Part shown: one piece after another, positions 1 to 38,148 of the stretch
Position numbering within the stretch: position 1 is the stretch's first letter
How the letters are laid out: each line of letters starts with the position of its first letter
Assembly (NCBI GenBank): GCA_003154775.1
Contig: PMES01000114.1
Span: 1-38,148 of the forward strand
Source of the DNA: Acidobacteriota bacterium
GTDB taxonomy: Bacteria; Acidobacteriota; Terriglobia; Acidiferrales; UBA7541
Reading direction: 5' to 3'
Length of the DNA: 38,148 nt
Translations under genes and position numbers: made by a program
The notes under the pieces: generated by a model
Told to the model about the DNA's origin: nothing
Database searches by the model: none
What the model saw: the letters and a program-made list of their open reading frames with translations, nothing else

Positions 1-1350
1 GCGATAGTGCTCGCCGGGATCTTTTCCTGTTCGCGCGGTGATCTCCGCTGCCAGCAGGCTCATGATCGGCCCATCTTTGTCGGTCGTCCAAACGGCGCCG
101 TTTCGCCGTAGAAAACTTGCCCCGGCGCTTTCTTCCCCGCCAAAGCAGCAGGAGCCATCGAACAACCCAGGCGCGAACCACTTGAAACCCACGGGCACTT
201 CAAACAATTTGCGGCCCAGCTTCCGCACCACGCGATCAATCATGCTGCTGCTCACCAGAGTTTTTCCCACAACCGCGTCGCCCGGCCAGTCCGGCCGGTG
301 CGTCAGTAAATATTGGATCGCCACCGCCAGATAGTGATTTGGATTCATCAGCCCCGCCGAAGGCGTGACTATCCCGTGCCGGTCCGCATCGGGATCGTTT
401 CCAAACGCGACGCGAAACTTGTCTTTCATTTTCACAAGTCCCGCCATGGCATACGGGCTCGAACAATCCATGCGAATTTCGCCGTCATGATCCACCGTCA
501 TGAAGGAAAACGTCGGATCGATTTTCGGGTTCACCACCGTAATCTCCAGCCCGTAAATGGAATTGATCGGCTCCCAATAAGGCTCCGCGGCCCCGCCCAG
601 CGGGTCCACGCCCAAGTTCAGGCCAGCAGCGCGAATGGCCGCCATGTCGACGACGTTTTCTAGATCCTTCACGTATGGCAGGACGAAATCATCCTGGTGC
701 GTTGTAGCCGTGGCCAGCGCCGTGGCATAAGCAACACGCTGCACCCCGGCATTGCCCACCCGCAGCAGCTCATTCGCGCGTGTCTCCACCCATTTTGTGA
801 TGTCCGTGTCCGCCGGGCCGCCATTCGGCGGGTTGTACTTGAACCCTCCGTCCCGTGGCGGATTGTGCGAAGGCGTGATCACGATGCCATCCGACAGGTG
901 TTCTTTTCGCCCGCTGTTGTAAACCAAAATCGCGCGCGAAATCACCGGCGTCGGTGTAACGCCGTCGTTCCGCTGAATCACCGTTTCCACCCGGTTCGCC
1001 GCCAGCACTTCGAGTGCGGTGCGTTGCGCGGGAGCGGAGAGCGCGTGCGTGTCCTTCCCCATGAAGAGCGGTCCGTCGATGCCTTGCGCCCGGCGGTAGT
1101 CGCAGATCGCCTGGGTGATCGCCAGAATGTGCGCTTCCGTGAACGTGCCGTTCAGCGAGCTGCCGCGGTGGCCGCTGGTTCCAAAGCTGACCAGTTGCTG
1201 CGGATCGCTCAAGTCCGGCCGGCGCTCGTAGTAGCTCCGTTCCAGTTGCGCAAGATCCACCAGCAATTCCTTGGGCGCGGGAAGCCCCGCAAGTGGTGAG
1301 AGATGCGTCTTGTCATCCGTTTCATTCGGAACAGCCGGTGGTTGTGACAT
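1..1350 (-). CDS. pgm: Phosphoglucomutase, alpha-D-glucose specific (3' end cut by window edge)
   Basis: This enzyme interconverts glucose 1-phosphate and glucose 6-phosphate in the cytoplasm, linking glycogen to glycolysis. I translated the minus strand by hand: 450 codons are open from an ATG at 1350 to the window edge, and roughly the last 100 residues of the usual 546 are missing. The N-terminal region carries FGTSGHRGS, the phospho-serine loop TPSHNPP (Ser161) followed by a NPPNGGPAD stretch, and the metal loop DPDADRHG. All three match the E. coli Pgm type rather than the ManB/GlmM type. A GAGG lies 9 bases before the ATG. The gene is divergent from glycogen phosphorylase, whose product is its substrate. 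Function is confident. Confidence 0.93.
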
Positions 1351-1673
1351 TTGGTCTGGCCTCGGTAACGACAATAATGTGATACCACTGCCCGCCCGGG
1401 AACTCCAATATTCCCTCAGAGTGCCGCATGATTTTCGCCCAGAATTCATCCACCAGCGATGTAACCACACTTCGGGAGACGGAGTATCATAGCGGGTCGA
1501 GTACTCCCTCAGGGAATGAAACCGGACCGGCCAATCGCTTATCTCGCTATCGCGATCGCTTTGCCCGCAACCTCTGCTTGTTCCCGGGCATCCCTACCCT
1601 GAGAGGAAGGATAGCTGAGTGAATTGCGAATCACCGGCCACTTTCGGCTCTGCGCCGGCAAGCGAGGAACACC
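1351..1673. promoter_or_regulatory. Divergent intergenic region between pgm and glgP
   Basis: This 323-base gap must hold the promoters of both pgm (leftward) and glgP (rightward). On the minus strand TTGGAG, an 18-base spacer and TATCAC form a weak sigma-70-like candidate for pgm. A GGAGTA/TACTCC inverted repeat lies near 1486-1507. The motif TCCCTCAG occurs twice, near 1411 and 1506. No clear rightward promoter was found. A TTGGC or sigma-54 pattern is absent. Short open frames here look like noise. Confidence 0.35.
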
Positions 1674-4178
1674 ATGCCAGACCCACTTCCCACGAATCCC
1701 GGCGTGCAGGTTGAAGATGAGCGCACCGGCTCGAGCGTCGAAACCCTGAAACGCGCCATCCTCGACAATCTCTTTTACGTCGTAGGGCGGGATGCCGCGC
1801 ACGCCGGCCCAATTGACTACTACATGGCCGTCGCCTACTCCGTCCGTGACCGCATCCTTGCACGTTACATGCACACAATTCACACCTACATGGAAAGCGC
1901 CGTTCGTGCCGCTAGCTACCTCTCTGCGGAATTCCTGATGGGGCCACAATTGGCCAACAATCTCCTCAGTCTTGGCCTTGAAGCGCCATTCCGCCAAGCC
2001 ATCAAGGAACTGGGCTTGGATTTGGAGCTGCTAATTGAACAGGAAACCGAACCGGGACTCGGCAATGGCGGCTTGGGACGCCTCGCTGCCTGTTTCCTCG
2101 ATTCCATGGCGACATTGGGCATTCCCTCAACCGGTTACGGCATCCGCTATGAGTACGGTATCTTCGACCAGAAAATCCAGGACGGCTGGCAGGTCGAATA
2201 TACCGACCATTGGTTGCGCAACGGCAATCCCTGGGAATTGCGCAGGACGCGGCTTGCCGCTGAGGTGGGCTTTCATGGCCGGACCGAACAATGGACCGAT
2301 GCCGAAGGCCGCTACCGCGTTCGCTGGATTCCGCAGACGGTGGTGAAGGGCATACCCTACGACACGCCCATCGTGGGTTATCGCTCCGGCCTCGCCAATA
2401 TTCTGCGCTTGTGGCGCTCCGAAGCGCGGGAATCCTTCTATTTCGAGCGCTTCAATAGCGGCGATTACGGCGGCGCGGTCGCGGAAAAAGTGTTCGCCGA
2501 AAATATCACCAAAGTTCTCTATCCTAATGACGGGGATTTCCGCGGCAAGGAATTGCGCCTGCAGCAGCAGTACTTCTTCACCTCTTGCTCGCTCCAGGAC
2601 ATGATCCGAAGGCACTTGCGCAGAGGGCAGAAGCTCGATAGTTTTCACGAACTTTGGGCCATTCAGCTCAACGATACCCATCCCTCCATCGGCGTTGCCG
2701 AGCTGATGCGCCTGCTCATGGACGAACACGCCATGGCCTGGGAGCAGGCCTGGAACATCGCCTCGCAGACCTTCAGCTACACGAATCACACGCTCTTACC
2801 CGAGGCGCTGGAGCGCTGGCCGCTCCCGCTGTTTGCCTCGCTTTTGCCGCGCCATCTCGAAATCATCTACGAAATCAACGCCCGCTTCCTGGCCGAAGTG
2901 CGCCAGCGCTTCCCGAACGACGAAGCCCGGGCCGCGCGCATGTCTCTCATTGACGAGTCGGGCGAAAAGTACATCCGCATGGCCCATCTCGCCTGCGTGG
3001 GGAGTCATAAGATCAACGGCGTCGCTGAAATCCACACCCAGTTGCTGAAGAAGGAATTGCTCCACGACTTCGCCGAGCTCTGGCCGGACAAGATCGTCAA
3101 CGTAACCAATGGCGTGACTCCGCGCCGCTGGCTCGCCGTCAGCAATCCCGAGCAATCTGAACTCATGACCAGCAAGATCGGCGATGACTGGATCGACCAC
3201 CTCGATGAACTGAAGCGTTTGGAAGCCTTTGCGCACGATGCCGCCTTTCGCGGAGATTGGCGGAAGGTCCAGCGCGCCGTGAAGGTCCGGTTGTCCCACT
3301 TCATCTTGCAGCAGACGGGTGTTTCCGTCGACCCCGACTCCATGTTCGACGCCCAGGTGAAGCGTATTCATGAGTACAAGCGTCAGCACCTGAATGTCCT
3401 CCATATCCTCACTCTCTACCAGCGCCTGAAGAGCAATCCCAACCTTGAAATCACTCCGCGCACGTTCATCTTTGGCGGCAAAGCTGCTCCCGGCTATCAC
3501 ATGGCCAAGCTCATCATCAAACTGATCAATTCGGTGGCCGGCGTTATCAACCAGGATCCCGATGTGAAAGACCGCCTCAAAGTCGTCTTTCTGCCCGGAT
3601 ATGACGTGACCTTTGGACAGTTGGTCTATCCTGCGGCCGACCTGAGCGAGCAAATCTCCACGGCAGGCACGGAGGCGTCAGGCACCGGGAACATGAAGTT
3701 CGCCATGAACGGGGCACTCACCATCGCCACGCTCGACGGCGCCAACGTCGAGATTCGCGAAGCCGTTGGCGCTGAGAATTTCTTCCTCTTTGGTTTGACG
3801 GTGGAGCAAGTCCGCGCTACTTGGGCCGCCGGCTATGATCCCCGCCACCTCTATGAATCGATTCCTGCCCTGCGCAGCGTGATTGATGCGCTCTATTCCG
3901 GTCAGTTCTCCCGCGGGGACCACCGCGAACTCTTCCACCCGCTGCTCGATTCGCTCCTCTATCAGGACTCCTATCTCCTGCTCGCCGACTATGAGTCCTA
4001 TATCCACTGCCAGGATCAGGTGGCCGAGGCTTATCGGGATAAGGAAGCCTGGTCCAGGATGTCCATCCTCAATGCTGCGCGTATGGGAGCCTTTTCATCC
4101 GACCGGGCCATCGATGACTATTGCCGCAAAATTTGGGGCATCCACCACCTCTCAGCGCCAATGGTGCAGAGCGCCTGA
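1674..4178 (+). CDS. glgP: Glycogen/alpha-glucan phosphorylase
   Basis: The 834-residue product is a PLP-dependent GT35 phosphorylase that releases glucose 1-phosphate from alpha-1,4-glucans. Length fits the family (E. coli GlgP is 815). Recognisable blocks include the N-terminal SAEFLMGPQLANNLLSLG, the GNGGLGRLAACFLDSMA glycine-rich block, the QLNDTHPS block, and EASGTGNMKFAMNGA, in which Lys675 should carry the PLP. The start ATG is preceded by GAGG at good spacing. It is divergent from pgm, so the pair forms a glycogen breakdown unit. It stands alone on its strand, followed by about 220 bases before the next gene. I see no truncation or unusual residue. Confidence 0.97.
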   Translation: MPDPLPTNPGVQVEDERTGSSVETLKRAILDNLFYVVGRDAAHAGPIDYYMAVAYSVRDRILARYMHTIHTYMESAVRAASYLSAEFLMGPQLANNLLSLGLEAPFRQAIKELGLDLELLIEQETEPGLGNGGLGRLAACFLDSMATLGIPSTGYGIRYEYGIFDQKIQDGWQVEYTDHWLRNGNPWELRRTRLAAEVGFHGRTEQWTDAEGRYRVRWIPQTVVKGIPYDTPIVGYRSGLANILRLWRSEARESFYFERFNSGDYGGAVAEKVFAENITKVLYPNDGDFRGKELRLQQQYFFTSCSLQDMIRRHLRRGQKLDSFHELWAIQLNDTHPSIGVAELMRLLMDEHAMAWEQAWNIASQTFSYTNHTLLPEALERWPLPLFASLLPRHLEIIYEINARFLAEVRQRFPNDEARAARMSLIDESGEKYIRMAHLACVGSHKINGVAEIHTQLLKKELLHDFAELWPDKIVNVTNGVTPRRWLAVSNPEQSELMTSKIGDDWIDHLDELKRLEAFAHDAAFRGDWRKVQRAVKVRLSHFILQQTGVSVDPDSMFDAQVKRIHEYKRQHLNVLHILTLYQRLKSNPNLEITPRTFIFGGKAAPGYHMAKLIIKLINSVAGVINQDPDVKDRLKVVFLPGYDVTFGQLVYPAADLSEQISTAGTEASGTGNMKFAMNGALTIATLDGANVEIREAVGAENFFLFGLTVEQVRATWAAGYDPRHLYESIPALRSVIDALYSGQFSRGDHRELFHPLLDSLLYQDSYLLLADYESYIHCQDQVAEAYRDKEAWSRMSILNAARMGAFSSDRAIDDYCRKIWGIHHLSAPMVQSA

Positions 4179-4396
4179 CCCCCTGCATCGTCCTGACTGC
4201 CCCGCATCGGCACAGGCAAACCCCGCAACTCCGCTCCTTGAATTTTTCGGTTGTCAGCGGGCGAATAAAGTGACATCGTCTCCCCTCCAGGGAAGTGTCC
4301 CCCCTGGTGAACCAGGTTCAACAAGCTTGAAGGTTGGCGTTCCCCTTGTTGTTTGGTGTCAAGGTGCCCGGCGGACGGACAATCACAAAGCACGGC

Positions 4397-4891
4397 GTGA
4401 ATTTCTCCTATGGGAAGTGCGCTTTCCATGCTGAGTTGCTCCTCAAGCTGCAAATGGAGAGCAACCCGCAAGCGCTCGGCCTGGTGCGCGCCGCCATCGA
4501 ACGCGCCACGGAGGTTCTGCATTTTCACGCACAAGAGTCGCGTGCCATTGTGCGCTCCGTGGATGAGGCCCTCGCCAATGTCATACGACACGCCTACCGG
4601 GGGAAATCCGGCCGCCCCATTGAAGTGACCTGTCGCCACTTGCATGGCACCCAAAATGGCGCGTGCGTCAGCGGAATCGAAATTGTTTTGCGGGACTCCG
4701 GCGTACGTGCCGACCCCGCGAAAATGAAGGGCCGTTCCCTCGAGGAAATTCGCCCCGGTGGGCTGGGGCTTCATTTCATGAGGCAAAGCATGGACGAAGT
4801 TGAATTCAGCCGCAAAAAGGGCAAGAATCAGCTTCGCCTGGTGAAGTACCTGGCTTCGGCCGCTCCCGCAACAGCGTCGGAAGGAGAATAG
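4397..4891 (+). CDS. RsbW-like anti-sigma factor serine kinase (HATPase_c_2)
   Basis: A small GHKL-fold ATPase of the RsbW/SpoIIAB type, expected to phosphorylate a STAS partner or bind a sigma factor. The N-box is visible in SVDEALANVIRHAYRG, a G1-like DSG follows in VLRDSGVRADP, and a G2 box in PGGLGLHFMRQSMDEVE. The kinase core therefore looks intact. The start is uncertain. GTG 4397 keeps the first beta strand (ELLLKLQ) that the family needs. ATG 4454 would lose it, and TTG 4334 would add 21 residues. None has a strong ribosome binding site. The STAS gene starts three bases after the stop, so the two are surely co-expressed and probably form a partner-switching pair. Confidence 0.85.
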   Translation: MNFSYGKCAFHAELLLKLQMESNPQALGLVRAAIERATEVLHFHAQESRAIVRSVDEALANVIRHAYRGKSGRPIEVTCRHLHGTQNGACVSGIEIVLRDSGVRADPAKMKGRSLEEIRPGGLGLHFMRQSMDEVEFSRKKGKNQLRLVKYLASAAPATASEGE

Positions 4892-4894
4892 ACT

Positions 4895-5227
4895 GTGCAG
4901 ATTGCCGCGCGTGCCATACAAGGTTGGACGATCCTGGACCTCTCCGGTGATATCGACTTGGCACACTCGCCCGCCATGCGCAAGGCCTTGCTTGGCGAAA
5001 TCAAAGAGAAGCACACTCCCAGAGTTTTCCTGAACCTCAAGAATGTCCGCTATATCGACAGCTCCGGCATCGCCTCTCTTGTCGAAGGTCTGAAAGCCTC
5101 GCGCGATCAAGGATCCCGCCTGATCCTGTATGGTCTGAACAAAACCGTCCGCGAAGTGATGCAACTCTCGCGCCTGCAAAAGATCTTTGAGATCTATGAA
5201 GACGAGGAGCAAGCGCTCGCTTCCTAG
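4895..5227 (+). CDS. STAS-domain protein (anti-sigma factor antagonist or MlaB-like)
   Basis: A 110-residue single STAS domain. The loop YIDSSGIASLVEGL holds the serine pair that RsbW-type kinases phosphorylate in RsbV/SpoIIAA proteins. The GTG start has AAGGAG eight bases upstream, a strong site. It sits between an RsbW-like kinase and an MlaE-type permease. In E. coli the STAS protein MlaB belongs to the Mla transporter and binds the ATPase MlaF. Two readings are therefore possible: a sigma-factor partner switch that shares an operon with Mla, or an MlaB-like subunit whose binding is switched by phosphorylation. The intact DSSG favours a phosphorylatable protein. The fold is certain; the partner is inferred. 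Confidence 0.9.
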   Translation: MQIAARAIQGWTILDLSGDIDLAHSPAMRKALLGEIKEKHTPRVFLNLKNVRYIDSSGIASLVEGLKASRDQGSRLILYGLNKTVREVMQLSRLQKIFEIYEDEEQALAS

Positions 5228-5266
5228 ATGCCCATAAGAGTTCCCGCGCAAAGGTAGAGTGGCCCA

Positions 5267-6064
5267 GTGGAATTCGCGCGAAAAGTTGGCGCTGCCGTCA
5301 TCAATGCTCTCTCCTATCTCGGCTCCCTGGCCGTGTTAGCAGGGCGCGCCGCATTTAGTGCTTTCATTGGCCCTTTTCTCGGCAGGCCTGTTCGTTTCCA
5401 GAGCGCCGTCGAGCAAGCCATGGAAGCGGGTGTGCGCGCGCTGCCCATTCTTTCCCTCATCACATTTTTCATCGGCCTGATCCTGGCGTTGCAAAGCGCC
5501 TACGAGCTGCGGCGATTTGGCGCGCTGAATTATGTCGCCAGCGCCGTGGCCATCTCCATGTCGCGCGAACTCGGGCCGCTCATCACCGCCATCGTCGTGA
5601 TCGGACGTTCGGGTTCGGCCTTCGCCGCCGAAATCGGCACCATGAAAGTCTCCGAGGAAATTGACGCTTTGGAGACCATGGCCATTGATCCCGTCCACTT
5701 CCTGGTTACCCCGAAATTCATCGCCATGGTTTTCATGTTGCCTTGCCTGACCATCTGGGCCAATTCCATGGGCATCCTGGGGGGATCTCTGTTCGGAGTG
5801 CTGCAGGCGGACTTCACCTTTGGCCGCTATATCCGCGCCTCGCTCGAAGCCTTGTTCCTCCGCGACGTCGCCAGCGGCCTCATCAAGAGCTTTATGTTCG
5901 GTGTCACCATCACGGCTGTGGGTTGCCTCGAAGGACTATCAACCGGTGGCGGCGCGGAGCAAGTGGGCCGCTCCACAACGCGCGCCGTGGTCGTCTCCAT
6001 TTTCCTGGTAATCCTCGTCGATCTGGTTTTCACGACGCTGTTCTTCTTCCTCGGAGCGCACTGA
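5267..6064 (+). CDS. mlaE: MlaE-family ABC transporter permease
   Basis: A 265-residue inner-membrane permease of the MlaE/DUF140 family, which moves phospholipids between inner and outer membrane. It has several hydrophobic segments (around residues 60-85, 150-175, 200-230 and 240-262) and the family hallmark stretch ISMSRELGPLITAIVVIGR, followed by the conserved FAAEIGTMKVSEEIDALE. Start is GTG 5267 with AAAGGTAGAG upstream. It lies 39 bases after the STAS gene and 5 bases before the ATPase gene, in the order permease, ATPase, MCE, lipoprotein. Family assignment is firm; the transported lipid and direction are not visible from sequence. Confidence 0.95.
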   Translation: MEFARKVGAAVINALSYLGSLAVLAGRAAFSAFIGPFLGRPVRFQSAVEQAMEAGVRALPILSLITFFIGLILALQSAYELRRFGALNYVASAVAISMSRELGPLITAIVVIGRSGSAFAAEIGTMKVSEEIDALETMAIDPVHFLVTPKFIAMVFMLPCLTIWANSMGILGGSLFGVLQADFTFGRYIRASLEALFLRDVASGLIKSFMFGVTITAVGCLEGLSTGGGAEQVGRSTTRAVVVSIFLVILVDLVFTTLFFFLGAH

Positions 6065-6069
6065 GAACT

Positions 6070-6936
6070 ATGCCCGGCATCGCGGACCCAACTCGCCCCA
6101 GCACCTCATTGGATGGACCGATGATTTCCTTGCGGGGCGTCCGCGTCAGCTATTCCGGCAGGGAAATTCTGCACGGCATCACTTTCGACGTTCAGCGCGG
6201 CGAAACTCTTGTCATCCTTGGCGGCTCGGGCTCCGGCAAGAGCACGCTGCTGCGGACTCTTGTGGGCCTCGAAAAACCGACCTCCGGCGAAGTCTGGATT
6301 GCCGGGAAGAATTTTTCCGCCATTTCCGGGGCGGAACGCGACGATATCCGCAAGAAAATCGGCATGTCCTTCCAGGGTGGCGCGCTTTTTGGCTCCATGA
6401 CCGTCGGCGAAAACGTCGCCCTTCCTTTGCGCGAGCACACCAAGCTCGAGGATTCCACCATTGACATCATGGTTCGCCTCAAACTCGACCAGGTCGGCCT
6501 TTCCGGCTATGAACAGTACATGCCGTCGCAGCTCAGCGGCGGCATGAAGAAGCGCGCCGCCGTGGCGCGCGCCCTGGCCATGGATCCGGAGATTCTTTTC
6601 TTCGATGAGCCGTCCGCGGGTCTCGACCCTATCATTGCCGCCGGCATCGATCAACTCATTCTGGATTTGAAACAGGCGTTCCGCATGACCATCATCGTGG
6701 TCACGCACGAACTGGCCAGCGCCTTTCTGATCGCCGACCGCATGGTCCTGATTAACAAGGGAGATGTGGTGGCCATGGGCACTGCAAAGGAAATGCAGAA
6801 CAGCACGCATCCCCGGGTTCGCCAATTCATGGATCGCGTCCCCGAACCCGCCGTGGCACAGGAACTCGATTATCTGCAGATGTTGACGGAGCAGCAGCCC
6901 AAACAGCGGTCGCAGTCTCCGGGGAAGAGCAGGTAG
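6070..6936 (+). CDS. mlaF: MlaF-like ABC transporter ATP-binding protein
   Basis: This 288-residue cytoplasmic ATPase powers the MlaE permease. Walker A is GGSGSGKST (residues 51-59), the Q-loop lies in MSFQGGALFGSMTV, the signature is LSGGMKKR, and Walker B is ILFFDEPSAGLD, followed by the switch histidine in VVTHE. The GGAL and LSGGM forms are characteristic of the MlaF/Ttg2A group. The frame is open upstream inside mlaE, but ATG 6070, six bases after the mlaE stop, is the natural start. A second ATG at 6121 would also keep the whole ABC domain. The extra C-terminal tail (RVPEPAVAQELDYLQ) is common in the group. MCE gene follows after two bases. Confidence 0.94.
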   Translation: MPGIADPTRPSTSLDGPMISLRGVRVSYSGREILHGITFDVQRGETLVILGGSGSGKSTLLRTLVGLEKPTSGEVWIAGKNFSAISGAERDDIRKKIGMSFQGGALFGSMTVGENVALPLREHTKLEDSTIDIMVRLKLDQVGLSGYEQYMPSQLSGGMKKRAAVARALAMDPEILFFDEPSAGLDPIIAAGIDQLILDLKQAFRMTIIVVTHELASAFLIADRMVLINKGDVVAMGTAKEMQNSTHPRVRQFMDRVPEPAVAQELDYLQMLTEQQPKQRSQSPGKSR

Positions 6937-6938
6937 AG

Positions 6939-7907
6939 ATGGAAGCAAAACGCGAGCAAGCCTTTGTTGGATTCTTCGTGCTGATCGCCGCCGCGCTATT
7001 GATCTTTACGGTCTTTGGCGTCACGGGCGCCTTTCAGGGCGCTGCGAAGACGTTTCACTCCAAGTTCCCCAACGCCGCGGGGCTGGAACCCGGCGCCTCT
7101 GTCCACTACGCCGGAGGCCAGAAAATTGGCCGCGTCGAAAAAATGCAGATTGATCCCGGCGATCCTTCTCTCATCGACATGACCTTCAGTGTCAAGAGCG
7201 ATCTGCCCGTCAAGGCCGATAGCAAGGTGGCCATTCTGAGTTACAGTCCCTTGGGCGATAATCACCTGGAAATTCTGCCCGGAACTCCCAGCGCGCCTCT
7301 CGCTCCTTCCGGCGCCCTTTTGGCCTCCAAGTCCTATCTCGGCTTTAACGATCTGGCGGAGCAGATCAACAAGCTGACGCCTCAAGCGCAGGAACTCCTC
7401 GCCAATCTCAATGACCGCATCAAACAACTGAACGTCACCATCACTCGCGTCAACGACCTGCTAAGCGATCAGAATCGCCAGAACATTTCCGCGAGTCTCG
7501 CCGATCTTCACGGCATGCTCGGCGAGGACCGTCCGGTGGTCAGGTCGGCCTTGAAGAATGTGAATACCGCCAGCGAAAAGATCACGCCTCTCGTCGAGCA
7601 GTTGCATAAAACGATCGATCAGGCCAACGAAACGTTGAAGCATGCGGACGGCATGATCGGGGAAAACCGCGAAGAGGTGCGCGCCTCGGTCGCCAAACTC
7701 CACGAATCTCTGAACAACGTCTCCGACCTTTCGCGGCGCCTGGATCAGATGCTGGACGTCAATTCCGAAAACATTGATGAGATTCTGGAGAACCTCCGCC
7801 ATATCACGGAGAACATGAGAGAATTTTCCGACATCATCAAGACCCAGCCATCCTCGCTAATCCATTCCGGCAGTCCACGCCAGCATGTACCGGGAGGACG
7901 TCCATGA
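6939..7907 (+). CDS. mlaD: MlaD/MCE-family lipid-transport substrate-binding protein
   Basis: A 322-residue MCE protein anchored by one N-terminal membrane helix (about residues 9-31), with its MCE beta-domain at about 38-115 including GLEPGASVHYAGGQKIG. Unlike E. coli MlaD (183 residues), it continues for about 180 residues of predicted helix. That tail has loosely repeated segments with an N-then-hydrophobic pattern, such as QNRQNISASLADLHGML and ENREEVRASVAKLHESL. This fits proteins that build a longer periplasmic hexameric tube or tunnel. Start ATG 6939 has GGGGAAGAG upstream. It overlaps the lipoprotein gene by four bases (ATGA), showing translational coupling. Confidence 0.93.
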   Translation: MEAKREQAFVGFFVLIAAALLIFTVFGVTGAFQGAAKTFHSKFPNAAGLEPGASVHYAGGQKIGRVEKMQIDPGDPSLIDMTFSVKSDLPVKADSKVAILSYSPLGDNHLEILPGTPSAPLAPSGALLASKSYLGFNDLAEQINKLTPQAQELLANLNDRIKQLNVTITRVNDLLSDQNRQNISASLADLHGMLGEDRPVVRSALKNVNTASEKITPLVEQLHKTIDQANETLKHADGMIGENREEVRASVAKLHESLNNVSDLSRRLDQMLDVNSENIDEILENLRHITENMREFSDIIKTQPSSLIHSGSPRQHVPGGRP

Positions 7908-8572
7908 GCCACACTCCGCGCACACTTGAAAATCAAGCTTACTTCGCGCCAGTCCCCCGAGAAAGAACCAGGTTGATGCGTTTCTCCCTGGCCCTCGTGG
8001 CGTTCGCTCTGCTGCTTGGCGGGTGCGGCCACATGCGGCCCGTCAGGTATTACGAGATCTCCTATCCCGCGGTTGGCCCGGCGAAGCAGGAACCCTTGAA
8101 CGCCACACTTCTGGTGCGCGCGTTTGCCACGTCGCATCTTTATCGAGAAGATCGCATTGTGTATGGTTCCGGTTCGGACCAGATGGGGACGTATCAGAAT
8201 GAGCGATGGAGCGAGCCTCCCGCCGAAATGCTCCAGAATGCCCTGGTGCGGGAATTGCGCTCCACGGGCCGCTTTCGCACCGTGACGGTCCTCCGCAGCG
8301 ATTCAAGCGGCGATTTCGTTCTCACCGGCCATCTTTACGATTTCAAGGAAGTGTCCGGCAATGGCATCGTCGCCCGGATCAGCTTTGACGCCGAACTGCG
8401 CGATCTGAAGGCCGGGAAAACCGTCTGGACGTACACCTATAATCATGACGAGCCCAGCAACGGCAAAGATGTCGCCTCTCTCGTTGCTGCCATGGACCGG
8501 AATGTTCGACGCAGCGTTCAGGAAGTGGAAACAGGCATCCAGCAGGCTCTGGTGGCCTATCCCACGAAGTGA
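7904..8572 (+). CDS. ABC-type transport auxiliary lipoprotein
   Basis: A 222-residue lipoprotein. A hydrophobic signal (MRFSLALVAFALLLGG) leads to the lipobox LLGGC and a mature N-terminal Cys. The mature part resembles the auxiliary lipoprotein family found with MCE transporters (PqiC/DUF330 type): YYEISYP near the start, a LLVRAF strand, and a C-terminal helix. ATG 7904 overlaps mlaD by four bases and has GGGAGG upstream. ATG 7976 would start directly at the signal peptide and is equally plausible. As the last gene of the operon it probably provides the outer-membrane side of the lipid path. Family assignment rests on context plus these features. Confidence 0.83.
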   Translation: MSHTPRTLENQAYFAPVPRERTRLMRFSLALVAFALLLGGCGHMRPVRYYEISYPAVGPAKQEPLNATLLVRAFATSHLYREDRIVYGSGSDQMGTYQNERWSEPPAEMLQNALVRELRSTGRFRTVTVLRSDSSGDFVLTGHLYDFKEVSGNGIVARISFDAELRDLKAGKTVWTYTYNHDEPSNGKDVASLVAAMDRNVRRSVQEVETGIQQALVAYPTK

Positions 8573-8816
8573 GGGCCGCTTGCTTTAGCCGTTCCGATAG
8601 GGGGCTTCTTCGACCCCTGGGATGCCAGCTCGTCGGTCGTTTTTGCCCGGCGTTCACATCTTATTCAAATACCGGCGCTAAGCGACTCCCAGCGCAAGAA
8701 ACTGTTCTGTGGCTTTTTTCTAAGCCGCGAAAGCCAAGTCAGCTCCGCCAGTCCTTGCTCTGTATGCACCAACTGGTCTCAAATAGATTTACACTCTATC
8801 TCGGGAGTCATCACCC

Positions 8817-10019
8817 ATGTCCACATGTGCCCAAAGCAAGGAATCTGCCGCTCCGGCGGCCAGCCCAGCTTCGGCCGTCCCTGCCAAGCCGGCCTTCGAT
8901 TTCCTGGACCTCCGGGCCCAGTTTGCCTCTATTCGGGAAGAAGTAATGGGCGCGGTCACCCGCGTCTTTGAAAGCCAGTATTTCATTCTTGGTCCAGAGG
9001 TGAAGCTCCTTGAAGAGGAAGTGGCCGCGAAGCTCGGCGCCAGGTTTGCCGTTGGTTGTGCCTCGGGCACCGATGCCCTCGTTCTCTCCCTGATGGCCGC
9101 GGGCATCGGTGCCGGCGACGAGGTCATCACTACGCCCTTCAGCTTTATTGCTACTGCTGGTTCCATCGCCCACGTGGGCGCCAAGCCCGTCTTCGTGGAC
9201 ATCGATCCGGTCACCTTCAACATCAATCCTGTCCTGATCGCCGCTGCCATCACTCCAAAGACACGCGCCATCATGCCCGTGCATCTGTTCGGATTGCCCG
9301 CCGATCTCGATCCCATCCTGGGAATCGCCAGGGCAAAAGGCCTCCTGGTCATCGAAGACGCGGCGCAAGCCATTGGCTCCCGGTACAATGATCGCTTCAT
9401 CGGCACCTTAGGCGATTTCGGATGTTTCAGCTTCTTCCCCTCGAAAAACCTGGGCGGTGCAGGCGACGGTGGCCTGATTACCACCAACGACCCGGCCCGG
9501 GCGGAGCGCCTCCTCATGCTTCGCGGCCATGGCAGCAAGAAGAAGTACCACCACGAGATCCTCGGCACCAATAGCCGCCTGGACGCCTTGCAAGCCGCGG
9601 TGCTGCGTGTGAAACTTCCCCACCTCGATTCCTGGGCGGCCGGCCGCCAGAATCGCGCCGAGCGCTACCGCAAGCTCTTCAAGGAGAAAAACCTGGCTTC
9701 CTTTGTCACATATCCGCCGCAGCCTCCGGCAAACTTCCACCATGTCTATAATCAGTTCACTATCCGCGTGCCGCTTCGCGACGATTTGAAAGAATCACTC
9801 CGTATCGCAGGCATCCCCACCGAAATCTACTACCCGCTCTGCCTTCACCTTCAGCCAGCCTTCCAGTATCTTGGCTATAAGGCGGGTGCCCTGCCTGTCG
9901 CGGAAAAAGCCAGCAGGGAAGTACTCTCCCTGCCGGTCTTTCCCGAGCTCAAGGATGCCCAGCAGGACCTCGTCGTCCAATCAATCGCGGCCTTCTGGGC
10001 GGCTCAGGGAGCTGCCTGA
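8817..10019 (+). CDS. DegT/DnrJ/EryC1/StrS family PLP sugar aminotransferase
   Basis: A 400-residue fold-type I aminotransferase of the nucleotide-sugar group, which makes amino sugars for surface polysaccharides. Motifs in order are FILGPEVKLLEEE, VGCASGTDAL (cofactor phosphate), EVITTPFSFIATA, VIEDAAQAIGS (PLP ring Asp) and FSFFPSKNLGG, in which Lys210 should form the Schiff base. The C-terminal VYNQFTIRV, IPTEIYYP and LSLPVFPEL blocks are typical. The first 26 residues are Ala/Pro/Ser rich and unlike the family core. Start ATG 8817 has GGGAG about nine bases upstream. No other sugar gene is next to it, so its substrate cannot be inferred; the FFPSKNLGGAGDGG form resembles UDP-amino-uronate and perosamine enzymes. 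Confidence 0.93.
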   Translation: MSTCAQSKESAAPAASPASAVPAKPAFDFLDLRAQFASIREEVMGAVTRVFESQYFILGPEVKLLEEEVAAKLGARFAVGCASGTDALVLSLMAAGIGAGDEVITTPFSFIATAGSIAHVGAKPVFVDIDPVTFNINPVLIAAAITPKTRAIMPVHLFGLPADLDPILGIARAKGLLVIEDAAQAIGSRYNDRFIGTLGDFGCFSFFPSKNLGGAGDGGLITTNDPARAERLLMLRGHGSKKKYHHEILGTNSRLDALQAAVLRVKLPHLDSWAAGRQNRAERYRKLFKEKNLASFVTYPPQPPANFHHVYNQFTIRVPLRDDLKESLRIAGIPTEIYYPLCLHLQPAFQYLGYKAGALPVAEKASREVLSLPVFPELKDAQQDLVVQSIAAFWAAQGAA

Positions 10020-10454
10020 AATGCGACGATAGCCTCCGGAGCGCCCCACATCGATTCTGCTCACAGCGACAGGCACCGCTCACGAGGGATTTTCGTGGCA
10101 GGCGTCGAATATTTTTACAGGCAACTCTCGCAGGAACTCCAAGTAGCCGCGTGGCGCTGAATACTTAATCACCCGCTGCTGCATTTCACATCAGCCCGAT
10201 TTCGTTTGCCATCCTCCTTCTTATCTTCGAGTTACCCAAGCACGTTGAATCAAACGCGATCTTGCCCGCTGCAAATCGCAACGCTTCGCGCCTCGTTTTT
10301 CAGCAATCTTTTCTCGCCTTCTCCTCTTGGTCCCCACGAAGTCTTTTCTTATGAGCAACTTAACCTGCTGGCTCAGAATTCTCTTGAATTGGCAGACGAG
10401 TTGCCCTTACAGAGTCTGGAGTTAAGAACACGCTAGGAACCCCGGAGGCGGGCC
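10020..10454 (+). promoter_or_regulatory. Intergenic region upstream of the GcvH-like gene
   Basis: This 435-base stretch lacks a convincing gene; a 76-codon frame at 10206-10436 is Ser/Leu-rich and has no ribosome site. It is more AT-rich than its flanks. Its right end contains the sigma-54 type promoter listed separately. The rest would be the place for activator sites, but I could not recognise a repeated one. Confidence 0.5.
10389..10405 (+). promoter_or_regulatory. Sigma-54 (RpoN) type -24/-12 promoter before the GcvH-like gene
   Basis: The sequence TTGGCAGACGAGTTGCC holds GG at 10391-10392 and GC at 10403-10404 with the required 10-base spacing. It matches the consensus TGGCAC-N5-TTGC at nearly all conserved bases. 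Transcription would begin near 10415. The GcvH-like ATG is at 10455, with GGAGG at 10444. An NtrC-type activator gene lies 4.7 kb downstream. Confidence 0.75.
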
Positions 10455-11126
10455 ATGACAGTCATTCTGATGCTTGTGATGTTCGCGATCTTCCTCACCA
10501 TCGACTATCTGAGAAAGCGCAAAGAAGTGCCACACACGGCAGAAGGAAGAGAAGAATCGGCGACACTTTCGCCGCGCATGCTGCCCAGCTTTGTAGCAGG
10601 CTTTGAGTTGCCGGATAACCGACGCTATCACCTAGGCCACACTTGGGCGTTGCAGGAAAGCCCCACCTTGGTTCGCGTGGGAATCGATGATTTTGGCGCG
10701 CGGCTTGCCGGAAAGCTTGACGGGCTCGTCCTCCCCAAGCGCGGCCAGTGGCTGCGGCAAGGCCAGAAATTCGCTACCCTTATCCGCGACGGCCAGCGCA
10801 CTGATCTGGTTTCCCCGATCGAAGGCGAAGTCACCAACGTCAACGAAGCCCTCACTGCCAATACTTCCTTGGCCAACACGGACCCCTACGGAGAGGGTTG
10901 GTTCGTTTCCGTGATCTCGCCCGATCTGCAGATCAGTTTCCGCAACCTCCTCAACGGTAGCCTGGCACGCAAGTGGATGGCCGATGCCGCCAGCCGCCTG
11001 CAGGTTCGCATGCCGACCCTCGCCGGTGTTGTTGCCCAAGACGGCGGCCCGGCTGTACATGATCTGACCGCGCAGATGCCCACGGAAAAGTGGGGCGAGA
11101 TTACCCGCGAGTTCTTCCTTACCTAA
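10455..11126 (+). CDS. Membrane-anchored GcvH-like (lipoyl-domain fold) protein lacking the lipoyl lysine
   Basis: A 223-residue protein. Residues 2-18 form one membrane helix followed by RKRK, which by the positive-inside rule puts the C-terminal domain in the cytoplasm. Residues about 55-155 match glycine cleavage H protein: HTWA, VRVGIDDFGARLAG, LPKRGQ, PIEGEVTNVNEAL and the very typical NTDPYGEGW. In true GcvH the lipoyl lysine sits in ESVKAVSD; here the aligned segment is LIRDGQRTD, with Gly113 in place of the lysine. The protein therefore cannot be lipoylated at that site and is unlikely to serve glycine cleavage. No gcvT or gcvP is nearby. It has a GGAGG ribosome site, a sigma-54 type promoter upstream and its own strong terminator. 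A role with the adjacent Fe-S/NrfD complex is inferred. Confidence 0.85.
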   Translation: MTVILMLVMFAIFLTIDYLRKRKEVPHTAEGREESATLSPRMLPSFVAGFELPDNRRYHLGHTWALQESPTLVRVGIDDFGARLAGKLDGLVLPKRGQWLRQGQKFATLIRDGQRTDLVSPIEGEVTNVNEALTANTSLANTDPYGEGWFVSVISPDLQISFRNLLNGSLARKWMADAASRLQVRMPTLAGVVAQDGGPAVHDLTAQMPTEKWGEITREFFLT

Positions 11127-11146
11127 CGTCCTACTAGTAAACTCCA

Positions 11147-11189
11147 GCCAAGGCCCCGGTCGAAAGTAGACCGGGGCCTTGGCGTTTTT
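11147..11189 (+). terminator. Rho-independent terminator after the GcvH-like gene
   Basis: Two perfect 15-base arms (11147-11161 and 11169-11183, starting GCCAAGGCCCC) enclose a 7-base loop and are followed by GTTTTT. It lies 20 bases after the GcvH-like stop and separates that gene from the HybA-like operon. Confidence 0.95.
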
Positions 11190-11240
11190 CCACACTTGAT
11201 GGACTCACTGAAGTTGGCAGTTGAAATAATCCGCATACCT

Positions 11241-11258
11241 ACGTGACGCAGGTCACGT
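11241..11258. promoter_or_regulatory. CRP/FNR-type palindromic operator
   Basis: The sequence ACGTGACGCAGGTCACGT has two perfect 7-base arms around GCAG. It contains GTGA-N6-TCAC, the core recognised by CRP/FNR-family regulators. It lies in the leader of the HybA-like redox operon, about 70 bases upstream of a weaker sigma-54 candidate. The palindrome is seen directly; the binding family is inferred from its geometry. Confidence 0.6.
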
Positions 11259-11310
11259 CCCAGAGTGCCAAGACTCACAGGAATCCAACCCCAGCTCCTC
11301 TATATTCATC

Positions 11311-11327
11311 TTGGGTCAGCGATTGCG
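11311..11327 (+). promoter_or_regulatory. Possible sigma-54 promoter before the HybA-like operon (weak)
   Basis: TTGGGTCAGCGATTGCG has GG (11313-11314) and GC (11325-11326) at the required spacing, with TTGC at -12, but the -24 element is TTGGGTC rather than TTGGCAC. It would give a leader of about 150-220 bases. The rest of 11190-11488 shows no gene. Confidence 0.4.
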
Positions 11328-11560
11328 CAGAAGGTTTCATCGCTGATGAGGTCACCCCCGCTGAGCTTTTCTACAGTTCTCGAACATCGTAGTGCGTCGT
11401 CTGACCCAGATGTTCGGATGACCCTCCGTCAGTTTTTGGGCCCTCGGGCGGCGCTGGATCGAGCGCCAAGTGTCGATCTGAGCCACCTATGAAAGTACGA
11501 ATTCAGTCCCCGATCACGTCCTTCAAGTCTTCTGACGAGGATGAGCCACAGGGAGCGTTT

Positions 11561-12331
11561 ATGAGTAAGGGCATTCTCTACGACGCGACTCTCTGTATCG
11601 GCTGCAAATTGTGCGAAAAAGGATGTGCCGAGCGAAACGGCCTCCCCTACGACGACACCATTGCCGCTGAGCAGAAGCAGTCAGAGCACAAGTTCACCGT
11701 GGTTCTGACGCGCCAGGACAAATTCATGCGCCGCTTGTGCATGAATTGCCAGGATCCGAGTTGCGTCTCCGTGTGCCCGGTTGGCGCATTTCGTAAGACG
11801 GCGGAGGGTCCCGTCACGTACGCCGCCTCCAAGTGCATGGGGTGTCGCTACTGCATGCTGGCGTGCCCCTTCTTCGTCCCCAAGTATGAGTGGGGCAAGA
11901 CCTCTCCCCTCGTGCGCAAATGTGATATGTGTGCGGACCGCGTGGCCCAAGGTTTGCAGACCGCCTGCGCCGACGCCTGCCCCACCGGCGCCACCAAGTT
12001 CGGCGACCGCGATGCCCTGATCGCCGAAGCGCAGCAGCGCCTCCGCGACAATCCGGGCAATTACGTCAATCACATTTACGGGCTCAACGAAGTGGGCGGC
12101 ACTTCCGTCCTGCTGCTCTCCAGCGTCCCCTTCGAGCAGTTTGGGTTCCGCACGGACCAAACCACCGAGCCCATGCCCCTGCTGACAGCCCGCGTTCTTA
12201 CACACGTTCCCGACGTCGTCACACTGGGCTCTGTTCTACTGGGTGGCATCTGGTGGATCTCCAATCGCCGCGTTGAAGTGGCAGAGGCCGAGGGAAACGC
12301 AGACAATCCCCGCCCCGCTTCCCAGAAATGA
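11561..12331 (+). CDS. HybA-like 4x[4Fe-4S] ferredoxin subunit with C-terminal membrane helix
   Basis: An electron-transfer subunit of 256 residues. Four cysteine groups predict four [4Fe-4S] clusters: CIGCKLCEKGC, CMNCQDPSCVSVCP, CMGCRYCMLACP and CDMC...CADACP. Order and spacing match HybA of hydrogenase 2, as does a C-terminal membrane helix (VVTLGSVLLGGIWWIS). I chose ATG 11561, which has GGGAG at ideal spacing and starts right at the fold (GILYDATLC). An ATG at 11489 would add 24 residues. Neither start gives the Tat signal that HybA carries, so the clusters may face the cytoplasm. The NrfD/HybB gene follows after 13 bases. No hydrogenase or molybdoenzyme catalytic subunit is present. Confidence 0.92.
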   Translation: MSKGILYDATLCIGCKLCEKGCAERNGLPYDDTIAAEQKQSEHKFTVVLTRQDKFMRRLCMNCQDPSCVSVCPVGAFRKTAEGPVTYAASKCMGCRYCMLACPFFVPKYEWGKTSPLVRKCDMCADRVAQGLQTACADACPTGATKFGDRDALIAEAQQRLRDNPGNYVNHIYGLNEVGGTSVLLLSSVPFEQFGFRTDQTTEPMPLLTARVLTHVPDVVTLGSVLLGGIWWISNRRVEVAEAEGNADNPRPASQK

Positions 12332-12344
12332 GGATCAACGGACC

Positions 12345-13517
12345 ATGCCAAAGATTAAATTAACGTTCTGGAAGACCGTACTAATCGTCATCCTGATTCC
12401 CGGCGTGTATTCGTTGATTTACCGTCTAACCCACGGCCTCGGGCAATCCACCAACCTGAACGATGAGTTTCCTTGGGGACTCTGGGTGGGCTTCAAACTC
12501 TTTTCCGTCGCCTTGGCCGGAGGCGGCTTCACCCTCGCAGCCGTGGTCTATATTTTCAACCTCAATCGGTATCGTCCCGTGCTGCGAGCCATGATCCTCA
12601 CCGCGTTCCTCGGCTACTCCATGTTCATCGCTTCCCTGATTCTCGATCTCGGCAGGCCTTTACGCATCTGGCACCCCATCATCATGTGGAACCACCGTTC
12701 CGTCATGTTTGAGATTGCCTGGTGTGTGATGCTCTATACCACCGTGCTTCTCTTGGAATTCCTTCCGGTGGTGCTCGAGCGCCTTGGCTGGAAGCGCCAG
12801 CTCGCCTGGATGCACACCATCATGATTCCCCTGGTAATCGCGGGCGTGATTCTTTCCACCCTCCATCAGTCGTCCCTCGGCAGTCTCTATCTGATCGTGC
12901 CCGGCAAGCTCTACCCGCTCTGGTATTCGTCCCTCGAGCCGGTTTTCTTCTTCATCTCCGCCATTTGCGCGGGCCTCGCCATGACCATCTTTGAATCCTG
13001 GCATGCGGATAAGTCGTTCCAGCAGCGCGTGAAACTCCCGCTCCTCACGGGCCTGGGCCGCGTCCTGGCCGTGGTGCTTTCCTTTTACCTCAGCCTGCGG
13101 GCCGTGGATCTGGCGCGCCGCCAGGCCTTTCATCTGCTCTTGCAGCGGCGTCCGGAGACCTACCTCTTTTCACTGGAGATTCTTCTGCTCCTCGTGCCGA
13201 TGTTCCTGCTGTTTCGCCGCCGTGTTCATACCAATCGCACGGCCCTCTATTTTTGTTCCGTGCTGACGCTGCTTGGCATTGTCGCCAACCGCATGAATGT
13301 CGCCATCACCGGTATGCTGGCCTCTTCTGGCAACAAATACTTCCCGAAGTGGACGGAAATTTCCATCACCTTGGCCATTATCGCTTCCGGGTTCCTGGTC
13401 TTTGCATTGGCGGTGAAGTACCTGCCGATCTTCGGCAGCATGCCGTCCCGCCAGCCGGTGGCAGAACCGGAAACCGCCCGGGGCCAGCTTCCGGAGCTTT
13501 CCCATGTCGAATCCTGA
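12345..13517 (+). CDS. NrfD/HybB-family polytopic quinone-interacting membrane subunit
   Basis: A 390-residue integral membrane protein with about nine or ten hydrophobic helices, of the HybB (PsrC/NrfD-like) type. It passes electrons between the Fe-S partner and the menaquinone pool. The family pattern is visible in the N-terminal PWGLWVGFKLFSVALAGGGF, in RPLRIWHPIIMWN, and in HQSSLGSLYLI. The frame is open further upstream inside the HybA-like gene, but ATG 12345, with GAGG upstream, gives the natural N terminus. The last 14 bases overlap the histidine kinase gene. Together with the Fe-S gene it forms a two-subunit module whose electron donor or acceptor is not encoded here. Confidence 0.93.
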   Translation: MPKIKLTFWKTVLIVILIPGVYSLIYRLTHGLGQSTNLNDEFPWGLWVGFKLFSVALAGGGFTLAAVVYIFNLNRYRPVLRAMILTAFLGYSMFIASLILDLGRPLRIWHPIIMWNHRSVMFEIAWCVMLYTTVLLLEFLPVVLERLGWKRQLAWMHTIMIPLVIAGVILSTLHQSSLGSLYLIVPGKLYPLWYSSLEPVFFFISAICAGLAMTIFESWHADKSFQQRVKLPLLTGLGRVLAVVLSFYLSLRAVDLARRQAFHLLLQRRPETYLFSLEILLLLVPMFLLFRRRVHTNRTALYFCSVLTLLGIVANRMNVAITGMLASSGNKYFPKWTEISITLAIIASGFLVFALAVKYLPIFGSMPSRQPVAEPETARGQLPELSHVES

Positions 13518-15171
13518 AGACAGATCGGGCCTATCGTACCTGTGGAAGAGTGTCACGGGCAGCCTCAGTTCCAAGCTGCTCCTGCTGCTCGTCTCTTCAA
13601 TGGCCCTCGTCTTCGGAGTGCTGGGCTACCTGAACATTCAGTTGCACCGCACGCACCTGGAGCGCGACGCTCTCGCGGATGCCGCCCGCACCAGCAGCGT
13701 CATCAAGCGCAACACCTCCTACTACATGCTCCGCAATCAGCGCGACGGCCTCTATCACATCATCACCGAAATGGCGGATGAGCCCGGCATGGTCCGCATC
13801 CGCATCATCAACGATCAGGGCCGCATCAGCTTTTCCTCCGATACTTCCGAAATGTACAAGTACGTGGACCAGAACATGAAGGCCCACGATGCCGCCGTGC
13901 CTGGCAGCGCGCTGCGCATCTCCGACATCAAGCAGAACTTTCGCACCTACCGGCTCCCCAATGGCGCGCGCGCGCTTGGCGTAATCGACCCCATTGAAAA
14001 TGCCCCGGCCTGCAGCAATGCGGAATGCCACGCCCATCCCGCCGAGGTGAAGGTCCTTGGCGTCCTCGATACCAACATCTCCCTGGCCAGCAGCGAACAA
14101 AACGTCGCCGAGAGCACGCGCCAGGTGCTGCTCTACACCATTCTCGCGGTCTTTGGCGTCGCTATCCTCAGTGTCGGCTTTGTGCGCCGCATGCTTCAGG
14201 GGCCGCTCACCGCCCTTACGGAAGGCACCAAGCGCATCGGTTCGGGCGACCTCGGCTATCAGATCAAGATCCCGTCGCACGGTGAACTGGAGGACCTGGC
14301 CACCTCCTTCAACACCATGAGCTCGCAGCTCCGGGCGGCCCACCAGGAAATCAACGCGTGGGCGCGAACTCTGGAAGCCCGCGTGGAAGAGAAGACGCGC
14401 CAGCTCAAGGGCGCTCAGGACGAGATGTTGCGCGTGGAGCGTATGGCTTCCATCGGCAAGCTCGCCGCCGTCGTCGCCCACGAAATCAATAATCCGCTGG
14501 CCGGCATACTCACCTACGCCAAATTGCTCAAGAAGCGCCTTTCTCGCGATGCTGCCACACAAATAGAAAACCAAAAAGAAAACATCGAAATGCTCGACCT
14601 GGTTGAGACCGAGAGCCGCCGCTGTGGCGAAATCGTCAAAAATCTCATGACCTTCGCGCGCGCCACATCCTTGAGCCGCGAGCCGGCCGACTTGAACGCC
14701 GTCATTGATCGCTGCATCCGCCTCGTTCAGCACCAGTTGGAGCTGAAGAACATCGAACTCCACCTCAATCTTGCTCCGGATCTTCCAAACGTCCGCTGCG
14801 ATCCTGGCCAAATCGAACAAGTGATCCTGGCCCTCGTCATGAACGCCATCGACGCGCTTCCGAATGGTGGAAACCTGACACTGAACTCTCATCCGCTGCC
14901 AGGTACCGGCAACATCCAGATTGAAGTCCGGGACGACGGCGTCGGCATGCCTCCAGACGTCCTCGCAAATATGTTTGAACCCTTTTTTACGACCAAAGAG
15001 CACGGGCGCGGTCTTGGCCTTGGTCTGGCCATCAGCCGCAACATCGTGGATCGCCACGCCGGCAAGATTGCAGTGGCTTCAGAGGCTGGCCGTGGGACAT
15101 CCTTCACGATCACACTGCCTGTGCACTCCAATGTCGTGTTGAACAATGGCTCCGCGGTTGTCGCGGGGTGA
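13504..15171 (+). CDS. Membrane sensor histidine kinase with a CX4CH (heme c-like) periplasmic motif
   Basis: A 555-residue NtrB-type kinase. Helix 1 is at about 22-44 and helix 2 at about 207-227, enclosing a periplasmic domain of about 160 residues. That domain contains CSNAECHAHP (Cys170, Cys175, His176), a CX4CH motif of the kind that binds heme c in some multiheme cytochromes. HAMP follows at about 228-280, then a coiled coil, the phospho-acceptor His326 in VVAHEINNPLAGI, N-box MNAIDALPNGG, G1 DDGVGMP, F-box FEPFFTTKE and G2 GRGLGLGLAIS. All catalytic boxes are intact. The gene overlaps the NrfD gene by 14 bases and precedes its evident response regulator by 12. Redox or gas sensing is inferred from the motif and context. 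Confidence 0.93.
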   Translation: MSNPEDRSGLSYLWKSVTGSLSSKLLLLLVSSMALVFGVLGYLNIQLHRTHLERDALADAARTSSVIKRNTSYYMLRNQRDGLYHIITEMADEPGMVRIRIINDQGRISFSSDTSEMYKYVDQNMKAHDAAVPGSALRISDIKQNFRTYRLPNGARALGVIDPIENAPACSNAECHAHPAEVKVLGVLDTNISLASSEQNVAESTRQVLLYTILAVFGVAILSVGFVRRMLQGPLTALTEGTKRIGSGDLGYQIKIPSHGELEDLATSFNTMSSQLRAAHQEINAWARTLEARVEEKTRQLKGAQDEMLRVERMASIGKLAAVVAHEINNPLAGILTYAKLLKKRLSRDAATQIENQKENIEMLDLVETESRRCGEIVKNLMTFARATSLSREPADLNAVIDRCIRLVQHQLELKNIELHLNLAPDLPNVRCDPGQIEQVILALVMNAIDALPNGGNLTLNSHPLPGTGNIQIEVRDDGVGMPPDVLANMFEPFFTTKEHGRGLGLGLAISRNIVDRHAGKIAVASEAGRGTSFTITLPVHSNVVLNNGSAVVAG

Positions 15172-15183
15172 GGAGCAGCTATC

Positions 15184-16536
15184 ATGGCCACAAAAGGGAA
15201 TTTGCTCGTTGTCGATGACGAACTGATTGTCCGCGACTCTCTCGATAAGTGGTTTCGCGAGGAAGGCTACGATGTCACCGTGGCCGAAAGTGCCCAGGAC
15301 GCGCTCACCAAGATGGCCGCGAAGCGCTTTGACTTGGCGCTCGTCGATATCAAGATGCCCGGCACGGATGGCGTCGAGCTGCAGCGCCGCATGCACGAGA
15401 TCGACCCCGAAATGCTCGTGATCATCATGACCGGCTACGCCAGCGTGGAAACCGCCGTCGCGGCCCTCAAGAATGGCGCCTACGATTATGTCTCCAAGCC
15501 CTTTGACCCGGACGATATCGCTCATAGTGTCCACAACGCCCTTTCCCACAAGCGTGCGGAACAGGAGAACGTCCGCCTGCGCGAAACCGTTGCTTCCGTG
15601 GTTCGCCCCCAGGAAATTGTCGGACAAAGCGCCGCGATGGTCCGCGTTTTTGAAGCCATCCAGACGGTTGGCCCGACGGACGCCACCGTTCTGATTGCCG
15701 GCGAAAGCGGCACCGGCAAGGAACTCTGCGCCCGCGCGATCCATGCGGCCAGCCCCCGCCACTACAATCCGCTCGTGGTGATCCATTGCGGCGCACTGGC
15801 GGAAACGCTCCTCGAAAGCGAGCTTTTCGGCCATGAAAAAGGCGCGTTTACCGGCGCGCAGTACCGCAAAAAGGGCAGCTTTGAAGTTGCCGAAGGCGGC
15901 TCCGTCTTCCTCGATGAAATCGGCGACATCAGCCTGAAGACCCAGACCGATCTATTGCGAGTTCTCCAGGAACGCGAAATCACCCGCGTCGGCAGCACGC
16001 ATCCCATCCAGGTGGACTTCCGCTGCATTGCCGCGACCAACAAGAAACTCGAACAGCTCATCGAAGAAGGCCGCTTCCGTCCCGATCTCTTCTACCGTCT
16101 GAATGTCTTTCAGATCCAACTGCCTGCGTTGCGCGATCGCAAGGGCGATATCCCGATTCTGGTGGAACACTTTGTGCGCAAGTTCTCCGCTTCCATGAAC
16201 AAGCGCATCAATCGTGTCTCGCCGGCCGCCATGGCCCTCCTGGACCGCTACCAGTGGCCCGGCAATGTCCGCGAACTTGAAAATGCTGTCGAACGCGCCA
16301 TGGTTGTCGCGCAGGAGCCTGAAATTCGCGAAGAAGACCTCGCTTTGCGCCTGCCCCTCGCCGAACATCAGCCCCGTACTCTCGAAGACATTGAGCGTGC
16401 CCACATCCTCGCCGTTTTGGAAGATTGCAAGGGCAACCAGACCCTCGCCGCCGAAATCCTCGACATCGATCGCGTCACCTTGCACAACAAGCTCAAGAAG
16501 TATGGTTGGAAGCGGGTCACTGCGGACGCCCTGTGA
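15184..16536 (+). CDS. Sigma-54-dependent response regulator (NtrC/AtoC family)
   Basis: A 450-residue three-domain activator. The receiver domain (about 8-120) has the acidic pair in VVDDE, phospho-acceptor Asp55 in VDIKMPG, and the Lys in SKPFDPDD. The AAA+ domain (about 145-370) has Walker A GESGTGKE and the sigma-54 contact loop GAFTGAQ. A Fis-type helix-turn-helix ends the protein (NQTLAAEILDIDRVTLHNKL). The GAFTGA loop means it should activate RpoN promoters. Such promoter patterns occur before the GcvH-like gene (10389), possibly before the HybA-like gene (11311), and before the ferredoxin (30363). It follows the sensor kinase closely and overlaps the next gene by four bases. Confidence 0.96.
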   Translation: MATKGNLLVVDDELIVRDSLDKWFREEGYDVTVAESAQDALTKMAAKRFDLALVDIKMPGTDGVELQRRMHEIDPEMLVIIMTGYASVETAVAALKNGAYDYVSKPFDPDDIAHSVHNALSHKRAEQENVRLRETVASVVRPQEIVGQSAAMVRVFEAIQTVGPTDATVLIAGESGTGKELCARAIHAASPRHYNPLVVIHCGALAETLLESELFGHEKGAFTGAQYRKKGSFEVAEGGSVFLDEIGDISLKTQTDLLRVLQEREITRVGSTHPIQVDFRCIAATNKKLEQLIEEGRFRPDLFYRLNVFQIQLPALRDRKGDIPILVEHFVRKFSASMNKRINRVSPAAMALLDRYQWPGNVRELENAVERAMVVAQEPEIREEDLALRLPLAEHQPRTLEDIERAHILAVLEDCKGNQTLAAEILDIDRVTLHNKLKKYGWKRVTADAL

Positions 16537-17081
16537 ACTTCGTTCAGCTACTCCCGTTCGGCCCCGCCGCCGCGGAGACGCTGTCGGAACTCCGCGCAGG
16601 ACTCGAGCGTGAATTCGCTGTCCCCTGCGAAATTCTTCCGCCGGAGCCGGAGCCCGCTTTTGCCTTCAATCTCACCCGGCAGCAGTACTCTTCCACCGAA
16701 ATCCTAGCCGCGATGCTGAAGCGCAACACTCCCGCGAAGTGGCGCCTCCTCGGCGTTACCCCTCTGGACCTCTACATCCCGATCCTCACGTTTGTTTTTG
16801 GGGAAGCCCAATTACCCGGCACCTGCGCGGTAGTTTCCTCTCATCGCCTCCGCCAGGAATTTTATGGCTTGCCTGTCGATCCCAAGCTGCAGCACGAGCG
16901 TTTGCTCAAGGAAGCCGTCCACGAGCTCGGCCACACCCTCAACCTGTCGCACTGTGAAGACTACCAGTGCGCCATGGCTCCTTCTCACGGTGTGGAATGG
17001 ATTGACCTGAAAACCAGCGGCTTCTGCGGCACTTGCCGCACTCTTGTCCCCACCCGCAGCATCCTCAACGCTTCCAGATAG
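16533..17081 (+). CDS. amzA: Archaemetzincin-type zinc metalloprotease
   Basis: A 182-residue protein from a GTG that overlaps the regulator stop (GTGA). It carries the archaemetzincin signature: HELGHTLNLSHC (His130, Glu131, His134, His140) followed by C-X4-C-X-M (Cys141, Cys146, Met148) and a final FCGTCR (Cys165, Cys168) for a second zinc. The gap before the last CXXC is 16 residues, close to the usual 17. Asn137 stands where most metzincins have Gly; Asn is known at this position in some. Length fits archaeal AmzA. No signal peptide, so it is cytoplasmic. Substrates are unknown for the family. Its coupling to a sigma-54 two-component operon is notable. Confidence 0.9.
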   Translation: MNFVQLLPFGPAAAETLSELRAGLEREFAVPCEILPPEPEPAFAFNLTRQQYSSTEILAAMLKRNTPAKWRLLGVTPLDLYIPILTFVFGEAQLPGTCAVVSSHRLRQEFYGLPVDPKLQHERLLKEAVHELGHTLNLSHCEDYQCAMAPSHGVEWIDLKTSGFCGTCRTLVPTRSILNASR

Positions 17082-17111
17082 CGGTTCGCAACGAATCACT
17101 TCGCCGAACCG
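17082..17111. terminator. Hairpin between convergent archaemetzincin and RND pump genes
   Basis: Arms CGGTTCG (17082-17088) and CGAACCG (17105-17111) are perfect, with a 16-base loop, and the hairpin lies between two convergent stops. There is no T-run on either side, so it is at best a weak shared terminator. Confidence 0.3.
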
Positions 17112-17126
17112 GCCCTCACCCGCTGC

Positions 17127-20100
17127 TCAGGCCGCAACTTCTTTCAGCTTCTTTCGCGGCACAATTTTCCGCACCACCACATAGAGCATTGGAATGAATA
17201 GCAAATTCAGCGTCGTCGCCGCGATCATTCCCCCGAAGACCGTTGTGCCCACCGACACGCGGCCCGCGGCACCGGCTCCTTCCGCAATCACCAGCGGCAC
17301 CACGCCCAGAATGAACGCCATGGACGTCATCAGGATAGGCCGCAGCCGGATGCGCGCCGCTTCCACCGCCGCATCCAGCGTCCCGTGACCTTGCTCCTGC
17401 AACTGCTCCGCAAATTCCACGATTAGAATCGCATTTTTGCTCGCCAATCCAATCAACATCACCAGCCCGATCTGGCAGTACACGTCATTCGTCAGGCCGC
17501 GCATCCATAGCGCGCCAAGCGCTCCCAGGAGCGCGCCCGGAACCCCCAGCAGCACGATCGACGGCAGCACGTAGCTTTCATATTGGGCCGCGAGTGTCAG
17601 GTACACGAAGATCAGTCCGAGCCCGAACAAAATCGCCGCTTTTCCCTCGGATTCGATTTCCTCCAGCGACAACCCGCTCCATTCATACTTCATGCCCTGT
17701 GGCAGTACTTTCCTGGAAAGCTCAGCCATGGCCGCAATGCCTGCGCCGGAGCTGAGTCCCGCCGCGGCCGACCCGTCAATTTCCGCCGAACGGAACAGGT
17801 TGAAGTGCGAAATCACCTGCGGATTGGTTGTCTGTTCGATTTGCACCACATTGTCCAGCGGAACCATCTTGCCCGTGTTGGACTTCAGGTAATACGTCCG
17901 AATGTCCTTCGCGCCCGAACGAAACTGCTGATCCGCCTGGAGATAAACGCGATACGATCGATTGTTGAAATCGAAATCGTTCACGTACACCGAACCCATG
18001 AACACCTGAAGCGCATCCGTAATCTGGCTCAGCGGCACTTGCAGGCTCTTGGCCTTTTCGCGGTCAATTCTTACAAGGTATTGCGGGTCGTTGGCGGTGA
18101 AACTGGTGAACAGCCCCGTGACCTTTCCGCTCTTATTGCCTTCAGCCACCAATTGATTCGCCGTGTTTGCAAGGGTCTGCAGAGTATTACGTCCCAGGTC
18201 CTCCAGTTGATAGGCGAAACCTCCGAAGGTTCCCAGGCCTTGCACCGCGGGCGGATTGAAGGGGACGATGATTCCGCCCGGGATGCCCAGCATCGGCCCT
18301 CGGACTTTGTTCAGGACGGCGAAAGACGTGTGTTCTTTTCCCTTGCGCTCGCGGAATGCTTTCAGATTTACGAAGATGATCGCTTTATTGGGAGCGTTGC
18401 CGGAAAAGCCAAACCCCACGACCGTGAGTGCGCCGTCAATCTCGGGCACATGGGAAAGCATTTCCTCGGCTCTGGCACAGACGTCGCGCGTGTATTGCAA
18501 GGAAGCGCCCTGCGGTGTTTGTACCGCCACCATCAGGTAGCCCTGATCATCCTCCGGCAGGAACCCCTGGGGAATTGTCCGGTAGAGCCAGAAAGCCAGC
18601 GCCAGGGTTGCGGCAAATGCCAGAAGGAAGGCATAGCGGAGCCGCAGCACACCGCGAAGCGTCGTCGTATAGAGTCGCGACCCGGCGTCAAACAGCTTGT
18701 TGAACAAAACGAAGAAGATGCTTTGTGCTCGTTCGCGATGATGTCCCAGGAAGATCGCGGAAAGGGCCGGAGTAAGCGTGAGGGCATTGAACGCCGAGAT
18801 GGAAACGGAAAATGCGATGGTCAGCGCGAATTGCCGGAACAGAATGCCCATTGTTCCCGGGAACAATGCCACGGGAATGAAGACGGACACGAGCACCAGC
18901 GAAGTTGCCACCACCGCGCCGGCCACCTCTTTCATCGCCACGCTCGCGGCCTTGTGCGGCTCCGTGATGCCCTCCATGATGTGCCGCTCCACGTTCTCGA
19001 TAACCACGATGGCGTCGTCCACCACCAGCCCTGTCGCCAAGGTGATGCCGAACAGTGTCAGCGTGTTGATGGAAAAACCAAGCACCTTCACGAACATGAA
19101 GGTGCCAATCAGCGATACGGGAATTGTAACCGCGGGAATAATCGTGCTCCTCCATTCCTGGAGGAACAGGTACATCACCAGCAGCACCAGCAGGATGGCC
19201 TCGAGCAGCGTGATCAGCACGTCGCGAATGGATTCGCCGATCACGGTCGTCGTGTCGAAGGCCATGGCGTATTTCAAGCCTGGAGGAAAGCTCTTCGAGA
19301 GTTCATCGAGTTCGGCCTTGGCCGCGCGGTCCACGTCCAGCGCGTTCGCGCCCGGCAATTGCGTGACGCCGATGCCCACCGCGTCGTGGCCGTTGAAACG
19401 AAGCAGCGAACCGTAATCTTCCGCGCCCAATTCCGCCCGGCCCACGTCTTTCACGCGCACCAGCGTGCCGTCCGTGCCGGTTTTCAAAATGATGTTTTCA
19501 AATTCGGAGGCTTCGGTGAGGCGTCCAATGGCGCGCACGCTGATCTGATAGGCCTGGCCGTTTTCCGTCGGGGGCTGCCCCACTTGGCCCGCGGCGACCT
19601 GCACATTCTGCTCCACGAGTGCGTTCACGACATCCGTGGCGGTCAATCCGCGCTCGGCCAATCGCGCCGGGTCCAGCCACAGGCGCATCGCGTATTTCCG
19701 CACGCCAAAAATGAAGACGTCGCCAACGCCCTTGACGCGCTTCATGGCGTCGCGCACATACACATCCAGGTAGTTGCTCATGAACAGGCTGTCATACTGC
19801 CCGTTTAGCGAATACACGCCCGCGCCAAAGACAAACCCCGAAGACTGTTTCGTAATGATGATGCCGGTATTTTTCACGGCGTTGGGCAGGCGGCCTTGCG
19901 CCTGGCTGACGCGGTTCTGGACGTCCACGGAGGCCAGGTCCACGTCGCGCGTTACGTCAAAGGTCACGGTGATCTGGCTGGTACCGTCATTCCCGCTGGT
20001 GGAAGTGATGTACTTCATCCCCGGGCTGCCGTTGATGGCTTGTTCCAGGGGGATGGTCACGGCGGATTCCACGGCTTGCGCGTTTGCGCCGATATAGTTG

Positions 20101-20267
20101 CTGCTGACGACGACTTGCGGGGGCGCCAGATTTGGAAATTGTGCCACCGGAAGATTGGGCAGCGAGATGGCCCCGCCAAGAATAATCAGCAGCGCACAAA
20201 CGGTAGCGAATACGGGACGCCGTATGAAGAAATCGACAAACAACGGTCTGCTCGCCTTTCTTTCCAA
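17127..20267 (-). CDS. RND efflux pump permease, HAE1 family (AcrB/MexB type)
   Basis: The 1046-residue inner-membrane pump matches AcrB (1049) in length. N-terminal FFIRRPVFATVCALLI begins helix 1. The proton-relay pair is seen in GLVVDDAIVVIENVER and the relay lysine in GLASKNAILIVEF. The GPAxxV-type porter segments and two large periplasmic loops are in place, so it appears complete. The start is TTG 20267, or an internal TTG near 20243 with AAAGG at good spacing; both leave helix 1 intact. It is 30 bases downstream of the adaptor gene. It would export hydrophobic or amphiphilic compounds. No outer-membrane TolC-type gene is in the window. Confidence 0.96.
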   Translation of the reverse strand: MERKASRPLFVDFFIRRPVFATVCALLIILGGAISLPNLPVAQFPNLAPPQVVVSSNYIGANAQAVESAVTIPLEQAINGSPGMKYITSTSGNDGTSQITVTFDVTRDVDLASVDVQNRVSQAQGRLPNAVKNTGIIITKQSSGFVFGAGVYSLNGQYDSLFMSNYLDVYVRDAMKRVKGVGDVFIFGVRKYAMRLWLDPARLAERGLTATDVVNALVEQNVQVAAGQVGQPPTENGQAYQISVRAIGRLTEASEFENIILKTGTDGTLVRVKDVGRAELGAEDYGSLLRFNGHDAVGIGVTQLPGANALDVDRAAKAELDELSKSFPPGLKYAMAFDTTTVIGESIRDVLITLLEAILLVLLVMYLFLQEWRSTIIPAVTIPVSLIGTFMFVKVLGFSINTLTLFGITLATGLVVDDAIVVIENVERHIMEGITEPHKAASVAMKEVAGAVVATSLVLVSVFIPVALFPGTMGILFRQFALTIAFSVSISAFNALTLTPALSAIFLGHHRERAQSIFFVLFNKLFDAGSRLYTTTLRGVLRLRYAFLLAFAATLALAFWLYRTIPQGFLPEDDQGYLMVAVQTPQGASLQYTRDVCARAEEMLSHVPEIDGALTVVGFGFSGNAPNKAIIFVNLKAFRERKGKEHTSFAVLNKVRGPMLGIPGGIIVPFNPPAVQGLGTFGGFAYQLEDLGRNTLQTLANTANQLVAEGNKSGKVTGLFTSFTANDPQYLVRIDREKAKSLQVPLSQITDALQVFMGSVYVNDFDFNNRSYRVYLQADQQFRSGAKDIRTYYLKSNTGKMVPLDNVVQIEQTTNPQVISHFNLFRSAEIDGSAAAGLSSGAGIAAMAELSRKVLPQGMKYEWSGLSLEEIESEGKAAILFGLGLIFVYLTLAAQYESYVLPSIVLLGVPGALLGALGALWMRGLTNDVYCQIGLVMLIGLASKNAILIVEFAEQLQEQGHGTLDAAVEAARIRLRPILMTSMAFILGVVPLVIAEGAGAAGRVSVGTTVFGGMIAATTLNLLFIPMLYVVVRKIVPRKKLKEVAA

Positions 20268-20297
20268 CCAGGCTGATTTTTGCGAATTTCCAGGAAG

Positions 20298-21491
20298 CTA
20301 GCGGCCTTTTGTTCCCGGCGAAACTTCGCTGCTCGCCTCTTTGCCGCCCCCCTGCATTAGCTCCGTGACCGGCGCTCCGTCCTGCAGAAATTGCGTGCCG
20401 GACACGATCACGTGATCCCCCGGCTTCAGGCCTTCCAGCACCGGGTAGTTATTTCCGATGATCTCCCCCAGCTTCAACAACCGCTGGCGCGCCACTGTCC
20501 CGTTTGCTTCTTTTACGGCCACAAACGCAAAGAACTGTCCGTTAATCCGCTGCACCGCCAGTACCGGCACCACCGGCCCTTCCCGATTTCCCCACGTTAT
20601 ACGCGCACGTACCTGCTGGGCAATGCGCAAGTTCGCCTTCGCGTTGCCCACGGCCGCCTTGGCCAGTACAGTCTGCGTGTCGGGATCGACTTCCGATGAA
20701 ATAAACGTGACCTCCGTCTCCGCCCGCACTGCTCCGCTTTCATCCAGCAGTTTCACCGGCAGGCCCAGCCGCAACTCCTTCGCCCGCGAAGCCGGTACAT
20801 ACAAATACGCCTCCAGCGCCCCCGGTTCATCCACCGTCGTCAGCAGCGTCGAGACCGTCACGCGGTCACCAACTCGGACGGGGATGTCCCCCACGATGCC
20901 GTCCATCGGCGCACTCACCCGGTAATAGCGCAGCTCCACTTTCTGTTGCTGCACCTGTTGTTCCAAGGATTTCAACTGCGCCACCGCGGAGTCGTAATTC
21001 GTTTGCGCGTTGTCAAAATCCATCTTGCTGACGACCCCGGCTTCCAACAGCTTTTGCGCCCGCTCCAGATTCACCTTCGCCAGCTTCAGCGCGGCTTCCT
21101 GCGAAGCGCGCGCCGCATCCTGGCTGCTGACGGTGGCCTCCTGCTTCATCGGGTCAATCTGCAGCAGCGCGTCTCCCGTCTTCACGCGATCGCCCGATTT
21201 CACGTCAATGCCTGTGACATGCCCTTCCACCTGCGGGTTAATCGTTGCCGAGTGCCGCGATTTCAGAATTGCCAGGTATTCCGACGTGTCCGCGATCTTT
21301 TCCGGCACGACAGCCAGTACCTGCACGGGCATCGCTGGCGGAACTCCGCCTGCCGCGTCACCGGCGCTTGACTTCTGACCGCATCCGCCCAAAAGCGAGC
21401 AGACCAGCAGCATCCCGGTCAGAGTATTCACCCCAGACCATGGCCTGCTGCCGCCCGAAGCGGTCAATTGTTGTAGGACAAGTGTGCGCAT
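20298..21491 (-). CDS. RND efflux periplasmic adaptor lipoprotein (membrane fusion protein)
   Basis: A 397-residue HlyD/AcrA-type adaptor that joins the RND pump to an outer-membrane channel. A signal ends in the lipobox SLLGGC (Cys37), so it is lipid-anchored like AcrA. The barrel-sandwich (lipoyl-like) half motifs are HVTGIDVKSGDRVKTGDALLQID and RVSAPMDGIVGDIPVRVGD, flanking a long alpha-hairpin rich in Ala, Gln and Lys. A beta-barrel and a membrane-proximal domain follow, ending in VLEGLKPGDHVIVSG. The start may be internal, since the first 20 residues are unlike a signal peptide; GTG at residue 21 is an option. It immediately precedes the pump gene. Confidence 0.95.
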   Translation of the reverse strand: MRTLVLQQLTASGGSRPWSGVNTLTGMLLVCSLLGGCGQKSSAGDAAGGVPPAMPVQVLAVVPEKIADTSEYLAILKSRHSATINPQVEGHVTGIDVKSGDRVKTGDALLQIDPMKQEATVSSQDAARASQEAALKLAKVNLERAQKLLEAGVVSKMDFDNAQTNYDSAVAQLKSLEQQVQQQKVELRYYRVSAPMDGIVGDIPVRVGDRVTVSTLLTTVDEPGALEAYLYVPASRAKELRLGLPVKLLDESGAVRAETEVTFISSEVDPDTQTVLAKAAVGNAKANLRIAQQVRARITWGNREGPVVPVLAVQRINGQFFAFVAVKEANGTVARQRLLKLGEIIGNNYPVLEGLKPGDHVIVSGTQFLQDGAPVTELMQGGGKEASSEVSPGTKGR

Positions 21492-21598
21492 GGGTTTAAG
21501 AACCCTTTATGGTACGACAACCGAACCTGAATCTGCATCGGAAAATACAAATCAAACATTAGACGCAGTCACGCGCCTTTTAGGTGGAGGGGGGAACT

Positions 21599-22714
21599 TC
21601 AGTACATATCGCTGGCATCGATCTTTTTACCGCTCAAGCCCAATTGCAGAACTTCGATATCTTCCGGACGGTCAAACACTTTGCCGGGGAACAGCCGCTT
21701 GACAATCACGCGCAGGCCGCCAAACGCAATTCCCACGCCGGTAGCGAAACCCAGAAATAACCCGATGAACAGGAAAATCTTCACCATGATCACCGCCATC
21801 GGCGGGTCCGTGGCCGTGTGGCTGGACTCATTCCAGGTCACTTCGGTGTTGTAATTCACTTCGTCCCGGATGGCTTGGGCGTGCATCGCCGACGTGGGCT
21901 CGAACACCAGTGACAGCAGGGAAGCCTTGCGCTCCACCGTCACTCCGGCCTGCTTGGCGGCGGCAGAGAGCGTCTGTTCCAAGTGGTGCAGGTGCTGTTC
22001 GGCCAGTTGCGGGGTGGGATACTCCAGTAGCAGCAGCACCCCGCTGCCATGCGCCCCTTGGTACTTGGCAAGAATCGCTTCAGCGCCCAACTGGAAGCCC
22101 ACATGGTCCGCCAGATCGGCGTACGCTCGCTGACCCAGCGAAGCCATTGCCGCACGGAATCCCACCGGACCCAATGCGTATCTCTCTGTGCCGAACACCC
22201 GCCACTTCACCGGCAGGTAGCTCTTCAATGGTGGATACGGTGTCCTATCGGCTTTGGCCGCGAGCGCGTTCCGGAGCGTTCGCAAGTCTTCCAGCGGTAA
22301 TTCCATGGAAGAGGACATCCCTTGCATAACGAGGTTGCCGGTCAAAAACAATCCGGCGCCACTCGCGATCGTATCTTCCACAGTGCCAGGCTTGCTCACC
22401 CGGGGATCGAGCAAAGCCGTGTGTAGCTCGTAGGCGCCGCTGGGGTCACCAAGCACCCAAAGACGAACAGACCAGCTCTGATCGCCATTCTTGTAAGTGC
22501 GATTCTCGACTCGGACCAACCCGGCTTCGTGAAGGATGTGTCCATCCAAGCTGGATTCGATCCAGTTGGGAGGAAGTTCTTTGAGGCTGTAGTTCTTCGC
22601 GGGCCCATCCGCTAGCCACGGCCCAATTCGGTCCGGCAACAACGCAGGCTCCGCTGCGGCTCCCACCGAAGCGAGCAAGCCCAGCAATACCACTGCGTAG
22701 AATATCCTGCGCAT
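21599..22714 (-). CDS. Exported protein of unknown function with C-terminal membrane helix
   Basis: About 371 residues. An N-terminal signal peptide (MRRIFYAVVLLGLLASVGAAAEP) is followed by a soluble domain that starts with LLPDRIGPW and includes WSVRLWVLGDPSGAYELHTAL. A hydrophobic helix near residues 308-332 (MVKIFLFIGLFLGFATGVGIAFGG) has a basic end, RVIVKRLFPGK. I recall similar proteins in Acidobacteriota filed as a domain of unknown function (DUF6599), but that is memory, not a search. ATG 22714 follows a GTG at 22717; an AAGGA lies upstream. It starts 29 bases after the amidase stop and is likely co-transcribed with the cell-wall hydrolases. Periplasmic and membrane-tethered; function not known. 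Confidence 0.8.
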   Translation of the reverse strand: MRRIFYAVVLLGLLASVGAAAEPALLPDRIGPWLADGPAKNYSLKELPPNWIESSLDGHILHEAGLVRVENRTYKNGDQSWSVRLWVLGDPSGAYELHTALLDPRVSKPGTVEDTIASGAGLFLTGNLVMQGMSSSMELPLEDLRTLRNALAAKADRTPYPPLKSYLPVKWRVFGTERYALGPVGFRAAMASLGQRAYADLADHVGFQLGAEAILAKYQGAHGSGVLLLLEYPTPQLAEQHLHHLEQTLSAAAKQAGVTVERKASLLSLVFEPTSAMHAQAIRDEVNYNTEVTWNESSHTATDPPMAVIMVKIFLFIGLFLGFATGVGIAFGGLRVIVKRLFPGKVFDRPEDIEVLQLGLSGKKIDASDMY

Positions 22715-22742
22715 CACAACCTATCCTTTAGATGCCACTAGG

Positions 22743-24890
22743 CTACTTCTGGTTCCTGGATTGTTCAACCGCGGACATAATCGCCGGCTGGTTCGGCTTT
22801 CCAAAGGAGTTTCCCGCCATGCTGTTCAGGCTCTCCAGGTAGGCGGCTACTCCCTGATACAGCCCTTCCGCAACCCGCTGCCGGTGTTCCGGCTTCTTCA
22901 GAAGCTGTTCGTCCGAAGGGTTGCTCAGGAACGATATCTCCGTCAGGATCGACGGCATATCCGCCCCAATCAGCACCACAAACGGAGCCTTGCGCACGCC
23001 GCGGTTCTTTACCGGCCTGGCGGTCTTCTGGATCCTCCGCGAAAGCGAGTCCTGTACATCCTCGGCCAGTTCCTTCGATTCGTCGATCTTTTCCGTGCGC
23101 GCTATCTGCTTCACCACGTCTTCCAGGTCGTGAATGCTTTCCTGGGAAACCGCATTCTCCCGCGCCGCCACCGCCATCGCTTCCGGCGATCCCCTCAGGT
23201 TCAGGTAATACGTCTCCACGCCCCGCGCCCCATGATCCGGGCTGGAATTCGCGTGAATCGAAATGAACAGGTCGGACTTGGCCTCGTTGGCGATATGCGT
23301 CCGCTCTTCCAGGGGAATAAATGTGTCGTCCGAGCGCGTGTACACGATGTCCGCACCGGGCAGCTTCTGCTGGATGATCTTTCCCAGCCGCAATGCCACA
23401 TCCAGGCACAAGTCCTTCTCCATTAGCCCGGTCGGTCCGATGGTCCCCGTATCATGCCCGCCGTGCCCGGCGTCAATCACGATTCGTCCAATCTTCAACC
23501 CCAGCGTGCGCGTCAGCGTTGATTGCCCATCTCGTGTCGGTTGCGGTGCCGTCGCGGGTTGCACCAGGTCCGGCTTCGCGCTGCCCTTGGCAGTCTTCGT
23601 GCGCGTCAACTTGCCGGCGGAAGGTTCCGGTATCGCCGCTGCCGGTGCAGTCGCAGGTGCAGGCACCACTTGCGCGACTACCGTGTTCGTCGTCGTCGGC
23701 TTCACTGCTGCTCCACTGTGCGCTCCCGCATCGTCCACCGCGGAACCTGTCTTGGCCGTCCGCACCGCAGGAGCAGGATCGTCCCCGCTATCCTTCAGGC
23801 ACGTTTTCCCATTGCCATTCGCCTTAGCCGTCTCCACCGCTTCCGGCTTCGCCCCACGGCTTGTGCTATACAATTCGATCACCAGGCGCGTCGGCTTTTT
23901 CAGCAGGGAAGCCGCGTAATCCTGCACGCCATTCACATCCAACACCACGCGCACCACACCCGCCTGGTTTTGCGCCACGCGCACTTTGCTCAGCAGATTT
24001 CCGCTCACCTGCACATTGCCCCTCGCCACATTCGGGCTAAGCCGTGCCGCGTGCAGATCGAAATAGATGCGGTCCGGATTCGTAATCCGCCCGGACACGT
24101 ACTGCACGGAATCCTCCAGCTCAATCAGCACTTCCGTGCTATCCGGCGTTACGCTCGTCTTGATTCGCTGCACCCGCGGCACTTCCACGGATTTCGCGCG
24201 CTCTCCGCCGCTTGTTGCTTTCCGGGCCGGAGGCCCGGCCGCGTCGCTCTTCGGCGCCGCCATGGATACGGCTGCCGGCAAATTTGCCGGCGCCCTGTTC
24301 TTCGCCGTCAGATCGCCCGCCTCGGCGTTGCGCATCAGCGCCAGTTCCGCCAGCGCTTCCTGCACCTCTCGCTTGTGCGTCGAGCGCGGAAACTTTTTCT
24401 GGAAATCCTGGAAACTTTTCGTCGCCGCGGCGGAATCGCCCAACTGAGCCTTCTGCAATTGCGCCGCGCGCAGCATCGCATCCTGCACGTATCTGCTTGT
24501 GGGGTATTCGCGAATCAGGAAGCCGTAAGAATCCACCGCCGCCTGGTAGTAGCTGCGCCCGAAGTGGCCGCCCATCTCCGTGTTCAGTTCGCCCACGGCA
24601 AACAGCGCGTCCGGCACTTCCGTGGCGTGCGGCGTAATCAGGTACACGCGCCGGTAACTTGACGCCACTTGCTTGTATTCGGCTAGTGTGCGCTTCTCGG
24701 GAGCCTTGGCATTCAGCGCCGCGCGTTGCTCCTCGGCCTTTGTAAATTGTGTGCCGGCTGCTTCTCGCTTCACGCTGCTATGGGTTGTCGCAGCCGTGGT
24801 GGGACAGGGAAGTGCGCTCCAGCCAAGCAGGGCAAAACCCAGCGAAACGCCGGCGAAAAGCTTGCGGAAATTTTTTTGCCCCAGGCTCAT
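22743..24890 (-). CDS. N-acetylmuramoyl-L-alanine amidase with TPR-like, AMIN and amidase_3 domains
   Basis: A 715-residue exported zinc amidase that cuts the peptide stem from peptidoglycan during cell separation. The signal is at 1-34. A tetratricopeptide-like region (about 55-200, SYYQAAVDSYGFLIREYPTS) is followed by an AMIN domain (about 250-355, VLIELEDSVQYVSGRI) and a low-complexity Ala/Pro/Thr linker (about 360-455). The amidase_3 domain from 466 has its zinc ligands and catalytic Glu in IDAGHGG (His476), MEKDL (Glu491), SIHAN (His546) and LTEISFLSN (Glu651). The frame is open for 77 codons upstream, but that part runs over the transglycosylase gene; ATG 24890 has GGGGGAAG upstream and starts the signal peptide. 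The TPR-like region before AMIN makes it longer than E. coli AmiC. Confidence 0.94.
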   Translation of the reverse strand: MSLGQKNFRKLFAGVSLGFALLGWSALPCPTTAATTHSSVKREAAGTQFTKAEEQRAALNAKAPEKRTLAEYKQVASSYRRVYLITPHATEVPDALFAVGELNTEMGGHFGRSYYQAAVDSYGFLIREYPTSRYVQDAMLRAAQLQKAQLGDSAAATKSFQDFQKKFPRSTHKREVQEALAELALMRNAEAGDLTAKNRAPANLPAAVSMAAPKSDAAGPPARKATSGGERAKSVEVPRVQRIKTSVTPDSTEVLIELEDSVQYVSGRITNPDRIYFDLHAARLSPNVARGNVQVSGNLLSKVRVAQNQAGVVRVVLDVNGVQDYAASLLKKPTRLVIELYSTSRGAKPEAVETAKANGNGKTCLKDSGDDPAPAVRTAKTGSAVDDAGAHSGAAVKPTTTNTVVAQVVPAPATAPAAAIPEPSAGKLTRTKTAKGSAKPDLVQPATAPQPTRDGQSTLTRTLGLKIGRIVIDAGHGGHDTGTIGPTGLMEKDLCLDVALRLGKIIQQKLPGADIVYTRSDDTFIPLEERTHIANEAKSDLFISIHANSSPDHGARGVETYYLNLRGSPEAMAVAARENAVSQESIHDLEDVVKQIARTEKIDESKELAEDVQDSLSRRIQKTARPVKNRGVRKAPFVVLIGADMPSILTEISFLSNPSDEQLLKKPEHRQRVAEGLYQGVAAYLESLNSMAGNSFGKPNQPAIMSAVEQSRNQK

Positions 24891-24930
24891 CCGTGTCTTG
24901 CTTCCCCCAAACCGCACCGCCCGCAGTGCT

Positions 24931-25635
24931 TCATTCGTTCGAGAAAATAATCCGCCCGTTGGCGTCCACTTCGCGGTGGATAGGGTTCGCCCGCTCATAC
25001 AAATTCTCGAGGCGTCCCGAGCCCGGCCGGTAATACGCATCCTGCACCCGCTGCACGTAATCCCGTGTTTCCCGGGACGACGGAATCCCGTGGGCTCGAT
25101 CCACCGCTCCTTCTCCCGCATTGTACGCCGCCAGGGCCAGGTCCAGGTTGCCGTTGTATCGTTCCAGCAACCTCTTCAAGTACTGCACCCCGGCATCCAC
25201 ATTCTGCTTCGGGTTAAACGCGTCGTTCGCCCCAAACCGTTGCGCTGTCGTCGGAATCAACTGCATCAAGCCGATGGCTCCCTTCCGCGACATCGCTCCC
25301 GGGTTCCAATTCGATTCCGTTTCGATCACCGCTCGCACCAGCGCCGGATCCACGTGATGGCGTTCCGCTGCCTCGCGAACCAGCGCTTCCACGCCGTCCC
25401 GGTTGATGTTCATCGCCGGACGGTTCCGGCCCGTGAAGGAAACCTCGCCCGGCAAGTAAATCGCATTTCGTGGCTTCGCGAATGCCAGCTTCAGCAGCGT
25501 CGGCGGCTCCGCATTCACAAACAACCGCCGTCCGTCCGGGTTGGTCACCGTGGCGATCTGCGCCGCGCTTTGTCCCGCTGTTCCCAGCAGGACAGTCGCA
25601 AGCACAAAGAACGCAACGGTGCTGCTCCGAATCAT
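24931..25635 (-). CDS. Lytic transglycosylase, SLT domain
   Basis: A 234-residue exported muramidase-like enzyme that cleaves the glycan strand of peptidoglycan. The signal peptide (MIRSSTVAFFVLATVLLG, cut near AQSAAQ-like Ala) starts at ATG 25635, although the frame is open 42 codons further upstream. The SLT domain spans about 90-205, with catalytic Glu107 in VIETESNWNP, then GAIGLMQLIPTTAQRFG and AAYNAGEGAV. Before it, residues 28-42 (TVTNPDGRRLFVNAE) and the C-terminal VDANGRIIFSNE look like two copies of one short motif. The amidase gene follows after 40 bases, so two complementary peptidoglycan hydrolases are co-expressed. Confidence 0.93.
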   Translation of the reverse strand: MIRSSTVAFFVLATVLLGTAGQSAAQIATVTNPDGRRLFVNAEPPTLLKLAFAKPRNAIYLPGEVSFTGRNRPAMNINRDGVEALVREAAERHHVDPALVRAVIETESNWNPGAMSRKGAIGLMQLIPTTAQRFGANDAFNPKQNVDAGVQYLKRLLERYNGNLDLALAAYNAGEGAVDRAHGIPSSRETRDYVQRVQDAYYRPGSGRLENLYERANPIHREVDANGRIIFSNE

Positions 25636-25815
25636 TGGATGTTGTGAACCGCGAATTGGCCTCGGGGAAGGCATAGGTATAACAATTCGTTTTCGTCTGC
25701 GGGCCCTCTTGATTCGCACTCGGGCCGGCAGTGGATTCATCCTGCGAAGCATCGTCCGCAAACAAGTAGTGCGAAATGCGACACTTGCGGGACACGCTTC
25801 TGGCGCTGTCTCGGA

Positions 25816-28782
25816 TTATAGCAGCGCTTCCAGCAGCGAGGGTACGTTCTGCAGGGCATTTTTTAGCGCCGCTGTGTCTTTTCCGCCAGCCTCGGCCAGA
25901 TCGGGCCGCCCCCCTCCGGAGCCCCCCACCTGCTTTGCCAGCGCCTGTATCAGCTTGCCAGCATGGACTTTAGTGGTCAGGTCCTTGGTCACACCGACGA
26001 TCAGCGCCACCTTGCCATCCTCAGGCATTCCTAATACGACCACGCCGGAGCCCAGCTTTTGCCGCAGGGAATCCACCAACTGCCGCAGACCGTCCCGGTC
26101 CACATTGCCCACTTCGCCGCAGACCACCTTCACGCCCTTGATCGTCTTCGCCTGGGCAAACAACTCATCCAACTGGCTGAGCGCCCCCTTGCGCTTCTGC
26201 GCTTCCAATTCCTTTTCCAGATTCCGCGCGGTCTGCGCCAGTTTCTCGACGGACGCCAGCAGGGCATCCTCGCCCACGTTCAGTCGCCCGGCCAGTTCGC
26301 GCAGCGTGTTCGCCTGGTGCTGGTAATGTTCCAGCGCGCCGATTCCGGTAACCGCTTCGATGCGCCGCACACCCGCCGCCACGGACTCTTCGCTCACTAT
26401 CTTCAGCACGCCGACATCACCGATGCGTTGCACGTGCGTTCCGCCGCACAATTCCTTCGAGTAGAACCCGCGCGGGGCTCGCGGATCGGAGATCGTCACC
26501 ACGCGCACGTTGCTCTCCGGATATTTATCCCCAAAAAACGCCAGCGCCCCGGAATTCAGCGCTTCTTCCAGCGACATCACGCCCGTTTCAATCTGCGTGT
26601 TCACCCGGATTTCATCGTTCACCTGTTGCTCGATGTCACGCAGTTCTTCCTGCCCCACCGGAGCGAAATGCGAAAAGTCGAAGCGCAAGCGCTCCGGCGC
26701 GTTCAGCGAGCCTGCTTGCTTCACGTGCGTGCCCAGAATATTCCGCAACGCCGCGTGGACCAGGTGCGTCCCGCTGTGATTGCGCATGATGCGCGCGCGC
26801 CGCTCCGCGTCCGCAATCACGGTGATCCGGTCGCCTCTGCGGAGAGTTTCCCTTGCTGTAACCCTGTGTGCGATCAAGCCACTAATTGGATAGTATGCTC
26901 CCGTGACTTCCGCGACCAACTGTGACTCGGAACTGTCGTAGAAGCCTCCAGTGTCGGCCATCTGACCACCGGACTCGGCGTAGATTGGAGTCCGGTCTAA
27001 AATGATCTCTGCCGTTTCTCCCGCTTCCACCTGGGAAACCGAGGTCCCTGCTTTTACGATCGCCACGACCCGGCAGTCCTTAGCCGTTGTCTCAAAGTAG
27101 AAGTCGGGCTCGGTCCGATAGGCAGCGGCAATTTGCATGTAAATAGGAGCTGCAGCTTCCTTCGCCGCTCCTTTCCATGAGGCTCTCGCCCGCGCTTGCT
27201 CCTCCGCGCGCGCGCGCTCAAAACCCTCGACATCGAGACTGAATCCTTGGTCTCTCACTAAATCAGACAGAAAATCCAAAGGGAGGCCGTAGGTTTCATA
27301 TAGTCTGAAAAGCTCTTCCCCCTGAATTACGGGTTTGTTCCTCTGCAGCCGCTCCTTTAGCATCTTCAAGACCCCGGCGGGTCTCGACGGGCCCAATTGA
27401 TTGGCGAGATATATGTAGAACTCTGCCCCGTCTCCAAGAAAGAGACTCCCCGCAGCCGCGCCCGGAATTGATCGGAGAAGAAGCCCCTGGTCGTAGAACG
27501 AGGCATCGCTCTTCTTCTCGTTCCAAATCTCTATGCCTATCTTTTGAACGTGATCGACTCCAATCCTCACAGCCAACTCACTCCAGTGTCCCAAACCGAT
27601 CTTTAGCACACGCGCAAACTGCAACTCTTCCTTCTCGACCGTTCTTGCTATGAGATCGACCCACTCCGCCACTTCTGGGTAGGCTTTTTTCATGAGATCA
27701 CTGACTGTCTGGACGACCTCGTGCAGGAAGGGGCCAGTTTTTCCTAGTAGTCGCCCGTGATAAATGGCACGACGCATGATTTTGCGAAGAACGTAACCGC
27801 GGCCTTCGTTTGATGGCACAACGCCGTCAGCAATTAGGAATGTGGTGGCGCGAGCGTGATCAGCAATGACGCGGAGGGAAGCAGCACCTCCGCGACCCTC
27901 TTCAAGAACTTCCTCTTTTTGCAAGTCCACGGCGCAGAGTTCGGCGGCCCGTTTCATCAACGGCACGAAAAAATCCGTCTCGTAGTTTGAGATGACGCCC
28001 TGCAACACGGCGGCGACGCGCTCCAAACCCATTCCAGTGTCCACGCACGGCTTTGGCAGCGGCGTAAGCGTCCCACTGGCATCCCGGTTGAACTGCATGA
28101 ACACCAAGTTCCAAATCTCCACATACCGCCCGCAATCGCAGGGGAACTTGCAATCCGTGTGGCCTTCGTCTGAAGCCTCTGGCCCCATGTCGAAGTGCAA
28201 TTCGCTGCACGGCCCGCAGGGACCGCTATCTCCCATGGCCCAGAAATTGTCTTTCAACCCAGGAATCGCAAAAATTCGTTCGGCGGCAACGTGCTGCTCC
28301 AGCCAGTATTTCTTCGCTTCCTCATCCACGCCCAGCGTCGTTCCCGCAGACACTTCCGCTCCGCCAAAAACCGTCACGTACAGCCGCTCCTTCGGAATTC
28401 CATACCACTCCGGCGAAGTGATCAGTTCCCAGGCGTACGCAATGGCATCCTTTTTGAAATAATCTCCAAACGAAAAATTCCCCATCATCTCAAAGAACGT
28501 GTGATGCCTCTTTGTGAACCCCACACTCTCCAGGTCGTTGTGCTTGCCCCCGGCGCGCACGCATTTCTGCGCCGTCGTCGCCCGCGTGTACTCCCGTTTC
28601 TCCAGCCCCAGGAAAACGTCCTTGAACTGGTTCATCCCCGCGTTCGTAAACAGCAGCGTCGGATCGCCATGGGGCACAAGCGAAGACGAACGCACGCGCC
28701 GGTGCCCCTTGCTCTCGAAAAATTGCAGGAATTTCTCGCGGATCTCGTTGCCGCTCGGTTTCTTGTTAGCGCTCTCCGTCAC
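25816..28782 (-). CDS. alaS: Alanyl-tRNA synthetase with an extra internal segment
   Basis: The 988-residue enzyme charges tRNA-Ala. The class II core (residues about 1-260: FFESKGHRRVRSSSLVP, MNQFKDVFLG), tRNA-binding middle, editing domain (NHSGTHLVHAALR and CGGTHVQRIGDVG zinc ligands) and C-terminal DHHA1 domain (VGGSGGGRPDLAEAGG) are all present. It is about 110 residues longer than E. coli AlaS (876). Most of the excess lies between LQFARVLKIGLG and GEELFRLYETYG, where about 89 residues replace about 16. Bases 26880-27900 also have clearly lower GC than either end. Start is GTG 28782 with GAGG upstream; a TAAT-rich stretch about 50 bases before it could be its promoter. The gene is essential and looks functional. 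Confidence 0.97.
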   Translation of the reverse strand: MTESANKKPSGNEIREKFLQFFESKGHRRVRSSSLVPHGDPTLLFTNAGMNQFKDVFLGLEKREYTRATTAQKCVRAGGKHNDLESVGFTKRHHTFFEMMGNFSFGDYFKKDAIAYAWELITSPEWYGIPKERLYVTVFGGAEVSAGTTLGVDEEAKKYWLEQHVAAERIFAIPGLKDNFWAMGDSGPCGPCSELHFDMGPEASDEGHTDCKFPCDCGRYVEIWNLVFMQFNRDASGTLTPLPKPCVDTGMGLERVAAVLQGVISNYETDFFVPLMKRAAELCAVDLQKEEVLEEGRGGAASLRVIADHARATTFLIADGVVPSNEGRGYVLRKIMRRAIYHGRLLGKTGPFLHEVVQTVSDLMKKAYPEVAEWVDLIARTVEKEELQFARVLKIGLGHWSELAVRIGVDHVQKIGIEIWNEKKSDASFYDQGLLLRSIPGAAAGSLFLGDGAEFYIYLANQLGPSRPAGVLKMLKERLQRNKPVIQGEELFRLYETYGLPLDFLSDLVRDQGFSLDVEGFERARAEEQARARASWKGAAKEAAAPIYMQIAAAYRTEPDFYFETTAKDCRVVAIVKAGTSVSQVEAGETAEIILDRTPIYAESGGQMADTGGFYDSSESQLVAEVTGAYYPISGLIAHRVTARETLRRGDRITVIADAERRARIMRNHSGTHLVHAALRNILGTHVKQAGSLNAPERLRFDFSHFAPVGQEELRDIEQQVNDEIRVNTQIETGVMSLEEALNSGALAFFGDKYPESNVRVVTISDPRAPRGFYSKELCGGTHVQRIGDVGVLKIVSEESVAAGVRRIEAVTGIGALEHYQHQANTLRELAGRLNVGEDALLASVEKLAQTARNLEKELEAQKRKGALSQLDELFAQAKTIKGVKVVCGEVGNVDRDGLRQLVDSLRQKLGSGVVVLGMPEDGKVALIVGVTKDLTTKVHAGKLIQALAKQVGGSGGGRPDLAEAGGKDTAALKNALQNVPSLLEALL

Positions 28783-28869
28783 GTCTGCCTCGAATCGGGG
28801 ACATAAACTCCCCGGTTGATTATTGCAGAGCTTAGCGAAAAGGAGAAATCCTGTAGGTGTGTCTTTCGA

Positions 28870-29433
28870 TCAGGATCCAGGAATTGAATCGAGGTAGATT
28901 TCCCCTAGGGTGATGTCGAAGTGGTTTGCAAGAGGGCGATAGTGGGACAAGAAATGGTCCCAGGACGCGGAGTGTTTGCCCTTAAACCACGACTGTGGGG
29001 CTGCGAGAAGTACGGCTCGGCGGATGCCAGATTCTGGGCTCTTGTCTGTCGTGACCAAAAGATGGAGAAAGTAGCGCAGTACTTGGGAGGCATCCGGTTC
29101 TTTATGCGTGAAGGGAGAATCCTTTTTCACTTCAATTATGATTCGATTCTGGTTGGACCCAATTGGCCGGATTACGATGTCGGGAGTGATTCCCCAAAAT
29201 AGGTCCTTTGAGAGAGTCCGGAACTCGTTCCAATCACTGCTGTCTTCAATAATTCCAGGCTCGACCTTTTCAAACAGATCAGCAAGATTGTGAACCGTAG
29301 ATTCAGTCCGATGAACCTTGATCAACTGCCGGGCTGTTTGCCCAGACTTAATTACCTTGCACAGGTTCTTCTCAAGTTCCTTTTCGTCCTGCGATTGTCC
29401 CTCGCGGCTCACTCGGCACCCCCTCTGTGCCAT
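28870..29433 (-). CDS. Unknown protein with PD-(D/E)XK-like motif, low GC
   Basis: A 187-residue protein that I do not recognise. It contains GITPDIVIRPIG and, 15 residues on, RIIIEVKKD. Asp85, Glu101 and Lys103 have the spacing and strand context of a PD-(D/E)XK nuclease active site, and an acidic helix (QDEKELEKNL) precedes it as the fold expects. No membrane helix or signal. GC is near 48%, well below its neighbours, and codon use is different, which suggests transfer. It sits between alaS and recX without partner genes. It might be a restriction-like or repair nuclease or a catalytic relic; no target-recognition domain is visible. Confidence 0.65.
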   Translation of the reverse strand: MAQRGCRVSREGQSQDEKELEKNLCKVIKSGQTARQLIKVHRTESTVHNLADLFEKVEPGIIEDSSDWNEFRTLSKDLFWGITPDIVIRPIGSNQNRIIIEVKKDSPFTHKEPDASQVLRYFLHLLVTTDKSPESGIRRAVLLAAPQSWFKGKHSASWDHFLSHYRPLANHFDITLGEIYLDSIPGS

Positions 29434-29549
29434 CCCGCATCATACTAAGGCCTGCTTTTGGTGTGAGGCTCCATTTTGCCGGCTCCGCGCACCTAAGATT
29501 TCCAGGAGATTCCTTTTATCGTGAATTACCTAACCCATCGCGCATGACC

Positions 29550-30065
29550 TTATTCGAGGTCGTTATCCACTTCCGGAACTTCTTTACGTGTAATGCGGTG
29601 CAGTTCTTTCCGGATCAAATCCGACGGAAATCCCGCCGCAATCAACGACCGGTACATCGAAGCCATCTTCCGCTCATCAATTTCGCCCCGGAAAGCACGC
29701 AGCTTCCTTTCAATCCTCTGCCGGACCACCGCCGCCGGGTCAGTCTCCTCGCTGGCATTCTTCAGCGCCACCTCAATGTGACGGTCCGGCACGCCCCGCG
29801 CCCGCAAATCCCGCGCAATGCGATACTCTCCTTGCTTGCGCGATTCCGTGCGGTGCCTTGTAAACTGCCGGGCATACCGCGCGTCGTCCAACAGGTTTTC
29901 CCGCTTCAGCCTCTCCACCACGCTCTTGACCAGCTTTTCGTCTTCGCAGCGCCGCGCCAGGGCCTTCTTCATCTCATGCACCGAATGCGCCCGCCGCATC
30001 AATGCCTTGATGGCTGCATCGTAAAGCTGCGCTTCCGTCTCCAGTTGCCGTGGTTTCCCAAACAC
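29550..30065 (-). CDS. recX: Regulatory protein RecX
   Basis: A RecX-family protein of about 171 residues that modulates RecA filaments. Helical repeats are visible: AAIKALMRRAHSVHEMKKALARR, then VVERLKRENLLDDARYARQF, IARDLRARGVPDRHIEVAL and a third repeat near the end (MYRSLIAAGFPSDLIRKELHRI). I placed the start at GTG 30065 (GTG TTT GGG AAA CCA), where family similarity begins. A GTG at 30140 would add 25 residues with no likeness to the family. Neither has a strong ribosome site. recA is not in the window. Basic and cytoplasmic, as expected. Confidence 0.88.
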   Translation of the reverse strand: MFGKPRQLETEAQLYDAAIKALMRRAHSVHEMKKALARRCEDEKLVKSVVERLKRENLLDDARYARQFTRHRTESRKQGEYRIARDLRARGVPDRHIEVALKNASEETDPAAVVRQRIERKLRAFRGEIDERKMASMYRSLIAAGFPSDLIRKELHRITRKEVPEVDNDLE

Positions 30066-30150
30066 ACGAAGAGCATAGAAGTAAGCGCCGACCGAAACAA
30101 GCGTTGAGTTTCCCCGTCCAGCGTGTGATATGTCCTCCACAGCCCAAAAT

Positions 30151-30210
30151 CTGTCATTTCGACCGAAGGGACGGCGCTTTTTGCCGCCCCGGAGTGGAGA
30201 AATCCCTCTT
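30151..30210. repeat. Dispersed-repeat-like palindromic element
   Basis: The stretch opens with CTGTCATTTCGACCGAAGGG and closes with GGAGAAATCCCTCTTC, around a GGCG/CGCC hairpin. It resembles the GTCATTTCGA...GAGAAATC family of short intergenic repeats that I remember as abundant in Acidobacteriota and Bacteroidota. Only one copy is in this window, so the assignment rests on recall. Confidence 0.45.
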
Positions 30211-30362
30211 CAACTTCGGAATTCAGGTTGATTCCCGCAAAACGAACTCGTGTTTGCGCAACCCCCGCTCTGTGCGCCAGATCACGCACCCTGATTTGGT
30301 CCGATATTACACTTTTCTCAGCGGAACGATTGAAAATACAGCAGTTTGCCTCTGTGCCTCTG

Positions 30363-30378
30363 TGGCACGCGAATTGCA
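30363..30378 (+). promoter_or_regulatory. Sigma-54 (RpoN) promoter of the ferredoxin gene
   Basis: TGGCACGCGAATTGCA (GG at 30364-30365, GC at 30376-30377) matches the RpoN consensus TGGCACG-N4-TTGCA at every conserved base. Transcription would start near 30388, about 19 bases before the ATG at 30407. An imperfect GTGCG/CGCAC inverted repeat at 30272-30289, about 90 bases upstream, is a possible activator site. Confidence 0.85.
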
Positions 30379-30406
30379 CTCCAACAGTCTGGGAGATCTA
30401 AGGACC

Positions 30407-30658
30407 ATGGCCTACATCATTGTTGACACCTGCACGAAAGACGAACACTGCATCGAGACTTGCCCCGTCAATTGCATTCATCCCACCAAGGATGAAGCGG
30501 ACTTTGCCACCGCCCCTCAGCTTTACGTGAATCCGGGGGAATGCATTGATTGCGGCGCTTGCGTCCCGGTTTGCCCCACCGGTTCGATCTTTGTTCTCGA
30601 AGAATTGCCGGAGGAGTACAAATCCTTCGTCGATAAGAACGCGGCGCGCTTCAACTGA
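30407..30658 (+). CDS. Small two-cluster ferredoxin
   Basis: An 83-residue soluble ferredoxin. The first cysteine group is CTKDEHCIETCPVNC (Cys9, 15, 19, 23) and the second CIDCGACVPVCP. The wide first spacing resembles the FdxA/7Fe type, in which one cluster may be [3Fe-4S]; which form exists cannot be told from sequence alone. The acidic C-terminus (LEELPEEYKSFVDKN) is common in the group. ATG 30407 has AAGGA at good spacing. It is monocistronic, bounded by a consensus sigma-54 promoter and a strong terminator. It may serve as electron carrier for the HybA/NrfD module under the same control; that link is inferred. Confidence 0.94.
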   Translation: MAYIIVDTCTKDEHCIETCPVNCIHPTKDEADFATAPQLYVNPGECIDCGACVPVCPTGSIFVLEELPEEYKSFVDKNAARFN

Positions 30659-30677
30659 GCCGAGTTTCTGCCCTGCC

Positions 30678-30718
30678 CCGAGCTCACCGCCGCTGTGCGG
30701 TGAGCTCGGCTTTTTTTT
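30678..30718 (+). terminator. Rho-independent terminator of the ferredoxin gene
   Basis: Arms of 13 bases (CCGAGCTCACCGC at 30678-30690 and its complement at 30697-30709) with a 6-base loop, followed by C and eight T. It begins 20 bases after the stop. Confidence 0.95.
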
Positions 30719-30757
30719 GGCCAGTGCTTTGCTAGTCCTAATTTGATTGGGTCTGCA

Positions 30758-30784
30758 CCCCTCGCGTGTCCAGCCTACGAGGGG
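30758..30784. other. Inverted repeat downstream of pilT
   Basis: CCCCTCG (30758-30764) and CGAGGGG (30778-30784) form 7-base arms with a 13-base loop, about 30 bases after the pilT stop. There is no T-run on the minus strand, so termination is only possible. Confidence 0.3.
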
Positions 30785-30816
30785 CAATCTATTCCGCGCA
30801 CGTTGATTGGGGAAAA

Positions 30817-31962
30817 CTACTTGCGGGCGAACCTCTCGAAGTCCGCCATCTGCGAGGCCATTTCCTCGCGGGCAGCGTCGGCGGCCGAGCGGATGCCCTG
30901 GATGCGCAGCTTGAATTCGTCGGGGTTGGATGCGCGTATCAGCGCTTCGTCCAGCGTGATGAGTTCCTTGCTATAAAGCTCGAACAGCGACTGGTCAAAC
31001 GTCTGCATGCCGTATTGCGAAGTGCCCGCGGCGATGGCGTCGTGGATGAGCCGCGTCTTGTCCGCATTGATGACGCAATCCCGGATGTACGCGGTGGCAA
31101 TCATGACTTCCACTGCCGGCACGCGGCCCTTGTCGTCCGCGCGGCGCACCAGGCGCTGCGAAATCACGGCCTTTAACGTTGCGGCCATCTGCAAGCGAAT
31201 CTGTTTCTGTTCCGGCGGCGGGAAGACCGCGATAATACGCTGAATCGTTTCCGTCGCATCCAAAGTGTGCAACGTCGAGAAAACCAGGTGGCCGGTCTCC
31301 GCGGCCAGCAGCGCCGTCGAGATCGTTTCCAGGTCGCGCATTTCGCCGACCAGAATCACGTCGGGGTCCTGGCGCAACCCGGCGCGCAATGCCGTGGAAA
31401 AATTTGCCGTATCCACTTCCACTTCGCGCTGGTTGATGAAGCTGCGCTTATCGCGGTGCAGGAACTCGATGGGGTCTTCAATCGTGATGATGTGATCGGA
31501 ACGGTTCGCGTTGATCCGGTCAATCATCGCCGCCAGCGTTGTGGACTTGCCGGAACCCGTCGTGCCCGTCACCAGCACCAGCCCGCGCTGCTCTTCGCAT
31601 ATCTTGGAAACGACCGAAGGAAGATTCAGCTCTTCCACGGTACGAATTTTGGTGGGGATGACGCGCAAAACCATGCCAACGTTTCCGCGCTGCTGGAACA
31701 CGTTCACACGGAATCTGCCTAGGCCCGCCACGCCGTACGCCATGTCCAACTCGGCCGTTTCCTTGAACTTCTGTTTTTGCCGGTTGGTCATCATGCTGAA
31801 CGCCATCGAGAGCATCTCTTCCGGCGTCACGCGCGGAACGTCCGTCAGCGGGGCCAATAGGCCGTCCACGCGTAAATAAGGATGGTTGCCGACCTTCAGG
31901 TGCAAGTCGGAGGCTTTGTTCTCCACCGCGCGGCGAAGCAGATCGTCAATACTCAGAGCCAT
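30817..31962 (-). CDS. pilT: Type IV pilus retraction ATPase PilT
   Basis: A 381-residue hexameric ATPase that depolymerises type IV pili, driving twitching motility. The N-terminal domain starts with the family-typical MALSIDDLLRRAVENKASDLHL. Walker A is GTTGSGKST (133-141), the Asp box is in ITIEDPIEFLH, the PilT hallmark is LRAGLRQDPDVILVGEMRD, and the His box is in GHLVFSTLHT. The frame is open 15 codons further, but ATG 31962 gives the normal N terminus; no strong ribosome site. No other pilus genes are here. The C-terminal end (DAAREEMASQMADFERFARK) is helical and charged. Length matches the family. Confidence 0.96.
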   Translation of the reverse strand: MALSIDDLLRRAVENKASDLHLKVGNHPYLRVDGLLAPLTDVPRVTPEEMLSMAFSMMTNRQKQKFKETAELDMAYGVAGLGRFRVNVFQQRGNVGMVLRVIPTKIRTVEELNLPSVVSKICEEQRGLVLVTGTTGSGKSTTLAAMIDRINANRSDHIITIEDPIEFLHRDKRSFINQREVEVDTANFSTALRAGLRQDPDVILVGEMRDLETISTALLAAETGHLVFSTLHTLDATETIQRIIAVFPPPEQKQIRLQMAATLKAVISQRLVRRADDKGRVPAVEVMIATAYIRDCVINADKTRLIHDAIAAGTSQYGMQTFDQSLFELYSKELITLDEALIRASNPDEFKLRIQGIRSAADAAREEMASQMADFERFARK

Positions 31963-32282
31963 AAGCAGACACCCCGCAAGAACGCGCTTCCTGATCGAAC
32001 GTAGCACCCGCCGCGCATGCCAACAAGGCAGCCGGGAAAGGTAGTTGCGCTCTAGTTACCTGAGCCTCCGGACAGGCAAAAGCTCCTGATGCGCCAGATG
32101 TGCCCCGATTTCCGACCCCCGCCGCGAAGTCCGCGTAGGGGCGCAGGACTCCTGCGCCCCAAACGCTCAGACCTCAACCCTTGGGGGCTCCGATCATCAT
32201 CAAACTCTCACTGGATTAGCCTGCTCAGAAATGCAGTGAAGAAACTCTATTCGACGATTCTCAAAAACTCGCGCACTCGAAC
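31963..32282. other. Intergenic region between aquaporin and pilT
   Basis: About 320 bases without a convincing gene. It contains the first REP-like palindrome (32135-32160). I saw no clear promoter for pilT and no sigma-54 pattern, although pilin genes often use RpoN. Confidence 0.5.
32135..32160. repeat. REP-like palindrome, copy 1
   Basis: GTAG leads into two perfect 11-base arms, GGGGCGCAGGA and TCCTGCGCCCC, around a single central C. The same architecture (GTAGGGG, then a GCAG-containing palindrome centred on C) recurs at 33085-33109 on the other side of the aquaporin gene. Confidence 0.75.
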
Positions 32283-32975
32283 CTACCTCTCCGTCTTCCG
32301 GAGGAACAGCGTGTCATACAAGAGACCCGCCACGAATCCCCCGCCCAAGGGCCCCACCCAATATATTCCCTGATTCAGCCAGTGGTGCGAAGCCAGCGCC
32401 GGCCCGAACGCCCTGGCGGGGTTCAATGCTCCGCCCGTGAACGGCCCGGCAACCAGAATCCCCAGCGTAATCGTCAGGCCGATGCCAAATCCCCCGATCG
32501 CGCGGAACGCTCCGCGTTCGTCCACCGCCGTCGCAAACACCACCAGCACCAGGAAGAACGTCGTCACCGCTTCCAGCGCCAGGGCGCTCCAGGTCGGGAA
32601 GTCGCGCATCAGTTCCGGCGTGCCAAGCGCCACGTTGCGCCAGGTTTCGTCAGGAATGATCACCTTCAACAGAAACGCCGCGGCTACCGCCCCCAGCAGT
32701 TGCGCGCTCCAATACGCCAGCGTATCCAGCGTGGAAAGCCGCTTGGTCACCCAAAACCCAATCGTTATCGCGGGATTGAAGTGCCCGCCGGAAATATGTC
32801 CCAGCGCCGAAACCATGATGGCCATCGTCAGGCCCTGCGCCAACGCAATCGCCGGCAATCCCAGTCCGCCTGTGCTTCGCAGGTGCCAATCGACGCACAC
32901 GGCGCCGGCGCCGAAGAAAATCAGCGCGAACGTTCCAAGAAACTCCGCAGTCAGTTTTTGTGTAAGGTTGTACAT
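32283..32975 (-). CDS. MIP-family channel (aquaporin-like)
   Basis: A 230-residue six-helix channel. Both pore loops are present: GGHFNPAIT (Asn67) and GGALNPARAFGPA (Asn185, Arg188). ATG 32975 has GGAGG seven bases upstream, which decides it over an upstream in-frame start. By hand alignment to E. coli AqpZ (Phe43, His174, Thr183, Arg189) the selectivity filter here would be Gln47, Ile173, Gly182 and Arg188. Only the arginine is kept, so the pore is probably wider than a strict water channel and neither AqpZ- nor GlpF-like. Transported solute unknown. The gene is flanked by two REP-like palindromes. Confidence 0.93.
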   Translation of the reverse strand: MYNLTQKLTAEFLGTFALIFFGAGAVCVDWHLRSTGGLGLPAIALAQGLTMAIMVSALGHISGGHFNPAITIGFWVTKRLSTLDTLAYWSAQLLGAVAAAFLLKVIIPDETWRNVALGTPELMRDFPTWSALALEAVTTFFLVLVVFATAVDERGAFRAIGGFGIGLTITLGILVAGPFTGGALNPARAFGPALASHHWLNQGIYWVGPLGGGFVAGLLYDTLFLRKTER

Positions 32976-33084
32976 CGCACGGCCTCCGGGGCACAGCCTT
33001 GAGTACAACGCGATGCCAACGATTCTAGCCGGAAAGCGCAGCCCGCGCCAGAAAGGATGAAGCGAATTGGTTTACGAGATTTTT

Positions 33085-33109
33085 GTAGGGGTGCAGCACT
33101 GCTGCACCC
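33085..33109. repeat. REP-like palindrome, copy 2
   Basis: GTAG followed by 10-base arms GGGTGCAGCA and TGCTGCACCC around a central C. It is homologous in layout to copy 1 and lies between ilvE and the aquaporin gene. It could also act as a transcription barrier, though no T-run follows. Confidence 0.75.
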
Positions 33110-33144
33110 GATCTCGGCAAGATCTCAATATTTTGCAGAATCCC

Positions 33145-34089
33145 CTACCGCGTGACCGCCACCGGCGCATTCACCGGCGTAAGCCAGTTGTGCCGGTCCG
33201 CTTTCTTCCCGCTGGTCAGCGCGAAGAACTCTTCCTGGATGCATAGCGTGACCGGTCCCGCCACCCCCTTGCCGATGGTGATGCGGTCAATCGAACGGAC
33301 CGGCGTGACTTCTGCCGCCGTCCCCACGAAGAAGACTTCCTCGGCAAGGTACAGCATCTCGCGTGGGATGTTCGCTTCCTTCACCGGAATGTTCAAATCG
33401 CCGGCGAGCTTGATTATGGAATCGCGCGTGATTCCGGGAAGAATGCTGGCGGCCACGGGCGGCGTTATCAACGCTCCGTCCAGCACGAGGAAAATGTTCA
33501 TGCCGGAACCTTCGCTGACGTGGCCGCTGGCGTCCAGCGCGATGCCTTCGGCAAAGCCATTGATTTCGGCTTCCATGTGAATCAGTTGGGAATTCATGTA
33601 ATTGCACGCCGCCTTGGACATGGCCGGCAGCGTATTGGGCGCCATGCGCGTCCAGGAGCTGACGCAGACATCCACACCCTTGGCGAGCGCTTCGGGACCC
33701 AGATACGCGCCCCAGCGCCAACACGCCACGTACACCTCGACGACCGAGTGCAGCGGGTTCACACCCACTTCGCCGTAACCACGCAGCGCGATGGGCCGCA
33801 CGTAGCAGGCATCGAGCTTGTTGAGGCGCACCAGTTCGATGGCGACGCTGGAGAGTTCCTCGGCGGTGTAAGGAAACTCCATGCGGTAAATCTTCGCGGA
33901 GTTGATCAGCCGCTGCATGTGTTCGTGCAGTCGGAAGAGCGCAGGGCCTTGTTTCGTGTCGTAGCAACGCAGGCCATCAAAAACCGCAGAGCCATAGCTG
34001 ACAACGTGCGAAAGGACGTGAATCTTCGCGTCGTCCCAGTTGATCCATTTTCCGTTGTGCCAGATTTTGTCGGTCTTCTGTACCGGCAT
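33145..34089 (-). CDS. ilvE: Branched-chain amino acid aminotransferase
   Basis: A 314-residue fold-type IV PLP enzyme for the last step of valine, leucine and isoleucine synthesis. The N-terminal KIWHNGKWINWDDAKIHVLS and YGSAVFDGLRCY blocks are typical of IlvE. Lys159 in PAMSKAACNYMNS lines up with the E. coli PLP lysine 159, and the phosphate-binding EGSGMNIFLV and LPGITRDSII follow. ATG 34089 has GGGAGG at good spacing. It stands alone between an ABC exporter and an aquaporin. D-amino acid transaminases share the fold, but the IlvE-type RGYGEVGVNP segment supports this call. Confidence 0.95.
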   Translation of the reverse strand: MPVQKTDKIWHNGKWINWDDAKIHVLSHVVSYGSAVFDGLRCYDTKQGPALFRLHEHMQRLINSAKIYRMEFPYTAEELSSVAIELVRLNKLDACYVRPIALRGYGEVGVNPLHSVVEVYVACWRWGAYLGPEALAKGVDVCVSSWTRMAPNTLPAMSKAACNYMNSQLIHMEAEINGFAEGIALDASGHVSEGSGMNIFLVLDGALITPPVAASILPGITRDSIIKLAGDLNIPVKEANIPREMLYLAEEVFFVGTAAEVTPVRSIDRITIGKGVAGPVTLCIQEEFFALTSGKKADRHNWLTPVNAPVAVTR

Positions 34090-34225
34090 GGCTTGCCTCC
34101 CTGACTGAATCGGTTTTACCAGCTCGCAAGTTCAGAATATGCCAGGGGTGCGGGAGCGTCAATGAAAAGGCCCGAGGTGTGAACGAGAATTCGCGACCAT
34201 TTTGGCGTGCTCTTTTTTCGCGTTC

Positions 34226-34240
34226 CGGCCAATTTGGCCG
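34226..34240. other. Short perfect palindrome after the ABC permease gene
   Basis: CGGCCAATTTGGCCG is a 15-base palindrome two bases beyond the permease stop codon. No T-run follows on the minus strand. It may be a weak terminator or a protein site. Confidence 0.25.
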
Positions 34241-34242
34241 AA

Positions 34243-35133
34243 TTAGCGTTTGTCCGCCGGAGGCGTGTTTTCCGTCGGCCGCCCTTCCATCATGTAGGCC
34301 GCGGTGGCGAGAAGCTTTCCGTTGTGATTTTCCCAGATGCCCAGAAGAACGAACGGCAGGATCGTCGCCACCGCCCAGAGCTTTGCGTTGCGCGGCAGCT
34401 TGGCTTCCGGCTCCCACCGGAAGAGTTGCGAAGAGATGAAGGAGGCCAGAGCAGCCCACGCGATCAGAGAGAACACCACCGTGCCGAGAGTATACAAGTG
34501 AGCATCGGCAAGCATCGCACGCTGCAAGCCATAGACGAAATAGGTCGCGGGCAGGAAGAGTCCGATGCGCTGGACCATGTGCGGTAGCACGGCCAGCGGG
34601 ACGGTTGCCCCCGACAGAAAAATCAGCGCGAACCAGAGGAGTTGGTTGATGATCTGCGTTTCCTGCATGGTGTTGGTCACGCTGGCGACAACCAGGCCCA
34701 TGGCTCCAAATGCGGTGATCCCTAGAATTACAAGTACAAATACGCTAATCAGATTGCCGAACGTGGTCACGTGGTAGATGAATCGGGCAAGCAACAGTTC
34801 AAAAATGACCGTCGGCAGAATGAGCAAGTAGTTCGCCAGAATGCTGGACACGATCATGCTTGATGCCGCAATGGGCGCGAGCCGAAACCGGCGCAGGATC
34901 CCCTGTTCGCGCCAGGTCACCAACTGCATGCTCAGTCCCCAGAATGTTCCCATGACCGTAAAGGACAATATCGGACCCATCAGGTAGGCGACCGCTTCTG
35001 GTTTTCCTTTGGCAAAAACACTCCCGTAAAGAAAGAAAATCGCCAGCGGCATGATCAGGCTGAAAAAGAGAAATGTCTTATTGCGCAGCGTGATGCGAAT
35101 GCGCACCGCGGCAAGCGTGAGAATCGTCTTCAA
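34243..35133 (-). CDS. ABC-2 type transporter permease
   Basis: A 296-residue membrane protein with about six helices in the ABC-2 (DrrB/NatB-like) pattern: an N-terminal helix after ITLRNKTFLFFSLIMPLAIFF, then four central helices, and a distal pair after residue 215. The conserved LSGATVPLAVLPHMVQRIGLFLP loop is typical. The start is TTG 35133, with GGAGG at ideal spacing, and it overlaps the ATPase stop by four bases (TTGA), showing translational coupling. Upstream in-frame starts would run over the ATPase gene. With its ATPase it exports a drug, lipid or polysaccharide-like compound; the substrate cannot be told. Confidence 0.92.
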   Translation of the reverse strand: MKTILTLAAVRIRITLRNKTFLFFSLIMPLAIFFLYGSVFAKGKPEAVAYLMGPILSFTVMGTFWGLSMQLVTWREQGILRRFRLAPIAASSMIVSSILANYLLILPTVIFELLLARFIYHVTTFGNLISVFVLVILGITAFGAMGLVVASVTNTMQETQIINQLLWFALIFLSGATVPLAVLPHMVQRIGLFLPATYFVYGLQRAMLADAHLYTLGTVVFSLIAWAALASFISSQLFRWEPEAKLPRNAKLWAVATILPFVLLGIWENHNGKLLATAAYMMEGRPTENTPPADKR

Positions 35134-36050
35134 TCTCGCAGCCTCCTTCCGGTCAGCTCGATGAACACGTCTTCCAGCGAAGGCGTCGCAATTTCCAGGC
35201 TCACCAGCTCGTTGCCCTGCGCCTCCAGGTATTTCACCAACGACACAATCGCCGGCGCCGTCCTCTGGCAATGCAGCACGTACGCCCCGTCCACTTCCAG
35301 CGCGTCGGCTACGCCTTCGAGTTTGCTTAGCGCTTCCTTCGCCGCCGGTTTGGCCAGCCGCACTTCCACGCGCGTGGTGTCTCCCGAGCGTTGTTTCAGT
35401 TCCCGTGGAGTGCCGGAAGCAATCAACTTGCCGTGGTCAATGATGGCCACGCGGTCGCAGAGCTTTTCCGCCTCTTCGATGTAGTGCGTCGTCAGGACGA
35501 TGGTTTTCTTTTCGCGCTTCAGCTCTTCGATGATCACGTAGATCTCTCGACGCACCTGGGGGTCCAATCCCGCCGTCGGCTCGTCCAGAAAAAGCACCCG
35601 CGGATCGTTCACCAGCGCCATCGCCAGCGCCAGCCTCTGCTTCTGCCCGCCGGAAAGCTGGTTGTAAAACGAATGCCGCTTCTCTTCGAGTCCGAAGCGC
35701 TTCAGCAATTCGTCGGGATTTCGCGTGCGCTTGTAGAAGCTGGCAAACAGCCGGATCGCCTCGCTCACGCGCAGTTTGTCGGGAAGGGAAGTGGCCTGCA
35801 GCGTCGCGCCAATTTCATTCTTCAATTCATTGGGGTTTTTCTGCGGATCCAGGCCGCAAACCGTCGCCCGCCCGCCGTCGGCCACGCGTAATCCTTCCAG
35901 CACTTCGATGGTGCTGGTTTTTCCGGCGCCGTTCGGACCCAGCAGCCCAAACACTTCGCCCTCTTCCACGCTGAAGCTGACGCCGCGCACGGCTTCCACA
36001 TCACCGTAGCGCTTCACGAGATTTTCGACCTGCAGAACGGGAGTCATCAT
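35130..36050 (-). CDS. ABC-2 type transporter ATP-binding protein
   Basis: A 306-residue ATPase of the CcmA/DrrA/NatA group. Walker A is GPNGAGKTS, signature LSGGQKQR, Walker B VLFLDEPTAGLDP and switch TTHYIEEAE. The C-terminal extension ends in LEIATPSLEDVFIELTGRRLRD, the form that marks exporters of this group. The frame stays open for 99 codons upstream to 36347, but that part is Arg/Thr-rich and resembles no ABC domain; ATG 36050 (or 36047) starts the domain directly. No good ribosome site is visible. The leader from the predicted transcription start (about 36346) is almost 300 bases long. Confidence 0.94.
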   Translation of the reverse strand: MMTPVLQVENLVKRYGDVEAVRGVSFSVEEGEVFGLLGPNGAGKTSTIEVLEGLRVADGGRATVCGLDPQKNPNELKNEIGATLQATSLPDKLRVSEAIRLFASFYKRTRNPDELLKRFGLEEKRHSFYNQLSGGQKQRLALAMALVNDPRVLFLDEPTAGLDPQVRREIYVIIEELKREKKTIVLTTHYIEEAEKLCDRVAIIDHGKLIASGTPRELKQRSGDTTRVEVRLAKPAAKEALSKLEGVADALEVDGAYVLHCQRTAPAIVSLVKYLEAQGNELVSLEIATPSLEDVFIELTGRRLRD

Positions 36051-36187
36051 GGTCAAGAATCCCCTATGGTACCCCAGGTTGGCGATTCTCCGTAATCGCC
36101 GAACACTGATGCCTCGGCTCATGCCGGCCAACGGTTTGGCAGTGGCTGCGGTTTGCGCGGTACACCCACCCCGGGTGTTTTTGTGAA

Positions 36188-36239
36188 GCATGTGAAAAGA
36201 AAGGGGTTGCGGGCGCAAGAGTGCGCAAGTATGTGAAAA
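36188..36239. repeat. Direct repeat pair GYATGTGAAAA in the ABC operon leader
   Basis: GCATGTGAAAA (36188-36198) and GTATGTGAAAA (36229-36239) are spaced 41 bases apart start to start, four helical turns. They lie between the predicted transcription start and the ATPase start. Role unknown; regulator half-sites or RNA elements are possible. Confidence 0.4.
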
Positions 36240-36352
36240 CACAGGAGATGATAAGGCGTTTGTTTTGATATTCTTACGAACAAATGTGCCGAGAGTGCGT
36301 GTGGCGGGGGACTGTCGAGCGCGGGCGGGCTGGTGCCGAGTATTCACGACGC

Positions 36353-36381
36353 ATCATACCACGTTATTTACCGTATGTCAA
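36353..36381 (-). promoter_or_regulatory. Near-consensus sigma-70 promoter of the ABC exporter operon
   Basis: On the minus strand TTGACA (36381-36376), a 17-base spacer and TATGAT (36358-36353) form an almost ideal housekeeping promoter. Transcription would start near 36346 and run into the ABC ATPase gene. Confidence 0.8.
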
Positions 36382-36395
36382 ATAGTATTTAGTAG

Positions 36396-36417
36396 GTACT
36401 AGTTTCGAAACTGGTAC
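36396..36417. promoter_or_regulatory. Palindromic operator candidate above the ABC promoter
   Basis: A 22-base inverted repeat with core AGTTTCGAAACT and outer GTAC on both sides matches itself at 20 of 22 positions. It lies 15 bases upstream of the -35 box of the ABC promoter and 126 bases before the rightward gene. It looks like a dimeric regulator site, but no regulator gene is adjacent. Confidence 0.6.
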
Positions 36418-36542
36418 GAGGAGGGGAGAAGAAAGAGAAACCCAAAACCCACCCTTGCATAAAACGCAGGCATGGGCCACCCGAAGTTGCCTGAGCGCAT
36501 TAAGCCTGCGCTACCCGACATTCGCCCCTATACTGAGCTTGT
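36418..36542. other. Leader of the orphan gene, with a 7-base inverted repeat
   Basis: CGCAGGC (36465-36471) and GCCTGCG (36504-36510) are perfect arms with a 32-base loop. No clear rightward promoter was found. The region differs in composition from the gene that follows. Confidence 0.3.
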
Positions 36543-37982
36543 ATGGATGTAGAACACCTTGAACGCGTCTTGATCCGGTGCCGATTACTTATTACTCGGG
36601 GTGCAGTACTGCGGCTAGGGCCTCGGACGGGGGCGGATATTGGCCAGAATAGAGCTCAGTTCATAGCTGAGTGCCACAACGTATACAAGAAAGCCGCGCG
36701 AATTCTAATAAGCGAAATGCTGCGCATACAGAAAGAAATCGATCAGTTAGGCGGTGGCAGGGACCACGAACTGCTAGATCGTTACAAATATTGGTTACGG
36801 ATTTTGGAGTTCTCCTACGATTCTTTCATATGGATTGCATCCAATCATGATCGCAGTAATGTGACCAAAATCTACAAAGGCGCCAAGTTCGGGTCGCTAT
36901 TGCAGCAAAACATCCAGTCCGTGATCGAGACAGCTGACGAGCTGAATGTCGCAGAAAATGTTTTTGCGTTCCCTCTCGACTTCAGCCGTTTCTCGTGCAT
37001 CGGCGATCTACTGCGCATCACGCGACACCGCGCGGGTGGTATCTCTCTAGATTTCATAGAAGTCAAAGAAGGAGAACTCAATGAGCGCATTCTGAAGGTT
37101 ATTCTCTCAAAAGGCGAAGAGGGCCTTGAAGATCTTTTTCATCAATTCGGCGAAAAGGCGGTCAAGCAAGGCAAACGCATGCTCAAGCAAGAGCGGGTTG
37201 CTCAGCGCCAACTCAAATACTTTGATGCCGCCCCGGGGATATACAGAGGGCCCGACGAGAATCGGATCGTTTCCGAATTGAGGATAGGTCTGGAGGATCA
37301 GTTCGATGATCTCATCGAAATCCTCGTGGAACGTGCGCGGCAAGGTGAGTTTTCTAGCGATGTCGTCGATGACTGCCTCGTAGTCACAGCGTTGGACTCC
37401 ACTTCTCCACAGAGATACAACGTCACGGATTTCTCCTCGCGAGCGGTGGTGTACTCAGCGTTTCTCGCGAATGAGCAATTCAAAAATCAAGACGAACTGT
37501 CCGACGCAGTGCAAAATATAACTTTCATTGACTGGATAGAAGCCTTAAACTCCGCTGTCTGTATCCCACCTCTCCTCAGGAGACCGCTACGCACCCGATC
37601 GTTTCTAGATTTGATGTCCGGGCGAATCCAATTGCGTTTCTATCTTGACCCCACGGCTTTTTTGCAGCTCTGTCGGGAACAGAAATTACAGGCTGGCTTT
37701 ATCAAGAAAAAAATCACGAATCGACTCAAGACATCTGGGGGCTGGCGGAAGGGTCAGTACCCCATATTCGGAGGCCGTGCATTGGGCTATGTCGCTGGCA
37801 ATTTTGCCGGTGTAATTGGGTGGGGTATTCTCCACGAAATTATGTTTAATTGGAGAACACCTGGAGCTATTGCGCGCCATCTCGCGCACTCGAGTGCTGA
37901 ACTCCAGCAGCTAGGTCAGTCGCCCGTGGGCGAGCACGCTAGGCGAAACTGGTTTTCCGAAAGGGACTTAGAAGTTGTCTAA
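36543..37982 (+). CDS. Unknown 479-residue protein with PD-(D/E)XK-like motif, low GC
   Basis: I do not recognise this protein. Residues 45-135 are helical and charged. The segment FSCIGDLLRI (Asp155), about 10 loop residues, then SLDFIEVKEGELN (Glu173, Lys175) has the strand-loop-strand form of a PD-(D/E)XK nuclease site, preceded by an acidic helix (QSVIETADELN). The part after residue 200 has no recognised motif; a Gly-rich stretch (YVAGNFAGVIGWGIL) near 420 is mildly hydrophobic. GC is near 47%, and codon use is unlike its neighbours, suggesting transfer. The start (ATG 36543) has no good ribosome site, and bases 36598-36615 resemble a degenerate REP palindrome, so translation may begin later. 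A defence-type nuclease is possible but unproven. Confidence 0.7.
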   Translation: MDVEHLERVLIRCRLLITRGAVLRLGPRTGADIGQNRAQFIAECHNVYKKAARILISEMLRIQKEIDQLGGGRDHELLDRYKYWLRILEFSYDSFIWIASNHDRSNVTKIYKGAKFGSLLQQNIQSVIETADELNVAENVFAFPLDFSRFSCIGDLLRITRHRAGGISLDFIEVKEGELNERILKVILSKGEEGLEDLFHQFGEKAVKQGKRMLKQERVAQRQLKYFDAAPGIYRGPDENRIVSELRIGLEDQFDDLIEILVERARQGEFSSDVVDDCLVVTALDSTSPQRYNVTDFSSRAVVYSAFLANEQFKNQDELSDAVQNITFIDWIEALNSAVCIPPLLRRPLRTRSFLDLMSGRIQLRFYLDPTAFLQLCREQKLQAGFIKKKITNRLKTSGGWRKGQYPIFGGRALGYVAGNFAGVIGWGILHEIMFNWRTPGAIARHLAHSSAELQQLGQSPVGEHARRNWFSERDLEVV

Positions 37983-38148
37983 TTATTTGCCTGTCGTTGC
38001 GCTCTTCGAGCTCAAGAGGAGCGCGGATCGAAGACGGAGGCCCGCTGCATTTTCAGGCGCGTGGCTCGTCCGTCGGGTGGCCTTCCTTCGGCTTGAATTT
38101 GGGTCACACATGGACAGGTTACGACTCTAGCCTGAATTTCTCATAAAA
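37983..38148. other. Window end without recognisable gene
   Basis: The last 166 bases hold no start with a ribosome site, no hairpin and no clear promoter. I see nothing to annotate. Confidence 0.5.

Follow-up and report, generated by a model that had tools for sequence, protein, structure and literature searches.

Among described systems, the closest to the protein studied here are the H-protein of the glycine cleavage system (GcvH) and LbpA, the GcvH-like lipoate-binding protein of the Hdr-like sulfur-oxidation pathway. In LbpA, the lipoate lysine is reported to be strictly conserved, and two cysteines are also conserved except in some archaeal members (PMC6067878). The genes beside our protein have their closest counterparts in the HmcBC/HybAB-type NrfD modules and the NtrC-type two-component systems. 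A search of the open-access full-text literature found no description of the cassette or of its gene combination; subscription papers and preprints lay outside this scope, so absence is unproven. The window, by which we mean the whole stretch of 38,148 nucleotides analysed, comes from an Acidobacteriota bacterium. Its gene dgcvH (10455-11126, + strand) encodes a putative membrane-anchored, lipoyl-less GcvH-like protein of 223 aa, as indicated by its ORF, Pfam and a predicted structure.

An earlier note on this DNA had claimed a GcvH fold with Gly113 instead of the lipoyl lysine, and both parts of this claim were borne out. The Pfam GCV_H model matched residues 57-168 of dGcvH (E 6.6e-18), and all 14 matches in a sequence search of the PDB were H-proteins. 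In a phmmer alignment, Thermus GcvH (1onl) covered residues 51-154 with a single gap opposite residue 73 and none from 74 to 154; VESVKTASDI of 1onl lay opposite LIRDGQRTDL of dGcvH, and the 1onl lysine fell opposite Gly113. The AlphaFold2 model, for which a 14-row family alignment was the input, had a mean pLDDT of 84, with residues 51-180 in blocks at 93-98, and predicted strands at 105-111 and 114-119 joined by a turn at 112-113. Alignment and model place the lipoyl-type hairpin at residues 105-119 (10767-10811, + strand), with Asp112-Gly113 (10788-10793, + strand) at its tip in place of the lipoyl lysine. GcvH structures came first when the model was searched with Foldseek (E 8e-13), and H-proteins came first with VIA-align (Z 14.5-19.8, rmsd 1.5-1.9 over 115-131 residues). 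Below the H-proteins, lipoyl/biotinyl and other folds followed at low scores, and the C-terminal tail was barely covered. This tail, where the model is less confident, holds a conserved DGG motif (Asp196-Gly197-Gly198; 11040-11048, + strand).

The earlier note had named beforehand, as refuting its claim, another lysine at the hairpin tip. The lysines of dGcvH stand at positions 21, 23, 87, 95, 105, 173 and 212, with none from 106 to 172, and because of these positions and the modelled hairpin there is no alternative lysine at the tip. Lipoylation at a neighbouring lysine was considered and rejected: relatives have lysines at varying places near the tip, and the window protein has none in the interval just given. 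Lys105 was also rejected as the lipoyl site, as it stands at the beginning of a strand, eight residues from the tip. On alignment and model, an H-protein fold without the lipoyl-carrying lysine is confirmed for dGcvH. Neither a cysteine nor a heme motif was found in the whole sequence. The N-terminal helix and RKRK described in the same note are present: DSSP on the model assigns a helix to residues 2-22 (10458-10520, + strand), which is taken as a membrane anchor with RKRK next to it, and by the positive-inside tendency dGcvH probably lies on the cytoplasmic face.

The only other GCV_H match of the genome is to a canonical GcvH (ESVKA), which scored above the cut-offs of both TIGR00527 (149.8) and NF002270 (166.6). 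The window protein was below both, with 55.6 against 115.85 and 72.8 against 117, and it was also below the cut-offs of NF045810 (GcvH-related, desulf; 31.7 vs 150) and TIGR03077 (not_gcvH; 38.7 vs 144.05). No glycine cleavage genes lie nearby, as had been stated before: a Pfam and NCBIfam scan of the six neighbouring proteins revealed none.

On the + strand of the window, dgcvH is followed by genes for a HybA/HmcB-like Fe-S protein, an NrfD/HmcC-like protein, a histidine kinase, a sigma-54-dependent regulator and an archaemetzincin. At high-GC loci, genes were called by a composition-weighted ORF caller, and some ORF starts are still too long. The HybA/HmcB-like protein (11561-12331, + strand; its ORF opens at 11489, and its orthologues in L004 and L006 start at MSK) has no Tat signal. 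The NrfD/HybB/HmcC-like membrane quinone subunit (12345-13517, + strand; Pfam/NCBIfam, with a presumed start) was above the Pfam NrfD cut-off; the pair remained below the cut-offs of NF045715, NF045714, NF008134 and NF008133 (267.5/420, 305.4/550, 200.3/263 and 282.3/450, respectively). The sensor histidine kinase (13504-15171, + strand) has HAMP, HisKA and HATPase_c domains by Pfam, and residues 170-176 form a CX4CH heme-type motif (14011-14031, + strand) between hydrophobic stretches at ~19-39 and ~204-224. This motif suggests that the kinase binds heme; an AlphaFold2 model of the sensor part, made with four orthologues only, had a pLDDT of 38. The regulator (15184-16536, + strand; Pfam) has a receiver, an AAA+ domain with GAFTGA and a Fis HTH, as NtrC-type regulators do.

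Archaemetzincins (peptidase M54) are marked by the motif HEXXHX5HCX4CXM plus CXXC, and to our knowledge no substrate is known for the bacterial ones. The archaemetzincin of the window (16533-17081, + strand) would comprise 182 aa from a GTG that overlaps the TGA stop of the regulator. It scored above the cut-off of NF033823 (149.6 vs 145), and its zinc motif is HELGHTLNLSHCEDYQCAM plus CGTC, with Asn at the Gly position of the motif. All 32 M54 rows compared had HEXXH; 21 had the full motif with Gly, and 11, the window included, did not show the full pattern. Thus the kinase, the regulator and the archaemetzincin match their general families.

Relatives of dGcvH were collected by a scan of GTDB species genomes, which gave 10 loci, and by whole-genome searches of 396 Acidobacteriota genomes and of 247 genomes of a second phylum, that of a Desulfobacterales genome (G398). 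In the second phylum, 67 of 247 genomes had relatives at E <= 1e-35, or 64 without canonical-length matches, eight of which were excluded before the M54 count. Relatives were also present in 5 of 7 genomes of the phylum of L009, labelled Myxococcota, and the family was found in Acidobacteriota, Desulfobacterota (Thermodesulfobacteriota) and Myxococcota. The cassette is accessory, as only 2 of 25 genomes of the window's genus, L004 apparently coming from one of these two, carry the family at E <= 1e-40. A plasmid collection yielded seven matching records (six annotated gcvH, one unannotated), none of which covers 80% of the query.

For the domain set, 185 of 193 profile matches were kept (eight of other length were left out, apparently including the canonical L161), which gave 154 distinct domains, 136 of the lipoyl-less family and 18 canonical. 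Lysine at the lipoyl column was absent in 132 of the 136 and present in 18 of 18 canonical domains, the latter partly by definition because the canonical set was delimited by ESVK/DSVK context and the tree split. The 22 domains with lysine at this column comprise the canonical ones (17 with ESVK, and L160 with DSVK) and L112, L102, L093 and L147, in which it stands in other contexts. Among the 132 without lysine, glycine was the commonest residue (58). The family matches the Pfam H-protein model, yet nearly all of its members are without the lipoate-carrying lysine. In the maximum-likelihood tree of the 154 domains, a branch (99/84) separated the 17 ESVK sequences from the rest, and with L160 the values were 100/99; many forks are unresolved because there are only 105 columns. 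H59, G61 and D78 are common in the lipoyl-less family but seldom occur in canonical GcvH. Of 124 relatives, 102 have a C-terminal extension that contains DGG or TGG.

Some relatives without the membrane helix (L010, L011, L012, L077 and others) have one or two cysteine motifs of the LCDxxYxCxxCPFD type N-terminal to the domain, and in those of L012, L010 and L077 Pfam reported no family above cut-off for these parts. L188 (G031) encodes a pair of short GcvH-like proteins that have a lysine near the site (EAAKMT, ESGKW), and Fe-S motifs are present in a gene nearby; we take these proteins to resemble LbpA of an Hdr-like pathway, here in an acidobacterium. L188 was excluded from the promoter and DGG counts below; it is, however, included in the 92 regions, as is G031 in the six genomes with dGcvH alone.

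To compare gene neighbourhoods, we used regions chosen mostly by similarity rank, sometimes two per genome. Of 95 regions, 92 were counted; L171, L177 and L178 had no domain match at the cut, though L218 shows a receiver fusion in G097, the genome of L171. HybA was present in 55 regions, NrfD in 57, the kinase in 63, the sigma-54 regulator in 60 and M54 in 50; 77 of the 92 regions had at least one of these five partners, and 15 had none. When the count was restricted to the 53 regions with over 5 kb on each side, the respective numbers were 32, 32, 40, 38 and 36. Thus, the histidine kinase, the sigma-54 regulator and the archaemetzincin are partners comparably tight to HybA and NrfD. Several dGcvH genes (L043-L046) are separate from the redox genes. 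The kinase carried CX2CH or CX4CH in 43 of 44 regions with both NrfD and kinase, against 8 of 19 without NrfD (Fisher 1.3e-6, relatedness ignored); p-values overstate here, because the rows are related and several regions can come from one genome.

By eye, a twin-arginine N-terminus is present on the HybA-like protein in one cluster set and absent in the set of the window. Since both kinds occur beside similar NrfD and dGcvH proteins, the membrane side on which the Fe-S domain lies seems to differ between the two sets. In L075 (9426-11102), Pfam identified an NrfD with a C-terminal cytochrome c7 domain that has three CxxCH, and heme-motif counts point to NrfD-cytochrome c7-type fusions in L074, L076 and L077.

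A sigma-54-type -24/-12 element, TGGCAGACGAGTTGCC (10390-10405, + strand), starts 65 bases before the start codon of dgcvH; it has three mismatches to TGGCACGNNNNTTGCW with GG and GC intact, and it is weak alone. Indeed, a scan of the whole window at <=3 mismatches gave 61 sites against 72.7 expected, which is no excess over chance. L003 and L004 have elements with two mismatches 66 and 103 bases ahead of the ATG, respectively, and among 13 distinct close relatives, the window included, 10 had a site with <=3 mismatches no more than 140 bases from the start, while L005, L208 and L210 had none at this threshold and distance. In the family-wide scan against TGGCACGNNNNTTGCW, in which the -24 GG and the -12 GC were required and about 300 bases upstream plus the first 60 bases of the gene were covered, 34 of 82 leading dgcvH genes had an element with <=2 mismatches (1.15 expected from shuffles), compared with 18 of 407 other leading genes (5.3 expected; Fisher 2.7e-17). 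At <=1 mismatch, the numbers were 19 of 82 and 5 of 407 (Fisher 5.9e-12). Only 1 of 35 internal dgcvH genes was preceded by an element with <=2 mismatches, and the five leading receiver-dGcvH genes in the promoter set had none at <=3 mismatches.

The only perfect sigma-54 consensus of the window, TGGCACGCGAATTGCA (30363-30378, + strand), is found elsewhere, starting 47 bases before an ATG at 30410 that opens a ferredoxin-like gene of 82 aa. The ferredoxin may therefore share the regulon; the best matches among its relatives listed start downstream of the promoter.

A second arrangement was revealed by fusions. In 14 genomes, 13 of Acidobacteriota (G065, G236, G153, G318, G295, G211, G330, G097, G378, G354, G133, G190 and G268) and G573 of the second phylum, a receiver lies N-terminal to the dGcvH domain; Response_reg and GCV_H were both assigned by Pfam in L163, L173, L175, L214 and L218, and the other fusions were recognised by receiver motifs. 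The fusion sequences that were read have an N-terminal hydrophobic helix ahead of the receiver. A kinase homologue and NrfD lay nearby in 12 of the 14, and of the remaining regions, L174 (G295) stops at a contig end and that of G236 is 2.7 kb long. No M54 was found in any of the 14 genomes at E <= 1e-8, and no DGG was found in the tails of the fusions, although one of the two L214 proteins is without most of its tail. In addition, two other fusions were found in the second phylum: a dGcvH domain lies C-terminal to HdrA-like, FlpD and molybdopterin-binding parts in L146 (7104-10022), and in L141 the domain is joined to flavin/Fe-S parts. L147 (4636-7602) is the tree neighbour of L146 and of similar length.

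M54 was associated with dGcvH. Among the 396 Acidobacteriota genomes, 48 had both, six had dGcvH alone, 50 had M54 alone and 292 had neither (54 with dGcvH and 98 with M54 in total). The cut used here (E <= 2.4e-18) drops 11 of the 13 receiver-fusion genomes, all without M54, and more of this kind probably fall below it; when these 11 were added, the counts became 48, 17, 50 and 281 (Fisher 1.6e-20). As the receiver-fusion genomes have no M54, the link concerns stand-alone dGcvH. In the second phylum (247 genomes), the corresponding counts were 59, 5, 32 and 151. The distance between the dGcvH and M54 genes was at most 16 kb in 32 Acidobacteriota genomes, mostly 0.7-8 kb, and in 54 of the 59 genomes of the second phylum; by our own estimate, the chance of such proximity in a genome of several Mb is ~1%.

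The C-terminal tail followed the same pattern. DGG or DGA was found in the last 75 residues of all 66 proteins (60 DGG, 6 DGA) from 43 M54-bearing Acidobacteriota genomes, and in none of eight proteins from eight M54-less ones, where the only script match, to the TGA of L170, was discounted on visual inspection because it is not the motif. Six of these eight are receiver fusions and the others are L066 and L069, so that only two events may lie behind them. The second phylum has exceptions: DGG occurs without a detected M54 in G593, G602 and G467, on contigs of 3.6-7.3 kb, G517 has TGG, the receiver fusions of G573 have neither DGG nor M54, and the paralogues L145, L146 and L147 have SGG or AGG in M54-bearing genomes. 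The rule is therefore looser there than in the Acidobacteriota examined.

We propose, with a probability of roughly 0.55, that dGcvH is a regulated docking or switch accessory subunit in a heme-sensing, sigma-54-controlled HybA/NrfD redox cassette. According to this proposal, positions 10390-17081 of the window would form one cassette, in which a c-heme-type sensor kinase and the sigma-54 regulator control the co-encoded, quinone-linked HybA/NrfD membrane pair. dGcvH would be an accessory subunit of this pair that has lost the lipoyl arm and is held at the cytoplasmic membrane face; as a docking or switch domain it would connect the redox complex with the signalling proteins, and it would carry neither electrons nor one-carbon groups. 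In the arrangement of the window, its amount would be set by sigma-54-driven transcription, and the archaemetzincin would probably act on its C-terminal DGG tail. In the second arrangement, with the receiver fused to dGcvH, no M54 found and the tail missing, it is as if phosphorylation took over this control. Several observations speak against the proposal: the three mismatches of the window's promoter element and the lack of such an element in three close relatives, the exceptions to the DGG/M54 rule in the second phylum, the 50 Acidobacteriota genomes that have M54 but no dGcvH above the cut, the 15 regions with none of the five partners, the dGcvH genes that are separate from redox genes, and the rarity of the family in the window's genus.

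The earlier note had suggested a structural or electron-relay partner of the Fe-S/NrfD complex, and these parts fared differently: the tie in gene order is supported, and the relay is not. That dGcvH serves as a constant, purely structural component for assembling or anchoring HybA/NrfD, whose operon the kinase, regulator and protease merely regulate, is a possible but doubtful explanation. It agrees with the frequencies of HybA and NrfD (55 and 57 of 92 regions), with L052 and L066 (and L053, cut by a contig end), where dGcvH stands with HybA/NrfD and no two-component genes were detected, and with the fusions to HdrA/FlpD-type (L146) or flavin/Fe-S parts (L141); the receiver-dGcvH fusions, as well as regions such as L010, L011, L134, L135 and L136 with dGcvH, kinase, regulator and M54 but without NrfD, speak against it. 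A relay of electrons between the Fe-S protein and NrfD is very improbable. The Fe-S and NrfD genes of the neighbourhood, the precedent of LbpA as a GcvH-like protein in a redox pathway (PMC6067878), and a CX4-7CX2C motif somewhere in the ORF of 34 of 124 relatives would favour it, but the window protein has no cysteine, lipoyl lysine or heme motif to carry electrons, and 73 of 124 relatives have no cysteine from domain start to end. The receiver fusions without M54, the sigma-54 elements, the missing cysteines and the DGG/M54 tracking favour signalling over a relay, and a regulatory or docking role fits better.

Receivers usually form the input side of a fused effector. This, and the promoter elements that precede dgcvH and so suggest a target rather than a sensor, make it unlikely that dGcvH instead senses the redox complex and passes its state on to the kinase or regulator, with M54 as the effector, although the tight links to kinase, regulator and M54 would be the same association data under that explanation. 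The idea that dGcvH is an ordinary GcvH paralogue still working in glycine cleavage is scarcely credible: its GCV_H match is above the Pfam cut-off, but the lipoyl lysine is absent, the NCBIfam scores are far under the cut-offs, a canonical GcvH is encoded in the genome, and one tree branch separates the canonical sequences.

Under the docking or switch proposal, this looks like a metabolic carrier fold recycled as a regulatory part. A more general and quite tentative extension is that the lipoyl-less H-protein domain may be an undescribed two-component effector domain that would switch quinone-linked NrfD, and elsewhere Hdr/FlpD-type, redox complexes on or off. Its control would come from a fused receiver in one case, and in the other from induction of dgcvH by sigma-54 combined with proteolysis by a dedicated archaemetzincin via the DGG tail; bacterial archaemetzincins would then have a physiological substrate. 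If the signalling explanation is true, a classic metabolic carrier fold became a regulatory domain that links sensor kinases to membrane respiration, and bacterial archaemetzincins gain a testable role. The receiver fusions and the DGG/M54 link make it open to bench testing.

Compared with known systems, dGcvH resembles GcvH (PF01597, TIGR00527) in the fold of the whole domain and in the conserved HxW, SPxxGxV, VN and PYGxGW, and its model also matches GcvH-L of Streptococcus pyogenes (5a35, Z 12.1). However, it lacks the lipoyl lysine, has an N-terminal helix, is extended at the C-terminus by about 50 residues that include DGG, shows the H59/G61/D78 signature in place of canonical residues, and differs in its gene company. 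LbpA (PMC6067878) is similarly a GcvH-like protein that has come to serve an Fe-S redox pathway, and some dGcvH domains are fused to HdrA/FlpD-type parts, but the window protein has neither the lipoyl lysine nor the cysteines. Judged by its sequence, dGcvH is not a glycine-cleavage H-protein, with no lysine and scores far below the curated cut-offs, nor is it LbpA. As in HmcBC/HybAB-type NrfD modules, a HybA/HmcB-like Fe-S protein adjoins an NrfD/HmcC-like protein; the window pair, however, scores under the model cut-offs, its Fe-S protein has no Tat signal, and the cassette further contains dGcvH, M54, a sigma-54 regulator and a kinase with a heme motif. Finally, the window has a full kinase and a sigma-54 regulator with GAFTGA like NtrC-type two-component systems, but here this pair is tied to a redox pair, and in other lineages dGcvH takes the place of the AAA+ and DNA-binding parts as the fusion partner of a receiver.
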